From positions 1-64,000 of the forward strand of contig JAJDXM010000073.1 of the NCBI GenBank assembly GCA_022823225.1: DNA of 64,000 bases, read 5' to 3'. The stretch is from Gemmatimonadota bacterium (GTDB lineage Bacteria; Gemmatimonadota; Gemmatimonadetes; Longimicrobiales; Gaopeijiaceae). A model generated the notes under the pieces. The model was not told the origin of the DNA. It did not search any database and saw nothing but the letters and a program-made list of their open reading frames with translations. This document shows, one piece after another, positions 1 through 64,000 of this stretch (position 1 is its first letter; every line of letters begins with the position of its first letter). The position numbers and the translations under genes were made by a program.

Positions 1-414
1 GCAGCGGCAGAGATTCCCCGATATCGCCTCGCGGATCTCGGCTTCGCTGGGGTTCGCGTTGGCGGCGAGCAGCGCGGTCCCGGTCATCAGCATGCCGGGG
101 GTGCAGAAGCCGCACTGGAGGCCGTGCTCCTGCATGAAGCCCTCCTGCAGCGCGCTCATGCCGTTCGCGTCGGCGAGGCCCTCGACCGTGCCGATCTCGG
201 CGCCGTCGGCCTGGACGGCCAGGACGGTGCACGACTTGGTGGGCACGCCGTCGACCAGCACGGTGCACGCGCCGCAGTGCGTAGTGTCGCAGCCTATGTG
301 GGTGCCGGTGAGCGCGAGTTCGTCGCGGATCAGGTGGACGAGGAGCAGGCGCGAGTCGACCTCGCGCGCGTGTTCGTCTCCGTTGACCGTAACGGTGATT
401 TGGTGCTTGGCCAT
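1..414 (-). CDS. coxS: CO dehydrogenase small subunit, [2Fe-2S] protein, 3' end beyond window
   Basis: Small iron-sulfur subunit of a xanthine-oxidase-family molybdenum hydroxylase, most like aerobic carbon monoxide dehydrogenase; it passes electrons between the molybdenum centre and the FAD subunit. About 138 residues are visible. The N-terminal plant-type ferredoxin motif reads [15 protein letters not shown], and the second cluster motif starts CGFCTPGM and continues to NLCRC at the window edge. The start ATG follows an AGGAGG seven bases upstream and lies 5 bp after coxM. The stop codon lies off the left edge, and the large subunit coxL would be expected next. Without coxL, the form I versus form II assignment (true CO oxidation or another substrate) cannot be made. 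Confidence 0.93.
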
Positions 415-419
415 GGTCG

Positions 420-1481
420 TTATCCTCCTGCGGGCGGGTTGGGGGCGCCGCTGTGGCCGGTGGCGCCGCCGTGGCTGCCGGAACCGCCGTGGCCGGTCGC
501 CCGGGCGAGCGCCCTGCGAATCGCCCTCTCCGTCAGCACCCGCGCCATGTTCCTCTTGTATTCGACCGAACCGCGGCGGTCGGCGACGGGGTCGGTGGCG
601 TCGGCGGCGGCCTGGGCGGCGGCCGCGATCACCTCGTCGTCGTCCGGCGCCTTCGTGATCGCGTCGCGGACCTTGTCGATCGCGCCCCGGAATCCGCCCC
701 GCTCCACCAGCCGCGCGCCCGTGAGCACCTCCTCGGCCCCCGACGCCCGGATCGGCGCGAAGCCGAGATTCGTGAGCCCCACCCCGGCCCGGGTCACCGT
801 GCCCTTGCGATCCAGCGTCAACTGCACGGCCGCCCCGGCAACCGCGTAGTCGCCGACCTTGCGCTCCAGCTTGAGGTAGGCGCCGCCACTTTGTTCGCCG
901 GGCGAACGAAGTCCGTTGCCGCCCGCGCCGCCGCCCGCCGCCCCGCCGGGCGCCCCGCCGGGCGCCGGGATGCGGATTTCGGTCAGGATCTCGCCGGGCG
1001 TGAGCGCCGTCATGAACAGCCCGTGGAAGAAGTCGTCCACAGCGATCGTGCGCTCGCCGTCCGGCCCGGTCGCGACCATCTCGGCCATCAGCGCGATCAT
1101 CGTCGCCGGGTGATCGTTGGCCGGATCCCCATGGGCCACGTTCCCGCAGATCGTCGCGCGGTTCCGCACGAGCGGGTCGGCGATGACCTTCGCGGTGTCC
1201 AGCAGGATCGGGTAGCGCTCGGCCACCACCGCGCTCTCCTCCAGCGCCGTCTCGGTCACAAGCGCGCCGATCCGCAGGAAGCCGCCCGACTCGGTAATCG
1301 AATCCAGACCGGGGATGCGGCTGATGTCCACGATGTTGGCCGGCGACGCGAGCCGCAGCTTCAGCATCGGCAGCAGGCTCTGGCCGCCCGACATGACCTT
1401 GGGGTCGTCGAGCCGCCCAAGGAGCGCGAGCGCCTCCTCCAGGCTGCCGGGGGCGTGATAGTCGAATGGTGGGGGAATCAT
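420..1481 (-). CDS. coxM: CO dehydrogenase medium subunit, FAD-binding
   Basis: 353-residue FAD-binding subunit of the molybdenum hydroxylase. The flavin motif is [14 protein letters not shown] near residue 31, and [17 protein letters not shown] near 110 corresponds to the second FAD contact, followed by the CO_deh_flav_C domain. The length is above the usual 280-300 because of a Gly/Ala-rich insertion near residues 172-196 and a Gly/His/Pro-rich tail. The start overlaps the coxG stop as ATGA, indicating translational coupling. It sits between coxG and coxS in the same operon. Confidence 0.93.
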
Positions 1482-1921
1482 GTCAGCTCCTTCTCTACAA
1501 CCTCGGTGAACTCCTTGAACATCTTCCTGCTCACGTGCTGCATCATGCCGCGCCCGAGCTGGGCGAGGATCCCGGTGACCGTCAGGTCTGCCACGACCGT
1601 CACCTCGGTCTCGCCCGAGTCGAGCTCCGCGACGCGGCTCGTCATCCTCATGTCCGCGTTCCCCATCCCCGCCTTCCCCTGCCCCTTCGCATGCACGACC
1701 GCCGACCGCTCCGCCTCGTCCAGTTCGAAGGCGACCGTGCCGGTGTAGGCGGCGGCGAGGGGGCCCACCTTGACCGCCATCCCGCCGCTGTAGGTGTTCT
1801 CGTCGATCTGCTCGTTGATCTCGGCGCCGGGCAGCGCGGCCGCCACGCGTTCGGGGTCGGTCAGGAAGTCCCAGACAGCCTCGGCGGGGGCGGCGACGGT
1901 GAACTGCTCCTCGATTCTCAC
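1478..1921 (-). CDS. coxG: CoxG-like SRPBCC-fold protein (CO dehydrogenase subunit G family)
   Basis: 147-residue protein of the START/SRPBCC fold. CoxG is reported to help membrane attachment or maturation of CO dehydrogenase. The sequence opens [20 protein letters not shown] and continues with the family signature [13 protein letters not shown]. The GTG start is chosen because it sits exactly at the conserved N-terminus and has GGAGGG just upstream; a longer upstream reading begins with non-homologous sequence. The stop overlaps the coxM start. The C-terminus ends soon after the domain, so there is no obvious long membrane tail. Confidence 0.88.
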
Positions 1922-1991
1922 GGGCCCTCCAGTCGGGGTTTGCGTACTCGTCGATGTACCATCCGGGACCCGCTTCCGCAAGGACGCTTTG

Positions 1992-3185
1992 CTACAACAT
2001 CCCCGCCAGCGCCTCAAGCGACTCCACGTTGTGGGCCGGCACAAGGTGGTCCACATGCGGCAGCGCCGCCTTCATGCCCCGGGCTTCGGGGCGGTAGCGC
2101 GGATCGCCCATGAGCGGGTTCAGCCAGATCACGCGCCGTGCCCGCCTGCGGATCGCGAGCAGGGCGCCCGCCATCGCTTCGGTGTCGCCGCGGTCGAGTC
2201 CGTCGCTCAGGATCAGGACCGAGGTGCCGCCGGTCACGAGCGCCGGAGCGTGGTCGTCGGCGAATTCGCGCAGGCATTCTCCGATTCGCGTCCCCCCCGA
2301 CCAGTCGTCCACCCGGGCGGCGAAGCGGGCCAGCGTGGCCTGGACGTTCCCCGACGCGATCCAGGGCGTCAGCCGCGTCAGCGATGTGTTGAACGAGAAG
2401 GTCTCGGTGCGGCGCGCGACCTTCCCCAGCGCCAGCACGAAGGTCAGCAGGAAGCGCGAATAGGGGTCCATGGAGCCGCTGGTGTCGCATAACACCACCA
2501 AACGGGGGAGTTCCACCGCCCGGTCCCGCCGCGCCAGATCGACCATCTCGCCTCCGTGCGCGAGCGAGCGCCGCAGGCTCCGCCGCAGGTCGACGACCGC
2601 ACCCCGCCGCGACGGAACGAGCCTCCGGCTGCGACGCGTGACGAGCTTCCGGGCCACCCGCGCGAGGACCCGCTCCATCTCTTCGAGTTCATCTTCGGTG
2701 CAGGCTTCGAACGACTTCCGCCGGAGAAGCGCCCGCGGACTGTATCCCGGACGGCCGCCGTCGGGACCCCGGGTATCGGCCGGCTCGACGCGCTGCCGCT
2801 CCGCAAGCGTCTGGGCCAGTTCCGACAACGGATTTGCGTGTCCCGGCCAGGGGCGCGGCGCACGCTGCTTCCGGTCCTTGCGCGAACCCCGCCGCGCGCG
2901 TTCCGGCTCCGCGCCCCCCTCGCGCCAGTGCCGGTCGAAGAGGTGATCGAAGAGCGGCCACGCCCCGGGCTCGATCCTCAAGGCCGCCCGGAGACCGAGC
3001 CGCACCTCTTCGCGGTCGCCGATGTCGACGTGGGCGAGAGAGCGGGTCGCATCGATCTCGTCACCGAGCGCGACGGGCACCCCCGCGCTGCGCAGCGCGG
3101 CGGAAAAGCGCACCATATGCGCGACAACGTCCAGCGGCGGCGAAGCCGTCTGATCGGGTGCGGGTAGCCAGTCGGGCGCGCGCAT
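1992..3185 (-). CDS. coxE: CoxE-like von Willebrand A domain protein
   Basis: 397-residue VWA protein of the CoxE family, the partner of MoxR-type AAA ATPases (CoxD) in inserting sulfur/copper into the CO dehydrogenase active site. The MIDAS motif DTSGSMDPYSRF is visible, with a threonine in SGGTRIGE and aspartates in ILSDGLDRGD. The first ~200 residues form the Arg-rich CoxE N-terminal region. ATG at MRAPDWLPAPD is chosen because residues before it resemble the antisense of the neighbouring gene. It is the first gene of the cox operon here, divergent from the spondin lipoprotein with 52 bp between starts. The matching MoxR gene is 12.5 kb away. Confidence 0.87.
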   Translation of the reverse strand: MRAPDWLPAPDQTASPPLDVVAHMVRFSAALRSAGVPVALGDEIDATRSLAHVDIGDREEVRLGLRAALRIEPGAWPLFDHLFDRHWREGGAEPERARRGSRKDRKQRAPRPWPGHANPLSELAQTLAERQRVEPADTRGPDGGRPGYSPRALLRRKSFEACTEDELEEMERVLARVARKLVTRRSRRLVPSRRGAVVDLRRSLRRSLAHGGEMVDLARRDRAVELPRLVVLCDTSGSMDPYSRFLLTFVLALGKVARRTETFSFNTSLTRLTPWIASGNVQATLARFAARVDDWSGGTRIGECLREFADDHAPALVTGGTSVLILSDGLDRGDTEAMAGALLAIRRRARRVIWLNPLMGDPRYRPEARGMKAALPHVDHLVPAHNVESLEALAGML

Positions 3186-3237
3186 GGTAGGTTGTGGGCG
3201 GGACTTCTCACGCACAAATCGAAAGGACGGTAACACT

Positions 3238-5010
3238 GTGAACACCCAAGGTACTAAAGGCAGCTTCTCACTGCGTCGCAAGCTCCTGGCCACCTCCGGC
3301 CTGGCGCTTCTGGCGGTGCTGTCGGCGGCCTGCGGGGAATCGACCGATCCCCCCATCATCGGTGCGGTTCAGGGCACGGTCACCGTTGAGGGTACAGGGC
3401 TCGATGGCGTCACCGTCACGCTCAGCGGCGGCGGCGCGGGCACGGCAACGACGAGCGGGGGCGGCAACTACTCCTTCCCCAACCTCGAGGCTGGAAACTA
3501 CACCGTCACGATCAGCGGCTTCCCCGCCGACATCCAGTTCGACCAGACCTCGGGGACCACCGTCGTCGCGACGGCCGGCCGCGCCCAGGTCGTCGATTTC
3601 GGCGGCGACTACATCCGCACCGCGTCGGTCAACGGCACGATCTCGGTCAACGACATGGGCATCGAGGGCGTGAGCGTGTCCCTTTCGGGCACCGAGTCCG
3701 CGAGCGGCAGCACCGGCGCCGACGGGACCTTCAATGTCGGCAACCTGCGGATGGGCAGCTACACCGTCACCATCTCCGGCTACGACGAGCGGCGCTACGT
3801 CTTCGACCCCAACAGCCAGCCGGCCACGGTCGCGCTCGGCGGGTCCGCAACCGTCGACTTCACCGGCGTGATCGGCGAGCTCGACTTCGACGTGCGGATC
3901 GAGAACATGTCGATGCCCATGCCGTTCACCTTCAGCGGCATGCTCGCCATGCCCCTCGGCGAAACCATGGACGACATGCACCCCGGCATGTCCTACGGCT
4001 TCAACTTCGACGCGACCCCGGGAATGAGCGTCTCGTTCGCAGCCAGCATCGTGGGTTCCGACGGCATGTTCTTCGGTCCGGACGGGTCGGGGATCGCTCT
4101 GTGGAACGAAGACGGCACGCATGTCACCGGCGACGTGACCGACCAGGTCATGCAGTGGATGGTGGGCGACAACGTGACGGAGGCCACCGGCGACGACCTC
4201 ATCACCCTGTCCGACGTGATCCGGGTCACGCTGGAGTCCATAGGCCCCTCGAACTTCCACCTGAAGATTCAGAACATCAGCGAGGACGCGGTGTCGGTCT
4301 CGCCGGGCGTCGCCGTCGTGCACACCATGCCCGACCCGCTGTTCACGGCGGGAATGCCGGACAGGGGTGCGGGACTTGCAGCGATCGCGAACATGGGCAT
4401 GGCCGGCCCCCTCACCGCCGTCCTGGCCGCCCACACGGGAATCACCGGGGTTCTCGGGCCCGGGCCCTACGCCTCCCACACGGGATCAGGCGTGCTGTTC
4501 ATGCCCGGAACGCCCGCCAGCGCCGGCCTGAAGGTCTACGCGGAAACCGGCGACCCGACGATGCTCGCCGGAGAAGTGACGGCCGACGACGGCATTCATA
4601 TGGCGGGGGCGTTCCTCGTGCCGGTCGGCGGGATGGAACTCGGGCCGGCGCTTCCCGGAATGGCATACGAGTTCACCGTGGCGGGCCGGCCCGGCGACAT
4701 GCTCACCTTCGCCACCGGGTTCGTCCAGGCCAACGACCTCTTCTACGCCCCCGGACCGGACGGCATCGCTCTCTTCCCGGACGGTGCGCGGCCCTTCTCG
4801 GGCGACGTCACCGACATGCTGACGCTCTGGGACGCGGGCACGGAGTTGAACGAGCGGCCCGGTTCAGGCCTCAGCCAGGTGCTGCGCCAGGCGATGCCGG
4901 ACATGGGCACGCCCGAAATGGAGATGGTGGACGAACGGAAGGTCTGCTTCGTCTACCCCGACATCACCACCGTGGCTGACTTCATCAAGGTGACGATCAC
5001 GGCCAAATAG
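3238..5010 (+). CDS. Spondin-domain lipoprotein with two carboxypeptidase-regulatory-like domains
   Basis: 590-residue secreted lipoprotein. A signal peptide ends in the lipobox LSAAC (Cys near residue 32). Two CarboxypepD_reg-like beta-sandwich repeats follow (roughly 40-120 and 125-210; both contain GSYTVTISG or GNYTVTISG). The C-terminal half resembles tandem spondin_N domains, seen in DVRIENMSM, VTDQVMQWMVGDNVTEATG and VTDMLTLWDAGTELNERPG. Spondin_N is an adhesive extracellular domain, so a surface-binding role is inferred. The GTG start is preferred over the upstream ATG because it directly precedes the Lys/Arg-rich n-region and has an AAGGA-like site. A strong hairpin follows the stop. 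Confidence 0.85.
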   Translation: MNTQGTKGSFSLRRKLLATSGLALLAVLSAACGESTDPPIIGAVQGTVTVEGTGLDGVTVTLSGGGAGTATTSGGGNYSFPNLEAGNYTVTISGFPADIQFDQTSGTTVVATAGRAQVVDFGGDYIRTASVNGTISVNDMGIEGVSVSLSGTESASGSTGADGTFNVGNLRMGSYTVTISGYDERRYVFDPNSQPATVALGGSATVDFTGVIGELDFDVRIENMSMPMPFTFSGMLAMPLGETMDDMHPGMSYGFNFDATPGMSVSFAASIVGSDGMFFGPDGSGIALWNEDGTHVTGDVTDQVMQWMVGDNVTEATGDDLITLSDVIRVTLESIGPSNFHLKIQNISEDAVSVSPGVAVVHTMPDPLFTAGMPDRGAGLAAIANMGMAGPLTAVLAAHTGITGVLGPGPYASHTGSGVLFMPGTPASAGLKVYAETGDPTMLAGEVTADDGIHMAGAFLVPVGGMELGPALPGMAYEFTVAGRPGDMLTFATGFVQANDLFYAPGPDGIALFPDGARPFSGDVTDMLTLWDAGTELNERPGSGLSQVLRQAMPDMGTPEMEMVDERKVCFVYPDITTVADFIKVTITAK

Positions 5011-5016
5011 CGGGTT

Positions 5017-5068
5017 GCGCGGGCGGCGGGCGGCCGGGCCGAGGCTCGGGTCCGCCGCCGGCCCGCGC
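5017..5068 (+). terminator. GC-rich hairpin after spondin lipoprotein
   Basis: Long GC stem beginning GCGCGGGC seven bases after the stop, pairing with GCCCGCGC at 5061-5068 with a few mismatches. There is no T-run, so intrinsic termination is not certain. Confidence 0.5.
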
Positions 5069-5196
5069 GCTGGCAGACACGACGCGGGGGGTTCGCCGGA
5101 GAAGGGCGGGCCCCCCGCGGTGCGTTTGGGTCGGTGCCCGGTTGGCCGCTACGGCGGTTGTCGTTCACAATACGAGTCACGGCTGTGACACGATAC

Positions 5197-5252
5197 TTGA
5201 CTTGGCTGGCTGAATTCGGTCGATTTCGGTCCAAATCGTTTCACAATCGACC
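5197..5252 (+). promoter_or_regulatory. Candidate promoter and inverted repeat upstream of Fic/Uma2 operon
   Basis: The 196-bp gap 5069-5264 is relatively AT-rich near its end. It contains a -35-like TTGACT (5197-5202) and an inverted repeat GGTCGAT (5218-5224) / ATCGACC (5246-5252) shortly before the Fic start. CGTTTCA occurs twice near the start codon. This could be an autoregulatory site for the winged-helix domain of the Fic protein; that is inference. Confidence 0.35.
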
Positions 5253-5264
5253 AAAATACGTTTC

Positions 5265-6584
5265 ATGATCCTCATCGACCGCGCCGTTCTGACCTATGTG
5301 TCGAACCACCCGGGGTGCGCCCGCTCGGAGATTCGCCGCAACGTGGCGCCCGATGCGAGCACATCCACGGTCTGGCGGGCGCTGCGGCGGCTCGTGGACG
5401 CCGGCAAGCTGGAGGTGGTGGGGGAGGGCCGGGGGACGCGGTACCGGGTCGCCGGGGGGGAGGCGGTGCTGGCGCATCTGCGGAAGCCGGTGCACCTCCG
5501 CTCAACCGCACGATACCGCACCGAGTTTGCGCGGCGCTACCGGCCAAATGAATCGCACTACCTGACCGAGACGGATCGTGAGAGGCTGGCGAAGGCGAGC
5601 GCTCCCCACATCGTGCAAGGCCAGGCCGTGACCGGGCTCACATTCGCCCGTCGGGTCAGCGAGGAACTCGTGGTCGACATGGCGTGGGCCTCATCCCGGA
5701 TCGAGGGGAACAGGTACAGTCTTCTGGAAACCGCCAGCCTGGTCGATTCGGGGCGTGCACCGCCTGGCAAATCGCTGCGCGATACTGCCACCATCCTCAA
5801 CCACGAGGCCGCAATCCGTTACGTAGTCAAGGAACTCGCCGAGATCCGGATCGGGTGGCAGTGGCTGCGCAACGTTCACGCCTTTCTCTCCTACGGACTA
5901 CTTCAGGACCCAACCCTCCCGGGTGACCTGCGCCGCGCCCCGACAACCATTGGGAGGTCCACCTACATTCCCATCGATTGCCGCTCCGAGTTGCGGGAGG
6001 AATTGGATGTCCTTCTCTCCCGTGCTGCCCGGATCGACAATCCCTTCGAACAGTCGTTCTTCCTGCTCGTCCACATTCCATACCTGCATCCGTTCGCCGC
6101 GTTCAATGAGCGCACATCCCGGATCGCGTCGATCATCCCCCTCCTTAAGGCCGGCCTGGCCCCGATGTCGTTCTTCGCCATCGACGAACTGGCCTATCGG
6201 CGCGGCCTGCTGGGCGTCTACGAGCTGAACGATGTCTCCCTGCTCCGCCAGGCGTTCGTCGACGGCTACATCGCGGCCGCCGAACGGTACCGCCACCCGA
6301 GGCCGGAAGCGATCGACATCAAAAGGGTTAGCGTCTTGTATTGGCGCTTCGCGCGTCGCGCGGTCCGGCGCTGCATCCTGGAGTGGCGCGCCTTCGTGCC
6401 GGAGCCGGTGCGCGAGATGATGGAGGACGCCGACATCCCCCTGGCCGACCGAGATGAGGTGCTCGACTTCGTCGAAGAATCCTTCCGCACCCTCACTCCG
6501 GGAAACGCGATCCTCTACGGGGTCAAGCCGGAGGCGCTGGAGGGACTGGAGGGGCTGGAGTTCCCCGAGATGACCGGCCGATGA
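5265..6584 (+). CDS. Fic-family protein with N-terminal winged helix and degenerate active-site loop
   Basis: 439-residue Fic/DOC-type protein. Residues 1-70 look like a winged helix-turn-helix, and the Fic core is about 130-350. The class II inhibitory motif SSRIEGN is at 143-149. The catalytic loop reads HPFAAFNERTSR (275-286) where active enzymes have HPFx(D/E)GNGRxxR: the His is kept, but the acidic Mg-binding residue is Ala and two glycines are Phe and Glu. Fic proteins transfer AMP or other phosphate groups onto target hydroxyls; this copy may be inactive or altered. Its stop overlaps the Uma2 start (ATGA), so the two are cotranslated. Confidence 0.83.
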   Translation: MILIDRAVLTYVSNHPGCARSEIRRNVAPDASTSTVWRALRRLVDAGKLEVVGEGRGTRYRVAGGEAVLAHLRKPVHLRSTARYRTEFARRYRPNESHYLTETDRERLAKASAPHIVQGQAVTGLTFARRVSEELVVDMAWASSRIEGNRYSLLETASLVDSGRAPPGKSLRDTATILNHEAAIRYVVKELAEIRIGWQWLRNVHAFLSYGLLQDPTLPGDLRRAPTTIGRSTYIPIDCRSELREELDVLLSRAARIDNPFEQSFFLLVHIPYLHPFAAFNERTSRIASIIPLLKAGLAPMSFFAIDELAYRRGLLGVYELNDVSLLRQAFVDGYIAAAERYRHPRPEAIDIKRVSVLYWRFARRAVRRCILEWRAFVPEPVREMMEDADIPLADRDEVLDFVEESFRTLTPGNAILYGVKPEALEGLEGLEFPEMTGR

Positions 6585-7246
6585 CCGCCCCTTCATATCC
6601 TCCGCCCCCGGAGTTGTTCGCACACTTGAACGCGGGCAGGTATGATGTGTCCACGATGCAGACCAAAACACCACGCACCTGGGAAGATGTCGAGCGAATG
6701 CCGGACGATGGCAATCGCTACGAGTGGATTGGGGGACGGCTGTATATGACACCGGCCCCTGTAACCCGTCACCAGCGCATCTCCAAGCGGCTTCAAAGCG
6801 CCCTCATGCGCATTCTGGAGCACCCGGGCCACGGCGAAACGTTCCAGGCTCCGTGCCTCGTCGGATTCCCGGGAACCGACGACCGGGTGCAGCCCGACCT
6901 GCTCTTCATTTCGAACAGGAGGCGCGGGATCATCGGGGAGAAACAGATGCTGGGCGCTCCCGACCTGGTGGTGGAGATCCTCTCCCCATCCACCGCGCAT
7001 CGGGACCGCGGGATCAAGCTCGATCTCTACGCACGAAGCGGCGTCCGCCAGTACTGGATCGTGGATCCGGACCGGGACGTGGTGGATGTGTGGCGCTTCG
7101 GGCAAGCCCCGGGGCATGAGCGCTTCGCGGGGGAGATGCCTGTCCGGCTTGGGACCGGGAGGCTGGGCGTGATCGACCTCGACGAAGTCTTCTCGCGCCA
7201 CCTGGATCTGTGGGAGGATTCGTCGGGCTCACGGTCGGAATCGTAG
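6581..7246 (+). CDS. Uma2-family (DUF820) putative endonuclease
   Basis: 221-residue Uma2 protein of the PD-(D/E)XK superfamily. Visible elements are E48 in RYEWIGG, the catalytic PD in VQPDLLFIS (105-106), E132 in VVEILSPST and K146 in RGIKLDLYARSGVRQYWIVDP. The family is widespread and mostly uncharacterised; DNA cleavage is inferred from fold. The start overlapping the Fic stop is preferred for coupling; an internal ATG at MQTKTPRTWEDVE would also leave the domain intact. It converges on the next gene. Confidence 0.87.
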   Translation: MTAPSYPPPPELFAHLNAGRYDVSTMQTKTPRTWEDVERMPDDGNRYEWIGGRLYMTPAPVTRHQRISKRLQSALMRILEHPGHGETFQAPCLVGFPGTDDRVQPDLLFISNRRRGIIGEKQMLGAPDLVVEILSPSTAHRDRGIKLDLYARSGVRQYWIVDPDRDVVDVWRFGQAPGHERFAGEMPVRLGTGRLGVIDLDEVFSRHLDLWEDSSGSRSES

Positions 7247-7306
7247 ACGGGCCACGGCCGGAATCGTCGCCGGGGCACGAGCACCACGCTCGCCCGGGCA
7301 CCGCGA

Positions 7307-9238
7307 CTACCCGTCCGGCAACGGTTGGGAGTCGGCGTTGTACCAGGTTTCCCAGGACGCCCGGATCAAGGCCCTGCGCCGCGACGGGTTATCGAGGACC
7401 ACGCCCAGCCATACCTCGGCCATCTCCTCCTCGCTCTGCCAGCCCCAGGCGATGTCCCGGGGCGGGTCGAAGGGGTTGTCCGCGTTGCCGGCGGAGTTGT
7501 CCCAGACCCACCACGCGTCGATCCGCGAGCCCGCCGGGACGTGGAGCGGCGTGCGCAGGGAGTAGATGTTCTGCCAGCGCATCCGCCAGTCCTCGATGCC
7601 GAAGACGGTGTGTCGGCGGCCGTCGGGGAAGGTCACCACCATCCGTGCCTTCGTGCCGACGAAGTGCATGTGCGGCATGGCGTCGACGAGTCGGAAACCG
7701 ACGGGAACGTCCATGTGGACGTGGCGCACGTAGGCCGAATCGCCCGCCCGGATGTCCAGATCCTGCGTACCGATCAGGAGGCCGTCGATGTACTCGGGAG
7801 TCGGACTGTCGGCGAAGTAGAAGCCGATGCGGCTCCGGTCGGTGGTCGCCCGGCCGCTCAGCTTGTAGTGGATCTCGATCACTATGTCGCCGCCCCCCGG
7901 CAACCACAGGCCGACTCCCTCGGGGAGCGTGTACGGATCCGCTCCCGGAGCCCATCCGCCGATCCCGTAGGACAGCTCGTCGGTGTTGTCGTAGGACATG
8001 AACGAGCCGGTCCCGAAGACGGAGAACCCGGGCTCGACGTCCTTCGCGTCCTCCTCTCTCGCCCGGCCGCTGTAGTCGGCGAAGAAGTTGGCGTGGTGAA
8101 CCACGGTGGGGTCGCCCGCCTGAAAGTCGATGGCCGTCACGGTCCGGGTCCCCTGGAGCCCGGACGGAATGACGAAGTAGCGGTAGATGTCGTCGCCCTC
8201 GGCGGGGACCTCGAACGGCTCGACCATCGGCAGCACCAGGTCCGGCTGCCCGTGGCGCCACCCGGGATCGGGCAACCGGGGCTCCGGGGGACGGTGACCC
8301 GGCTCGCCCTCGGCCCCGTCGCTCGCAGCCCACGCCCGGAAGAGCTCGATCTGGGTTTGCGACAGGTAGCGCTCGCCGCGGAAGCGGCCGTAACGGGGTT
8401 CGGGGCGCCAGGGCGGCATCTGCCCTGACACGGTCGCGCGCTCCAGCCTGCGGGCTCGCGTGGACGCATGTTCGTACGTGGACAGCGCAAACGGGGCGAT
8501 GCCGCCCGCCTGGTGACATTCGGCGCAGTTGGCGGCCAGTATCGGCGCCATGTCTCGGGTATAGGTGGCCGTCCGCTCGTCGGCGCCGGGCCAGGGCACG
8601 ATGTCGCACCCGACCGGGGCGGTCTCCCGAAGTTCCGCGCGGGGGTCGTGGACCCTGCTGAACGCCTCCCGGAGATCGTGGCTGTGTTCGGAAGACCGCC
8701 GGTCAGTCTCGTGCCGGTCGTCGATCCGCCCCCGGTACACCACCCGGTCCGCATCGTTCACCACGAACGCCTCGACGACCGTGACGGCCCCGAGACGCGT
8801 GGCAAGGTCGCCCGACGGATCGAACAGAACGGGCGCTCGCAAGCCGTGCTCGTCGCGGAGCGTCCGCGCATCCGACCACGTCCGCTCGGGGCTGGACACC
8901 ACCACGTAGAAATCGATGCCCCGCTCTTCCGCCTCGGCGGTGAAGTCGTTCATCTCGGCCAGATAATCCGCCGCCGACGGGCACTCGCCGTCCACGAACA
9001 CCAGGGCGGCCGGACCCGACCCGTTCTCGTCGCCCAGAGCGCGGATGTTCCCGTCGACGTCCAGGAAGCGGGCACCGATGATCTCGGCGGCCTCGCCCTG
9101 CACCGGCGGCGGCTGCACGTCGACTCCGCGGGGGGCGACGACCTCGATGCACGCCCCGGCGAACGCGGCAGCCGCCACACCCGACAGCATCAGGCGAAGC
9201 GCGTATTCTCGCCTTCCTGCCCTTCCTGACTCAGTCAT
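7307..9238 (-). CDS. Redoxin - cytochrome c - copper type II monooxygenase-like fusion lipoprotein
   Basis: 643-residue exported multidomain protein. The N-terminus looks like a lipoprotein signal (Cys30 in FAGAC). Residues 45-195 are thioredoxin/AhpC-like with one candidate Cys86 (GECPSA). A heme motif CAECH lies at 238-242, followed by the conserved MPPW segment (274-277). The C-terminal ~300 residues resemble copper type II ascorbate-dependent monooxygenases, with HH 381-382, EIHYK and PHMH 522-525 as possible copper ligands. A periplasmic redox role is inferred; no substrate can be named. ATG 9238 is chosen because GGAGCGGGG precedes it. It lies 28 bp after the TetR gene and is probably cotranscribed. 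A related protein lies at 43.9-45.5 kb. Confidence 0.8.
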   Translation of the reverse strand: MTESGRAGRREYALRLMLSGVAAAAFAGACIEVVAPRGVDVQPPPVQGEAAEIIGARFLDVDGNIRALGDENGSGPAALVFVDGECPSAADYLAEMNDFTAEAEERGIDFYVVVSSPERTWSDARTLRDEHGLRAPVLFDPSGDLATRLGAVTVVEAFVVNDADRVVYRGRIDDRHETDRRSSEHSHDLREAFSRVHDPRAELRETAPVGCDIVPWPGADERTATYTRDMAPILAANCAECHQAGGIAPFALSTYEHASTRARRLERATVSGQMPPWRPEPRYGRFRGERYLSQTQIELFRAWAASDGAEGEPGHRPPEPRLPDPGWRHGQPDLVLPMVEPFEVPAEGDDIYRYFVIPSGLQGTRTVTAIDFQAGDPTVVHHANFFADYSGRAREEDAKDVEPGFSVFGTGSFMSYDNTDELSYGIGGWAPGADPYTLPEGVGLWLPGGGDIVIEIHYKLSGRATTDRSRIGFYFADSPTPEYIDGLLIGTQDLDIRAGDSAYVRHVHMDVPVGFRLVDAMPHMHFVGTKARMVVTFPDGRRHTVFGIEDWRMRWQNIYSLRTPLHVPAGSRIDAWWVWDNSAGNADNPFDPPRDIAWGWQSEEEMAEVWLGVVLDNPSRRRALIRASWETWYNADSQPLPDG

Positions 9239-9266
9239 CTGCAAATCCCCGCTCCGATTCGTTCTG

Positions 9267-9839
9267 CTATTCGCCATCGCGAAATCCGCTCGCTTTCTCG
9301 TTTGAGAGCCCCTCTGTGATGGTGTCCCAGACAAGATCCTGGGCCTGAACCACGCCGAGCTCGCCGTCGCCGACGGCACGGCAGGCAGCCCATATCAGTC
9401 CGTCGATACTTGCCACCACCCACGCGGTGGGCAGATCCGGCCGAATGAAGCCCTCCCGCCGGACGGCTCTCACCAGATCCGCCAGCTCGGACATCTGCCG
9501 CCGGTACGCGCCGGCGATCTCCGGCTCGTCGTCGAGTTCGGGGGCCGATCCCAGAAACCGATAGGACTCGCCCACGCCGACAACGGCCCGCGTGACCAGT
9601 CGCAGCGCGTCGGTCGCCGTGCAGGCCTGTGCCACGGCCTCGCGCGCCACCCTGTCCGTCTCGTCGATCGCCCGCTCGGCCAGCGCCCTGAGCAACCCCG
9701 CCCGGCTCTCGAAGTGACGGAAGACCGTCGCCCGCCCCACCCGCGCCTCGGCCGCAATCTGGTCGACCGTGGCGTTCGGGCACCGCGTCAGTGCCCTGCC
9801 GGCCGCTTCGAGGATTCGTTCTCTGGTCGCCAACGCCAT
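9267..9839 (-). CDS. TetR/AcrR-family transcriptional regulator
   Basis: 190-residue regulator. The N-terminal helix-turn-helix is clear: TRERILEAAGRAL, then ATVDQIAAEARVGRATVFRHFESRAGLL. The C-terminal ligand domain is not assignable. ATG 9839 is chosen because it gives the standard TetR N-terminus; a longer reading crosses the promoter. The palindrome directly before the start suggests autorepression. The redoxin-cytochrome fusion downstream is the likely second target, since it is the next gene on the same strand. Confidence 0.92.
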   Translation of the reverse strand: MALATRERILEAAGRALTRCPNATVDQIAAEARVGRATVFRHFESRAGLLRALAERAIDETDRVAREAVAQACTATDALRLVTRAVVGVGESYRFLGSAPELDDEPEIAGAYRRQMSELADLVRAVRREGFIRPDLPTAWVVASIDGLIWAACRAVGDGELGVVQAQDLVWDTITEGLSNEKASGFRDGE

Positions 9840-9841
9840 CA

Positions 9842-9856
9842 ATGATACCTTATCAT
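9842..9856. promoter_or_regulatory. 15-bp palindromic operator over the TetR-gene ribosome binding site
   Basis: Perfect inverted repeat ATGATA-CCT-TATCAT, 3 bp upstream of the TetR start codon. Read on the minus strand its centre contains the TAAGG that would serve as Shine-Dalgarno sequence. Bound repressor would sit just downstream of the promoter at 9874-9902. Confidence 0.65.
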
Positions 9857-9873
9857 CTTGAATGAGACTATAC

Positions 9874-9902
9874 AGTATCACCAATGCTGCGGGTGCCGTC
9901 AA
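9874..9902 (-). promoter_or_regulatory. Candidate sigma-70 promoter of the TetR gene
   Basis: On the minus strand TTGACG (9902-9897) is followed after exactly 17 bp by GATACT (9879-9874). The predicted start point would fall just ahead of the palindrome at 9842-9856. Confidence 0.55.
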
Positions 9903-9972
9903 GTAGCGGAGTGTACTTCGGGGGCCTGCTCCATATGGGGGGGGGTTGCGCTTGCCCCGCCCTGGCGCTGCT

Positions 9973-10485
9973 TCATTTCAATGCATCGCCGACCATGTCG
10001 CCGCAAGCGACAGCGCGAATCAACTCGTTCCGACTGCCGATCTCCACTCGATACTCGCTCCGTGTCAGCAACAGGGATACGTGACGCTGCATTGAACCGT
10101 AACCCAGGACCGGGCGCAGGCTGGCTCCGTCACCGCCGACTGCTGACATCAGCTTGCGGGCGACATCGGCTCCGCACTGGATCTGCTCGTGAATCGCCTC
10201 CAGATCGGGAGCCTTGACCGTGCCGCTCTTGAGCTCAATCGGGACCGCCCAGCGCCGAGGGCGGCGTTGTGAGCGCTTCCCGGATTCGAAGAACAGAATA
10301 AAATCACACCGCTTCCGGTCGGACGGTGCCAGCGCGTCGCAACCGTCCACACGAGTGAGTACGCGCCTCCCAAGGCTCGCGGGCGGCAGCTTCAGGTGAC
10401 ACCCACGATCCTGGCACGCGTCCGCCAGACAGTCGCGGCAGCACGACTCGAGCTCGGCTCGGATTCCCTCTGTCCAGCTCGCCAG
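9973..10485 (-). CDS. Small PD-(D/E)XK-like protein paired with AAA ATPase
   Basis: About 170 residues, not matched to a named family. The reading frame is open from the ATPase stop and coding in character throughout. Visible are a Cys-rich N-terminus (CCRDCLADACQDRGC), RKRCDFILFF, then WAVPIELKSG, which resembles the D-x(n)-E-x-K core of PD-(D/E)XK nucleases. There is no ATG, GTG or TTG until GTG 10350, which would remove the Cys-rich part and the preceding helix. AGGAGG at the end of the ATPase gene is 8 bases before a CTG at 10485, so a CTG start is proposed; GTG 10350 is the conservative alternative. Function as the effector of the ATPase is inferred. Confidence 0.55.
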   Translation of the reverse strand: MASWTEGIRAELESCCRDCLADACQDRGCHLKLPPASLGRRVLTRVDGCDALAPSDRKRCDFILFFESGKRSQRRPRRWAVPIELKSGTVKAPDLEAIHEQIQCGADVARKLMSAVGGDGASLRPVLGYGSMQRHVSLLLTRSEYRVEIGSRNELIRAVACGDMVGDALK

Positions 10486-10488
10486 CGA

Positions 10489-11991
10489 TCAGTCCTCCTG
10501 AAGCCGGCTATCAATCGTCGCCCAGCGGTTGTACAGATCCCGGGAGACATCGGGAAAGCCTGCGTCGTACATGCCGCTCTCGGAATCGAGTGGGATCTCG
10601 GTGGTCTTGCTGCCAGGATCGCCGGGCTCGAAGAGCCAGGCGCCGACGCTTGCACTGTGCAACACCGCGCCTTCGGCAAGATCCTCTGGTCGTCGGTCGG
10701 ACAGTTCCGATGCTCGAACGATGTTGGCCAGCGCCGACAGGATCCACTCGCTGTGGGTTGTCATCAGCACGCGAACGCCAGCGTCGATGATCCGGGCGAT
10801 CGCCGTCATGAATCGGACCTGCATGGCCGGATGCATGTGCGCCTCCGGCTCCTCGATGATGATGGTTGAACCCGGCGTTGCGTAGTGACGGAGGTAGAGC
10901 ACCAGCGGGATCATCTGGGTCGTCAGAGACGATGCCTGGCTCAAAGGCAGGTCCCGGCCCCAACCCTCAGGCCGGAAGGCGATCACGGGCGAGGCGGTCT
11001 TGGCCGGACCTTCCGCTTGCACCGAGCCGCGGAGGATCTTCTGCTCAAACAGCCGGGCAAGCTCGCCGACTCGCGATCCAGTGGTTCGCCGAGGAAGATC
11101 CACGAATATGTCTCTAAGGAATTCACGCAGGGCACCGGGAACGGGACCGCGGTCGCGAGGCCCGTTGTCACCCATGCGATCGATTGCCGAGCCGAGGATC
11201 GCGGCCTGGGCCTCGAGAGCTCCCGAGCGGCCTGCGGGCAGGTACCAGGCCGGACGCGACGCCGACCCCACGGTGCCGGGCTGCACCAGGCTGAGCAGGG
11301 TGATCAGCAGCCCGCTGTGACTTACCGAAAACTCGTCGTCGTCACCGGCGGGCGAAAACAAGAGGCCGGCGCCCCGGCCGGTTCGGCGGAACATTTCCCC
11401 CTTGTTCAGCCACAGTGTGGCGTCGTGAGGGATCACCGCTTCACAGTCAAGCTTGTCGTCTGCGATCTTGAAGACGTACTGAAACGGCTCGGAAGAGCCC
11501 GCCGCCCCGGCAGGCTCGTAGCTCAGCGTGAATCGGCAGTCACGGGCCCCCCGCAGGATCAGGTCGTCCATCGACGCCGCGCCGAACACGTCCACCAGAA
11601 TACCCGACGTGTCAGCACCGACATCCGGTGCCTCAAGAGCCAACCGGGTCAGGGCCGCGACGTCTTCGCCGAGCTCAGAGGAGTCCACACTCTCTTCGAC
11701 CGGATTCAAGACGAATTCCTCCAGACGCCGTACGACGCCGGGCAGATCACCCATGCGACTTGCCACTCGGTTGAAGTCGGACAGCCCGTAGGTCCGCGTA
11801 CGAGAGACCGTATGCCGCGCAAAATAGGCATGCAGCACGTAGACCAGCTTGGCAATGCAGGACTTCCCCGCGTTGCTGGGTCCCGCGAAGACCGTCAGCG
11901 GACGCAGCTCCAGCTCCGCTTTCGAAACGGGCCCGAAGTCCGCGACCTCTAGCCGGTAGGGTCCGGTGCCGTTAGGCGACTTGCTGTTCAT
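10489..11991 (-). CDS. AAA/ABC-type ATPase (AAA_15/AAA_21-like), candidate defence component
   Basis: 500-residue OLD/SMC-like ATPase without a TOPRIM domain. Walker A is GPSNAGKS (37-44), Walker B TIIIEEPEAHMHP near 376-388, and the switch His is in MTTHSE near 409-414. LPLSQASSLTTQMIPLVLYL is in the usual signature-like position. Such ATPases act with a nuclease or other effector in systems such as Septu and in many unnamed pairs. ATG 11991 is chosen since upstream residues are Arg-rich and unlike the family. The small ELK-motif protein follows immediately and is likely coupled. The pair is inserted between the TetR locus and the fumarate reductase operon. Confidence 0.78.
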   Translation of the reverse strand: MNSKSPNGTGPYRLEVADFGPVSKAELELRPLTVFAGPSNAGKSCIAKLVYVLHAYFARHTVSRTRTYGLSDFNRVASRMGDLPGVVRRLEEFVLNPVEESVDSSELGEDVAALTRLALEAPDVGADTSGILVDVFGAASMDDLILRGARDCRFTLSYEPAGAAGSSEPFQYVFKIADDKLDCEAVIPHDATLWLNKGEMFRRTGRGAGLLFSPAGDDDEFSVSHSGLLITLLSLVQPGTVGSASRPAWYLPAGRSGALEAQAAILGSAIDRMGDNGPRDRGPVPGALREFLRDIFVDLPRRTTGSRVGELARLFEQKILRGSVQAEGPAKTASPVIAFRPEGWGRDLPLSQASSLTTQMIPLVLYLRHYATPGSTIIIEEPEAHMHPAMQVRFMTAIARIIDAGVRVLMTTHSEWILSALANIVRASELSDRRPEDLAEGAVLHSASVGAWLFEPGDPGSKTTEIPLDSESGMYDAGFPDVSRDLYNRWATIDSRLQED

Positions 11992-12092
11992 GCGCCAAAG
12001 CTGGCCGTCCGGCCGCGGGTCGGCAAGCCGGCGGTTCCTGGACGTGCCGTCTTCGTCCACATCGATCCCGGCCAGGAGACCTCGACGGCGCC

Positions 12093-12114
12093 GTGCGCCT
12101 CGGGCGCGGCGCAC
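12093..12114 (-). terminator. Hairpin downstream of frdD
   Basis: Perfect 7-bp arms GTGCGCC (12093-12099) and GGCGCAC (12108-12114) with an 8-base loop, 46 bp past the frdD stop. No T-run. Confidence 0.4.
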
Positions 12115-12159
12115 CGTGAGCTTTGGGACGCCGCTACGGGATCGAAGGCTCCGTGGCTG

Positions 12160-12567
12160 CTAAATCCCCCAGAGCACCCACGCCGCCCAGCCGCTGAGGG
12201 CCAGCGCGCCGCCGTAGCAGGGCAGCTTCAGCGCACCGGCGTAGCGGCGCATCCCCACGTCCATGAGCAGGTGGCGGATCCGGTGCATGCAGTGGAAGAG
12301 GGAAAGGGTGATGACCCCGAGGAGCGCGACCTTCACCGGCCACCATCCCGCGGCCTGCGCGAACGCCGCCGCGCGCTCCGCCGCCACCATCTCGTCGCCC
12401 GCGGGCAGCAGGAACCCCGTCACGATCACGAACGCGGGAACAAAGAGCGCGGCCATCACGCCGCCGGCCGAAAAGAGCGCCCACCAGAAGGCTTCGCCCG
12501 AGGGACGCGCCGAGCCTCCGCCCTTCTGCGCACCGCCCCCGGCCCCGCCGCCTCCGCCCGCGCTCAC
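12160..12567 (-). CDS. frdD: Fumarate reductase/succinate dehydrogenase membrane subunit D
   Basis: 135-residue membrane anchor. After a Gly-rich N-terminus it has FrdD-like helices: FWWALFSAGGVMAALFVPAF, KVALLGVITLSLFHCMHRIRHLLMD and a third near the C-terminus. The LFHCMHRIRH segment fits quinone or heme-proximal His positions in the FrdD family. A GTG start overlaps the frdC stop (GTGA). It is the last gene of the complex II operon. Direction of the reaction (fumarate reduction or succinate oxidation) cannot be told from sequence alone. Confidence 0.85.
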   Translation of the reverse strand: MSAGGGGGAGGGAQKGGGSARPSGEAFWWALFSAGGVMAALFVPAFVIVTGFLLPAGDEMVAAERAAAFAQAAGWWPVKVALLGVITLSLFHCMHRIRHLLMDVGMRRYAGALKLPCYGGALALSGWAAWVLWGI

Positions 12568-12950
12568 CTGAGCACCCACCACACGATGACCGCGCTCACG
12601 GTCAGCCACGGCCCGTACCCCATCACGATTTGCGATACCGGTCCCGACAGCCGTTTCTCGCCCAGAAAGACCGGCATCGCCTGCGGCACCGCGCCGAAGA
12701 AGGTGACGGCGTGCCACACGGCCGCGGCCAGCGCCACCACGTGGGCCGCCATCCAGCCCGGGCTGCCCATCGCCGCGATCCATTCGCCGAACGCCGCCTC
12801 CCCGGCGCCGAGCCGGGCCAGCGTCATCACGAACACCACCAGGTATCCCGCCATGAACACGCTCGTCAGCTCCCGGATCATGAAGCGCATGTAGCCGGGC
12901 CGCTCCGTCCACCAGGCCCACCGGTGCGGTCGGTGATACTGTCCGCTCAT
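12564..12950 (-). CDS. frdC: Fumarate reductase/succinate dehydrogenase membrane subunit C
   Basis: 128-residue FrdC-like anchor with three predicted membrane helices: LTSVFMAGYLVVFVMTLARL, WMAAHVVALAAAVWHAVTFF and GYGPWLTVSAVIVWWVL. The N-terminal RPGYMRFMIRELTSV is typical of FrdC. The start overlaps the stop of a 21-codon ORF that bridges frdB and frdC. With frdD it anchors the FrdAB catalytic dimer and handles quinone. Confidence 0.87.
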   Translation of the reverse strand: MSGQYHRPHRWAWWTERPGYMRFMIRELTSVFMAGYLVVFVMTLARLGAGEAAFGEWIAAMGSPGWMAAHVVALAAAVWHAVTFFGAVPQAMPVFLGEKRLSGPVSQIVMGYGPWLTVSAVIVWWVLR

Positions 12951-13012
12951 GGGCGTGCCCCCTTCGGCCCCTGGCCGGCCGGCCAGCCGCGCGCCGCCGC
13001 CCGTCCGCTCAT
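12947..13012 (-). CDS. 21-codon bridging ORF between frdB and frdC
   Basis: A 21-residue Gly/Ala/Arg-rich reading frame that starts MSGRAAARG. Its ATG overlaps the frdB stop (ATGA) and its stop overlaps the frdC start (ATGA), so a ribosome could pass frdB-miniORF-frdC by successive re-initiation. The sequence around its start (13003-13030) matches 25 of 28 bases around the frdC start (12941-12968), so it looks like a duplication of the start region. The peptide itself may have no function. Confidence 0.4.
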   Translation of the reverse strand: MSGRAAARGWPAGQGPKGARP

Positions 13013-13761
13013 GAGCCCGCCCCCTTCGGCATCACGAATCGCTTGAAGAACTCCTGCGCGCCGACGGCCTTGGCCTGCTGGATCGCGCCCGCCGGGTCGA
13101 CGTGCTTCGGGCACACCACCGTGCACTCGCCGACGAAAGTGCATCCCCACATCGCCTCGCTGGACAGCATGACCTCCAGCCGCTCCGACTGGCCCTGGTC
13201 GCGCGAGTCCTTGTTGTAGCGGTGGCCGAGCGCGAGCGCGGCCGGGCCGAGGAACTCCTCCTCGTGGCCCACGACCGGGCACGCGGCGTAGCACAGCATG
13301 CAGTTGATGCACATCGAGAACTGCTTGTAGCGCGCCAGCTCGGCGGGCGTCTGCCGGTACTCGCCCTGCGAGGTGTCGTTCACATCGTCGCGGATGATGT
13401 ACGGCTTGACCGCTTCGAGCTTGTCCATGAAGCCGTCCATCGAGACGACCAGGTCGCGTTCGACGGGGAAGTTGACCAGCGGATCGACCCGGACCGGGCG
13501 CGGATAGTAGTCCTTCAGGAAGGCCGCGCAAGTCAGCTTGGGCTCGCCGTTCACCATCATCCCGCAGCTTCCGCAGACCCCCATGCGGCAGCTCCAGCGG
13601 TGCGTGACCGTGCCGTCCACATGGTCCTTGATCCAGTTGATCGCGTCAAGCACGACCCAGTCCTCGTCGTAGGGGACCTCGTACGACTGGTAGCGCGGCT
13701 CGGAGTCGGTTTCCGGGTGGTAGCGGAAGAGCTCCAGCGTGATCGTGGCGTTTTCTGACAT
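13009..13761 (-). CDS. frdB: Fumarate reductase/succinate dehydrogenase iron-sulfur subunit
   Basis: 250-residue iron-sulfur subunit. The [2Fe-2S] motif is CRMGVCGSCGMMVNGEPKLTC near residues 58-78, and the C-terminal clusters are formed by CINCMLCYAACP near 150 and CTFVGECTVVCPKHVDP near 204. The GEC spacing and ALGHRYNKDSRD segment fit the FrdB type. It transfers electrons between the FAD of FrdA and quinone at FrdCD. It starts 12 bp after frdA. Confidence 0.95.
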   Translation of the reverse strand: MSENATITLELFRYHPETDSEPRYQSYEVPYDEDWVVLDAINWIKDHVDGTVTHRWSCRMGVCGSCGMMVNGEPKLTCAAFLKDYYPRPVRVDPLVNFPVERDLVVSMDGFMDKLEAVKPYIIRDDVNDTSQGEYRQTPAELARYKQFSMCINCMLCYAACPVVGHEEEFLGPAALALGHRYNKDSRDQGQSERLEVMLSSEAMWGCTFVGECTVVCPKHVDPAGAIQQAKAVGAQEFFKRFVMPKGAGS

Positions 13762-13773
13762 GATCCTGACCCG

Positions 13774-15627
13774 CTATGAGGGTTCGCCGGCCGCGCCGGA
13801 GCTGCCCGGGCCGCCAGCCGCGCCAGCCTCGCCCGCAGGCCGCTTCAGCCCGGAGCCGGCGCCGTAGGTGCGCTCGCCCGGCGGCCATTTCGTGATGGTC
13901 ACGGGGCTGTACTCGATCCTGGGTGCGCTCCCGTCCGGCTGCCGGAAGGCCAGCGAGTGGGCGAGGAAGTCGTCGTCGTTGCGGTCGGGGTGGTCGAGGC
14001 GCTGGTGCGAACCGCGCGACTCCGTGCGCTCGCGGGCGGAATGCGCCATGGCCTCGGCCACGTCCAGCAGCGAGGACAGTTCGAGCGCGGCGGTGAGTTC
14101 GGTGTTGAAGCAGTTCGACTGGTCGTCCAGGGTGACCCTCCGGTAGCGTTCGCGCAGCTCGGCGATCTTGTTGCACGCCGCTTCGAGCGAATCGGCGTCG
14201 CGGTAGATCCCGGCGCCGTCCTCCATCGCGTCGTGCAGCTCGTTGCGCAGCACCGCGATCCGCTCGCTGCCCGACCGGGTGCGCGCGCTGAAGTACGTGC
14301 GCCGGATGCGCTCGCTCTCGTCGGCCGACTGCGCCTCGAGTCCCGATACATCGTAGTCGGGCTGGTCCATGGCGAAACGGGCCGCGTGGGTGCCCGCCTG
14401 GCCGCCGAACACGAGCAGTTCGGTGAGCGAATTCGACCCCAGCCGGTTCGCCCCGTTGATGGAGACGCACGCGCACTCGCCGGCGGCGTAGAGGCCGGAA
14501 ATGTTCGTGGCCGAATCGCTGTCGACGTCGATGCCGCCCATCACGTAGTGGACGACCGGCCGCACCGGAATCGGCTGGTGGACGGGGTCGATCCCGGCGT
14601 AGCTGCGCGCGAGTTCGCGCACGAAGGGGATCTTCCGGTCGATCTTCTCCGCCCCGAGGTGGCGCAGGTCGAGGTGAACCGCGTCGCCGTCCTTCGTCCT
14701 GATCGTCCGCCCGGCATTCTTCTCCTTGATGAAGCACTGGCTCAGCTTGTCGCGGGGGCCCAGCTCCATCGCGCGCTTCTGCGGGTGCCGGGGGTCGCTG
14801 ACGTCGAGCGCCTCGCCCAGGTCGTAGTCCTGCAGGTAGCGGTAGCCGTCCTTGTTGACCAGGATGCCGCCCTCGCCCCGCGACGCCTCGGTGATCAGGA
14901 TGCCGGTGCCGGGCAGCCCCGTCGGGTGGTACTGGATGAACTCCATGTCCTTCAGCGCCACCCCCGCATGGTAGGCCATCGCCATCCCGTCGCCCGTCTT
15001 GATCGCCCCGTTGGTGGTGAAGGGGAAGGCCTTGCCCGCGCCGCCGGTGCAGATGATCACCGACTTGCCCAGGATGGCCCGCACGGTGCCCGTCCGCAGC
15101 TCGATCGCCGCGCACCCCCGGCAGCGCCCCGCGTCGTCCATGAGCAGCCTGGTCGCGAAGTGCTCGTCGTAGCGGACGATGTTGCCGTACTTCAGCGTGG
15201 TCTGGAAAAGCGAATGCAGCATGTGGAAGCCGGTCTTGTCGGCCGCGAACCAGGTCCGCTCGATCTTCATGCCCCCGAATGGACGCACCGCAACCGACCC
15301 GTCGGGCGTGCGGCTCCACGGGCAGCCCCAGTGCTCCAGCTGGATCATTTCGCTGGGGGCGCGGTTGACGAAGTACTCGACCGCGTCCTGATCGGCGAGC
15401 CAGTCGGCGCCGCTGATCGTGTCGTAGATGTGGTCTTCCAGGCTGTCGTTCGGCTTGATCACCGCCGCCGCGCCGCCCTCCGCCGTCACGGTGTGGCTGC
15501 GCATCGGGTAGACCTTGGAGACGCAGGCCACCGAGAAGGACGGGTTCTCTTCCGCGATCGCGATCGCGGCGCGGAGCCCGGCCCCGCCGCCGCCGATGAT
15601 GATCACGTCGTGCTGATGCGTCGTCAT
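13774..15627 (-). CDS. frdA: Fumarate reductase/succinate dehydrogenase flavoprotein subunit
   Basis: 617-residue catalytic flavoprotein. The Rossmann motif is [17 protein letters not shown] (8-24), the covalent-FAD His region [14 protein letters not shown] (near 43-56), and substrate residues lie in [23 protein letters not shown] and in the [12 protein letters not shown] segment. The C-terminal domain includes [15 protein letters not shown]. It has an Ala/Gly/Pro-rich tail of about 20 residues. It heads the frdABCD operon; AAGAG precedes the start. Confidence 0.95.
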
Positions 15628-15712
15628 GTGGCTCTTGATTCAGGCCGCCGCGCAGAAGCGGCGCCCGGCGGAGGTTGCGGGGGATCGACTGGTCACGATG
15701 GGAAGTTAAAGG

Positions 15713-16735
15713 TCACTTGTAGTCCGCAAAATCGTCAAGCGGATCGTCGAAGTCGTCACCCATCCGCTGGACGAGACCCCGCGCACCGCCCAGTGCAGGG
15801 GCATCCCGCGTTGTGTCGGCCGCCTCCGCGCGCGCTTCCCCGGTCAGCGTCTGCAGGTCGTCCCCCTCCAGCTCCCCCATGTCGTGCCGGTCCTTCACCA
15901 GGCACCCGAGCGTCTCGGCGACGGTCTCGGCATCGAGCGCGTCCCGGTGGAGCGTGACCAGCGCCCGCGCCCAGTCCAGCGTCTCGGCCACCCCCGGCGG
16001 CTTCATCAGCGACCGGCGGCGCAGCGCCTGCACGAAGTGCGCGATCTCGGCGGCGAGCAGGTCGGCGATCCCGGGCACGCGCGCCCGAACGATCTCGACC
16101 TCCTTCTCGAACGTGGGGTGCTCGATGTAGAGGTAGAGGCACCGCCGCCGGAGCGCGTCGCCGATCTCGCGGGTCCGGTTCGAGGTCAGGATGACCACCG
16201 GACGATGTGCCGCCCGAATCGTCCCCAGTTCGGGGATCGTGACCTGGAAGTCGGAGAGCACCTCCAGCAGGAACGCTTCGAACCCCTCGTCGGCGCGGTC
16301 GATCTCGTCGATCAGCAGGACCGGCGGCGCATCCGCGCATGTGATCGCCCGCAGCAGCGGCCGTTCCAGCAGGTATTCGCGCCCGAAAATGAGGTCTTCC
16401 AGTTCGCCGGCACCCGCGAGACCGTCCCCTTCCGGCATGCCGCCGCCCCGTTCGTCGGCCGCGATCCGCAGCCGGAGCAGCTGTTTCTGGTAGTTCCACT
16501 CGTAGAGCGACGTGTTCACGTCCAGCCCCTCGTAGCACTGCAGCCGGATCAGCTCGGCGTCCAGAATCGCCGCCACGACCTTTGCAACCTCGGTCTTCCC
16601 GACGCCCGCGTCGCCCTCGATCAGCAGCGGCTTCTCCATCGCGCGGGCCAGGTGCACGGCCGTAACGATCGACCGCTCCGCGATGTACCCGTGCTCGCGC
16701 ATCGAAGCCTGCAGCCCGCGGATCTCCGGCCTCAC
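15713..16735 (-). CDS. coxD: MoxR-type AAA+ ATPase (CoxD-like)
   Basis: 340-residue AAA+ ATPase. Walker A is LLIEGDAGVGKTEVAKV and Walker B PVLLIDEIDRADEGFEAFLLE; sensor 1 is VVILTSNRTREIGDALRRRCLYLYIEHP. These are typical of the MoxR branch, and CoxD of this branch works with the VWA protein CoxE to mature the CO dehydrogenase active site. The GTG start overlaps the XdhC stop (GTGA). It is the last gene of an overlapping operon that also holds XdhC and MocA, supporting the cofactor-maturation role. Confidence 0.85.
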   Translation of the reverse strand: MRPEIRGLQASMREHGYIAERSIVTAVHLARAMEKPLLIEGDAGVGKTEVAKVVAAILDAELIRLQCYEGLDVNTSLYEWNYQKQLLRLRIAADERGGGMPEGDGLAGAGELEDLIFGREYLLERPLLRAITCADAPPVLLIDEIDRADEGFEAFLLEVLSDFQVTIPELGTIRAAHRPVVILTSNRTREIGDALRRRCLYLYIEHPTFEKEVEIVRARVPGIADLLAAEIAHFVQALRRRSLMKPPGVAETLDWARALVTLHRDALDAETVAETLGCLVKDRHDMGELEGDDLQTLTGEARAEAADTTRDAPALGGARGLVQRMGDDFDDPLDDFADYK

Positions 16736-17742
16736 GCGGCGTACGACTCCGGGCTCGCCTCGAAGCGCGTTCGACACCCATGGCAGCAGAAGTGCACGGT
16801 TCGTCCTTCGTGGGTGAACGAGGGCCGCGATCCATCGACCGGCACGGTCATCCCGCAGACCGGGTCGATTGCATGTCCCGTTGCGCCTGCGGGAGTGGCC
16901 GCGGCGGCCGGCTCGGCCTCCGTCGCGGCCTCTCTCGCGGCGCCCTGCGCGGCCTCCGTCGCGGCCTCTCTCGCGGCGCCCTGCGCGGCCCCCTTCCCCG
17001 CCCCCACCGCCACGATCTCCGCGAGGATGCTCACGGCGACCTCCTCGGGACTCTCCGCCCCGATGTCGAGCCCGGCGGGCCCGTGCACCCGGGCGACCTG
17101 ATCGGCGCCGACCCCGAGATCGCCGAGCACCGAGCGCACCTGGCGCATCCGTTTCGGGGACACCACTACGCCGATGTAGTCCGGCCGCGCGGCCAGCAGG
17201 CGCACGACCGCGTCCTCGTCCCCCTGGCCCATCGTCGCGACGACCGCGAAGAGCCTGGCGCCCGGCGCGCGATCGGCCCATTCGGGCGCCTCGTCGCCGG
17301 GATCGCCCGCCCCCGCGGCATCCGCCCTCACGACCGGATAGCCCATGGCATCGCCCAGCCGCGCGACCGCGTCCGCGATCGGCGATGATCCCGCCACCAC
17401 CAGTTGTGGCGCGGGAAAGACCGGATTGATGTGCACTTCGACCCTCCCTTCGCTGCCGCAGGACATGGGAACGGGAACGATATCGCGGTTCGCGTCGGGC
17501 GCCACCCCGAAGCCCAGCAACCGGGACCGCCCGTCGGCGAGCGCGGCGAGGGCGTGGCGCACGACCTCGGGCTGGGTGCAGCTGCCGCCGATCCAGCCAT
17601 GGACGCGCCCGTCGCCCGTGATCAGGGCGGTGTTGCCCGGCGCCGCCGAACTGGGGCGCTCCCGGTGCACCACGGTGGCGAGCGCGTACGGCCGGCGCTC
17701 CTCGAGAAGCCCCGCGGCGACGCGGAGAAGCGCGCTGTTCAT
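16732..17742 (-). CDS. XdhC/CoxI-family molybdenum cofactor maturation protein with C-terminal YHS domain
   Basis: 336 residues. The N-terminal XdhC_CoxI domain (about 1-90; GNTALITGDGRVHGWIGGSCTQPEVVR) is followed by a Rossmann XdhC_C domain (about 115-240; PQLVVAGSSPIADAVARLG). A low-complexity Ala/Glu linker leads to a YHS metal-binding domain starting DPVCGMTVPV with FCCHGCRTRF. XdhC-type proteins deliver sulfurated molybdenum cofactor to hydroxylases. The YHS fusion is unusual and suggests metal handling, for example copper for CO dehydrogenase; this is inference. It overlaps MocA at its start (ATGA) and MoxR at its stop. Confidence 0.85.
   Translation of the reverse strand: MNSALLRVAAGLLEERRPYALATVVHRERPSSAAPGNTALITGDGRVHGWIGGSCTQPEVVRHALAALADGRSRLLGFGVAPDANRDIVPVPMSCGSEGRVEVHINPVFPAPQLVVAGSSPIADAVARLGDAMGYPVVRADAAGAGDPGDEAPEWADRAPGARLFAVVATMGQGDEDAVVRLLAARPDYIGVVVSPKRMRQVRSVLGDLGVGADQVARVHGPAGLDIGAESPEEVAVSILAEIVAVGAGKGAAQGAAREAATEAAQGAAREAATEAEPAAAATPAGATGHAIDPVCGMTVPVDGSRPSFTHEGRTVHFCCHGCRTRFEASPESYAA
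16914..16985. repeat. Perfect 36-bp tandem duplication in the XdhC-YHS linker
   Basis: Two identical in-frame 36-bp units (16914-16949 and 16950-16985) encoding 12-residue Ala/Glu/Gln-rich repeats of the linker between the XdhC and YHS domains. Absence of differences suggests recent slippage. Confidence 0.9.
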
Positions 17743-18374
17743 CGGGCCCCGGCCCGGGCGGCTCCGGACGCCGCGCACTCCCGCCGGGCGCGCGCATAGT
17801 CCTCCGGGCGGTCCAGGTCGCGCAGCGCGCTCGCCGGCCACTCGACCTCGACGGCGTCGGCCCGGTGCCGCCGAACCACCTCGCGCCCGCAGCGCCGGTC
17901 CATCCGGGCGAGTTCGCCGAAGAGGCGGCGGTCGTAGAGCATCGGCGGGGCGATCGTGTCCCCGTACCTGGAGATCACCAGCGGCGCGCCCGTTTCGCGG
18001 TGGCGCGCCGCCAGCGCGCGCAGCATGGGGGCCGTCACGTAGGGCATGTCGGCCAGCGCGACCACGGCGGCCGCGCATCGGCCGGCCCCGCCCCGTTCCT
18101 CCGTCAGCGCCGCGATCCCCGCGCCCACCGACGTATGCTGCCCCGCCTCGTGCGCCGCGTTGTACACGGTCCTGCACCCGATTCCACGCACTTCCGCCTC
18201 GACCGCCTCACGCTCGTGACCGGTCACCACAATCACCGGGTTCAGCCCCGCCTCCATGGCCGTGCGGGCGGCGCGCCGCACCACGCTCTCACCCCCCAGT
18301 TCCAGCAGGAGCTTGTTGCGCCCCATCCGCCGCGAAGCCCCCGCGGCAAGCACGACGGCCGCGATCCCGTTCAC
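17739..18374 (-). CDS. mocA: MocA-like molybdenum cofactor nucleotidyltransferase
   Basis: 211-residue NTP-transferase-fold protein. The signature VVLAAGASRRMGRNKLLLELGG is at residues ~7-28, with VVTGHE and ALADMPYVTAPMLRAL as further family motifs. MocA attaches CMP to molybdopterin to make the MCD cofactor used by CO dehydrogenase and related hydroxylases. The GTG start overlaps the upstream gene's stop, and the stop overlaps the XdhC start, giving strong translational coupling. Context with XdhC and MoxR supports MCD synthesis rather than MobA function. Confidence 0.87.
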   Translation of the reverse strand: MNGIAAVVLAAGASRRMGRNKLLLELGGESVVRRAARTAMEAGLNPVIVVTGHEREAVEAEVRGIGCRTVYNAAHEAGQHTSVGAGIAALTEERGGAGRCAAAVVALADMPYVTAPMLRALAARHRETGAPLVISRYGDTIAPPMLYDRRLFGELARMDRRCGREVVRRHRADAVEVEWPASALRDLDRPEDYARARRECAASGAARAGAR

Positions 18375-19366
18375 CGAAACCTCCGTATCAGGGGCGTGCC
18401 ACTCTCGACCCACGCCGACCACCACAGCGTCGCGAGCATGTCGGCCCCCGCGGCGAGGCGCTCGGCGGCGAAATCGCGAGCCCGCGGATCGGCCGGCCGC
18501 TCCGGGTCGAAGCCGACGTCCCGGTCCAGCCGGTAGAGCGTCTCGACCTGGGCGTGCGAGGCCATGATGTGCTCCATCACCGCCTCGCGCGCCGAACCCG
18601 CCACCGACCGCGGCGGCGCCCCGCTCAGATGGCGCGCGATGTCGGCGCCGGTCACGTGGGCGCCCACGAACAGGGTCTCGAAGCGGGCGTGAAACCCGTC
18701 GTCGGTCGTGAAGCCCTCCGGGTTCGGCGTGTCCCGGTCCCAGCCGTTGAAGTGGATCGTCGTGTGGTGGGGCTGCGATGCATCGGTCACATAGTGGCCC
18801 AGGACTCCGGCGTCGTTGACGATGCGCTCGGCGATCCACTCCCGCCGTGCGGGGTCCTCCTCCTCGCGCCACAGCCGCCATTCGCTGACGATCCGCTGGT
18901 ACAGCTCCATGATGCGAAAGGGAAGGAACCCCGCATCGCGCTCGGGGCGCTCCAGTCCCGCCTCGTACAGGAATCGCAGGTATATCCAGCGGTCGGGGGC
19001 GCCCAGGGCTCCGTCGGGGACGTTCTCCAGGTCGATGTAGTGGTCGTAGGAGAACCCCTGGTCCATTTCGCGGTATTGCCGGACTCGCCACCGGTCCGGC
19101 TCGGGGTTCAGGTAAACCAGCCGCTCGCCCGCCTCGCGGAAGAAGGCGGGCATCTCGTCGGGAATGCTCGCCGCGGCGGCCCGCGCAGCCATTTCGTGGC
19201 CCGTGGCACCCCACGCGGACGTTGCGGCTTCGCTCCCCGGTCCCGCACCTCCGATCAGGGGCAGGATCAACAGGCTCAGGAGCCCGTAGCGAAATCCCGT
19301 GCGGGGGCCGCGCGCGCCGAAGCGCCGGGCCGGCGAGACGGATGCGGGCGCTTCTCCATGTGACAT
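18371..19366 (-). CDS. Exported S1/P1-type nuclease or zinc-dependent phospholipase-like hydrolase
   Basis: 331 residues with an N-terminal signal peptide (about 1-45). The mature part starts SAWGATGHEMAARAAA, and W-x(3)-GH at the mature N-terminus is typical of the S1/P1 nuclease - phospholipase C zinc superfamily. A second metal-binding segment is VLGHYVTDASQPHHTTIHFNGW, and HIMASHAQVETLY follows. The choice between nuclease and phospholipase cannot be made from sequence. It sits between an SDR and MocA in the overlapping operon, without an obvious link to cofactor maturation. Confidence 0.68.
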   Translation of the reverse strand: MSHGEAPASVSPARRFGARGPRTGFRYGLLSLLILPLIGGAGPGSEAATSAWGATGHEMAARAAAASIPDEMPAFFREAGERLVYLNPEPDRWRVRQYREMDQGFSYDHYIDLENVPDGALGAPDRWIYLRFLYEAGLERPERDAGFLPFRIMELYQRIVSEWRLWREEEDPARREWIAERIVNDAGVLGHYVTDASQPHHTTIHFNGWDRDTPNPEGFTTDDGFHARFETLFVGAHVTGADIARHLSGAPPRSVAGSAREAVMEHIMASHAQVETLYRLDRDVGFDPERPADPRARDFAAERLAAGADMLATLWWSAWVESGTPLIRRFR

Positions 19367-19370
19367 CTCG

Positions 19371-20186
19371 CTACTCCTTGGCTGTATCCGCCGGGCGGCG
19401 ATCCAGGACGTACGGCGACCGCTGCATGGTCGGCATGACCAGCATCTGCTGGATATTGACGTGCGACGGGGTGTTGAGGACATAGCAGACGGCATCCGCG
19501 ACATCCTCTGCCGTGAGCGGGTCGACGCCTTCGTACACGGTGCGCGCCCGCGCGTCGTCGCCGCGGAAGCGCACAAGCGAGAACTCGGTCTCGACCATCC
19601 CGGGATCGACGCTGGACATGCGCACGCGGGTTCCGAGCAGGTCGACGTTCGCGCCCTCGGTGATCGCGCGCACGGCGTACTTGGTGGCGCAGTACACGGC
19701 GCCCTTCGGGTAGATCATGCGCCCCGCGATGCTGCCCAGGTTGACCACGTGGCCCGAGTCCCGCGCGACCATTCCGGGCAGGATCGCGCGCGTCATGTTG
19801 AGGAGGCCCTTGAGGTTGGTGTCGATCATCTCGTCCCAGTCGTCGTGCTTGCCCCCCTGGACGGTATCGAGGCCGCGGGCCAGTCCGGCGTTGTTCACGA
19901 GAATGTCGGGTGCCGCCCCCCCGCTTTCCAGCCGGGCGGCGAAGTCGTCGACGGCCGCGCGGTCACGCACGTCGAAGGCGGCGGTGAGGGGCTCCACGTC
20001 GCCGCCGCCGCGAGCGCTCCCGTTCCCGGCCGCGGCCAGCTCCCGGGCCAGTGCCTCCAATCGGTCGCTCCTCCGGCCCGTCAGCACGACGCGCACACCC
20101 ATGGCGGCCAGGGCGCGCGCACACGCCTCGCCGATTCCGGCGGTGGCGCCGGTCACGATTGCGGTCTGGCCCCGGATTCTGTTCAT
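19371..20186 (-). CDS. Short-chain dehydrogenase/reductase (YdfG-like)
   Basis: 271-residue classical SDR. The cofactor motif is TGATAGIGEA near 13-22 (the GRRSDR turn suggests NADP preference), with NNAG and the active-site YCATK (Y-x3-K). The end of the domain (MSSVDPGMVETEFSLVRFRGD) resembles YdfG-type 3-hydroxy acid/serine dehydrogenases. It overlaps the upstream gene's stop (ATGA). Substrate is not predictable. Confidence 0.9.
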   Translation of the reverse strand: MNRIRGQTAIVTGATAGIGEACARALAAMGVRVVLTGRRSDRLEALARELAAAGNGSARGGGDVEPLTAAFDVRDRAAVDDFAARLESGGAAPDILVNNAGLARGLDTVQGGKHDDWDEMIDTNLKGLLNMTRAILPGMVARDSGHVVNLGSIAGRMIYPKGAVYCATKYAVRAITEGANVDLLGTRVRMSSVDPGMVETEFSLVRFRGDDARARTVYEGVDPLTAEDVADAVCYVLNTPSHVNIQQMLVMPTMQRSPYVLDRRPADTAKE

Positions 20187-21949
20187 GGGTTGCCATCTCT
20201 GCTTGACATCGTAATCGACTCGATCCAGGCCAATGCCCCCGGCGGCACCACGAATGTCCTGTTCAAGGGCGGGCGGGCGCCAGCCGGATCGCTCACCTCC
20301 ACGCGGATCCGCGAGCCGTTCGGAACATCGCAGAGCAGGAAGTAGCCGCGCTCGTCGGTCGTGGTGGTGGCGGTGACGTCGCTGCCGTCGCGTCCGTGTT
20401 CCCACCCGTTGCCGATCTCGCCGCGCGGCCCGATGGGAGCCGCGAGCGGCGTTCCCGCGTAGCCGGTCGCTGCCGGCCATCGCGCGCGAACCCGCATGCC
20501 TCCGGCGGGCTCGCCACCGGCGTGTCTGATCCGCCCCATGACCGGGGCCGAGCCGCTCGGCCGGGGCGCCCCGCCACAGGAGTGGACAAGCGCGTCCGCG
20601 ACCGTCGGCACCCTCAGCCGGACGTAGCTCACCTCGCCGGCCTCGCCCTCGACGGCCACCTCGGGCTCCGCAAGTCCCATCTCCACCAGCTCGGCGCTCG
20701 GCACCCGCACCGCGTGCCTTCCGGGTTCGAGTCCGGTGATGAGAAAGGACCCGTCGTCCCTGGTCGTCAGATGTCGACCGAGGTGCGCCACCGCCACCGG
20801 TCCGGGCGGCGGCCCCATGCCCGTCGAATCGGTGACCACCCCGAAGATGCTCGCGGTCCACGCGTCGACAATCGTGCGTCCGTCCGCACCGGTGATCGAG
20901 GCCGTCACGCCGCCCTCCACACGCTGGTCCACGCGCCGGGCGCGCCCGCGCCGGTCGATCGTGAGGCCGGGCATCCGCATCCACCATTCGTGCACGATCC
21001 AGGCGCCGTCGGGAAGACGGGTCAGATAGACTTCGCCGGGCGGATAGCCCACCTCGGGATCGTCCAGCAGGTTGACGTAGCCGAACTGGATCCGCTGCAG
21101 CTCGGCGGTCTCGGCGTCGAGCCAGAGAACGCCCGCGATCTCGGGAACGGTGCGTCCCGCGACCGGCCGGAAGCCGACGCCGACCAGGTTGGCACCGCCG
21201 TCCACCACGGTAAGGCAGTGAGTGTCCAGAAAGGCGTCCGAGAGGAGTGCCGCGGCGTCGGGCGCGTAGTATACCATGGCCGTGTCGCCCTCGGACTGAA
21301 CGAAGCCCTTCTCAATCAGGTCCTCGATCGGTGCCGAGAGGAAGGCTGTCGCCTGGTCGGGCATGGCCATCATCGTATCGGACAGAACCTCGACGGCGTC
21401 CCGGTCCATCACCTGTTCGAAGCGCAGGAGCGTGTACCGATACAGCCCCGCCTCCCGCGTCCACTCCTCCGCGGCGAGCGCCTTGCGCGCCTCCTCCCAC
21501 ACCCTTGCGGCCGCCTCGCCCTCTTCGGGGCGCACCCTGCAGCCGCCGCCCGAGATGACGAGCCCCCTGAGCTGGATCGGATCGATGGGCACTTCGATGC
21601 GCATCGGCCCCGCGCCTTCCACCGGCGTGAAGCGGTCCGTGGTGACGCTGGCGTATCCGATCCGGTCCACGACGATGTAGTGGGGGCCGCGGCCGCGCGC
21701 CTCCAGAAGGAACCGCCCGGCGGCGTTGCTGAGCATTCGGTCCACCCGGTTGCCGTCGTCGTCGAAGAGCAGGACCATCGCCGCAGCGACGGGCACGCCT
21801 CTCCCCTCTTCAACGACGACCCCGAGGACCGGTTGCGCGGCCGCGCGGAGAGGCCCCAGGACCAGCAGCGGGAGCAGAATCAAGGGTGCGCGCATGGCCC
21901 AAAGGTAAGCGTCCCGCACCACCCCCGTCACGCCGTGAACGCCTTCCAT
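20183..21949 (-). CDS. Exported carboxypeptidase-regulatory-like protein
   Basis: About 588 residues. A signal peptide with hydrophobic core LILLPLLVLGPL and likely cleavage after AAA precedes a first beta-sandwich (PVLGVVVEEGRGVPVAAAMVLLFDDDGN) and two more regulatory-like sandwiches around IFGVVTDSTGMGPP and VMGRIRHAGGEPAGG. The middle 200 residues are conserved-looking but unassigned. The start at 21949 is preferred for its GAGGGAG site; ATG 21895 lacks one. It begins the operon SDR - hydrolase - MocA - XdhC - MoxR. Confidence 0.72.
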   Translation of the reverse strand: MEGVHGVTGVVRDAYLWAMRAPLILLPLLVLGPLRAAAQPVLGVVVEEGRGVPVAAAMVLLFDDDGNRVDRMLSNAAGRFLLEARGRGPHYIVVDRIGYASVTTDRFTPVEGAGPMRIEVPIDPIQLRGLVISGGGCRVRPEEGEAAARVWEEARKALAAEEWTREAGLYRYTLLRFEQVMDRDAVEVLSDTMMAMPDQATAFLSAPIEDLIEKGFVQSEGDTAMVYYAPDAAALLSDAFLDTHCLTVVDGGANLVGVGFRPVAGRTVPEIAGVLWLDAETAELQRIQFGYVNLLDDPEVGYPPGEVYLTRLPDGAWIVHEWWMRMPGLTIDRRGRARRVDQRVEGGVTASITGADGRTIVDAWTASIFGVVTDSTGMGPPPGPVAVAHLGRHLTTRDDGSFLITGLEPGRHAVRVPSAELVEMGLAEPEVAVEGEAGEVSYVRLRVPTVADALVHSCGGAPRPSGSAPVMGRIRHAGGEPAGGMRVRARWPAATGYAGTPLAAPIGPRGEIGNGWEHGRDGSDVTATTTTDERGYFLLCDVPNGSRIRVEVSDPAGARPPLNRTFVVPPGALAWIESITMSSRDGNP

Positions 21950-22041
21950 ATTCACTCCCTCGCGTACAGATTGGTTGTTTCGCGGCCGCCCGGAGGCCGC
22001 TTCCGACTTCCCCGCCAATCCCGAGCCCCAGGAGCTTTTTC

Positions 22042-22434
22042 ATGACCGCCCCAAAGGTCCGGCACTTCCGCGTGTCCGAGCAGCCTCGCGAGGAGCTCAA
22101 TCCCCTGATCTCCCGCAGCCTGATCACCGGAGAGCGCACGATGCTCGCACATGTCTACCTGAAGAAGGGCGCCGTCGTGCCGATGCATTCTCACGACAAC
22201 GAGCAGATCACCTACGTGCTCGAGGGCGCACTGAGGTTCAAGATCGGCAACGGTGGGCCGGATGGCCTCGTGGTTCGCACCGGCGAGGTGCTGCACCTGC
22301 CCAGCAACGTGCCCCACGAGGCGGAGGCGCTCGAAGACACGATCGACGTGGACGTGTTCACGCCGCCCCGGCAGGACTGGCTCGACGGTGACGACGCCTA
22401 CCTGCGCGGTGGCGCTTCCGGCGGGGAGGGCTGA
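22042..22434 (+). CDS. Cupin-domain protein
   Basis: 130-residue single cupin. Metal-binding motif 1 is PMHSHDNEQITYVLEGALRF (His-x-His-x4-Glu) and motif 2 is LHLPSNVPHEAEA. AGGAG precedes the ATG by 7 bases. It lies 4 bp before the aminotransferase and is likely in the same operon. Small cupins of this type are often sugar- or amino-acid-metabolism accessory proteins; the reaction is unknown. Confidence 0.88.
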   Translation: MTAPKVRHFRVSEQPREELNPLISRSLITGERTMLAHVYLKKGAVVPMHSHDNEQITYVLEGALRFKIGNGGPDGLVVRTGEVLHLPSNVPHEAEALEDTIDVDVFTPPRQDWLDGDDAYLRGGASGGEG

Positions 22435-22438
22435 CCCG

Positions 22439-23368
22439 ATGGCAGGAAGGCTGGAAGGCAGTCCCTGGATCTGGAAGGACAACGATTTCATCCGTTGGGA
22501 GGATGCGACCGTCCATGTGATGAGTCTGGCGGTCCAGTTCGCGGCGTCGGTCTTCGAGGGCATACGCTGCTACGATACCCCGAACGGACCGGCGGTCTTC
22601 CGCGTCCACGACCACCTGAAGCGGCTGATGTCGTCGAGCCGGACCTACCGCATGCAGCCGGACTACACCATCGACGAGCTCGTCGAGGCCATCCGCGCCA
22701 CGGTCCGCAGGAACGAACTCGACGCCTGCTACATCCGCCCCACCGTGCTGAGAGGATTCGGATCGTCGAGCATGCACCCGGAGCACAGCCCGATCGAGAC
22801 CTATATCCCGGTGTGGCCCTGGGGCGCGTACCTGGGCGAGGAGGCGCTCGCGCAAGGCGTGGACGTGTGCGTCTCGTCGTGGAATCGTCCCGCCCCGAAC
22901 ACCATCCCGAGCGGCGCCAAGTCCGCCGGCAACTACCTGGTGTCGGCGCTGATGGTGATGGAGGCGTCGTCCCACGGGTACGCCGAGGCGATCGGACTCG
23001 GGCCCGGCGGCCTGGTCAGCGAGGGCAGCGGGCAAAACCTCTTCATGGTAGTGGACGGCGAGGTCGTGACGCCGATCCTGGACGGCACATCGCTTTCCGG
23101 CATAACGAGGCACACCGTATTGAAGATCGCGGCCGAACTCGACATCACGGTGCGCGAGCAGCTGGTGCCACGCGAGATGCTCTATGCGGCGGAAGAGCTG
23201 TTCTTCACCGGGACCGCCTCGGAAGTGACGCCCATTCGGTCCGTCGACGGACTGGAGGTGGGCGAAGGGCGGCGCGGACCGGTCACCCGGCGGATCCAGC
23301 GGCGCTTCCTGGAGCTGGCCGGGGGAGAGGGACCCGATCCGTGGGGGTGGGTGACGTACCTGGATTGA
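22439..23368 (+). CDS. ilvE: Branched-chain amino acid aminotransferase
   Basis: 309-residue fold-type IV PLP enzyme that transfers amino groups to and from leucine, isoleucine and valine. Features: an N-terminal WIWKDNDFIRWEDATVHVMS, SVFEGIRCY, the PLP lysine in IPSGAKSAGNYLVS, LVSEGSGQNLFMV, and the cofactor-phosphate region GTSLSGITRHTV plus FFTGTASEVTPI. Length and motifs agree with the IlvE class. It is followed by a lipoprotein on the same strand. Confidence 0.94.
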   Translation: MAGRLEGSPWIWKDNDFIRWEDATVHVMSLAVQFAASVFEGIRCYDTPNGPAVFRVHDHLKRLMSSSRTYRMQPDYTIDELVEAIRATVRRNELDACYIRPTVLRGFGSSSMHPEHSPIETYIPVWPWGAYLGEEALAQGVDVCVSSWNRPAPNTIPSGAKSAGNYLVSALMVMEASSHGYAEAIGLGPGGLVSEGSGQNLFMVVDGEVVTPILDGTSLSGITRHTVLKIAAELDITVREQLVPREMLYAAEELFFTGTASEVTPIRSVDGLEVGEGRRGPVTRRIQRRFLELAGGEGPDPWGWVTYLD

Positions 23369-23439
23369 TCCCGGAACCTGCAGCGAGGTCTTGTGTACAG
23401 GATTGGGGACTTTCACCCGAAGAAAGAAGGAGTAGCATC

Positions 23440-24039
23440 ATGAAATCTCGAAACACCGTTCTGATGGTTTTCACCGCACTTGCCGTCGGCGCGACCGCCT
23501 GCAGCGACGATCCGACCGAACCCGAAGACGCTCTGACGGAAGAGGAGGCGATCGGACTGCTGAACGGCTACCGGGGACTCCTGGCCACGGATGACCCCGA
23601 GTTCATCGAGGAAACGCCGACCGGCGGCATAATCGGATGTCCCCTCGGGGGCACGGCCGAAGTCAACCTCCTCGGGGGCGGCGACGAGGAGTTTGCGGGA
23701 GACACTGTCCGCCTCACTCTCGACATCATGATCAATCCGATGAATTGCCGCGTTGCCTCCGCCGGAGCCCAGTATGTCGTGACCGGCGACCCGAGCGTCC
23801 GCGAACAGTTCAGAATGCAGGTCGTGGGGTTCCTCGAGAGCATCGAAGTCACGGGCTCCACCGTCGGTACCCTGGCCTGGGAGTACGGAGACCGTTCGGG
23901 ACGCTGCGAAATGGACCTGGCGCTGACCGCGGAACCCAACCTCATGGATCCGGAGAATCCTGTCGACGCCACCTTGACCGGGATGCTATGCGGACACGAG
24001 GTCACCATCGACGGCGCAGCGATCCCCTTCGTGGACTAG
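23440..24039 (+). CDS. Hypothetical lipoprotein
   Basis: 199 residues, not recognised. The signal peptide ends in a lipobox-like VGATAC (Cys near 21), followed by an acidic linker (SDDPTEPEDALTEEEA). The remainder is predicted beta-rich with four cysteines (GCPL, NCRV, GRCEM, LCGHE) that could pair as disulfides. AAGGAG precedes the ATG by 7 bases. It lies 71 bp after ilvE. Confidence 0.8.
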   Translation: MKSRNTVLMVFTALAVGATACSDDPTEPEDALTEEEAIGLLNGYRGLLATDDPEFIEETPTGGIIGCPLGGTAEVNLLGGGDEEFAGDTVRLTLDIMINPMNCRVASAGAQYVVTGDPSVREQFRMQVVGFLESIEVTGSTVGTLAWEYGDRSGRCEMDLALTAEPNLMDPENPVDATLTGMLCGHEVTIDGAAIPFVD

Positions 24040-24063
24040 CAGCCCCTGGACAAAACCCCCGCG

Positions 24064-24082
24064 GCATTCGAGCGGCGAATGC
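24064..24082. terminator. Hairpin between convergent genes
   Basis: Perfect inverted repeat GCATTCG-AGCGG-CGAATGC between the lipoprotein and the convergent M20 gene; probably a bidirectional terminator although no T-run follows. Confidence 0.55.
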
Positions 24083-24102
24083 ATCCGGGCTGGCCGCGGT
24101 GC

Positions 24103-25461
24103 TCACGCGGGTCTATCCACGGGCTGCCAGCGGGCGGCCCGGTCGAGCGCCAGCACCGCGCGCAGCAGCACGTTCGCGCCCCGCGCGACATCGCCCGGGG
24201 CCGTGTATTCGTCCGGCGAGTGGCTGATCCCCGCTCGGCTCGGCACGAAGATCATCCCGACGGGGCCGAGTTCGGCCATGCTCTGGGCGTCGTGGCCCGC
24301 ACCCGATGGCATGCGCGTGTGTGAGTAGCCCAGGTCGGCCGCGGCGGCCTCGATGAGGTCGCGGAAGCGCGGGTCGGTGGGCGCGGCGAGGCTCTCGTAG
24401 AACCGGTCGAAGGCGACGGTCACCTCGCGGTCGGCTTCGATGGCGCGCGCCCGCGCCTCGATGTCGGCGAAGACCCGGGCGATCTTCTCCATCTCCAGGT
24501 CGCGGATCTCCAGCGTGGCGCGCACCTCGCCCGGGACGACGTTGGGCGCGCCCGGGATGGCCTCGATGCGCCCGACCGTGGCGACCTGCCTCCCGGGCAC
24601 GGTGGTGGCGACTTCGTTCGCCGCGCGAACAAAGTCGGCGGCGGCGACGAGCGCGTCCCGGCGCTGGGGCATGGGGGTCGTCCCGGCGTGGTTCTGGGCG
24701 CCGCGCACGGTGACGTTCCAGCGCCGGATCCCGACGATGCCCTCGACCACGCCGATCTGGATGCCGGCCGCCTCCAGGAGCGCGCCCTGCTCGATGTGCA
24801 GTTCGAGGAACCCGGCCATGGACCCGGGCTCGCGCCTCGCTTCTTCGAGCCGCGCGGGGTCGCCGCCGAGCCGCGCGATGCCGTCCCGTATGGTGAAGCC
24901 CGAGGCCGTCACGATGTCGAGTTCGAAGGGATGGACGCGGCCGACGAGCGCCCGGCTCCCGGTCTTCCCGCCCTCCTCGTTCTGGAAGATGATGAGCTCG
25001 AGGGGGTGGCCGAGCGCGATGTCGTGGTCGGCCAGGGTGAGGGCGACTTCCAGCGCGGCGGCCGAGCCGACCTGGCCGTCGTAGCTGCCGCCGCCCGGCA
25101 CGGTGTCCATGTGGGACCCGATGATGATCGGGTGGGCGGACGCGTCGGTCCCGGGGCGGCGGCCGATGAGGTTGCCGGCGAGGTCGGTGGAGACGTCCAG
25201 ACCGGCGCGCCGCATGACCTCGGTGGCGTAGCGGCGGCCCGCGAGGTCCTCGTCGCTGTACGCGAGGCGCGTGGTGCCGCGGTCGTCGCCGCCGCCGAAA
25301 CGGCGGAAGTCCGCGAGGACCGCGCCGACGCGTGAGGGGTCGATGGCGGGGGGCTGGGGGGCGGGGCGGGTCGAGAACGCCACCATGGCCGCGGCGGACC
25401 GCTTCAGGAAATCCCGCCGTCCGAAGCGTCGGCGGCATTCGATTGGCGGGTCGGTTGGCAT
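24103..25461 (-). CDS. Tat-exported M20-family amidohydrolase (hydantoinase/carbamoylase type)
   Basis: 452 residues. A twin-arginine signal (RRDFLKRS) and an Ala-rich h-region suggest folded export. Zinc-site motifs of the hydantoinase/N-carbamoylase-allantoate amidohydrolase branch are visible: GSHMDTVPGGGSYDGQVG, QNEEGGKTGSRAL, ELHIEQGALLE, the dimerisation segment with NHAGTTPMPQRRDAL, and SGAGHDAQ. It hydrolyses an N-carbamoyl or ureide amide bond; the exact substrate is open. It starts about 60 bp from a divergent methyltransferase. Confidence 0.9.
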   Translation of the reverse strand: MPTDPPIECRRRFGRRDFLKRSAAAMVAFSTRPAPQPPAIDPSRVGAVLADFRRFGGGDDRGTTRLAYSDEDLAGRRYATEVMRRAGLDVSTDLAGNLIGRRPGTDASAHPIIIGSHMDTVPGGGSYDGQVGSAAALEVALTLADHDIALGHPLELIIFQNEEGGKTGSRALVGRVHPFELDIVTASGFTIRDGIARLGGDPARLEEARREPGSMAGFLELHIEQGALLEAAGIQIGVVEGIVGIRRWNVTVRGAQNHAGTTPMPQRRDALVAAADFVRAANEVATTVPGRQVATVGRIEAIPGAPNVVPGEVRATLEIRDLEMEKIARVFADIEARARAIEADREVTVAFDRFYESLAAPTDPRFRDLIEAAAADLGYSHTRMPSGAGHDAQSMAELGPVGMIFVPSRAGISHSPDEYTAPGDVARGANVLLRAVLALDRAARWQPVDRPA

Positions 25462-25520
25462 CGTCCTATCCTGGCAGCGAGTCACGAGAGAACCCCATCA
25501 GAATAGGCGGTGCGGCGGCC

Positions 25521-26216
25521 TTGGACGAGACAGTCTTCGACTTCGACGGCAACTACGGCGAGGACTACGAAGCCCTCGCCCGGCGCGTAATCCCGGGATA
25601 CCGGACGCTCTTCCCGATGTTCACCGCGATCATCGACCCGGATCTCCCACCGGGCGGGCGCGTGCTCGTTGTGGGCGCCGGCACGGGAATCGAGCTCGTC
25701 ACCCTCGGGCGCGCGCGACCGGACCTGCACCTGCATGGGGTCGACCCCTCCGCGCAGATGCTGGAAATCGCCGAGCGGCGCCTGGCCGAAGCGGGCGCGG
25801 GCGACGGGGTGTCCCTGCAACTCGGCTACGCGTCCGACGTCCCGGCACGCCCGCGATTCGACGCCGCCACCCTGATCAATGTCCTCCACTTCGTCCCCGA
25901 CGACGGGAGCAAGGCGGCGCTGCTCCGGGACATCGCGGGGCGGCTCCGCCCCGGTGCCGTCTTCGTGCTCTTCGACCTGCACGGCGACCCCGGCTCGGAG
26001 GAGCACGAGCGCTACATGCCGGCCTGGCGGCGCTACTGGAGGATTCGGGGCATGACCCCGGACGAGACGGCCGAGTTCGGCGAACGCATCGAACGCGGGA
26101 TCCGCTTCGCACCGGCCGAGCGCGTGCTCGAGCTGGCGCGGGACGCCGGCTTCACCGACCCGCAACGGTTCTTCAAGAGCATGCTTTACGGGGGCTGGAC
26201 CTTTCGGCGGATGTGA
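25521..26216 (+). CDS. SAM-dependent methyltransferase
   Basis: About 231 residues of class I methyltransferase fold. Motif I is VLVVGAGTGIELVTLG, the acidic motif II LHLHGVDPSAQMLEIAERRL, and RFDAATLINVLHFVPD resembles motif IV. TTG at 25521 is the best start that leaves only the domain; no good ribosome binding site is visible, so the start is uncertain. Divergent from the M20 gene. The acceptor is unknown. Confidence 0.82.
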   Translation: MDETVFDFDGNYGEDYEALARRVIPGYRTLFPMFTAIIDPDLPPGGRVLVVGAGTGIELVTLGRARPDLHLHGVDPSAQMLEIAERRLAEAGAGDGVSLQLGYASDVPARPRFDAATLINVLHFVPDDGSKAALLRDIAGRLRPGAVFVLFDLHGDPGSEEHERYMPAWRRYWRIRGMTPDETAEFGERIERGIRFAPAERVLELARDAGFTDPQRFFKSMLYGGWTFRRM

Positions 26217-26248
26217 GGCCGCGAAATATGTGAATCCGGGAACGGTTC

Positions 26249-27478
26249 TCAGCGCATCGCTTCCGGCAGACGTCTCACGACCACCGACGCCACGCCCAGT
26301 TCGCTGATCTCGAGAAAGGCGACCAGGCCGTCCGGGCCAAACGCCGAAGGGAGGGCCGTGGAGCCGGGCGCCAAGGTGCCCAGGTAGCGTCCGTCCGCAC
26401 CGAGCAGATCGATGGGGGTTCCTCCAGAAGCCTCGTCGTGCCAGCGCTGGACCCAAACGATGCCCTCCCAGCCCGTCCTCAGGTTCTGCACGACCGGGAT
26501 CTCAGGGAAGAACTCCATCGACTCGATCCGGGCCCGCTGGAACCCGGCTGCCGCTTGCCGCATCGGGTCCCCGCTCCGCTCCGCTGCTTCTTCACGCTGT
26601 GCCAGCCGGCGCCGCGCGCGCGCCAGCTCCGCATTCCGGATGCGGTCCGTCACCGGCCTGGGCTGGAACGATCGGGTCAAGACGCGGGACAGTTGTCCGT
26701 CCGGGAAGGTGATCTTGATCCTGTAGTCGGAGGAGTCGGTATATGCGACGCCCCCACCCGGGAGCACCCCGGCTCTCAGCACGGCCTTGAACGTTCTCGC
26801 GCCGCCGGAAGGCTCCCATCCGATGGCGATCGTGTCGGTCAGGACCGTGGTACCGTTGAGGTCGTAACCCAGGACGTGCCTGAACGGCGGGTCGTCTTCA
26901 AGGGGGTGGTCGACCTCGGTTGTGGAGACGACTCGATCGGTTCCCGGGTAGGCCTGCAACCCGGCGATAACGACGTACCTGGCGCCCGCTTCGCGCAGGG
27001 GGACCGACCGCTCGAACTCGCCATCGGCTCGGAACAGGGTGAATCCCTGTCGCCCGTAGTCGAAGACTGCCACGCGACCATCCCGCATGACGGCCATTTG
27101 GAGAATATCTGCGGCGTTACGCCCGAACTCCCCCGGGCCTTCGCCCTCCCCGCCGAACTGACGAACAAGGTTGCCTTCCGGGTCGACGACCGAGATCCGC
27201 ATCCCCTGGGTGTCGAGGATGTACAGATTGCCGGCCCCGTCGAAGGCCACCCCGCCAACGCGGCCAAACGCGTCCCACCGGTCGCCTTCCAGGGCCCCGA
27301 CCCGATAGACATCCTCGAAAACGGGAGCGATGGGTCGGTCTTGCGCAGGAAGCTCGATCAACTGCTGACCGGAAAGGGAGACTGTCGTCATTCCGAGTGC
27401 TGCCAGGGTCGCCCCGAGCGGTGCCAGGTGCTGTTGCCTCGTCGGCGTCCGGGCATTCACGCTTCGTCTTTCGGTCAT
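26249..27478 (-). CDS. 6-bladed beta-propeller secreted protein
   Basis: 409 residues. The N-terminus has a signal-like segment ([19 protein letters not shown]). Propeller repeats of the NHL/6-bladed type follow: [44 protein letters not shown] is characteristic. Function of these proteins is generally unknown. It lies 157 bp downstream of soxG and may be the last gene of that operon. Similar proteins are encoded at 34.4, 40.5 and 60.9 kb. Confidence 0.84.
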
Positions 27479-27635
27479 GCTTCGTCTTTCCCTGTCCTGG
27501 CTCGCTTCGGCCCGTTTCCTGCCTGCTCTTCCCGTCGTGTTGGAGACGTCGATCCGGCAACCAGGGTTGCATCGGTGGCCGGCGAGCAGTTGCCAAACCC
27601 CGCTGACAGCCGTCCGGATTGCGCGGATCGGCCCG

Positions 27636-28265
27636 TCAGACCTTCGTGAATCGGCGGTTGAAGATCCCTTCCCCCCCAATCCGCAGCCCGGCGACGCCGC
27701 CCGAAGCCAGAGCGGCACGGACGAAAGTCCTCCCATGGCCTCGGGCAAGAGACATCACGACCAGGTCGGGCGCGAAAGTGACGATCTGGCAGGGTACGCG
27801 CAGCACCGGTCCCTGGGTCAGGAAGGGGGTCGCGCGGGACGGATCGAAAAGGTCGAGGGGGGTCAGGTGTTCCAGTGCGGCAGAGACGCCGTGGCTGACG
27901 AAGGCCAGCATGCAGTGGCCGTCGGTGGTCTCGGTGAGGCCGGCCGCTCGGGGGGATTTGGGCGGGCTGCCCGCGCCAAGGTGCCAGATCGCAGCCTGGG
28001 TCCGGTTCATCCGATTGATGACGAACGGGCCGTGGACTCCGACTTCGCCGAATTCCGGCGGCACCGGCAGGTCCATCGGAGTGTGGGCGCCGACGTTGCG
28101 GTCCTGATAGTCCCAGCGGCGCCGGTGGCTGAGGTCGACCAGCCAGGGGCCGCCGTGCCGTTCCTCGCCCTCGTAGCGCAGCACCACGGTCCAGCCGTCG
28201 CGCTGTTCGGTCGCGGCGGCGCGCGCGGGGAGTTCGACCGGCGATCGGCGCAGCGCTGTCCTCAT
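27636..28265 (-). CDS. soxG: Sarcosine oxidase gamma subunit
   Basis: 209-residue gamma subunit of heterotetrameric sarcosine oxidase. Sequence is poorly conserved in this family, but the T-protein-like C-terminal half ([32 protein letters not shown]) and the position immediately after soxA support the call. The start overlaps the soxA stop (ATGA). Confidence 0.82.
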
Positions 28266-31200
28266 GCCCGCAGCCTTTCGCCCCCGGGGTCGTAGAAGGG
28301 CGGCGATACGATGGTCGCCATGCAGATCACCTTCGTCCCCGGCGCATCTTCTTCCTGCAAGACCACCCGCCCCCCCTTCACGGCGACCTCCTCACGCACC
28401 AGGGCCATCCCGTACTGCCACCCGAGGGTGTCGCTGTAGCGTGTCGTGCACACGTGCCCGACGATCTCGCCACGGTCCAGGACCAGCGCCCCGTCGCGGG
28501 GAGACCCCGGCCCGGCGCCCGAGGCTCCCGGCTCCGCGCGCGACGACCCCGCCCCCTGCCGCACCCGCAACCCGACCAGCTTCAGGCGGCCCGGCTGTCC
28601 CTCACAGGCCCGGAGTGCCGGCGCGCCCACCTTCTTCGACACCGTGTCCTCCCGGTCCCAAAGCCATCCCATCCCGATGTCGGTCAGGGTGACGCGCGCC
28701 TCCGACTCCGCGCCGACGATGATATGCCCCTTCTCAGCCCGGAGGCAGTACTGCGCCTCCAGTCCGAACGGCTGGATCCCGAAGTCGGCGCCGGCGGCAA
28801 CCAACAGATCCCATACGAATTGGCAATAGCTCGATGGGACATGCAGTTCGTACGACAGCTCGCCCACGAAGCCGAGCCGGAGGCACCGCACCTCGACATC
28901 CCCCACCGTAATCCACCGGCACCCCATGTACGGAAACGCTTCGTTGGAGATGTCGTCGTCCGTCACCCGCTCCAACACCCTGCGCGCATTGGGTCCCGCG
29001 AGGTTGATTGAGCCGAACACGTCGGTGACGTTGACCAGGTGGAAGTCCCATCCATCGTGGCGGGTGTGATAGCGAAACCACTCCATGGTGGACCCGGCGC
29101 GTGCCGAACTGGTCGTAAAGTAGTATTCGCGTCCATTATCCATGACTATTGCACCATCATCCAGCACATGTGCCATGTCATTGCACAACGCGGAATACAG
29201 GCACCGGCCGGGCCGGGCCCTGCTGATGTCGGAGATATACACCCGCTGCAGCGCATTGAGCGCATCCGGTCCGAAGATCCGGAACTTCCCCAGCGGTGAA
29301 CTGTCGAGCAGCCCGACGTTGCGGCGGACGTTGAGGATCTCCTCGCGCAGCCGGTGGGCGGTCGCCTCACTGGCGCCGTGCCGCGGGTCTCCACCGAAGT
29401 GGCGGGCACGCAGCCATGGACCCGCCCGGCGGAAGACGGCGCCCCGCGAGGCCAGCTCCCCATGGAGTGGCGTGCGCTTGTGCACGTCGTGTCCCGGTCC
29501 CGCCAGCGTGGCCAGGCTGGGCGCTACGAGGGGCGGGCGCACCGTGGTCGGAGACGCGTTCTCAAGCGGGTCGCCGCGCAGGTCGGCCATGATCATGGCG
29601 AGGTTCTGCCCGGTGACCCGGTATTGGCCCGGTCCGAGCCCGAAACCGCCGAACCGCTTTGCCAGCTCCGGCACGTCGAAGCCCTGAGCTGCCGATTCGA
29701 CGACGTTCTTCCAGGTGCCGTCCTCGTCGAGGTCGACGAAGGCCTTGGCGCCGCGGCGGATGCCCGGGCCGTGGAGGATGTCGCAACCGGGTTCCGGACC
29801 GGGGAGAGACTCGGCATTGCGCTCGGCGGCCTCGGTCGCCCGGGCCGCCACCGTGGCCGCACCCCGTGACTCCGCCCCTCCCCGGTTCCACCGCCCGCCC
29901 CGGGCCGCTTCGCCAAGGCACCACTCCGCCGCGCGGCATCCTGCGAGCCGCCCCGACGCCTCGATCGAGCGCGGGTCGCGCAGGCCGGTCAGGCTCCCCG
30001 CCGCGAAGACGCCTCGGGGAAGCTGCACGGGCTGGAAGGTGTGCGTGTGCGTGCAGTACGCGAGCCGGGCGCCGGCCGTGGCGAGCGCCCCGATTCCGGG
30101 CTGCCATCCCGCGTTGGCGACGAGGAGGTCGCACCTGAGTCGGCGGGACCCCGCGCCCCGCAGAGTCCGCAGCTCGCAACCCGTCACCCGCTTCCTGCCC
30201 AGCGCCCGGGACGCCGCCCAGCCCGGGAGAAAGGGAATCCCGCGTTCCTCCAGCGCCGCGCCCAGCGCCGGGTCCTGGTGCCCGGCCTCACGGGCGTCGG
30301 CCACCGCCTGCACCGGAACGCCCAGGTCGGCCAGATCCACCGCCGCTTCCAGGCTCAGGTCGTCCGCCACGCTGAAGACGACGGCGTTCCCTGGCTTCAC
30401 CCCGTACGTCCGCGCGAGCCGCCACGCTGTCCCCGCCTGCATCACCCCGGGCCGGTCGTTGTGATTGAAGACGAGCGGCCGCTCCATGCACCCGGCCGCG
30501 ACCACCACCGCTTTGGCCCGGCACTCCAAATGACACTCCCGGAAGGGATCGCCCTCCCCTCCCACCGTAAACCCCGTCACCAGGTTCTCCCCCCACACGC
30601 CGGTCACAGGGGAGTTTGTGAACACTTTCACAATCGCCGGCGCCGGATGCGTCGCCCGGGCCGGATGCATCGCCGGGGCCGGATGCGTCGCCGGGGCCGC
30701 CGTCTCTCCGGCCGACAACCGCCGCGCCAGCCCTTCCGCCCGCTCGTACTGCGGCTCCCCCTCGTATTCCCGCACGCGCCAGGCCAGGTGTCCGCCCAGC
30801 CATCCCCTCCGCTCGAAGAGACATACCCGGAGCCCGCTCTCGGCCGCCGCCAACGCAGCAGCCATGCCCGCCTGGCCACCCCCGACGACCGCCACGTCCG
30901 CATTGAGGTAACGCTCGGCCCGCACATCCGGGCCAGGACGCGCGACCGGGTCCAGAACCCCCGTCCCCGCCATCCGCCGCAGCCCCTTCTGAAAGAGCGG
31001 CCACAGCCGGTACGGCCGATGAAACAGCCGGTAGTAGAACCCCGCCGGCATCAGCCGGTCGAAGGCGTCGAGGAAGGCGAAACGGTCGGTCCGAGGGTCG
31101 CCCCGTACGTTCTGCGCCCGAATCGACATCCCCACCCGGAGCGCCGTCGTCTCCGCGCACTCGTTCGGCACCCCGTCGATCTCCATCAGGGCGTTCGACG

Positions 31201-31411
31201 ACTCGCCGTCCAGGCTGTACAGCCCGCGCGGGCGGTGGTATTTCAGGCTGCGCCCGAAGATCCGGACCCCGTTCGCGTAGAGCGCCGACGCCACCGTGTC
31301 CCCCGCGAACCCCGTCATCGGCCGCCCGAGAAAGCGGAAGGCGAGCGGCCGGGAGAAGTCCACACGGCAGGCCGGGCCCGGAGTCAGGCGTCCGGTCGGC
31401 GCCCCGCCCAC
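28262..31411 (-). CDS. soxA: Sarcosine oxidase alpha subunit
   Basis: 1049 residues. Domain order: a small ferredoxin-like domain (VDFSRPLAFRFLGRPMTGFAGDTVASAL... KYHRPRGLYSLDGESSNA; about 15-100), an NAD/FAD-binding domain (ADVAVVGGGQAGMAAALAAAE near 180), the SoxA-specific helical linker, and a C-terminal glycine-cleavage T-like domain binding tetrahydrofolate (about 660-1040). Heterotetrameric enzyme oxidises sarcosine to glycine and delivers the methyl as 5,10-methylene-THF. GTG 31411 is chosen as it is near the conserved start and follows GGAGGGG; a GTG 24 bases upstream is possible. It carries a His-Pro-Ala repeat insertion. Confidence 0.92.
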   Translation of the reverse strand: MGGAPTGRLTPGPACRVDFSRPLAFRFLGRPMTGFAGDTVASALYANGVRIFGRSLKYHRPRGLYSLDGESSNALMEIDGVPNECAETTALRVGMSIRAQNVRGDPRTDRFAFLDAFDRLMPAGFYYRLFHRPYRLWPLFQKGLRRMAGTGVLDPVARPGPDVRAERYLNADVAVVGGGQAGMAAALAAAESGLRVCLFERRGWLGGHLAWRVREYEGEPQYERAEGLARRLSAGETAAPATHPAPAMHPARATHPAPAIVKVFTNSPVTGVWGENLVTGFTVGGEGDPFRECHLECRAKAVVVAAGCMERPLVFNHNDRPGVMQAGTAWRLARTYGVKPGNAVVFSVADDLSLEAAVDLADLGVPVQAVADAREAGHQDPALGAALEERGIPFLPGWAASRALGRKRVTGCELRTLRGAGSRRLRCDLLVANAGWQPGIGALATAGARLAYCTHTHTFQPVQLPRGVFAAGSLTGLRDPRSIEASGRLAGCRAAEWCLGEAARGGRWNRGGAESRGAATVAARATEAAERNAESLPGPEPGCDILHGPGIRRGAKAFVDLDEDGTWKNVVESAAQGFDVPELAKRFGGFGLGPGQYRVTGQNLAMIMADLRGDPLENASPTTVRPPLVAPSLATLAGPGHDVHKRTPLHGELASRGAVFRRAGPWLRARHFGGDPRHGASEATAHRLREEILNVRRNVGLLDSSPLGKFRIFGPDALNALQRVYISDISRARPGRCLYSALCNDMAHVLDDGAIVMDNGREYYFTTSSARAGSTMEWFRYHTRHDGWDFHLVNVTDVFGSINLAGPNARRVLERVTDDDISNEAFPYMGCRWITVGDVEVRCLRLGFVGELSYELHVPSSYCQFVWDLLVAAGADFGIQPFGLEAQYCLRAEKGHIIVGAESEARVTLTDIGMGWLWDREDTVSKKVGAPALRACEGQPGRLKLVGLRVRQGAGSSRAEPGASGAGPGSPRDGALVLDRGEIVGHVCTTRYSDTLGWQYGMALVREEVAVKGGRVVLQEEDAPGTKVICMATIVSPPFYDPGGERLRA
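30643..30696. repeat. Three 18-bp tandem repeats in soxA
   Basis: Units 30643-30660, 30661-30678 and 30679-30696, near identical, encoding six-residue His-Pro-Ala-type repeats (ATHPAPAMHPARATHPAP) inside the NAD/FAD domain region. The length stays a multiple of three. Confidence 0.85.
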
Positions 31412-31415
31412 TCCC

Positions 31416-31724
31416 TCACCCCTCCCCACCGTCACCCTCCACCTCCCGGTTCGTCGCCGGGTCCCTCGTCGTCCGGAACCACACCCCGCACCCCTGCCCG
31501 TGGTACCACCATTCCTGCTGCAGTGCGGCCTGCCGCCAGCCCCGCTGCCCGGCACCCTGCGCGGGCTCTGCCCCACCCGGAATCATCCGGAACTGCACCC
31601 AACGGAAGTGTTCCTCGGCGCTCAGTCCCTCCTGCTCCGGCCGCGGCCCCCGCTCCTGTCCTCCGAAGGTGAACTCGCAGATGTCGCGCTTGCCGCAGAC
31701 GGGACAGGTCAGCCGGAAGGTCAT
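31416..31724 (-). CDS. soxD: Sarcosine oxidase delta subunit
   Basis: 102-residue zinc-binding delta subunit. CPVCG (7-11) and WWYHGQGCGVWF (near 72-83) supply the three Cys and one His ligands; ERGPRP and WRQAALQQEWWYHGQGC fit the family. It precedes soxA, whose proposed start is 5 bp past its stop. Confidence 0.92.
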   Translation of the reverse strand: MTFRLTCPVCGKRDICEFTFGGQERGPRPEQEGLSAEEHFRWVQFRMIPGGAEPAQGAGQRGWRQAALQQEWWYHGQGCGVWFRTTRDPATNREVEGDGGEG

Positions 31725-31797
31725 CGGCGCCTCCCGGAGCCGGCGGCCCCCATCCGAGCCGGCGCGACCGCCCCCCCGGCGCGGCGCACGCTCCCCA

Positions 31798-33018
31798 TCA
31801 GTCCCAGTGCCCGTACTTCATTGCCGACGCCGTCTCGCCCGAGTAGCGATTCTCCAGAAAACGTTTCAGCTGAAACGTCCTGAGGATCTCCGGCCGCTCT
31901 CCGGTGGCCATGTATTCCGCCATGTACTTGCCCGCGACCGGTCCCGACTTGAAGCCGAAGTACCCCCACCCAGCGTCGAGGTAAAGGCCTCCGAAGCCCA
32001 GGTCGCCGTCCAGGATCGGGGCCATGTCGGGGGTCATGTCGGCGAGGCCGGCCCAGATTCGCATGAAACGGACCCGGCCGAGCGCGGGCATGAGATCGAC
32101 GAGCGCCTCGGCCTGGTGCTTGAGGTAGTACGCGGTGGCGTCGGTGGTGTAGTTGACCTGCGGGTCCATGTGGGCGCCGGTCGCGATCTCGCCCTTCAGC
32201 GTCTGGTTGGCGTAGACGTGGTACGCGCCCGAGCTGAAGACGTGGTGCAGGAAAGGCTTCAGCGGCTGGGTGACCATCGCCTGGATCGTGAGGGGGTGGA
32301 TGGGGAGCTCGATCCCCAGCATGGCGGCGATCGCGGTGCTGTACCCGCCGGCCATGATGCCGAGGCGGTTGCAGCCGATGTGGCCCAGGCTGGTGCGCAC
32401 CCCGGTGACGCGCGCGCCGTCCGTGTCGATCCCGCGGACCTCGCAGCCCTGGTGGATGTGCGCGCCGTGCGCCGCGGCCCCCTTCGCGAGCCCCCACACC
32501 ACCGCGTCGTGCCGCACGATGCCGCCGGGCGGATGATACAGCCCCCCGTGGATCGGGAAGGCCGGACGGTCGGAGATGTCGAGCCCCGGGATCAGCTCCG
32601 CGCACTGCCGCGGGTCGAGCACCTCCGACTTCACGCCGAGGAAGTTGTGGGTGCTCGCGGCCATCCTGAACGCGTTCATCGCGGCTTCGCTGTGCCCCAG
32701 GTTCAGGTTACCGCAGTTGAAGAACATGAGGTTGTAGTCGAGCTCGTCGGTCAGGGTGCGCCACAGCTTCAGCCCCTCGTCGTAGAAACGCACGTTCTCG
32801 GGCGTCCGCTGGTTCGCGCGCACGATCGCGGTGTTGCGCCCGGAGCCGCCGAAGCCCAGGTACCGCGACTCGAGAACCGCCACGTCGCGGAGGCCGTGGG
32901 TGCGCGCCAGGTAGTAGGCCGTCGCGAGCCCGTGGACTCCGCCGCCGATGATGACCGTGTCGTAATGGCGCTTGAGAGGTGCGGGACGCCAGAGGCGGCG
33001 GAGCTTGAGCCAGTGCAC
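31798..33018 (-). CDS. soxB: Sarcosine oxidase beta subunit
   Basis: 406-residue FAD-dependent amine oxidase subunit. Rossmann motif DTVIIGGGVHGLATAYYLA (20-38), FGGSGRNTAIVRANQRTPEN (FMN/FAD contact), and the C-terminal GLYLDAGWGYFGFKSGPVAGKYMAEYM are characteristic of SoxB. Gene order soxB-soxD-soxA-soxG is the standard heterotetramer arrangement. 73 bp separate it from soxD. Confidence 0.93.
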   Translation of the reverse strand: MHWLKLRRLWRPAPLKRHYDTVIIGGGVHGLATAYYLARTHGLRDVAVLESRYLGFGGSGRNTAIVRANQRTPENVRFYDEGLKLWRTLTDELDYNLMFFNCGNLNLGHSEAAMNAFRMAASTHNFLGVKSEVLDPRQCAELIPGLDISDRPAFPIHGGLYHPPGGIVRHDAVVWGLAKGAAAHGAHIHQGCEVRGIDTDGARVTGVRTSLGHIGCNRLGIMAGGYSTAIAAMLGIELPIHPLTIQAMVTQPLKPFLHHVFSSGAYHVYANQTLKGEIATGAHMDPQVNYTTDATAYYLKHQAEALVDLMPALGRVRFMRIWAGLADMTPDMAPILDGDLGFGGLYLDAGWGYFGFKSGPVAGKYMAEYMATGERPEILRTFQLKRFLENRYSGETASAMKYGHWD

Positions 33019-33061
33019 CGGCTAGCAGTCCGTGGATAAAGCCGCCCGAGCACCGAGAGCG

Positions 33062-33088
33062 GCGAGGCGCCGGGCTGGCAGGCCTCGC
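33062..33088 (-). terminator. Hairpin between FAD oxidoreductase gene and soxB
   Basis: Arms GCGAGGC (33062-33068) and GCCTCGC (33082-33088). It lies just after the oxidoreductase stop and may attenuate transcription into soxBDAG; no T-run. Confidence 0.35.
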
Positions 33089-33104
33089 TCCGCCGGGCGA
33101 TCCG

Positions 33105-34421
33105 TCATCCAATCACCGAATACGACGAATCCGGGTTCAGCGGCCGCCGCCGGCTGAAGAAGCCGATGTCGCAGGTCCGGCGCGTGTACTTCAGCGGCAT
33201 TGTGACCGGGTCGGCGTCGTGGTCGTGGCCGCCCTCCACCTTCCCGATCAGCTCCGCCATCAGCTTCCCGGCCACCGGCGCGTTCTTGAACTGGTTCCCC
33301 GAGGTGCCTACGGCCATGTAGAAGCCCGGCAGATCGGACCTGTCGTAGATCGGGATCCAGTCGTCGGACACATCGTACAGGTCGACCAGCCCGCCCGTCT
33401 GCCCGGGGACGCCCAGCCCCCTCACCCGCTGGGCCTCGCGCATCACCTGGGTCACCCACTGGCCGGTGAAGCCGGTGTTGTAGTCGTCCGGGTCGTCGAC
33501 CCATTCGAGTTCGTCGCATTCGGGGTCCTCGGAGCCAATGAGGATGTGGTTGCCGGTGGTGGGGCGGGAATAGCAGCCGATGTCGCCGTCCGAGATGAGC
33601 GGGGCGATCTGGTGGTAGTCCATGTCGGCGGGGGCCGGGACATGACAGACCTCCTGCTTGAGGGGGCGGGTGCCGATGTTCATCCCGTCGAGGACGCCCG
33701 CCATGCCGTTGATGATCGCGGAGTGGGGCCCGCCGACGTTGACGACGACCGGGGCGCGGATCGTGGAGCCGTCGGCCAGGCGGACGCCGGCGACGCGCTC
33801 GCAGGGGCCTCCCTCCTTCAGGATCTCCACCACCTCGGCGCCGAACCGGAACTCCCCGCCCCGCGCCTCGCACGCCCGCTGCACGTTGTGGCACGCCAGC
33901 GTGGGATCGTCGATGTAGCCGGACTCGGGGATGTAGACGGCGCCGCGGATGTTCCCGCCGGTGGGAGCGCCGAAACGGTCGTTCGTCAGGGTGACCGGGG
34001 GGCCGTAGGCGCGGGTGTCGATCCAGGGGAAGCGCGCCGCGACCTCGGCGGCGCCCAGATCCTCGTAAGCGACGTGAAGTTCGTCGAGCGCCGCCATCAC
34101 GTTCACCAGGTCGTGGTTGCGGTCGTTCTTGACCACCAGGCACCCCGTGTTGACGTACTTCGCCAGCCCCATCTCGTCGGGCACGCCGAGGTAGCGCCCC
34201 CAGTCAAGCCAATGGAAGTAGCTCTCCCGGGCCATCGCGCACCCGTCGGGCGTGGAGTAGTGCAGGCGGATGATCGCGCAGGTGTTGCAGGTCGACCCGG
34301 ATCCTGCGACAGGCTGCCTGTCCACGTTGAGGGTGCGGTAGCCGCGCTTGGCGAGCTCGAAGCCCGTGCAGACGCCGATGACGCCCGCGCCGATGATGAT
34401 GGCGTCGAAGTCGTGGTTCAT
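33105..34421 (-). CDS. FAD-dependent amine oxidoreductase (DAO family, SoxB-like)
   Basis: 438 residues. The Rossmann motif DAIIIGAGVIGVCTGFELAKRG is at the N-terminus, and the C-terminal FYMAVGTSGNQFKNAPVAGKLMAELI closes the FAD site as in sarcosine/dimethylglycine-type oxidases. It is a second, diverged SoxB-like enzyme directly ahead of soxB; substrate is probably an N-methylated amino acid, by inference. ATG 34421 is used since GGAGGG lies 8 bases upstream; it begins 1 bp after the propeller stop, so translation is coupled. Confidence 0.88.
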   Translation of the reverse strand: MNHDFDAIIIGAGVIGVCTGFELAKRGYRTLNVDRQPVAGSGSTCNTCAIIRLHYSTPDGCAMARESYFHWLDWGRYLGVPDEMGLAKYVNTGCLVVKNDRNHDLVNVMAALDELHVAYEDLGAAEVAARFPWIDTRAYGPPVTLTNDRFGAPTGGNIRGAVYIPESGYIDDPTLACHNVQRACEARGGEFRFGAEVVEILKEGGPCERVAGVRLADGSTIRAPVVVNVGGPHSAIINGMAGVLDGMNIGTRPLKQEVCHVPAPADMDYHQIAPLISDGDIGCYSRPTTGNHILIGSEDPECDELEWVDDPDDYNTGFTGQWVTQVMREAQRVRGLGVPGQTGGLVDLYDVSDDWIPIYDRSDLPGFYMAVGTSGNQFKNAPVAGKLMAELIGKVEGGHDHDADPVTMPLKYTRRTCDIGFFSRRRPLNPDSSYSVIG

Positions 34422-34422
34422 C

Positions 34423-35691
34423 CTATCCACCCTCCCGCTCCAGCCTCAGCCCCGCCACGTACTCCACGTCCAGCTCGTCCCGGCGGATTCCCCAGACGTG
34501 GGTCGCGTTCACATCCATGGGCCTGAACCGTTCCGGAAGGACGACACTCCGGATCGGTGCATCATCCTCCCCCATCCGCACCGCATACCACATGGTCGGG
34601 ATTTCGTGCCCCGCCGGCTGGAACCAGATCTCGCCGTTCGACATGAGCCGGATCTCGTTGGCCGCGGGCCAGTGGCTCGGAATGATGAGGGCGCCCCGAA
34701 TCGCACGCCTCAGCATTGGCGACGGGCCGCTGGAATCAGCGCCGAGGAACGGAGCCTGCTCATCCACCGCCGTGTCGACATCGTCCTCCGTGACGGGGAT
34801 GGGTGGCAGCTGGACCTGGCGGGTCCAGATCGTATCGCCCGCAAGCGAGATCTCGATGAGTTCCAGCACGCCCGGCTGGCTCCTCGACGACCGGCTGATC
34901 ACCACGCTGCTGTTCCATGGATCCATCTGAAAGTGGTCGGGCCGGATCCACGGCTGTACGGGGTCGATTTCGCCGAATTCCGGGTGTTCGAGCGTCGCAT
35001 ACACATCCCTGAAGCTCAGCAGCCCCAGCGTGTCGATTCCCCAGGCGCCGCCGTCCTGCGAGGCCCGAAGGACGGGAACGGCCGGATCCTCCTCCTCCGG
35101 CACGTCGCCGTCCAGCACCCACGGAGGCAGGGCAAGCGCCCCCACACTTCCATCGGCGAACATCGCCATGACCTGGAATCTCGTAAAGGAGCGGCGCGCC
35201 GTGGCCATATCCATACCCCGATCAAGCAACCCGACCCCGGGCGGGAAGCCGTCGGTTCTGAGGACCTCGCCTTCGAGCGCAAACGTGGTGTATCTCGAGT
35301 GGTCACCGACCTGGAAGCGGTCGTCGAAGAGGAAGAGCGGACCGGGATCCGAGAACTCCCCAGGCCCCTCGCCCCGGCCGCCCACCCGCCCGATCCGTGT
35401 GCCGTCAGGCGTCCAGATCGTCACCTCCATGCTCTGACTGTCGAGCACGTAGACCCGGGAGCCGTCGGCGGCAGGGCGCACGTCCCTGATCCGGCCGAAA
35501 AGCGCGTCGCCCTCCAGCTGGTCGCCGATTTCGTATTCCGGTTCGGCGGTCCACTCCTCGATGGGGGTGAGTGCTGGCAAGTCTCCGTCTCTGTCGCCGG
35601 CGCACCCGGCTTGCACGGTCGTGGCGAACGCTGCAAGCGCAATGATCGCCCAAAATGTAATGTCGACCTTACAAAATGTCATGTTTACCAT
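34423..35691 (-). CDS. 6-bladed beta-propeller lipoprotein-like protein
   Basis: 422 residues. The N-terminal hydrophobic segment (ITFWAIIALAAFATTVQAGCAG) ends with a possible lipoprotein Cys. Propeller motifs include SRVYVLDSQSMEVTIWTPDGTRIGRVGGRGEGPGEFSDPG. It is the first gene of the sox operon, with one base between its stop and the next start. Role unknown; cotranscription suggests a periplasmic function linked to amine catabolism. Its first codons contain a strong palindrome (35651-35684). Confidence 0.83.
   Translation of the reverse strand: MVNMTFCKVDITFWAIIALAAFATTVQAGCAGDRDGDLPALTPIEEWTAEPEYEIGDQLEGDALFGRIRDVRPAADGSRVYVLDSQSMEVTIWTPDGTRIGRVGGRGEGPGEFSDPGPLFLFDDRFQVGDHSRYTTFALEGEVLRTDGFPPGVGLLDRGMDMATARRSFTRFQVMAMFADGSVGALALPPWVLDGDVPEEEDPAVPVLRASQDGGAWGIDTLGLLSFRDVYATLEHPEFGEIDPVQPWIRPDHFQMDPWNSSVVISRSSRSQPGVLELIEISLAGDTIWTRQVQLPPIPVTEDDVDTAVDEQAPFLGADSSGPSPMLRRAIRGALIIPSHWPAANEIRLMSNGEIWFQPAGHEIPTMWYAVRMGEDDAPIRSVVLPERFRPMDVNATHVWGIRRDELDVEYVAGLRLEREGG
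35651..35684. promoter_or_regulatory. 18-bp palindrome and 13-bp direct repeats in the 5' coding end of the sox operon
   Basis: TGTAATGTCGACCTTACA (35656-35673) is an inverted repeat with one mismatched pair. It is overlapped by direct repeats CAAAATGTAATGT (35651-35663) and CAAAATGTCATGT (35672-35684), 21 bp apart or two helical turns. A related palindrome lies at 49816-49833. Confidence 0.55.
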
Positions 35692-35783
35692 ACTATCCCT
35701 GCCGCGCGCGGCCCGCGGATCGACGTCAGAACTCCGTGCCGGCGTCCCCGTAGTGTGTCGGCCAGCTCGTCGAAACCTTGCAG

Positions 35784-35804
35784 ATTGTCAATCCGAATGA
35801 CAAT
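35784..35804. promoter_or_regulatory. Perfect 7-7-7 inverted repeat in divergent intergenic region
   Basis: ATTGTCA-ATCCGAA-TGACAAT in the 223-bp gap between the propeller (minus) and the HTTM gene (plus). A further AGATTGTC occurs at 35840-35847. Candidate binding site of a dimeric regulator of one or both genes. Confidence 0.5.
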
Positions 35805-35914
35805 CGGCAACGTTTCTCGACACATTCCGGCACGCTTTTAGATTGTCCATCACTCCGCGTCCCACGCGGGCCACAGTCCACCCCACCCCCGGGAGCCCTT
35901 CCCCGATAGGCGTG

Positions 35915-37423
35915 ATGGAACGACTCACAGCCGACATCCTCGCGCTCCCGCTCGACATCGGGCGCATCATCGTCGGCGGGGTTCTCTTCGTCTACTTCCT
36001 CAACACGCTCAGGCAGGCGCGCGATTTCAGCGACCCGGACGGCCTGATCGACCACGCGCTGCTGTGCCGGCTCTTTCCACTCCTGCGCATAAGCCTGTTT
36101 CAGCCGGGAATGCCGGGGTGGCTGTTCCGCGCGGTCTTCGTCTGCGCGTGCGCCGCGGCGCTCATGGTGGTCGCGGGCTTCCATCCCCGCGCGGCCGGGG
36201 CGTTCCTCTTCCTGGCGGCGTTTTCCGCCCTGCGCTGGAACGTGCTGGCATCGTACCTCGACGACGCGATGATCCACATCTTCTGCCTGTGGCTCGTGCT
36301 GCTGCCCGTGGGAAGCACGCTGAACCTGCCGGATCTGCTGGCGGGTGTTGTCGAGGGCGCAGGCGGCGGGGCAACCGGCGAGGGCGGCGCGGCGGCCTCC
36401 GTCACCGACGCCTGGCTCGCCGCGACCGTCCCCGGCACGGTCCCCCGCATCTTCCTCGCGAACCTGGCGCTCGTCTACCTGGTCGCCGGGATCTACAAGT
36501 TCACGAGCCCGATGTGGCGCGACGGGTCCGCGATGCACTCGGCGCTCAGAATGCCGATCGCGCACACGCCCGGTTTCTGGACCCTGCGCTGGCGCATTCC
36601 CCTGCAGCTGGTCACCTGGGCGGCACTGGTCATGGAACCGCTGTTCCCGCTGATCTTCGTGCTCCCGGCCGGCTCTCCCGCCAAGTGGCTGCTCGTCGCG
36701 GGCGCGGTGATCTTCCACCTCGGGATCGTGCTGACGCTCAAGATTCCGTACTCGAACCTGGCGATGATGGGCGCGCTGCCCCTCGCGCTGTCGCCCGAGA
36801 TCATGCAGGGCTGGCTGGGGGCGCCGGGGGTCGGCGGGATGGGCGGGGGGCCGGGAGTCGCCGCCTCGGGGCCGGGTCCGGACGGGATCGTCGCCCTCGC
36901 CCTCGTTGGCCTGGTGGCTGCCCAGGTCGTCTGGGAGGCCGCCAACACCGGTCGCCGGCTTCGTCCCCGCTATTCGGCGAGCGGCTGGGACAACCCGGTG
37001 CGCGCGCTGCTGTGGATGGTTGGAATCTTCCAGAGCTACCGCCTCTTCGACTGGGTCGACGCGCGCAACTATCACGTGCGGTTCGAGGTCACGCGGGTCG
37101 GCGAGGACGGCACGCCGGCCGGCGCCCTCGATCCCGACGCCCTCTTCCCCCGATCCATGCGTCACCTCCTCCTCCGGTCCTACCTGGTCGGCAACATCTG
37201 GATGCGGATGAGCCCGGGCCAGCTCGAACGGGTCCGGCGGTCTCTCCTCGTCCGGCACGCCCGCCGCTACGCCCGCACGCACCCCGACGCGGGCACGATC
37301 GAAGCGGTCGCGATCGTCCAGCGGGTCACCAGGGATAATCTTGAGTTGACCCGGGGCGAGCGGCGACTGATGATGCGCTTCACCTGCCGTGGGGGCCGCG
37401 CGATCATGGATTCTCAGGAGTAG
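35915..37423 (+). CDS. HTTM-domain (vitamin K-dependent carboxylase-like) membrane protein
   Basis: 502 residues with about 9 predicted helices. The HTTM hallmark ALVYLVAGIYKFTSPMWRDGSAMHSALR is near residues 190-215. HTTM domains are the transmembrane part related to vitamin K-dependent gamma-carboxylase; most bacterial members have no known substrate. ATG 35915 is chosen because upstream residues overlap the regulatory region; AGGCGTG precedes it. The asparagine synthetase starts 10 bp later. Confidence 0.77.
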   Translation: MERLTADILALPLDIGRIIVGGVLFVYFLNTLRQARDFSDPDGLIDHALLCRLFPLLRISLFQPGMPGWLFRAVFVCACAAALMVVAGFHPRAAGAFLFLAAFSALRWNVLASYLDDAMIHIFCLWLVLLPVGSTLNLPDLLAGVVEGAGGGATGEGGAAASVTDAWLAATVPGTVPRIFLANLALVYLVAGIYKFTSPMWRDGSAMHSALRMPIAHTPGFWTLRWRIPLQLVTWAALVMEPLFPLIFVLPAGSPAKWLLVAGAVIFHLGIVLTLKIPYSNLAMMGALPLALSPEIMQGWLGAPGVGGMGGGPGVAASGPGPDGIVALALVGLVAAQVVWEAANTGRRLRPRYSASGWDNPVRALLWMVGIFQSYRLFDWVDARNYHVRFEVTRVGEDGTPAGALDPDALFPRSMRHLLLRSYLVGNIWMRMSPGQLERVRRSLLVRHARRYARTHPDAGTIEAVAIVQRVTRDNLELTRGERRLMMRFTCRGGRAIMDSQE

Positions 37424-37433
37424 GAGGGCGACG

Positions 37434-39344
37434 ATGTGCGGCATTGCAGCGATCCTGTCCCATGACGGACCCGTCGACGCGTGGGCGGTGCGCCGCGCCA
37501 CCCGTGCGCTGCGGCATCGTGGGCCGGACGCGGAGCGCACCTGGGTTTCGCCGAGCGGCAGGATCGCCCTGGGCCATCGGCTCCTGGTGATCAACGACCC
37601 CGACGGCCACCAGCCGATCGCGAGCGAGGACGGGCGGCTCCACATCATCGTCAACGGCCAGTTCTACGACTTCAAGCGCATCCGGGCCGAGCTCGAGGCG
37701 AAGGGGCACCGCTTCCGCACCCGCTCCGACAGCGAGATCGCGCTCCACCTCTACGAGGAACACGGCGCCGGCTGCCTGGAACACCTGCGCGGCCAGTTCG
37801 CCTTCGTGATCTGGGACGAGGAGGCCGGCACGCTCTTCGCGGCGCGCGACCGCTTCGGCCTCAAGCCGCTCTTCTACGCGAAACACACCGGCGCGCTGTA
37901 CCTCGCGTCCGAGGCGAAGGCGCTCTTCGCGGCGGGCGTGCCCAGGGAGTGGGACGCGCGCGGCGTGTATCACTGGCTGACTGCGTGTCCGGACGAGCGG
38001 CGGTCGCTCTTCCACCGCATTCGGCAGGTGCCGCCGGGGCATTTGATGCGGGCGCGAAATGGGGCGGTGCGGCTGGAGCGGTACTGGGACCTGCAGGCTT
38101 CTCCGGGCGGGCGGCGGCCCCGTTCCCACACCCTCACCTTCCCCCAGGCCGTGGACCAGGCCCGCGAACTCACCGAGGAGGCGATCCGCCAGCGCATGGT
38201 CGCCGGGGTCCCCGTCGGCTGCCTGATCAGTGGCGGGCTCGATTCGTCGTCGGTCCTGGCGGTGGCGGCAACCTGCACGGACGGCCCGGTCGCCGCCTTC
38301 ACGGTCGGGTTCGAACGGCGCGAGTTCGACGAGAGCCCGGGCGCACGAGAAGCCGCCGCCGCTGCGAACGCCGACCACACCGTCGTCACCCTCGGCGACG
38401 CCGATCTGGCCGACCACTTCGCAGACGCCGTCTGGCACGCCGAGACGCTTCAGTTCAACACCCACGGCGCGGCCCGCTACCTGCTCAGCCGTGGCGTGCG
38501 CGAGGCCGGCTACCGCTCGGTGCTGGCAGGCGAGGGCGCCGACGAAGCGTTCTTCGGCTACGAGTTCCTGCGCATGGCGGCCGGTGCCACCCGCGACCGG
38601 TTCGGACCCTGGAAGGTGCTGCTGCGGTTCCTGACGGGACTGCTGCGCTCGCCCCGCCGCCACCACCCCACGCTGCACGCCGTCTCCCCCTGGCTTGCCC
38701 GTTTCGCGCTTCTCCTCCCCACGGCCCCCTCGCTCTTCACCCGGCTCTCGGGCGGCCTCGGCCTGATTCAGTCGGTCTGCACCCGCCGATTCCTGCATGC
38801 CTTCGACGACTATGACCCCTACCGCACCTACTATCGCCGCTGCAACGCGGCCGCCTCCATCTCCAGGCGCGAGCCCGCCCGGCAGCTCCTCTACCTCTGG
38901 CTGCACTCGATCTTCGCCAACTACCACATGGCCGCCGACCGGCTCGACATGGCGCACGGCGTCGAGGTCCGCCTCCCCTTCCTCGACCACCACCTCTTCG
39001 AGCACCTGAACCGCCTCCCGCTCGCTTTCCTCACCGGCCATCCCCGCGAAAAGCACCTCCTGCGCGAGGCCATGCGCCCCCACATCCCCGACGCGGTGTA
39101 CAACCGGGTGAAGCGCCCCTTCATGGCGCCGTCGGCGGTCGGCACGGGCGGGCCGCTGCACGACTTCCTGCAGGACACGCTGCGGGGCGACGGGCTGCGC
39201 GCCGTGCCGTTTGTCAAAACGGGGGCGGTGCGGGGGGTGCTGGACGGGCTGCCGAACCTCGCCGAGCGGGATCGCGGTTCGGTGGACTCGCTCCTGCTGA
39301 TGCTGGCGTCGGTGGCGGTGCTGCAGGAGCGGTGGGGGTTGTAG
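37434..39344 (+). CDS. asnB: Glutamine-hydrolysing asparagine synthetase
   Basis: 636 residues. Cys2 is the class II amidotransferase nucleophile (MCGIAA), with RHRGPD and HRLLVIND in the glutaminase half. The PP-loop SGGLDSSS at about 266-273 binds ATP in the synthetase half, and GEGADEAFFGYEF follows. It converts aspartate to asparagine using glutamine nitrogen. AGGAGG lies 6 bases before the ATG. Pairing with an HTTM protein is unusual; a peptide-modifying role is possible but unsupported. Confidence 0.92.
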   Translation: MCGIAAILSHDGPVDAWAVRRATRALRHRGPDAERTWVSPSGRIALGHRLLVINDPDGHQPIASEDGRLHIIVNGQFYDFKRIRAELEAKGHRFRTRSDSEIALHLYEEHGAGCLEHLRGQFAFVIWDEEAGTLFAARDRFGLKPLFYAKHTGALYLASEAKALFAAGVPREWDARGVYHWLTACPDERRSLFHRIRQVPPGHLMRARNGAVRLERYWDLQASPGGRRPRSHTLTFPQAVDQARELTEEAIRQRMVAGVPVGCLISGGLDSSSVLAVAATCTDGPVAAFTVGFERREFDESPGAREAAAAANADHTVVTLGDADLADHFADAVWHAETLQFNTHGAARYLLSRGVREAGYRSVLAGEGADEAFFGYEFLRMAAGATRDRFGPWKVLLRFLTGLLRSPRRHHPTLHAVSPWLARFALLLPTAPSLFTRLSGGLGLIQSVCTRRFLHAFDDYDPYRTYYRRCNAAASISRREPARQLLYLWLHSIFANYHMAADRLDMAHGVEVRLPFLDHHLFEHLNRLPLAFLTGHPREKHLLREAMRPHIPDAVYNRVKRPFMAPSAVGTGGPLHDFLQDTLRGDGLRAVPFVKTGAVRGVLDGLPNLAERDRGSVDSLLLMLASVAVLQERWGL

Positions 39345-39380
39345 GGGCGGCTCCGCCAGGTCGTAGCGGTCCTGCCAGCC

Positions 39381-39409
39381 TGTACAATTCAACGTAAGCA
39401 GCTTATGAT
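39381..39409 (+). promoter_or_regulatory. Promoter of the toxin-antitoxin pair, leaderless type
   Basis: TGTACA (39381-39386), 17-bp spacer, TATGAT (39404-39409). The antitoxin ATG is 7 bases after the -10 box, where transcription would start, and no Shine-Dalgarno sequence precedes it; a leaderless mRNA is likely. Confidence 0.55.
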
Positions 39410-39451
39410 AGCTACATGAACAGCGAAGTCCGAAGATACCTGGCCGAAATC
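39393..39451 (+). repeat. Dispersed repeat copy A: promoter and first codons of antitoxin
   Basis: 59 bp from CGTAAGC to CCGAAATC, matching 41631-41688 at about 80 percent with a single-base gap. Contains the -10 region and the first ~12 codons of the antitoxin gene. Confidence 0.8.
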
Positions 39452-39682
39452 GGTCGGCGAGGAGGCCGCAGGAGCCGTCGCACGCTGGATCCCGAGACCG
39501 CCCGGGCCATGGTCCGCGTGCGGGAGGCACGCCGAGCGTTTCGGAAGTTCCACTCCAGATGCTTCTGGTCCTACCGCAAGGATCTGGAAATCGGCGTTGG
39601 CGATGTGGAGTGGGTGGCCGAGACGCTGAAGAAGAACGGAGACATGAGGGCCTGGCGGATTGCGGGGCGACTGTGCCGCTGA
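39416..39682 (+). CDS. Antitoxin-like small protein of an AbiEii-type pair
   Basis: 88 residues, basic (EIGRRGGRRSRRTLDPETARAM), ending in a conserved-looking block YRKDLEIGVGDVEWVAETLKKNGDMRAWRIAGRLC often seen upstream of AbiEii-type nucleotidyltransferases. It overlaps the toxin start by 10 bp. Probably the antitoxin and perhaps autoregulator; by context. Confidence 0.75.
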   Translation: MNSEVRRYLAEIGRRGGRRSRRTLDPETARAMVRVREARRAFRKFHSRCFWSYRKDLEIGVGDVEWVAETLKKNGDMRAWRIAGRLCR

Positions 39683-40479
39683 CGGAGTTTCAGCACGAAC
39701 TGCTGGCGTTGCTCGCGCGCACCAGGGATTCCGACGGCTATCTGGCCGGGGGAACGGCTCTCCACTTCGCACCCACATCGCATCGCTTCAGCGACGACAT
39801 CGATTTCTTTCACGACTCCGTTGAGGCCGTCGCGGAGTCATTCGCACGAGACAGCCAGGCCCTGGAGGAAGCCGGCTACCACCTGGAGGTCCTCCTCAGC
39901 CAGCCCGGCCTCGTTCGGGCCAGCGTGCAGTCCGGTAACGAAGCAACGCGCGTCGACTGGGCTCACGATTCGGCATGGCGCTTCATGCCCCTGGTGCGCC
40001 ACGAGACGGGTGGCCTGTTGCTGCACGAGGTGGATCTCGCGATCAACAAGGTGCTCGCTCTGGCAGGTCGTGACGAGGCGAGGGACTTCGTGGACATCCT
40101 CTATGCGCACGAGCATGTCCTTCCGCTGGGCGCCATGGTCTGGGCGGCCGTCGGGAAGGACCCGGGGTTCACTCCAGCCTCGCTCCTCGAGCAGCTGAAG
40201 CGCCGAGGCCGCTACCAGCCGGAGGAAATCGACCGGTTGGCCCTGGCGGCACCCTTCAATCCCATTGAATCGAAGGACGCCTGGCGGAAAGCGCTCTCCT
40301 GCGCGGACGACTTCATCCGCAGCAGACCCCACGACGAAGTCGGTTGCCTGTACCACTCTCCGAGCCTCGACCGCTTTGCCGCTCCCTGCCCTGAGCCCTC
40401 ATTACAGGAACAGGGCCTGGTCGCCCACTTCGGGCAACCCGGGGGAATCCTGCCGAGGGTCGCGGAGGCCGGGGGCTAA
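39673..40479 (+). CDS. AbiEii-family nucleotidyltransferase toxin
   Basis: 268 residues. The polymerase-beta-like motif is YLAGGTALHFAPTSHRFSDDIDFF (GG-T then DxD), followed by a further conserved region HEVDLAINKVLALAGRDEARDFVDI. AbiEii toxins are thought to transfer nucleotides and stall growth, giving phage resistance with their antitoxin. A GTG start inside the antitoxin's end is chosen since it begins the domain. The C-terminal ~40 residues look unrelated to the family. Confidence 0.85.
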   Translation: MPLTEFQHELLALLARTRDSDGYLAGGTALHFAPTSHRFSDDIDFFHDSVEAVAESFARDSQALEEAGYHLEVLLSQPGLVRASVQSGNEATRVDWAHDSAWRFMPLVRHETGGLLLHEVDLAINKVLALAGRDEARDFVDILYAHEHVLPLGAMVWAAVGKDPGFTPASLLEQLKRRGRYQPEEIDRLALAAPFNPIESKDAWRKALSCADDFIRSRPHDEVGCLYHSPSLDRFAAPCPEPSLQEQGLVAHFGQPGGILPRVAEAGG

Positions 40480-40515
40480 GTGGCCGTGTTGCAGCAGCGG
40501 TGGGGGTGCAGCGGG

Positions 40516-41604
40516 TCAGAAGGATGGTGTGCGCGACGCGAGGGCCATTACAGTGGGGAACTCATCGTACGTGACCACGAACACCTGTCCCTGCGGTCCA
40601 ACGGACGCCGCCTTGGCGGCCATCGGCAGGATGAGCGAGTCCAGATAGGAGCCCGAGTGCATGTCGTATCGATCGATCAGCCGGGATCTCGCTCGTGTCC
40701 GTCCCATGAAAAGGACCGCCAGGGTGTCGCCCCTCACCGACAACGAATAGCCGGACGGGACTGTGCCCGGCGGAGGTTGGGTGGCGTTCGCCGGCAACAC
40801 GTCGGTGTGTTCCACGTAAGGTGACCCCAACGCGGACACCTCCCGATCGAAGGTGAACCAGCCGTTGGCAGTCTCAAATCCGAACGCCCACTGCTCATCC
40901 TTCCATTTCACAATCGATCCCGCCCGTTGGGGCACCGTGAAATCCGCCAATCCCTGAGGAGCGTCAGCCACTCCAATCTGCATCCCGGTGCTATCGACCA
41001 GTACCCACGGGTCAGATCCGCTGGTCTGCATGACATACGTGCCCGAAGACAGGACAACGACATCGAAGACCCAGCCGGCGTCAATGCGCAGCGGCACCTC
41101 CGCCACCAATCGTCCATCCCGATCAATTCTGACTATCCGGAGGTTCCCGGGGTCCACCAACAACACCCCCCCGTCCCTGTCCAGCGTCATGGCCATGGCC
41201 ACGCGGACCTCACCCGGCCCGCCTCCTTCTCGTCCCCACGACCATAGCAGGTGTCCGTCGGAATCGAGATGATGCACCTTGAACGATTTCGCATCTGCGA
41301 AAAACAGCCCCCCGCGACCATCCGGAACCAACGAATGCGCCGACGCAAGCAGGGTGTCGCCCGGGCCGCCGAACGTCCAGAGGGTGTCCCACTGATACCC
41401 GGCCAGCTGCCGTTCACCCTGACCTTCCGCAAAGATCGGCACCTGCCCATGCACCGTCTGCAGGACAGGGCCATGCAGCGCGAAGGCCGCAACGGCAACA
41501 CCGAAGAGGTGTCTCGGGCCGAGCGCGGCCGCTCTCATCGGCGCCGTTCCGTCAGTGGACGGCCCGGTCGAAATCCCTTCAGGATTTGCTGAAGAAACGA
41601 GCAT
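40516..41604 (-). CDS. 6-bladed beta-propeller secreted protein
   Basis: 362 residues. A signal-like region lies at about 23-53 (LFGVAVAAFALHGPVLQTVHGQ). Propeller repeats: SLVPDGRGGLFFADAKSFKVHHLDSDGHLLWSWGREGGGPGEV and MTLDRDGGVLLVDPGNLRIVRIDRDGRL. ATG 41604 has GGGGGTG upstream; ATG 41538 gives a more standard signal peptide but weaker binding site. Divergent from the 41.7 kb lipoprotein. Confidence 0.8.
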   Translation of the reverse strand: MLVSSANPEGISTGPSTDGTAPMRAAALGPRHLFGVAVAAFALHGPVLQTVHGQVPIFAEGQGERQLAGYQWDTLWTFGGPGDTLLASAHSLVPDGRGGLFFADAKSFKVHHLDSDGHLLWSWGREGGGPGEVRVAMAMTLDRDGGVLLVDPGNLRIVRIDRDGRLVAEVPLRIDAGWVFDVVVLSSGTYVMQTSGSDPWVLVDSTGMQIGVADAPQGLADFTVPQRAGSIVKWKDEQWAFGFETANGWFTFDREVSALGSPYVEHTDVLPANATQPPPGTVPSGYSLSVRGDTLAVLFMGRTRARSRLIDRYDMHSGSYLDSLILPMAAKAASVGPQGQVFVVTYDEFPTVMALASRTPSF

Positions 41605-41630
41605 ATCACCCCCACAATGGAACAGAACAC

Positions 41631-41688
41631 CGTAAGCTGCATAATATCACTACATGAACAGCGAAGTTCGAGGCACCTTGCCGAAATC
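41631..41688 (+). repeat. Dispersed repeat copy B: decayed antitoxin start used as leader
   Basis: 58 bp matching 39393-39451. The ATG and first six codons (MNSEVR) are conserved; a one-base deletion then shifts the frame. Confidence 0.8.
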
Positions 41689-41695
41689 CCCATGA
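41654..41695 (+). CDS. 13-codon leader ORF derived from antitoxin start
   Basis: Encodes MNSEVRGTLPKSP. It ends in a TGA overlapping the ATG of the following lipoprotein gene (ATGA), so translation could pass from leader to gene. The promoter-like AT-rich segment just upstream (CATAATAT) is retained from the repeat. Confidence 0.4.
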   Translation: MNSEVRGTLPKSP

Positions 41696-42792
41696 AGCGA
41701 CTCGCGATGTCCACCCTGACCGCCGCTGGTCTATCGGTCTGGACCGGCTGCGGCGAGGGTGCCCAACAGGTCCTCGAGATCGATTACGACGCCGGCCGAG
41801 TCGTGATCGACGACGAAATGCGCAGCATTCGCTGGGAATCGAGCATCGACCACGAACGGGGCATCGTGTATGTGCGCGACGACGAGGAGCCCGAAGGGAT
41901 CATGGCCTTCTCGCTCGAGACCGGCGAGTGGATCCGGACCTACATGGTGCCGACCGGAGACGGCCCGCAAGAGCTGAGCAGAGGGATCCACGGCCTCTCG
42001 GCCGCTTCGGGCGGCAGGCTGTATGTGGCCGGCGCACTCAAGGTCATCGAGTTCGGTCCGCAGGGGCAGTACCTCGGCAACTGGACCCCGCGAGTTCACC
42101 CCCGGGACGGTGCGGTATGCGACTTCGCCGGCCAGCCCGCGGTGCCGGCCCTGGGCGGCGTCGTCAGGCGAGGCGACGGTGGTGACGACGAGGCGATCGG
42201 GCCGAATGTGACCGGCGACTACGATCCCGACAGCTGGACGAACGACGACGGAATCGTCGAATGGCAGCTGTGGAAGTCGAAGATCGCGTGCACACCGAGC
42301 ACCGCCTTCGTGGTGTCGGAGTACGGTACAGACCTCGTGCCGTCGGAGTATGATGACGAATCGGATTCGGTCACGGTGTACTACCGCGAGAGCCGCCGGA
42401 AGGGCAGGCTGCTGATCCCCGAGGCGCTGGCGGCGGAGCAGGCGATTACCGGGGGACCGCTTGCGGCGACGGACGGGCGGGACAACCTCGTGCTCGTCGG
42501 CGTGGGCGCTATCCAGCTGGTAGGAACGTGGGGTGGCTTCCGAGTGACCGGCGCCGTCGTGGATCCCGCGAGCGGGTGCCACGCGACGATCCGCAACCCG
42601 AAAAGGAACATGATCGAGCGCAACCTGATCGGCATCTTCCGCGACAGTGCGGTGGTGGCGAACGAGTACTTTGAAGAGAGCGCCGAGGACGGATCCGTCC
42701 ACTTCTTCAACTACGCCCATCAGGTGGCCCTCTACCCGCTGCGCCGGGTAAGCGGCAAGCCGTGTGCGGGAATGCTGCCGTCCGTGGGTTAG
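41692..42792 (+). CDS. Putative lipoprotein, propeller-like
   Basis: 366 residues. Signal MKRLAMSTLTAAGLSVWTGC ends in a possible lipoprotein Cys. The rest has beta-propeller character (RSIRWESSIDHERGIVYVRDDEEPEGIMAFSLETGEWIRTYMVPTGDGPQEL) but the repeats are weak and it does not fit the other propellers closely. Start is set by the coupling with the leader ORF and the signal peptide. Confidence 0.75.
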   Translation: MKRLAMSTLTAAGLSVWTGCGEGAQQVLEIDYDAGRVVIDDEMRSIRWESSIDHERGIVYVRDDEEPEGIMAFSLETGEWIRTYMVPTGDGPQELSRGIHGLSAASGGRLYVAGALKVIEFGPQGQYLGNWTPRVHPRDGAVCDFAGQPAVPALGGVVRRGDGGDDEAIGPNVTGDYDPDSWTNDDGIVEWQLWKSKIACTPSTAFVVSEYGTDLVPSEYDDESDSVTVYYRESRRKGRLLIPEALAAEQAITGGPLAATDGRDNLVLVGVGAIQLVGTWGGFRVTGAVVDPASGCHATIRNPKRNMIERNLIGIFRDSAVVANEYFEESAEDGSVHFFNYAHQVALYPLRRVSGKPCAGMLPSVG

Positions 42793-42805
42793 CCCGGTCG
42801 CTAGC

Positions 42806-43888
42806 TCAACTCGCCGTCCCCCTCACAACCACCTTCACCTCCACATCCGCGTACAGCCCGCCGTCGTCCGCCCGGCCGCGCAGCAGATACGTCCCCGGTC
42901 GGTCGAAGGTGACGTCGACCGTCCAGCGGCCGTCCTCGGGCAGCGCCGGCGGCACCCAGAGCGGCGCCCACGGCGAATTCGCCCCGGCGCGCGTGTCCTC
43001 CCACACCTTGATCTGGGGCGGATCGAAGGTCACCGCGCCCGCGAGGCCGGGATCGTTTGCGCCCACCTCGGCGCGCAGATCGCCCTGGCCGCCCACGCCC
43101 GCTCCTCCGGCGCCGCCCGCTCCTCCGGCCCCGCCCGCGACCCCCTCGCCCCGGTACAGGAACCACGACATGAAGAGTCCGTTCACCTTCTGTACGGTGA
43201 TCCGCGACGGGGGCCTGAGCTGCCTGCTGGAGAGGGTCGGCGGAGCGTTCCAGATCGAGTCGGCGCGCGCGGAGTCCTCTGCCGTCTCGGGAGGGTCCGG
43301 CGGGGAGGGGCGTCGCGACCGGAGCAGCCCGTCGTCCTCGACGAGCACGGTGATGGTCACAGGGCGGCCCACCGCGGCCATTATTTCCTCGGGGCCCTCC
43401 AGGGTGATGGTCGGGGGCTGGTTGCCACGCATCCGCGCGTCGCTGGAGCCCGCGCCGAGGGCGCCCGTCTCGGACATGATCACCGTGTTGTCCACGATGT
43501 AGTCGGGCCTCAGCGTCGCGTACGCCCGCTCCGTGACGCCGTTGGTCGTCAGCGTCCACACCAGCTCCTTGTCGCCCCAATCCGCCGGGACGCGCACCTC
43601 GAAGACGAAGCGGTTGCGCCGCGGCAGGAAGTGGGTCGGCTGACCGCGGTCCGCCGGCCCGGGCGAGAAGCTGTTTTCCTCGCCGACCGGAACGTCGAGC
43701 TCCTCGCTCCAATTCCGGTTCATGTAGCCGAAGAGGAAGCTGAAGGTGCCGTCCTCGTTCGGCACCCACCCCTCGAAGGCGGGTGCGACGTTCTGCCCGC
43801 GCTGGTAGGTCTGGGCGGTGGCGTCCTGGAAAGCGACGGCACCGGCTGTCAGGGCCAGCAGCGCAAGCCGGATCGTCACGCAGCGCAT
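42806..43888 (-). CDS. Secreted protein of unknown function adjacent to cytochrome/copper oxygenase
   Basis: 360 residues, not recognised. The N-terminus is a signal peptide (IRLALLALTAGAVAFQDATAQ). Two beta-sandwich-like regions are visible: FLFGYMNRNWSEELDVPVGEEN with FVFEVRVPADWGDKELVWTLT, and a C-terminal VDVTFDRPGTYLLRGRADDGGLYADVEVKVVV resembling PKD/cadherin-like folds. A (GGA)n-type stretch lies near residue 270. It starts 4 bp after the upstream oxygenase-like gene and is probably coupled. Confidence 0.75.
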   Translation of the reverse strand: MRCVTIRLALLALTAGAVAFQDATAQTYQRGQNVAPAFEGWVPNEDGTFSFLFGYMNRNWSEELDVPVGEENSFSPGPADRGQPTHFLPRRNRFVFEVRVPADWGDKELVWTLTTNGVTERAYATLRPDYIVDNTVIMSETGALGAGSSDARMRGNQPPTITLEGPEEIMAAVGRPVTITVLVEDDGLLRSRRPSPPDPPETAEDSARADSIWNAPPTLSSRQLRPPSRITVQKVNGLFMSWFLYRGEGVAGGAGGAGGAGGAGVGGQGDLRAEVGANDPGLAGAVTFDPPQIKVWEDTRAGANSPWAPLWVPPALPEDGRWTVDVTFDRPGTYLLRGRADDGGLYADVEVKVVVRGTAS

Positions 43889-43892
43889 CGCG

Positions 43893-45503
43893 CTACCTGT
43901 TGCGGCGTCCGGCGGCGTCGCTGCCGCGGCCGGCATCGCTCCCCCGCCCGGCATCGCCGCCCGGCCCGCGTCCGTTGCCCGAACTCCTGGGGTCACCGCT
44001 CGCTCCGCCCGCACCACCACCCCCGTCCGCCCAGTATTCCGGATTCCCGTTCGCCGGGATCACCATGCAGAGCGGGCACCCGACCACGTGATCGTTCGGG
44101 CCCAGCGCGAGCTTCGCGCGCCGCCGCGCCATCTCCTCCACGAACTGCTCGTCGGTGAGTTCGACCCGCATGCCGAGGTCGATGAACATGTTCGCGACCG
44201 AGCGGTTCCCCGAACCCTGCCAGTTGCGGGTGTCCGGCACGTTCCGGTTCGCGTCCGAAGTGTCCATGTAGCCGATGATGTGCAGGATCGTGCCCTCGGG
44301 CAGCAGCGGCTGATGGTCCTGCTCGTAGGTGTAGCCGCGGACCCAGTTGTGGTCGTAGCCGACGCAGTTGATCGTCTCGACGTTGAAGCCCCAGATCGCC
44401 TCGAGACACATGCGCATCCCCGGCGCGTGCAGATGGGGCTCGAAGGTGACGATCTTGGTGTGCTGGTTCAGGACCTGGTAGGCGTGCAGCTCCTGTCCCG
44501 CTTCGCCGGCGCGGATGTCGATGTCGCTGCCGTTGCCGAGCCCGAAGCTCGTGCGCCGGTACTTCGGCTCGTAGTCGGGCGGATGGAAGCGGAAGCCGAT
44601 CTCCAGGTGGGCGCGGGTGTCGCGGCCGTTGGAGTGCAGGTGAAGGGAGTTGGAGACGATGGACGACCCCGCGCGCAGGAGGCGCCCGGCGTCCTGGTCG
44701 AAGATGTCGGGCTCGCGGCCGACTTCGTGGACGGGCCAGGTCACCACGCTTGCCCGGGTCCGGGTGCCATCCTCCAGGGTTTCGGCCGCCTTGTACGTGC
44801 TCCAGATCATGTGATGCACGACAAACCGGCCACCAACGGTGTGGCGACCTTCATGTCCGCCGTCCGCGGTGCGGCCGACGTCGTTCACCTCGCGGATCTC
44901 GACCGACTTGACGTACCGGTCCTCCTCCAGACCGGTGGGGATCGGCTCGATGTCGCCCCACCAGTCGGGCACGTCGCTCTCCACCAGCACCTCGGGCAGC
45001 TTCACGATCAGATCGGGTTCGCCCGCCACCCAGACCACGTCGTCGTCGAATTCGAGGGGCGGCGGCAGGTCGGCGGGATCGCCCTCCGGGGTCCCGGCGC
45101 GCCACCAGCGCTCCAGCGCGTCGATCTCCCAGTCGTGGAGCGACATGTCGTCCTTGAAGTGCTGGATGCCGATGTCCTTCTCGACATACCACGGAGGCAT
45201 GGCCCCGGCCCGGTCCCGGATCGCGGTGCGGCGAACGATCTGGCTCGCATGCTCCTTCACCTCGGCGAACTCGACGAGCGACATCGGCGCCACGCCGCCG
45301 TCACGGTGGCAGCGCACGCAGCTGCGCTGCAGGATCGGCGCGATGTCGCGGCTGAAGGTGACTTCGTCCTGGGCGGCGGAGCCGCTGGCAGAGCCGTTGG
45401 CCTGGGCGGCGAGGCCGGGTGCGGACAGGGCCAGGGCGGCGACACCCGCGAGCGCGAAGGCTCCTGTCAAGAGCGGGATTCTGGTCAGCTTCGCAATCGA
45501 CAT
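43893..45503 (-). CDS. Cytochrome c - copper type II monooxygenase-like exported protein
   Basis: 536 residues with signal peptide (LAGVAALALSAPGLAAQ). The heme motif CVRCH is near residue 66 (FSRDIAPILQRSCVRCHRDGGVAPMSL), with the MPPW motif after it. The C-terminal part has His-rich segments of the PHM-like fold: GRFVVHHMIWSTY, SLHLHSNGRDTRAHLEIGFRF and FEPHLHAPGMRMC; CPLCMVIP is near the end. It shares this architecture with the 7.3-9.2 kb protein but lacks the redoxin domain. Role unknown. ATG 45503 is set by the signal peptide. Confidence 0.8.
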   Translation of the reverse strand: MSIAKLTRIPLLTGAFALAGVAALALSAPGLAAQANGSASGSAAQDEVTFSRDIAPILQRSCVRCHRDGGVAPMSLVEFAEVKEHASQIVRRTAIRDRAGAMPPWYVEKDIGIQHFKDDMSLHDWEIDALERWWRAGTPEGDPADLPPPLEFDDDVVWVAGEPDLIVKLPEVLVESDVPDWWGDIEPIPTGLEEDRYVKSVEIREVNDVGRTADGGHEGRHTVGGRFVVHHMIWSTYKAAETLEDGTRTRASVVTWPVHEVGREPDIFDQDAGRLLRAGSSIVSNSLHLHSNGRDTRAHLEIGFRFHPPDYEPKYRRTSFGLGNGSDIDIRAGEAGQELHAYQVLNQHTKIVTFEPHLHAPGMRMCLEAIWGFNVETINCVGYDHNWVRGYTYEQDHQPLLPEGTILHIIGYMDTSDANRNVPDTRNWQGSGNRSVANMFIDLGMRVELTDEQFVEEMARRRAKLALGPNDHVVGCPLCMVIPANGNPEYWADGGGGAGGASGDPRSSGNGRGPGGDAGRGSDAGRGSDAAGRRNR

Positions 45504-45703
45504 TTCTGCACGGCTCCTTGCCAAAGGGGTCGCCCCGGCCACGGTGGAAATTCTACCCGGTGAATGCGGCGGGCGCAAAGCGGTGCCGCTCGGCGGGCGG
45601 ACCATCCGACGATGCCACAGCGACCCATCCGGTTGACCCCACCAGCCCCGGCCCCAACCTTGTCCACCACGCACCGCCGTCCCACACCATCCATCGCACC
45701 CAC

Positions 45704-46690
45704 ATGCATCGCACCTTCCTCATCAACACCGCGCTCCTCGCCCCGCTCTTCACCGCTTGCGGCCCCGCAGACAGCGGTTCCGGCGATTCCGCTCCGGCCG
45801 AGACGCCCGCGACCGCCGTCACTCCGGCGGTGCCCGAGGGCGCCGAGGCCTTCTCCCTGCTCGGCGAGCCGCTCTACCCTCCAACGCGGCCGGACGAGGT
45901 GGCGTCCCGGCAGGCCGACGACATTGCCGCCGCCCGCGCCGACTACGACGCCGACCCCGACGACGCCGACGCGATCATCTGGCTCGGCCGCCGCATCGGG
46001 TACACGGGGCGCTACCGCGACGCGATCGAGGTCTTCTCCGAAGGCGTCAGCAAGCACCCCGAGGACGCGCGTATGTACCGGCATCGCGGACACCGGTGGA
46101 TCAGCGTGCGCGACTTCGACCGGGCAATCGAGGATCTGTCGCACGCCGCCGGGCTCATCGCGGGGCAGCCGGACGAGGTGGAGCCGGACGGCCAGCCGAA
46201 CGAGCGCGGCATCCCGACCAGCACGCTGCAGTCGAACATCCACTACCACCTCGCGCTGGCCCACTACCTCAAGGGCGACTTCGAGACCGCCCTTCAGTCA
46301 TACGAGGACTACTTCGCCGTGACCACCAACCCCGACCAGCTCGTCGCGATCTCGCACTGGTGGTACATGGCGCTGCGCCGGCTGGGCCGCGACGAGGAGG
46401 CCGCGGTCGTGCTGGAGCCGGTGACCGCGGAGCTGGACGTGATCGAAAACACCAGCTACCACCGCCTCCTGCTCATGTACAAGGGAGAGATCGAGGTCGA
46501 CGAGCTGTGGGACCCGGAGAGCGAGGACCCCGCAGGCGTGGCAATCGCATACGGCGTTGCCAACTGGCACTTCTACAACGGGCGCGTGGAGCAGGGCGAG
46601 GAGATGTTCCGCCGCATCCTGGAGGGCTCGGGCTGGGCCGGCTTCGGCCATATCGCGGCGGAGGCGGAGATCGCGCGTCTCGGCGGATAA
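45704..46690 (+). CDS. Tetratricopeptide-repeat lipoprotein
   Basis: 328 residues. Signal with lipobox-like FTAC (Cys near 19), then a Ser/Ala/Pro linker. TPR-like helices: ADAIIWLGRRIGYTGRYRDAIEVFSEGVSKHPEDARMYRHRGHRWISVRDFDRAIEDLSHA and SNIHYHLALAHYLKGDFETALQSYEDYFAVT. Scaffold or substrate-binding role inferred. Divergent from the cytochrome/copper gene across a 200-bp gap with no clear promoter. Confidence 0.85.
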   Translation: MHRTFLINTALLAPLFTACGPADSGSGDSAPAETPATAVTPAVPEGAEAFSLLGEPLYPPTRPDEVASRQADDIAAARADYDADPDDADAIIWLGRRIGYTGRYRDAIEVFSEGVSKHPEDARMYRHRGHRWISVRDFDRAIEDLSHAAGLIAGQPDEVEPDGQPNERGIPTSTLQSNIHYHLALAHYLKGDFETALQSYEDYFAVTTNPDQLVAISHWWYMALRRLGRDEEAAVVLEPVTAELDVIENTSYHRLLLMYKGEIEVDELWDPESEDPAGVAIAYGVANWHFYNGRVEQGEEMFRRILEGSGWAGFGHIAAEAEIARLGG

Positions 46691-46709
46691 AGGGCCCGGC
46701 ACTCCGCCG

Positions 46710-48458
46710 TCACGACCGGGTGGTCGGCGCGTCCACGCGTACGGTCACAATATCCGCGTCGTGGAACTTCTGGTGGCGCACCGACGAGGCGATGTGCCGC
46801 AGCAGCCGCAGCGACACTTCCCGCTCCATCCGCAGGTCGTCGGGCCGGTCCGCCAGCATCCCGATACTGTCCTGGATGTTCTCCTCGCCGGCCGTGGCGA
46901 CGAACTCGAGGACTGCGGCGTCCGCTTCCCTGCGCGCCGACAGCAGCAGGCGGCGGCGCTCGCGAGGCTGGTCACCGTCATCCTGACCGACCAGCGCCAA
47001 CAGCGTCTCCTCGCTCGCGGCGTCGAGGCGATCCACCATCGTCGAGCCCCAGCCGCTCCTCGCCGCGAATTCACGGATCAGCTCCCGGATCTTCGGCAGC
47101 GCGGACAGGTCTGATTCTCCCTCGAATCGACTCACCCGGGGCGCGGTCACGTCCAGGAACAGGGTCATGAGGATGGCTGTCAGGCCGCCCACGGTGATGC
47201 CGTTTGCCAGCAATCCGCCCGCGACGCCTTCCAGGTGCTCGGGAAACAGCATGCCGTTCTGAAAGCCGACGCCGACCCAGAACCCCAGGCCTGCAATCAA
47301 TGCCTTGCGGTGGTCCATTCCGCCCTGGATCACCTCGGACATGCCGCGTGCGAAGATCAGAGCCAGGAGAACCATCAGATAGGCGGCATACACGGGCTCC
47401 GGGATCGCGAGTACCAGGGCCAGCGCCTTCGGGATGAACGCGAGCACGATCATCAGGGCGCCGGCCGCGATGCCGACGCGCCGAGCGGCGACCCCGGTGA
47501 TTTCGATCGTCGGGACGCTGACCGTGGTCGTCTGGGTCGGCATGATCCCGCCGACGCCGCACAGCAGCTTGCCGACTCCGTCCGCAGCCACCGCACCCTG
47601 CACGACGCGGTAGTCCACCGCCCGCGACCGCCGCCACGACACGCGCTGAACGGCAACGGCGGCAGTGATGGTCTGGATGGTCCCTATGAGCGCCACAAAC
47701 ACGAAAGCCGGCAGCAAGCCCAGCACCACGGGGTCGAAGTCGAGATCGAGGCCCGGCCATGCGCTCGGCGGCAGCCCTGCCCAGGAGGCCCGCAGCACGC
47801 GTTCCAGGTCGTACAGTCCGAAGGCCGCCGCGACGGCCGTTCCGGCGACGACTCCGAGCAGCAGCGCCCATAGACGCAGCCGTGGTCGGGTCTTGAGATG
47901 GATCACGCTGATGACGAAGATCGTCGCCGCGGCGGTCAGCGGCCCTGCCAGGGTCGGCGCAGCTTCCGGCACGTCGGACAGACGGCCAAATACGACCGGC
48001 AGCGCCGTCGCCGGTATCAGCATGTTCACCGTGCCGACAACGGTCGGCGTCAGGATCCGGCGGAAGAGCGACAGCCGCGCCGAGATGGCCAGGGGAAGCA
48101 GGGACGAGATGACGACCAGGACGGCAAGGACCCCGGGGCCGGCCACGGTGAGAGCGGTCACGCAGATCCCGATGTAGGCCGCCGCCGGACCGATCGTGAG
48201 GATGTATCCCGCGCCGATCCGGCCGAGCCGCGACGCCTGCAGCATCGTCGCAACGCCACTGACGGCCACCGTGCAGAACACGGCCCACGACAGGTACGCC
48301 TCGGTTCCTCCCGCGGCCCGGACCACGATCGTGGGGAACGCGACCAGCCCCGTGATGCCGAGCACAACGATCTGCAGGCCGCTCCCCAGCACCAGGCCGG
48401 CCGGAGGACGATCGTCTGGCTGGTAGCGAAGGAGCCGGTCCGCGTCGCCGACACTCAT
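46710..48458 (-). CDS. NCS2 xanthine/uracil permease with C-terminal histidine-kinase-like ATPase extension
   Basis: 582 residues. The first ~440 form an NCS2 (UraA/XanQ-type) permease with about 14 helices; VGGIMPTQTTTVSVPTIEITGVAARRVGI is the typical helix 8-9 region and FARGMSEVIQGGMDHRKALIAG follows. The soluble tail (about 450-582; SALPKIRELIREFAARSGWGSTMVDRLDAASEETLLAL) resembles an anti-sigma/HATPase_c_2 regulatory domain, but without a clear ATP-binding N-box it is unassigned. It imports nucleobases. The start lies in a 20-bp tandem duplication. Confidence 0.85.
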   Translation of the reverse strand: MSVGDADRLLRYQPDDRPPAGLVLGSGLQIVVLGITGLVAFPTIVVRAAGGTEAYLSWAVFCTVAVSGVATMLQASRLGRIGAGYILTIGPAAAYIGICVTALTVAGPGVLAVLVVISSLLPLAISARLSLFRRILTPTVVGTVNMLIPATALPVVFGRLSDVPEAAPTLAGPLTAAATIFVISVIHLKTRPRLRLWALLLGVVAGTAVAAAFGLYDLERVLRASWAGLPPSAWPGLDLDFDPVVLGLLPAFVFVALIGTIQTITAAVAVQRVSWRRSRAVDYRVVQGAVAADGVGKLLCGVGGIMPTQTTTVSVPTIEITGVAARRVGIAAGALMIVLAFIPKALALVLAIPEPVYAAYLMVLLALIFARGMSEVIQGGMDHRKALIAGLGFWVGVGFQNGMLFPEHLEGVAGGLLANGITVGGLTAILMTLFLDVTAPRVSRFEGESDLSALPKIRELIREFAARSGWGSTMVDRLDAASEETLLALVGQDDGDQPRERRRLLLSARREADAAVLEFVATAGEENIQDSIGMLADRPDDLRMEREVSLRLLRHIASSVRHQKFHDADIVTVRVDAPTTRS

Positions 48459-48478
48459 TCCGCGTCGCCGGCACTCAT
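48439..48478. repeat. 20-bp tandem duplication over the NCS2 start codon, creating a 7-codon leader ORF
   Basis: Units 48439-48458 and 48459-48478 differ at one base. On the minus strand the upstream copy supplies ATG 48478 preceded by GGTGAG, giving the ORF MSAGDAE whose TGA overlaps the permease ATG (48458) as ATGA. Confidence 0.85.
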
Positions 48479-48534
48479 GCGGATCTCACCGAAAGCGCCG
48501 ACCCGACGGAGTCGTCGGGCGACGCGGCTGCGCG

Positions 48535-49884
48535 CTACCGCCCCACACTTGCCCCCACCAGTTGAGCGATTGCGGCGAGCGTCGTCTGGGCGGCGTTCAG
48601 TCCCAGCCGGAAGTCGTCATCCGAGTAGGTCGTCCACACGTCGGTGGGCTGGTGCCAGTTCGGGTTCCACCCCGCACCCACCTGAGCGCCGCGTTCGTTC
48701 TCGCGCAGGCTGATGGCCGCGACAAGGTTCATGAAGGGCGTCGAATCGGTGTTGGTCATGTGCGGCCCGACCGTGGCCGGGTAGTCGGTGGCGTAGCGCG
48801 CGTTCGCGAACTTGAAGTGGAACGCCAGGTTCATCGACTCGTCGACCATCTCCGAGTTCCACTGGAATTCGATGTTGACGTCGGCCTCCGGACGCTGGTC
48901 CCGGCTGACCTGACCGTCGGGGCCCGGGGCTCCGTGGTCCCACAGCATCATGTCGTGCTGGATCATCCCCAGCCAGCGCGGCTCGGGATACTGGCCGGAG
49001 CCTGGAGGATCCTCGACGCCCTGCAGCTCCTGCCGCTGCTCGACGTACGCCCGCGCGCCGTTCAGCCCCGTTTCCTCGTTGTTCCACAGGATGAAGCGGA
49101 TCGAGCGCTCGGTCTCGACGTCCGGCGAGCTGAAGATGCGGGCCAGTTCCATGACCAGCGCCGTGCCGGAGCCGTCGTCGTCCACCGCCTCGTTCACGCC
49201 ATGCCCGTCCATATGCGCGCCCAGGATGTACATCTCGTCGGGGCGCGTGGTGCCGACCTTGGTGCAGTAGACCTGGGACCGGTCGCCGTCGACCGGCTCC
49301 TCGCGGTTGAGCTCGCGTATCCGCTCGTCGGGCTGGGCCATGAGGCCGCGGTTGACGCCGGTGCGGGCCCGGTAGCCGAAGATGGTGCTGCCGCCGGAGC
49401 CGCGTCCCCGGCGTCCCACGAGGCCTCCGGTCGGTGTGGTCAGGTCCTCGCTCTGCTGGCGGGCAGCCGGACGTGGGGCGGGCGCCTGGGCCGGAGTCGG
49501 TGCGCGGCGCGGCGGGTCGGCGAACCGCACCGGCGCATATTCGTAGTGGACGCGCTCCGTGTTCGTGCAACCCGCGTCCTGAAGCCAGGCCTCGATCCAG
49601 TCCACCGCGTCGCGGTTCCGCTGCGTGCCCTGGCGGCGGTCGCCGAACTGCGTCAGACCCTTCAGGGTCGCCTTGTACTCGTCGAGAGTGAGGCGCTCGA
49701 CGAGCGCGGCGACCGGATCGGTCTCCTGTTCCTCCCGCTCCTGCAGGGCCGCGATCGGTCGGGCGACGGCTCCCGCAGCCAGGAACGCCAGAAACGTAAA
49801 GAGAACACGACATTCTGTAATGTTTGCTTTACGGTTCTCGCGAGTGACATCGGTTTGAGGTGGGGTGCGCGGTTGGCTGGGCAT
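48535..49884 (-). CDS. Exported M28-family metallopeptidase
   Basis: 449 residues. A signal-like helix (VLFTFLAFLAAGAVARPIAALQ) near 28-49 precedes the M28 domain. Zinc ligands: ILGAHMDGHG, NEAVDDDGSGTALVMELARIF, LWNNEETGLNGARAYVEQ, IQHDMMLWDHG and WHQPTDVWTTY. A Pro/Ala/Arg-rich insertion lies at about 125-160. ATG 49884 has AAGGAGGT just upstream. Aminopeptidase activity is inferred. Confidence 0.85.
   Translation of the reverse strand: MPSQPRTPPQTDVTRENRKANITECRVLFTFLAFLAAGAVARPIAALQEREEQETDPVAALVERLTLDEYKATLKGLTQFGDRRQGTQRNRDAVDWIEAWLQDAGCTNTERVHYEYAPVRFADPPRRAPTPAQAPAPRPAARQQSEDLTTPTGGLVGRRGRGSGGSTIFGYRARTGVNRGLMAQPDERIRELNREEPVDGDRSQVYCTKVGTTRPDEMYILGAHMDGHGVNEAVDDDGSGTALVMELARIFSSPDVETERSIRFILWNNEETGLNGARAYVEQRQELQGVEDPPGSGQYPEPRWLGMIQHDMMLWDHGAPGPDGQVSRDQRPEADVNIEFQWNSEMVDESMNLAFHFKFANARYATDYPATVGPHMTNTDSTPFMNLVAAISLRENERGAQVGAGWNPNWHQPTDVWTTYSDDDFRLGLNAAQTTLAAIAQLVGASVGR
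49816..49833. promoter_or_regulatory. TGTAA/TTACG palindrome in the 5' coding end of the M28 gene
   Basis: TGTAATGTTTGCTTTACG, 13 of 18 positions identical to the palindrome at 35656-35673. Both sites lie within the first ~25 codons of a gene for an exported protein. Confidence 0.45.
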
Positions 49885-50109
49885 GGGACCTCCTTGGGCA
49901 GGCGGACGGCAACTCCGGTCGTCCGGCCGTGGACTGCAGCTTCCCCGATGGGTACCGTAGGGCGGCGGTGCAGCAGCCGCAAGAACCCCCGGGCGGCAGC
50001 CGCGGGCCGATGGGATTATCTTTCCCGGCGCGGCCGGTTCCATGCGGCGCCGGCCGGTACCCACCTGAAGAAGAGAGTGACGGACCGTGAAAGGAGACGC
50101 GACAAGCCT

Positions 50110-51165
50110 ATGACGGTGTTTCCGCTGATGGGCGAACACAACTACGAAAAGCTGGTCTTCTGCAACGACAACGACTCGGGACTCCGAGCGATCATCGCGA
50201 TACACGACACGACCCTGGGCCCGGCACTGGGCGGGATCCGCATGCTCCCCTACCCCACCGAGGAAGCGGCGCTGAATGACGTGCTGCGCCTGGCGCGGGG
50301 CATGACCTACAAGGCCGCCATCAGCGGCGTCGACCTGGGCGGCGGCAAATCCGTCGTCATCGGCGACGCGCGGACCGGCAAGAACCCGGCGCTGCTCCGC
50401 GCCATGGGCCGGTTCATCGACACGATGGCGGGCGAGTACATAGCGGGACAGGACATCGGCACGAACTCGCATGACATGGCGGTGATCCGGGGCGCGACCC
50501 GGCACGTGTCCTGCGTGAACGAATCCGCCGGCGGCGCGGGCGACCCTTCGCGCACGACCGCCTACGGGGTCAGCTGCGGGATTCGCGCGGTGCTCAAGGC
50601 GACCACCGGGAGCGACTCGATCGGGGGACGCCACATAGCGATCCAGGGGCTCGGGAACGTGGGCTTCGCGCTGGCGCGCTTCTGTCACGAGGCGGGCGCG
50701 CGGCTGACCGTGACCGACATCTACGAGCCTGTCCTGGCCAGGGCGGCGAGCGAGCTGCGTGCCGAAGTGGTCGGTCCGGACGAGATCTACGACGTCGAGT
50801 GCGACGTGTTCTCGCCGAATTCGATCGGCGCCGTGATCAACGACGACACGATCCCGCGGCTTCGGTGTCCCGCGGTCGCCGGCGGCGCCAACAACGCGCT
50901 GGCCGAAGACCGCCACGGGGACGAGCTGAAGGCGAGGGGAATCGTCTACGGGCCCGACTTTCTGGTCAACGCGGGCGGCCTGATCCGCTCCCAGGAGGAG
51001 GTGAACGGCCGCGCGACCGAGGACTTCACGGTCTACTCCAAAGTGGCCAACATCTACGATCAGACCCTGCAGGTGATCGCGATGGCCGAGGAGCTGGGGA
51101 TCAGCACCGCGCGCGCGGCCGACTGGATGGCCGAAGAGAGGATCGCGGCGGCGAAGGGGCGGTAG
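50110..51165 (+). CDS. Leucine/valine/phenylalanine-type dehydrogenase
   Basis: 351-residue NAD-dependent branched-chain or aromatic amino acid dehydrogenase. Substrate region LGGIRMLPYP and TYKAAISGVDLGGGKSVV (catalytic Lys), then the Rossmann motif AIQGLGNVGFALARFCHEAGA. Length matches leucine dehydrogenases. AAGGAG is 13 bases upstream of the ATG. Together with ilvE at 22.4 kb it may feed branched-chain metabolism. Divergent from the M28 gene over 225 bp. Confidence 0.9.
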   Translation: MTVFPLMGEHNYEKLVFCNDNDSGLRAIIAIHDTTLGPALGGIRMLPYPTEEAALNDVLRLARGMTYKAAISGVDLGGGKSVVIGDARTGKNPALLRAMGRFIDTMAGEYIAGQDIGTNSHDMAVIRGATRHVSCVNESAGGAGDPSRTTAYGVSCGIRAVLKATTGSDSIGGRHIAIQGLGNVGFALARFCHEAGARLTVTDIYEPVLARAASELRAEVVGPDEIYDVECDVFSPNSIGAVINDDTIPRLRCPAVAGGANNALAEDRHGDELKARGIVYGPDFLVNAGGLIRSQEEVNGRATEDFTVYSKVANIYDQTLQVIAMAEELGISTARAADWMAEERIAAAKGR

Positions 51166-51189
51166 GGGCGGGTAGGCTATCCCTGCCCC
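51165..51189. terminator. Bidirectional hairpin between leucine dehydrogenase and panB
   Basis: GGGGCGGG (51165-51172) pairs with CCTGCCCC (51182-51189) including one G-U; it spans both stop regions of the convergent genes. Confidence 0.5.
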
Positions 51190-51962
51190 GCACCCGGATA
51201 AAGCCCACTCCGCACCTCCTGCGCGTAGCGGGCGACCGTCTCGCGCACCTCGGCCCCGAGCTCGGCGTACCGCTTCGGGCCCCCGGCCCCATCCGCCTCG
51301 CTGAGCCCCAGCATGTCCGTCAGCACCAGCACCTGCCCGTCGCAGAGCGGGCCCGCGCCGAAGCCGATCGTGGGAATGGAGAGCACATGGGTGACCTTCT
51401 GGGCGATACGCCCCGGCATCATGGACAGGACCACCGCGAAGGCACCCGCCTTCTCGAGCGCGCGGGCGTCCCGGATGAGCTTTTCCAGGGCGCCCTGGGC
51501 GCGAGCCTGAACGCGGGGGCCGCCGAGCTGGTGCACCGCCTGCGGCGTGAAGCCCAGGTGTCCCATGACCGGGACGCCCGCTGTCACCAGCGCCTCCACC
51601 GCGGGCGCGACCTCGGCCCCGCCCTCCAGCTTGACGGCGCCGGCGCCGGTCTCCTTGAGGATTCGGCCCCCATTCCTCACCGCATCCCGGGGCGACACCT
51701 GGTAGCTCATGAAAGGCATGTCCACGACGACCAGCGCGCGGCTGGCGCCCCGGGCGGCCATCCGCCCGTGGTAGATCATCTGCTCGACGGTGGCGGAGAG
51801 CGTGGTTCCCTCGCCGCCGAGCGCCGTGGCCACCGAGTCTCCCACGAGAATCGCGTCCACGCCCGCCGCGTCGACCAGTCCCGCGAAGAGCGCGTCGTAG
51901 GCGGTGATCATCACGATCGGTTCGCCGGCCCGCTTGCGGCGCGCGAAGTCGAGGACGGTCAC
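51177..51962 (-). CDS. panB: 3-methyl-2-oxobutanoate hydroxymethyltransferase
   Basis: 261-residue PanB, which adds a hydroxymethyl group from 5,10-methylene-THF to ketoisovalerate in pantothenate synthesis. Motifs: MITAYDALFAGLVDAAGVDAILVGDSVA, MIYHGRMAARGASRALVVVDMPFMSY, GAGAVKLEGG, and VMGHLGFTPQAVHQLGG. Its GTG start overlaps the ferredoxin stop (GTGA). It terminates 11 bp from the leucine dehydrogenase. Confidence 0.93.
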   Translation of the reverse strand: MTVLDFARRKRAGEPIVMITAYDALFAGLVDAAGVDAILVGDSVATALGGEGTTLSATVEQMIYHGRMAARGASRALVVVDMPFMSYQVSPRDAVRNGGRILKETGAGAVKLEGGAEVAPAVEALVTAGVPVMGHLGFTPQAVHQLGGPRVQARAQGALEKLIRDARALEKAGAFAVVLSMMPGRIAQKVTHVLSIPTIGFGAGPLCDGQVLVLTDMLGLSEADGAGGPKRYAELGAEVRETVARYAQEVRSGLYPGAGQG

Positions 51963-52225
51963 GGGAACAGCACCTTGCCGGTCGCGGCGTCGCTGACGGA
52001 GATGGCGGAGGTGGGGCAGTTTCCGGCGGCCTCGAGGATGTCCTCCAGGTTGTCGCCCTCCGGGTCGACCACCTCCGACTGGCGCCAATGGTTGTGCGCG
52101 AAGACGCCGGGCGCCAGCTCCAGACACATGGCGTTGCCGACGCAGCGCATGTGGTCCACTTCGATGTGGAGCGGCGGAGACTCGTCCGGGGAGGAGTCCC
52201 GCGAGGCGAAAGACGTGTCGTTCAC
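51959..52225 (-). CDS. [3Fe-4S]-type ferredoxin, P450 partner
   Basis: 88-residue ferredoxin. CVGNAMC (Cys-x5-Cys) near residue 28 and AGNCPTSAISV near the C-terminus match the P450-associated ferredoxins that hold a 3Fe-4S cluster. The GTG start overlaps the P450 stop (GTGA) and the stop overlaps panB. It presumably reduces the adjacent P450. Confidence 0.9.
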   Translation of the reverse strand: MNDTSFASRDSSPDESPPLHIEVDHMRCVGNAMCLELAPGVFAHNHWRQSEVVDPEGDNLEDILEAAGNCPTSAISVSDAATGKVLFP

Positions 52226-53454
52226 AGAGGCCACCTGACGGGCAACGATTTCACCGACCGGAACTGGAGGCTGGGCTGGTACTCCGGCGGTCCCCCGGCA
52301 AGTTCGAAGCGTTCGAAGCGTTCCGCCAGCCCCCGAAACACCTCCTGCCCCTCGATCCGGGCCAGGGTCGCCCCCAGGCAGTAGTGGATGCCCGACCCGA
52401 ACGAAAGGTGCGGGTTCGGCTGCCGCCCGATGTCGAAGGTGTCGGGGTCGGTGAAGACGCGGGGGTCCCGGTTGGCCGCCGCCATGATCCACCGGATCCG
52501 GTCGCCCCTGGCAATTGTGCGGCCTGCCAGCTCGACATCCGCGGCCGCGATCCGCTGGGTGGACTTCACCGGGGGATCGTAGCGCAGACATTCCTCGGTG
52601 GCGGTGCGGGCCATCCCGGCCGGGTCGGCGCGCAGGCGTTCCCACTGCTCCGGGTGGCGGATGAACGCGAGCAGGCCGTTGCAGATCAGGTTCATCGTCG
52701 TCTCGTGGCCCGCGAAGAGGAGAAGCCCGGTGTTCACGAGCACCTGGTGCCGGGTGAAGACGCCGCTCTCCTCTCCCTCGGTCAACACGGAAATGAAGTC
52801 GGAACCGCCCCGGCCGATCCGCTCCTCCACCAGCGGCGCGGCATACTCGACAATCTCCCGGACCGCCCGCGCGAGCGGCCGCAGGCGGTGCGGCTCACCC
52901 CGGTTGATGTAGAGGATGCCGTCGGCCATGGCGCGTAGTCGATCGCGGTCCGCATACGGGACGCCCATCATTTCGGCGATGATCCGCACGGGGAGCGGTG
53001 CCGCCAGGTCGGTCAGCACGTCCATCTCGCCCCGCGGCCGGACCCGGTCGAGCAATTCGTCCACCGCGGCCCGCACGAACGGCCGCCACTCCTCCATTGC
53101 CTTCGGGGTGAAGTAGCCGTGCACCACGCTGCGCTGGTGGAGGTGGTCCGGCCGGTCCTGTTCGACCAGCTGGGCGGCACGGAAGTCGCGGATTCCGTCG
53201 AAGAGGTGCAGGTCGTCCGGGTCGATCGGCGGGTAGAGCGGCCCCGCCCCTTGCCTGATGACCGCCGAAGAGAAGAGCTCGTGGTGACGGAGAATCCAGA
53301 CGACTTCGTCGTACCCTGTCACCAGCCAGAGGCCGAAGCGGGCGTTCCAGTGGACGGGGTCGGTGTCGCGGAGGTGGCCGAAGCAGCTGTAGGGGTCGGC
53401 GATGACCTCGGGGTGGAACAGGTCTCGGCCCACGGGCAAACCGCTTAGTTTCAT
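52222..53454 (-). CDS. Cytochrome P450
   Basis: 410-residue P450. I-helix AGHETTMN, ExxR in TEECLRYDPPV, and the heme-binding segment FGSGIHYCLGA are all present. Class of soluble bacterial P450. ATG 53454 begins the standard N-terminus (LFHPEVIADPYSCFGHLRDTDPVHW), but no ribosome binding site is visible and the divergent MutS-like ATG lies 2 bp away. Substrate unknown. Confidence 0.93.
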   Translation of the reverse strand: MKLSGLPVGRDLFHPEVIADPYSCFGHLRDTDPVHWNARFGLWLVTGYDEVVWILRHHELFSSAVIRQGAGPLYPPIDPDDLHLFDGIRDFRAAQLVEQDRPDHLHQRSVVHGYFTPKAMEEWRPFVRAAVDELLDRVRPRGEMDVLTDLAAPLPVRIIAEMMGVPYADRDRLRAMADGILYINRGEPHRLRPLARAVREIVEYAAPLVEERIGRGGSDFISVLTEGEESGVFTRHQVLVNTGLLLFAGHETTMNLICNGLLAFIRHPEQWERLRADPAGMARTATEECLRYDPPVKSTQRIAAADVELAGRTIARGDRIRWIMAAANRDPRVFTDPDTFDIGRQPNPHLSFGSGIHYCLGATLARIEGQEVFRGLAERFERFELAGGPPEYQPSLQFRSVKSLPVRWPL

Positions 53455-53456
53455 CC

Positions 53457-55436
53457 ATGCAACGTGAACGGAGCCGCACGAAGGCGCTACCCGAAACCGT
53501 CTACGGGGAACGGGCGGCACGCTTCGACCTGAAGGCCGCCGCTCAGTGGGGTGCCGTTCGCCGCTGCGGCCGCATGCGCCTGGCCCTCTTCACGGCGACC
53601 GTGGCGGGCGCATGGTGGCTCTTCGCCGTGGGCCGAAGCACGCCTGCGTGGCTGCTGATGGCCGCCGGGGCCGCGCTCTTCGTGGTGTTGGTGGCGCGGC
53701 AACGCGCCGCCCGGCGACGGTTGCGGCGCGCGGAGCTGATGGCCGGCTTCAACCGGGAGGGGATCGCCCGCATCGCGCGGTCGTGGCCGGAAATGCAACC
53801 GTGGCCGGAGGCGCCAACGGTGCCCGGCTTCGCGCCGCCCCGCGATCACGACTACGCGGACGACCTCGACCTGTACGGCCAGGCGTCGCTCACGCACCTG
53901 GCGGGAGTATGCGGCACGTCGCCCGGATGGCGAACGCTGCAGGCGTGGCTGCTCGAACCCGCGGATCCGGACACCGTCGCAATGCGCCAGGAGGCGGTCG
54001 GCGAGATGGCGGGCGCCCTCGACTTCCGGGATCGCCTCGCGGCGGAGGGGCGGCTGGTTGGGGACGGGGGCGGCACGGCACGCGGGGCCGGCCGGGCGCC
54101 CGCCGAAGCGGACGAAGCCGATTCCGCCACCGACGCCTTTCTCCGCTGGGCCGAGGGCACGCCGTGGCTCCGCGGGCACCCCTGGCTCCGCGCCGCCGGC
54201 TTCCTGCTGCCGCCGGTGAACGTGACCGCGATCGTCCTCTATTCCCTTGGCGCGGTGCCCATCCCCGCGCTGGTCTGGCCGCTCATCCTCTCCACCATGG
54301 TCGTCACCCACAGGTGGAAGAAGATCCACAGCGTATTCGACGAGGCGGACGACGGCGAATCGGGGGTGCGCCGCTACGGCCCCCTGCTCGGCCACCTTGG
54401 CGCCGCACCGCTCGAATCGCGCTACGCGACGGACATTCGCGACCTGATTGGCGACGGTGCGCGGGATGGCGACGGGGCGCACGGCGGCCCGGACGAGCCG
54501 CGCGCCCGCGCCGGAACCCGCGCCGCGCCCGCCGAGATCGACGCCCTGCGCCGCCTCCTCGACATGGTCGACGCCAGACGGTCCCCGCTCTTCCACATCC
54601 CCGTCGCGGTGATCCTCCACTGGGACGTCCACGTCCTGGCCGCGCTCGAGCGCTGGAAGGTGCGGTCGGGTCGCCGGGTGAGGGGGTGGCTCGATGCGGT
54701 CGGCGAGGCCGAGGCGCTGGCGGCGCTCGCGTCGCTTGCAGCCGACCACCCCGACTGGACGATGCCCGTCCTCGACAACGGCGCCACCGGAATGCGGGCC
54801 CGTGCCCTCGGCCACCCCCTCCTCCCGCCGGAAACCTGCGTCCGCAACGATGTCGAAATCGGCCCCGCCGCTTCCTTTCTCCTCGTCACGGGCTCCAACA
54901 TGTCGGGAAAGTCGACCCTGCTCCGCGCGGTGGGACTGAACGCGGTGCTGGCCCAGGCCGGCGGTCCGGTCTGCGCCGCGGACTTCCGACTGCCGCCACT
55001 CCGCGTGATGACCAGCATCCGCATCGAGGACTCGCTCGCCGAGGGTGTCTCGTACTTCATGGCTGGGCTGCAGCGGCTGAAGCGGGTGGTGGACGCGGCG
55101 CATGGCTCCCCGACCCTCTACCTCCTCGACGAAATCCTGCAGGGAACGAACAGCGCCGAGCGGCGAATCGCGGCCCGTTCCGTGCTGCGCAAACTCCTGG
55201 CGACCCGGGCCATCGGCGCGGTCACCACCCACGACCTCACGCTTGCCGACGCCAACGATCTCACCGAACGGGCCGTCGCCGTACACTTCACCGAGTCCGT
55301 CGCAGGCGACGCCAGCGAGCTCACCTTCGACTACCGCCTGCGCGACGGCATCGCCACTTCGACGAATGCGCTCGTGCTGCTCAGGCTGGCGGGGTTGGGG
55401 GAGGGCGGCAGCCCCGGCGATCCGAACACCCCATGA
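53457..55436 (+). CDS. Membrane-anchored MutS-like ATPase
   Basis: 659 residues. Two predicted N-terminal helices (MRLALFTATVAGAWWLF; PAWLLMAAGAALFVVLVA) and two near 245-280 are unlike cytosolic MutS. The C-terminal ATPase is clear: VTGSNMSGKSTLLRAVG (Walker A near 480), LYLLDEILQGTNSAERRIAA and VTTHDLTLA. No mismatch-recognition domain is visible. A role in DNA repair is uncertain. It overlaps the next gene's start (ATGA). Confidence 0.85.
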   Translation: MQRERSRTKALPETVYGERAARFDLKAAAQWGAVRRCGRMRLALFTATVAGAWWLFAVGRSTPAWLLMAAGAALFVVLVARQRAARRRLRRAELMAGFNREGIARIARSWPEMQPWPEAPTVPGFAPPRDHDYADDLDLYGQASLTHLAGVCGTSPGWRTLQAWLLEPADPDTVAMRQEAVGEMAGALDFRDRLAAEGRLVGDGGGTARGAGRAPAEADEADSATDAFLRWAEGTPWLRGHPWLRAAGFLLPPVNVTAIVLYSLGAVPIPALVWPLILSTMVVTHRWKKIHSVFDEADDGESGVRRYGPLLGHLGAAPLESRYATDIRDLIGDGARDGDGAHGGPDEPRARAGTRAAPAEIDALRRLLDMVDARRSPLFHIPVAVILHWDVHVLAALERWKVRSGRRVRGWLDAVGEAEALAALASLAADHPDWTMPVLDNGATGMRARALGHPLLPPETCVRNDVEIGPAASFLLVTGSNMSGKSTLLRAVGLNAVLAQAGGPVCAADFRLPPLRVMTSIRIEDSLAEGVSYFMAGLQRLKRVVDAAHGSPTLYLLDEILQGTNSAERRIAARSVLRKLLATRAIGAVTTHDLTLADANDLTERAVAVHFTESVAGDASELTFDYRLRDGIATSTNALVLLRLAGLGEGGSPGDPNTP

Positions 55437-56365
55437 CCGGCTCCTCCCCGCCCCTCACCCTCGTCATCCTCGCGGCCGGCCGCTCGACCCGCTTCGGCCG
55501 CCTCAAGCAGCTGGCGCCCGTCGGTCCCGGTGGCGCGGCGCTCCTCGACTACGCGCTCTACGATGGCGCGCTCGCGGGGTTCGAGCGGTTCGTGCTCGTG
55601 ATCCGGGAGGCGCTGCGGCAGGACTTCGACGCGCATCTGCGCCGCGCCGTCGCGGCCGGGTTGGATATCCGGTTCGCATACCAGCCTCCCCCACCCAACC
55701 GCGCCCGCCCCTGGGGGACCGCCCACGCCGTCCTCGCGGCGGCCGAACACGTCGACGGCCCCTTCGCCGTCTGCAACGCCGACGATTTCTACGGCCGGGA
55801 GGCGTACGCAACGCTCGCCGCCGCCGTGCGGAACGCCGGCACCAGCGCCTCCGAGCGCCCCCCCGCCCGCGCCTTCACCGTCGGCTACCCCCTCTCGGCG
55901 ACCCTGTCGGACAGCGGCGGCGTCTCCCGGGGCCTCTGCGAAATCGGTGAGGCGGGCGCCCTTCTGCGGCTGACCGAGGGCCTGGAACTCCGCCGCGACG
56001 GCGCGCGCGTGAGGGGCCGCGACGTCGCCGGCCGGCCCGTTGACGTGCCCCTGCACGCTCCTGTCTGCACAAACCTCTGGGGCTTCCCGCCCGAGATTCT
56101 CGCCCCTATGTGTGGCCTCTTCGCCGAATTCCTCGCGGCGGTGCCCGGGCCTGACCGCGAGTTCTACCTCTCGGAGGCGATGAACGACCTGATCGCGGCC
56201 GGGCGGGTACGCTGCACCGTGCTCCCCACCGACGCGCTCTGGCTCGGTGTCACCTTCCCCGGCGACCAGGTGGGAGTGGCCCAGGCACTGCATGCGCTGG
56301 TAGAATCGAAGGCCTATCCGATGGATCTTTGGGACGCTCCTCCGCACCTCTCACACCTCGACTGA
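55433..56365 (+). CDS. Sugar-phosphate nucleotidyltransferase
   Basis: 310 residues. The NTP-binding motif VILAAGRSTRFGRLKQLAPVGPGG is followed by YALYDGALAGFERFVLVIR, typical of a conserved family of sugar nucleotidyltransferases. CNADDFYG is the metal-binding region. It activates a sugar-1-phosphate; neighbours (symporter and GHMP kinase) suggest a route for imported sugar to nucleotide sugar, by inference. Confidence 0.87.
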   Translation: MTGSSPPLTLVILAAGRSTRFGRLKQLAPVGPGGAALLDYALYDGALAGFERFVLVIREALRQDFDAHLRRAVAAGLDIRFAYQPPPPNRARPWGTAHAVLAAAEHVDGPFAVCNADDFYGREAYATLAAAVRNAGTSASERPPARAFTVGYPLSATLSDSGGVSRGLCEIGEAGALLRLTEGLELRRDGARVRGRDVAGRPVDVPLHAPVCTNLWGFPPEILAPMCGLFAEFLAAVPGPDREFYLSEAMNDLIAAGRVRCTVLPTDALWLGVTFPGDQVGVAQALHALVESKAYPMDLWDAPPHLSHLD

Positions 56366-56370
56366 AGCCG

Positions 56371-58143
56371 ATGCAACTCACCACCCTCGACTGGATCGTC
56401 ATCGCCCTCTACGGCCTCACCGTCGTCGCAATCGGTCTTCGCTTCGCCCGCCGCGCCGGTTCCGGCACCGACGAGTTCTTCCTGTCGGGGCGCAAACTCC
56501 CATGGTGGCTGCTGGGCACTTCGATGGTCGCAACGACCTTCTCGACCGACACGCCGAACCTGGTCACAGACATCGTGCGGACCGGCGGGGTCGCCCAGAA
56601 CTGGACGTGGTGGGCCTTCCTGATCACCGGGATGTGCACGGTCTTCTTCTACGCGCGGCTCTGGCGCAGATCGGGCGCGCTGACCGACATCGAGTTCTAC
56701 GAGTTGCGCTACTCGGGGCGGGCGGCCGCCTTCCTGCGGGGGTTCCGCGCCCTCTACCTCGGCGTCTTCTACAACGTGATGATCATCGCCACCGTGACGC
56801 TCGCGGCCACGAAGATCGGGGGCGTGCTGCTCGGCCTCGACCCGCTCACCACGGTGCTGATCGCGGGCTCGGTGACCGTGCTCTACTCTGCCACTTCAGG
56901 GCTCTGGGGGGTCGTCGTCACCGACCTGATCCTCTTTGTTGTCGCGATGATCGGGTCGATCGCCGCGGCCTTCTTCGCGCTGCAGCAGCCCGAGGTCGGG
57001 GGGCTGGCAGGCCTCATCTCCAACCCGGACCTGCAGTCGGCCATGCGGTTCTTCCCCGACTTCTCGGACTGGTCCGTCGCGCTGGGGATCTTCATTGTTC
57101 CGATCGCGGTGCAGTGGTGGAGCGCGTGGTATCCCGGGGCCGAGCCGGGGGGCGGCGGCTACGTGGCCCAGCGGATGCTCGCGGCAAGGGACGAGAAGGA
57201 AGCCGTGAAAGCGACGCTGTGGTTCAACGTCGCGCACTACGGGCTGCGTCCCTGGCCGTGGATCATCGTGGCGCTGTGCTCGATGGCGGTCTACCCGGAG
57301 CTGTCGGACATCCAGGCCCGCTTCCCGGACCTCGATCCTTCGCTGGTCGGCAATGACCTGGCCTATCCGGCCATGCTCGTGTTCCTTCCGGCGGGACTCC
57401 TGGGGCTGGTGGTTGCGTCACTGGCTGCCGCGTACATGTCGACGATCAGCACGCAGCTGAACTGGGGATCGTCGTATGTGGTGAGCGATTTCTACCGCCG
57501 CTTCTTGAACCAGGGAGCGAGCGACCGGCAGCTCGTGGCGGTGGGACGGTTGTCGACGGTCGGCCTGATGGTGCTCGGCGCCTTCGTCGCACTCCAGCTC
57601 GAAACTGCGATCCAGGGCTTCCAGATCCTGCTGCAGATCGGCGCCGGCACGGGGCTGATCTTCCTGTTGCGCTGGTTCTGGTACCGGGTGAACGTGTGGA
57701 GCGAGCTCGCCGGAATGACGATTTCGGCCCTGGTCGCAGTCTACTTCGAGTGGGTGCACGAATGGATGGGCTTCGCGCCGCTGACGTTCTGGGCAGAGCT
57801 GGTGATCGGGGTGGGCGTTACGACCGTCGTATGGGTCGGGGTCACGCTGGTGACGCCACCCGCCCGCCGCGGCACCCTCCAGCGCTACTACGACCAGATC
57901 CGGCCGATGGGCAAGGGCTGGAAGCGGGTGGTCCGGGTCGGCGACGGATCCGATGAGGCCGGATCGATTACCGCGTCGCTCCTCGCGTGGTTCCTCGGCT
58001 GCGTGCTCGTCTACGCGGCGCTCTTCGGGACCGGATACCTGCTTTATGGGCAAGTACTGCTGGCGGTGCTGGCGCTGGGCGTCTCGGCCGGCGCGGGCAT
58101 CTGGCTCTTCCGACTATTGCCCCGGCTCCGTTTTTCGGATTGA
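56371..58143 (+). CDS. Sodium:solute symporter (SSS family)
   Basis: 590 residues, about 13-14 helices. SSS signatures include DEFFLSGRKLPWWLLGTSMVATTFS and AAYMSTISTQLNWGSSYVVSDFY. Likely sugar or related solute importer given the kinase and nucleotidyltransferase next door. Its stop overlaps the TTG of the kinase (TTGA). Confidence 0.92.
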   Translation: MQLTTLDWIVIALYGLTVVAIGLRFARRAGSGTDEFFLSGRKLPWWLLGTSMVATTFSTDTPNLVTDIVRTGGVAQNWTWWAFLITGMCTVFFYARLWRRSGALTDIEFYELRYSGRAAAFLRGFRALYLGVFYNVMIIATVTLAATKIGGVLLGLDPLTTVLIAGSVTVLYSATSGLWGVVVTDLILFVVAMIGSIAAAFFALQQPEVGGLAGLISNPDLQSAMRFFPDFSDWSVALGIFIVPIAVQWWSAWYPGAEPGGGGYVAQRMLAARDEKEAVKATLWFNVAHYGLRPWPWIIVALCSMAVYPELSDIQARFPDLDPSLVGNDLAYPAMLVFLPAGLLGLVVASLAAAYMSTISTQLNWGSSYVVSDFYRRFLNQGASDRQLVAVGRLSTVGLMVLGAFVALQLETAIQGFQILLQIGAGTGLIFLLRWFWYRVNVWSELAGMTISALVAVYFEWVHEWMGFAPLTFWAELVIGVGVTTVVWVGVTLVTPPARRGTLQRYYDQIRPMGKGWKRVVRVGDGSDEAGSITASLLAWFLGCVLVYAALFGTGYLLYGQVLLAVLALGVSAGAGIWLFRLLPRLRFSD

Positions 58144-59519
58144 CGGGCGACGGGCACCGGGCACCAGACCGTCCCGCGGGCCGCTGGACGGCGGTCGCGC
58201 CCGGGCGCGTAAACCTGATCGGGGAGCACACCGACTACAACGGCCTGCCGGTGCTGCCGATCGCGATCGACCGCGAGATCCGGATCGAATTCCGGGTCGT
58301 GGGCGAGTCAATGGTCAGATTGGACAGCCCGAGGGCCCGCTTTGCCCCCTTCGCGTTTCAGCTGAAACGTCCCATCGAGCGCGCGGACCAGGGAGACTGG
58401 TCGAACTACGTGCGCGCGGCGGCCCGAGGGTTGATCGAGCACGGGGTGCCGCTGGAGCGCGGGATCGAGGGCACCGTGCGGGGCAACGTGCCGGTCGCGT
58501 CGGGGCTGTCGTCCTCGTCGGCGCTGGTGGTGGCCGCCGCGCTGGCGCTGCTGAAGGCGAATGGGGTGGCTGTGGGAGCCGGGCCGGCCGAGGTGCCGCG
58601 CCTCGAACTCGCCGCGCTGATGGCCCGGGCCGAGCGCTTCGTGGGGCTGCAGGGCGGCGGCATGGACCAGGCGGCGTGCCTGCACGGGGAGGCGGGGCAC
58701 GCGCTCCGCATCGAGTTCGAGCCGCTGCGGGTGACGAAGGTGGCCGTGCCGGCGGGGTGGCGGTGGGTGGTGGGGTCGTCGCTGGTGCGCGCGGAGAAGT
58801 CGGGGGGCGCCCGCGCGGCATATAACGAGAGGGCGAGGCAGTGCGGCGAGGCGCTGGATCTGGTGGTGAGGCACGGGGGGGCCGGGCGGGGTGACGGGGG
58901 CCGCGGGGGGCCGGGCGCGGCGATGTCCGAATGGGACGCCCACGCGGAACGCCGTGGCAAAACGCCGGACGCGGGCATGGCCGGATGGGACGGCGACGCG
59001 GAACGCCGCAGCAAAACACCGGACGCGGGCATGGCCGGTTGGGCACCGCCGGGATCGCCGGCCTACGCGGATCTGGTGGCCCGCGGGGGGCTCGCCCGGC
59101 TGATCGACGGCGCCGCGCGCGTCCTCACACCTACCCTCCTGCGCCGCTTTCGCCACGTCGTCACCGAGGGCCGCCGGGTCACGCAGGCCGAGGCGGCGAT
59201 GCGGGCCGGCGACTTGCCACGCTTTGGCGAATTGATGGTCGCATCGCACGAGAGCCTGCGAAGCGACTACGAGGTGTGTACGCCCGAGCTGGACGAGATG
59301 GTCGCGATCGCGCTCGAGGCGGGCGCAGCCGGGGCCAGGCTGACCGGCGCCGGGTTCGGGGGCTGCGCCGTGGCGCTGTGCGACGACCGCACCGCCCGGC
59401 CCGTGATCGACGCGCTGGCGGCGCAGTTCTACGCCCCGCGCCTGGGGAGGCCGCCGACCCGCGACGAGATGTTCGCCGCAAAGCCATCGCGGGGCGCGCG
59501 GGTGGAGGGTGGCGTGTAG
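58140..59519 (+). CDS. galK: Galactokinase-type GHMP kinase
   Basis: 459 residues. The galactokinase signature PGRVNLIGEHTDYNGLPVLP is near residue 22, the ATP loop GNVPVASGLSSSSALVVAAAL near 115, and LTGAGFGGCAVAL near the C-terminus. It phosphorylates a hexose at C1. A TTG start overlapping the symporter stop is chosen; no other start fits. The protein is longer than usual galactokinases, partly from an 18-residue tandem repeat insertion. Confidence 0.85.
   Translation: MTGDGHRAPDRPAGRWTAVAPGRVNLIGEHTDYNGLPVLPIAIDREIRIEFRVVGESMVRLDSPRARFAPFAFQLKRPIERADQGDWSNYVRAAARGLIEHGVPLERGIEGTVRGNVPVASGLSSSSALVVAAALALLKANGVAVGAGPAEVPRLELAALMARAERFVGLQGGGMDQAACLHGEAGHALRIEFEPLRVTKVAVPAGWRWVVGSSLVRAEKSGGARAAYNERARQCGEALDLVVRHGGAGRGDGGRGGPGAAMSEWDAHAERRGKTPDAGMAGWDGDAERRSKTPDAGMAGWAPPGSPAYADLVARGGLARLIDGAARVLTPTLLRRFRHVVTEGRRVTQAEAAMRAGDLPRFGELMVASHESLRSDYEVCTPELDEMVAIALEAGAAGARLTGAGFGGCAVALCDDRTARPVIDALAAQFYAPRLGRPPTRDEMFAAKPSRGARVEGGV
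58929..59043. repeat. 54-bp tandem repeat inserted in galactokinase gene
   Basis: Two in-frame 54-bp units (58929-58982, 58983-59036) and a partial third; each encodes 18 residues ending KTPDAGMA. The insertion lies in a Gly/Arg-rich loop between conserved motifs and keeps the frame. Confidence 0.85.
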
Positions 59520-59548
59520 AAGTAATGCGTCTCCAGACGGTTATCATT

Positions 59549-59578
59549 GCTAATCGTGCATGAACATGAGAGATTAGC
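59549..59578. promoter_or_regulatory. Inverted repeat upstream of DUF4143 ATPase gene
   Basis: GCTAATC (59549-59555) and GATTAGC (59572-59578), 16-base spacer, ending 4 bp before the ATG. The 63-bp gap is AT-rich relative to its surroundings. Possible operator or RNA hairpin limiting translation. Confidence 0.4.
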
Positions 59579-59582
59579 AGGT

Positions 59583-60749
59583 ATGATCACCAGACGCAAC
59601 AAGAAACCGATCCAGAGAGACCTTGCCCGCTTTCCCTCGGTCGTCCTGCTCGGACCGCGGCAGGTGGGCAAGACGACCCTCGCCCGCGAGGTCGCCAGCG
59701 AGGTTCCCGGCGCCCTGTACCTGGACCTGGAGGATCCCACCGTCGTGGACCGGCTATCGGATGCCGGCAGCTATCTCGATCTGCATCGCCACAGGCTGGT
59801 CATCCTCGACGAGGTCCAGCGGATGCCGGACCTCTTTCGTGTCCTTCGCGGGCGGATCGACGCGCGCCGCCGGGAGGGGCGCAGGAGTGGACACTTCCTC
59901 ATCCTGGGATCCGCATCGGGGGCGCTGCTGCGTCAGTCCGCCGAGTCCCTGGCGGGACGGGTCGCCTACCACGAACTGCCGGGTCTCGATGCGCTCGAGG
60001 TGGGCCGGGATCCGAACCGGTCGTGGGTCCGCGGCGGGTTTCCGGACAGCATCACGGCGGCCACCGACGACATCAGCCTCCGCTGGCGCGCCAGCTTCAT
60101 CCGCACGTACCTGGAGCGCGACCTTCCCCAGGCGGGTCTGCGGGCTCCCGCCGAGACCCTGCGCCGGCTCTGGACGATGCTGTCGCATTGGCAGGGGGCG
60201 CCATTCAACGCCACGACGCTGGCCGGCAGCCTGGGGGTTTCGGTGCGGTCCGTGAACCGCTACGTGGACACGCTGGTCGACCTCATGCTGGTTCGCAGGA
60301 TACAGCCCTACCATGCGAACGTGGGCAAGCGGCTCATCAAGTCCCCGAAACTCCATGTGCGGGACAGCGGCCTGGTTCACGCGCTGCTCAACATCAAGTC
60401 CCTCGACGACCTGCTCGGACACCCCGTGGCAGGAGCCAGCTGGGAGGGCTACGCCGTCGAGAATCTCATCGGCGCCGCGCCGCGGGGCACCGATGCGTTC
60501 TTCTACAGGACCCGCGCCGGGGCGGAGATCGACCTGCTTCTCATGCTTCCCGGGCAGGAGCCATGGGCCATCAAGGTGAAGCGGTCGTCCGCCCCCAGGG
60601 TTCCGCGGGGCTTCCGGATTGCGGCCGCCGATGTCCAGGCTGCCCGCAATTTCATCGTCTATCCGGGCGAGGAGACCTATCCGCTCGGCGACGGGATCAC
60701 CGCCACGCCCCTGCCCGCCCTGATGCGCCGATTGGTGGATGCGCGGTAG
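59583..60749 (+). CDS. AAA ATPase with DUF4143 domain
   Basis: 388 residues. The AAA_14 Walker A GPRQVGKTT (24-32), Walker B LVILDEVQRMPDLF near 71-84, and the DUF4143 region with YLERDLPQAGLR and ASWEGYAVENLI. The usual C-terminal E-x-K motif of this family (EIKxS) is altered: it reads PWAIKVKRSS. Such proteins are common accessory genes, often near phage-defence loci, without settled function. ATG 59583 is chosen for domain length. Confidence 0.85.
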   Translation: MITRRNKKPIQRDLARFPSVVLLGPRQVGKTTLAREVASEVPGALYLDLEDPTVVDRLSDAGSYLDLHRHRLVILDEVQRMPDLFRVLRGRIDARRREGRRSGHFLILGSASGALLRQSAESLAGRVAYHELPGLDALEVGRDPNRSWVRGGFPDSITAATDDISLRWRASFIRTYLERDLPQAGLRAPAETLRRLWTMLSHWQGAPFNATTLAGSLGVSVRSVNRYVDTLVDLMLVRRIQPYHANVGKRLIKSPKLHVRDSGLVHALLNIKSLDDLLGHPVAGASWEGYAVENLIGAAPRGTDAFFYRTRAGAEIDLLLMLPGQEPWAIKVKRSSAPRVPRGFRIAAADVQAARNFIVYPGEETYPLGDGITATPLPALMRRLVDAR

Positions 60750-60760
60750 GAAGGCCGTCC

Positions 60761-60789
60761 TTGCGCCGTGGTTGGCGAATTACTACTAT
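60761..60789 (+). promoter_or_regulatory. Candidate promoter upstream of truncated propeller gene
   Basis: TTGCGC (60761-60766), 17-bp spacer, TACTAT (60784-60789), in a locally AT-rich stretch about 100 bp ahead of the start codon. Confidence 0.4.
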
Positions 60790-60891
60790 AGTTTTCGTAG
60801 ATTCACCCGGGCGGAGCGTGCCGCGGCACCGCAATGGACATGCCTCGATGGCCGTCCGACGCGCCAGCCCGCCAATGCCGAGGAGCCAGGA

Positions 60892-61572
60892 ATGTCCGGT
60901 ACGCGCCCCGCCAGACTTCACGTCCACGGACTGCTGGCTTTGGCGATCGCCGGCTGCGAAGCCGCGCCGGACCCCGAATCGGCGCCGGACGCCGAGGCCG
61001 CTCCGGCAAGCCTGACACGAGACAGCGCCGGAATCCTCGTCATCGAGAATGCCCGGCCAGCCCCCGGTTCCGACATCGGCTGGCAGGTCAATGCCGCGCC
61101 CCTCGTCTCGATCGGGACCGTCGAGGGAGGCGACGACTTCCAGCTTCACCGGGTGGACGACGCGCTCAGGCTGCCGGACGGGAGGATCGTCGTCGCCAAC
61201 GCCGGCTCCCATCAGCTGCTTGTCTTCGACTCGGCCGGAAACCACCTCGAGGCCTGGGGACAGCGGGGACAGGGACCGGGGGATTTCGGGGGCTCCTGGG
61301 GGAGCGACGGCCTGGTCACCAATCTGTTCTGGATCGAGCACTGGCCGGGCGACTCGCTGGCGGTGTGCCACGGCGACGGCCAGACCTTCAACAACGTCTT
61401 TTCCGTTTGGGACCTCCGCGGGAACCATGGCCGTATGCTGCACCTGGCCCGTGACAGCGAGGTCTCAACTTGCCGCGACGCAATCCCGGGAGGCCCCATA
61501 CTGGCCAGCAGACGGATCGATGACCGCCCAGCGGATTGTAGGCAGCCAGAATCACGGCAGAAGATCGTCTAA
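60892..61572 (+). pseudogene. Truncated 6-bladed beta-propeller lipoprotein
   Basis: 226 residues, roughly half to two-thirds the length of the other propellers here (about 360-420). A signal ends in AIAGC (lipobox-like). One clear blade pair (RLPDGRIVVANAGSHQLLVFDSAGNHLEAWGQRGQGPGDFGG) is followed by a diverging C-terminus and TAA at 61570. Either a short member or a decayed gene. AGGAG lies 6 bases before the ATG. Confidence 0.6.
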
Positions 61573-61725
61573 CTGTATACGGGACTGCACGATCTGCGCT
61601 TTCTGCCGTTGTACCGGACCCTGCTGGACCGTGCCATGAAACCGGGAATCCCGGACCTGATTGGCGGGATTTCCTCCGGTCATTCGTGATGGCACATCGG
61701 TGTCCTTCGCAGTGCTTCCAATCAT
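61573..61725 (+). other. In-frame continuation after the propeller stop, no assigned gene
   Basis: Directly after TAA 61570-61572 the same frame is open for 39 codons (LYTGLHDLRFLPLYRTLLDR and onward) to TGA. The stretch does not resemble a propeller blade and is not recognised; it could be remnant of another gene. The rest of the 153-bp gap to the convergent autotransporter holds nothing identifiable. Confidence 0.35.
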
Positions 61726-64000
61726 TCAAAAGGTGAAGTCGAACGCAAGCCTGAGTCCGAGGTCGGGTTGTTGACCGGGCATTTGGCTGCGCGAGCCCTC
61801 GAAGCCGAGTCTGAGTGTCTGGCCGACCCGGTATCCCGCGCCGAGCGACCATGCCCGGTTCCCGCCGTGGGCGGAAAGCCGGGTATAGCTGTCGAGCGCG
61901 CCTCCGCCCGCGGGCTTCTTGAGCGCGTATCCGGCCTCGGCGTCGAGACGCCATTGTCCGTGTGCGCCGGTCGGCATGTGCCGGAACGCGTGGCCGTCCA
62001 TGAGCCCGTGGACGCCGCTTCGGTCGTGGCCCTGGCTGGGGCTGACCGCGAGGCGGAACCCTTCGCCCCGTGTGCCGGGATCGAACGCGAGCCGCAGCGC
62101 GGCGCCCCATTCGCGGTGTCGGCCGGATCCGAGCGCGAGCCTTCCCCGGAGGTCGAGGTCGAGCCCGCGACCGGCATAGCCGACCGAGGCGCCGGTCTCG
62201 GCTCCGCCGCCGGTGTCGGCGTCGCCGCCGTCGTATCGGGCTCCGGCCTCGGTGGCGAGCTTGAGTCCTCCGGTTGTCCATGACGCTTCGATCAGTGCGC
62301 GTGCGCGCGAGGCCGTGCCCTCGCGCCGGTCGTCATCGTCGCGCATGCCGACGGCGAACGCATCGCCCTTGAGCGCGAGCCCGAACGCGCCCCGTTGCGC
62401 GAGCGGCGCGTTGACGCCGCCGGAGAGCATCCGGAGCGACGCGTCGCCGGTGTCTCGCCGGTGGTCTTCGTCGCCGACCTCTCCGCTGCCGTATCCGGCC
62501 ATGGCCCAGAGTCCGATCCCGGGGGATGGCTGGACGAACAGGTAGGGATGCACGCTGTTCATGACGTGTCCGATCGAGCCATCGACGGACCGGTGGCCGT
62601 AGTCGAGGTCGCCGTCGCTGCGCATGAGCGACACTCCGAGCAGCGCGGACGAACCGATGCGGGCATCGGCGCCGACGGTGAGCGCGCGCAGGCCGCCGTC
62701 GTACTCGACGCCCGGCTCGCCGCGGAACGATTGGGCGGAGCCTTCGGCCCAGAGTCCGAACCGGGGCATCTCCTGCGCGGACTGCGGCCCGAGGGAGGTG
62801 GCGAACGAGACGCTCGGCAGCAGGCGCTGGGCCGCCTCGCGCCCCGAGGGCAGTTCGGGCGCCCCGGAGCGTCGTCCGATCTCGGCGGCCGAGGACGGGT
62901 TGAACGAAACGCCGGCGAGCGAGGCGAGCGTTCCCGCGGCGCGGCCCGCCCAACCGGAAGGCGATCCGGACGCGGCGGAGCCGCCCGACGAGGGCCGCAT
63001 GACGGCATCGATGCGCGCGCCGACGGCCTGTCGCGCGCCCTCGGCCACGGCGCGCCCGAATACCGCGAGACCGACATCAAACGCCTCGTCCCGGAGCGCG
63101 CCGTCGTCGCGCGCCGCGATCCGGACCGTGGCGGAGGCGACCGTGCCCGCGTTCACGGCCTCCGGCAGAGCTCCGAACCCGAGCGCCAAGAGGCCGGACG
63201 GGGCCTCGACCGGGATGTCGAGCGTGAACGCCGCGAGCGAGTCGCCGGGCAGGAAGACGACCGGCTGCGGTGCGACGGGAGTGGTCATCCCCGGGTCCAT
63301 GACCGCCGTGAGAGGTACCGCCACCCGCCGGTCGGCCGCGGGGCTGATCCGCAGCGTGACTTCCGTCCCCCGCGCTCCCGCCGTTGCCGTGTACGCCGCT
63401 GAGGCAAACTCGACTTCGAGTTCGGCGGGCGCGCCGTTGTCGACCACCGCGGCGGCGGCCCTGTCGCCCGCAACCGCCGCGACGACGACTCTCGTGGTCG
63501 CCGGGACGCCCACGGCCACGCCGTCGGGCAGATCGCCGAACCGGACCTCGACGGTGTCGGACGCCGAGAGCCCCGCCGTGCCGACCGTGACGTTTGCCGA
63601 GCCCGCTCCGGGCTGGAACGTGGCTGTGTGCTTCGAGTCGCCCGCAACGACCTCGACGGAGAGCGCCGCCGAGCCCGCGGGAGACAGAAGCACCGAGACA
63701 TCGACCGAGGCGCCCTGGGCGACGGTGTAGACGTCCGCGCCGAACGAGACCACCGGCGTGTCGGCTCCGACGACCGCCACCGCCGCGCTTTCGGCCCGCT
63801 TGCCGGGTCCGTGGCCGTCGGTGTAGGTGAACACGGCGCGCAGGTGCTTGCCCGCGTCGGCCGCTACCGGCGTGTGGAACCGCGTCCTCGCGCCCGCGAT
63901 GTTCGTCCACGACGCGCCGCCGTCGCCCGAGCGCTGCCAGCGCCGCGTCTTGCCCGCCTCCTTCGATCCGTCCTGGTCCATGAGCGTCGCGGCCAGCTGC
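61726..64000 (-). CDS. Autotransporter-like protein, C-terminal part (5' end beyond window)
   Basis: At least 757 residues; the start is outside the right edge and the frame stays open to position 64000. The N-terminal visible part has Calx-beta-like sandwich modules (VSFGADVYTVAQGASVDVSVLLSPA; EVEFASAAYTATAGARGTEVTLRISPAADRRVAVPL). The last ~280 residues form a predicted outer-membrane beta-barrel with alternating pattern and terminal Phe (LRLAFDFTF), as in type V autotransporters. A surface or secreted passenger is inferred. Confidence 0.8.
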   Translation of the reverse strand, partial: QLAATLMDQDGSKEAGKTRRWQRSGDGGASWTNIAGARTRFHTPVAADAGKHLRAVFTYTDGHGPGKRAESAAVAVVGADTPVVSFGADVYTVAQGASVDVSVLLSPAGSAALSVEVVAGDSKHTATFQPGAGSANVTVGTAGLSASDTVEVRFGDLPDGVAVGVPATTRVVVAAVAGDRAAAAVVDNGAPAELEVEFASAAYTATAGARGTEVTLRISPAADRRVAVPLTAVMDPGMTTPVAPQPVVFLPGDSLAAFTLDIPVEAPSGLLALGFGALPEAVNAGTVASATVRIAARDDGALRDEAFDVGLAVFGRAVAEGARQAVGARIDAVMRPSSGGSAASGSPSGWAGRAAGTLASLAGVSFNPSSAAEIGRRSGAPELPSGREAAQRLLPSVSFATSLGPQSAQEMPRFGLWAEGSAQSFRGEPGVEYDGGLRALTVGADARIGSSALLGVSLMRSDGDLDYGHRSVDGSIGHVMNSVHPYLFVQPSPGIGLWAMAGYGSGEVGDEDHRRDTGDASLRMLSGGVNAPLAQRGAFGLALKGDAFAVGMRDDDDRREGTASRARALIEASWTTGGLKLATEAGARYDGGDADTGGGAETGASVGYAGRGLDLDLRGRLALGSGRHREWGAALRLAFDPGTRGEGFRLAVSPSQGHDRSGVHGLMDGHAFRHMPTGAHGQWRLDAEAGYALKKPAGGGALDSYTRLSAHGGNRAWSLGAGYRVGQTLRLGFEGSRSQMPGQQPDLGLRLAFDFTF

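Follow-up and report, generated by a model that had tools for sequence, protein, structure and literature searches.

The segment at positions 41628-41688 of the window, the whole stretch of 64,000 nucleotides that was analysed, is a real and specific duplicate of the promoter and first codons of AT, a gene for an antitoxin-like protein that is paired with an AbiEii-type nucleotidyltransferase gene, TOX. This duplicate, termed AT', is most readily explained as what is left of a tandem duplication in a variable region, and a fortuitous capture of the promoter is possible. Taken together, it is probable that AT' is the eroded remnant of a local tandem duplication which included AT-TOX, that its operator is broken, and that expression downstream of it, if there is any, is fortuitous. 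The features of the region are as follows.

37434-39344, plus strand: asnB-like gene for an asparagine synthase (glutamine-hydrolysing), named from its translated sequence, the conserved upstream neighbour
39312-39339, plus strand: 3'-terminal segment of asnB, parent of the duplicate at 40480
39381-39415, plus strand: AT promoter with the -35 element TGTACA, a spacer of 17 nt, the -10 element TATGAT (39404-39409) and 6 nt to the ATG
39393-39407, unstranded: putative operator, a palindrome CRTAAGCNGCTTAYG (CGTAAGCAGCTTATG) that extends into the -10 element
39416-39682, plus strand: AT, gene for the antitoxin-like protein of 88 aa, in a pair with AbiEii
39676-40479, plus strand: TOX, AbiEii-type nucleotidyltransferase (DUF1814), its start overlapping the AT stop
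40480-40507, plus strand: second copy of the asnB 3' end (asnB tail'), adjoining the stop codon of TOX
40516-41604, minus strand: gene for an NHL/beta-propeller-like secreted protein, with weak NHL-type matches
41628-41688, plus strand: AT', remnant covering the AT promoter and codons 1-12 at 81% identity, one base being deleted
41631-41645, unstranded: degenerate version CGTAAGCTGCATAAT of the palindrome, matching at 12/15 positions, with a broken right half-site
41654-41695, plus strand: 13-codon ORF MNSEVRGTLPKSP, whose stop codon overlaps the ATG of the secreted-protein gene
41692-42792, plus strand: gene for a secreted protein of 366 aa, which belongs to an expanded family of paralogs and might be a lipoprotein, although its lipobox is poor

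Local alignment of 39390-39452 with 41628-41688 yielded 62 columns at 81% identity with one 1-base gap and 55.4 bits, corresponding to an E value of 1.4e-10 within the window and of 6.3e-9 in the whole 4.19-Mb genome. The initial annotation had described the copy of an antitoxin promoter and start at about 80% identity, which is real, and had proposed a search for further copies. This search identified 41628-41688 as the sole second copy in the whole genome and no third one, and the source is specifically the promoter and start of AT. With only two copies in the genome, a widespread promoter was ruled out. Similarly, two occurrences of TACATGAACAGCGAAGT were counted in the window, at a chance expectation of 0.03. 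In a comparison of 20 species, the best match of AT' was the AT of its own genome (alignment score of 62 versus at most 50 for the 19 other species), and a DNA search for parts of AT' elsewhere in 23 genomes of the genus returned matches only at true AT genes. Translation of ATGAACAGCGAAGTTCGAGGCACCTTGCCGAAATCCCCATGA gives MNSEVRGTLPKSP and a stop codon whose TGA overlaps the ATG at 41692, in agreement with the annotated one-base deletion that results in a 13-codon ORF stopping in ATGA. Without this deletion, the first codons of AT' would be in frame with the secreted-protein gene, because the frame directly upstream of its start reads HLAEIP-MKRL. Substitutions are found at 7 of the 26 bases of the promoter part and at 4 of the 35 aligned bases of the coding part, which also carries the gap; the difference is not significant (p=0.18), and thus there is no sign of the promoter being preferentially kept.

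AT was matched in 26 of the 98 genomes searched, its own included. Together with asnB and the AbiEii-type TOX it forms a conserved neighbourhood in the genus, the asnB-like gene (named from its own sequence) being syntenic upstream of AT in most members. TOX matches PF08843 above the cut-off (E 8.9e-10, on the longer ORF) and is classified as AbiEii by PADLOC. For AT no Pfam, NCBIfam or PADLOC family match worth naming was obtained, and we therefore infer the label 'antitoxin' from its place before AbiEii. The predicted structure of AT is all-helical at low confidence (pLDDT 69), and known DNA-binding folds were matched neither by sequence nor by a PDB fold search with this weak model. In several species AbiEii is damaged while AT and the palindrome are retained. 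In G022 (L080 4864-5673) the reading frame of AT runs on into AbiEii, which is present from residue 84 onwards and lacks its N-terminal part; AbiEii has an internal deletion in G021 (L069 4104-4330), and its N-terminal 42 residues are unmatched in G003 (L079 from 4308, reverse-complemented locus).

The natural promoter was defined from the 15 genomes of the genus with a complete AT. In these relatives it is conserved, mostly with a TGGACR-like -35 element (TGTACA in the genome studied here), a 17-bp spacer, TATGAT as -10 element and about 6 nt to the ATG, and it was the only promoter-like site scoring at least 9/12 in a scan of 39300-41800. As only about 6 nt lie between the -10 element and the ATG, transcription of AT probably starts at or beside the start codon; judged by this spacing, the promoter is probably leaderless. 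The palindrome CRTAAGCNGCTTAYG matches at 15/15 positions in all 15 members with a complete AT, and the perfect sequence has a single site in each of these 15 genomes, always before AT, and is absent from the rest of the 23 genomes. Such a single site suggests a dedicated operator at the putatively leaderless AT promoter, and the conserved palindrome at the -10 element is suggestive of AT repressing its own promoter through inverted repeats. A regulon built on this operator was rejected, given the one perfect site per genome and a number of 2-mismatch matches below that of the reversed control (15 versus 47).

In the copied palindrome the left half-site CGTAAGC is intact and the right half matches at 4/7 positions, the three changed bases all being invariant in the 14 other genomes. 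The -10 region, which the initial annotation had taken to be kept, is poorly preserved, as TATGAT became TAATAT. The AT' promoter reaches 13 bits on the family matrix versus 38-57 for natural promoters, and its elements, at about 7-8/12 to the consensus by eye, were undetected by the promoter scan. As the operator palindrome is broken in AT', cross-control of the secreted-protein gene by AT is unlikely. It had been proposed that an autoregulating antitoxin might also regulate the presumed lipoprotein gene through the copied site. The strong conservation and AT-specificity of the natural palindrome make autoregulation plausible, and one half-site of the copy did survive; however, the copy retains 12/15 positions with its three changes at genus-invariant bases, perfect sites are confined to one per genome, no such site exists at the orthologous gene in the related genome G008, and AT lacks a recognisable DNA-binding domain. 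A joint control of both genes by AT thus appears highly improbable.

The region harbours a second duplicated fragment, missed by the initial annotation, that accounts for where AT' came from: the asnB-tail relic at 40480-40507. It is identical to the genome's own asnB at 25/28 positions and to the asnB of G021 at 27/28; the sequence has only two sites in the genome, and shuffled versions of the window contained none. The order is asnB-AT-TOX, asnB tail', 1.1 kb with the reverse-strand NHL-like gene, the AT' start and the secreted-protein gene. Hence, further parts of the unit accompany AT', as would be expected of a tandem remnant: the asnB-AT junction is represented a second time by two pieces, asnB tail' (40480-40507) and AT' (41628-41688), which follow each other in matching order and strand between the AbiEii stop and the secreted-protein start. 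The presence of the asnB-tail relic beside the AbiEii stop, together with AT', indicates that AT' stems from a tandem duplication that has been eroded. Neither relic has further copies in the genome, and AT' is nearest to the AT of its own genome, as a local duplicate should be. AT' is displaced by 1070 bp relative to the spacing of a plain tandem duplicate. The NHL-like gene, for which no ortholog was found at the corresponding locus in relatives, seems to represent an insertion that separated asnB tail' from AT'. Differing genes are likewise inserted in the asnB-AT gap of G012, G019, G022 and G007 (L070, L078, L080 and L087), marking this gap as an insertion hotspot, and parts of TOX have been lost in several members of the genus.

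From this arrangement we infer duplication, insertion and deletion as the order of events. A unit of about 1168 bp, comprising the last ten asnB codons, AT and AbiEii (39312-40479), would have been tandemly duplicated; the NHL-like gene would then have entered the asnB-AT gap of the second copy, splitting it and adding about 1070 bp, and a deletion ending at the secreted-protein start codon would have removed TOX' completely and AT' except for its 5' end. The surviving fragment would be without a working operator, and expression of the downstream gene from this relic, if any, would be fortuitous and outside the control of AT. A complete second AT-TOX copy, which would represent the intermediate stage, was found in none of the genomes. 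Three further observations stand against duplication debris: with no more than 2 bp between the junction and the start of the secreted-protein gene, the deletion would be more precise than chance requires, and a usable leader may have been selected for; the downstream gene has stayed intact and is not accelerated, so that some promoter probably serves it; and the asnB-tail relic, with its 28 bp, is slightly closer to G021 asnB than to the local one.

The secreted-protein family is expanded, with 13 matches in the own genome, and an ordinary signal peptide with AQQ behind it seems to be present in most paralogs. An AT'-type leader was not seen in the upstream regions of paralogs that were examined. 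G008 is the only genome with an ortholog at the corresponding place (78-79% identical). Both proteins possess a cysteine at a poor lipobox; thus, the annotation as a lipoprotein is tentative. The dN/dS between the two orthologs is 0.34 (0.21 for asnB), and unique changes are not in excess in the gene studied here (17 versus 24 and 16 versus 25 by two outgroups). The gene is probably still used, as judged from these substitution patterns, and since it is intact and not accelerated, some promoter probably serves it. At the G008 ortholog, the only one available for this comparison, the homology extends to 2 nt ahead of the start codon, with unrelated DNA further upstream and no leader. A probable Phd/VapC-like pair, named from sequence, is located in G008 between AbiEii and the secreted-protein gene (L068 4791-5495), where it occupies the place of the NHL-like gene and the relics. 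No Shine-Dalgarno sequence precedes 41692, while the G008 ortholog has GAGG, which suggests that translation of the secreted protein may be coupled to the 13-codon ORF.

Thus, it might be speculated, albeit tentatively, that the duplicated leaderless promoter and first codons, freed from the operator and independent of AT, drive the secreted-protein gene, the 13-codon ORF handing ribosomes to the ATGA start. Such a capture is compatible with an origin by duplication, and the ATGA overlap, the difference in Shine-Dalgarno sequences, the close junction and the purifying selection on a gene that is not accelerated would all fit; AT-TOX likewise uses overlapping reading frames, and the activation of a horizontally acquired gene by tandem duplication provides an experimental precedent (PMC11111574). 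However, the promoter elements of AT' have decayed to a degree that the scan missed them, the promoter part is conserved no better than the coding part, and the leader occurs in one genome only and so provides no evidence for maintenance. A different origin, recombination with another strain's allele at the variable locus instead of tandem duplication within the lineage, is suggested by the G008 AT-TOX cassette (L068 3733-4809), whose identity of 77-78% compares with 88.6% for asnB and 84.7% for the PKD-type gene on its flanks. As the cassette is far more divergent than the flanks, cassette exchange probably occurs at this locus, and the similarity of the asnB-tail relic to G021 asnB points in the same direction. 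Nevertheless, AT' is closest to the AT of its own genome and the order and strand of the fragments are those of a tandem duplicate, and we consider such a recombination unlikely to have produced them.

With local tandem duplication as the preferred reading, the initial idea that the promoter and start of a toxin-antitoxin system were reused holds with respect to the specific origin from AT; reuse as a regulated promoter does not agree with the destroyed operator, the absence of the leader in G008 and the asnB-tail relic. A toxin-antitoxin promoter may, accordingly, come to precede an unrelated gene by duplication and decay, without regulatory intent. The more useful by-product is the palindrome, with a single site in each of 15 genomes, as a putative operator for an uncharacterised small AbiEii-paired protein.

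AbiE systems are type IV toxin-antitoxin systems organised as a two-gene operon with the antitoxin gene (AbiEi) first, AbiEii/DUF1814 second and inverted repeats at the promoter (PMC3985639). AT-TOX resembles them in having a gene in antitoxin position first, an AbiEii/DUF1814 nucleotidyltransferase gene second (PF08843, PADLOC AbiEii) and an inverted repeat at the promoter. However, AT is with 88 aa far shorter than AbiEi, and the winged helix-turn-helix and C-terminal antitoxin domain of AbiEi were not found in it by Pfam, PADLOC or PDB fold search, which argues that AT is not AbiEi. In addition, AT is preceded by one 15-bp palindrome overlapping the -10 element instead of long inverted repeats, and its transcript is probably leaderless, whereas transcription of abiE in S. 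agalactiae begins 26 bp upstream of the ATG (PMC3985639). MenAT1 of Mycobacterium tuberculosis is similar in that the gene for a nucleotidyltransferase toxin is preceded by that for a short antitoxin, 68 aa long, which has no DNA-binding domain (PMC10435456), but AT matches no solved structure by sequence or fold, and kinship would be hypothetical. With the terms used, no papers on solitary antitoxin remnants were found. Tandem duplication can place expression signals before a silent gene in bacteria (PMC11111574); AT' shares with these duplication-activated genes that signals would have been moved by duplication, and differs from them in that the duplicate is old and eroded and that any expression from it is putative.
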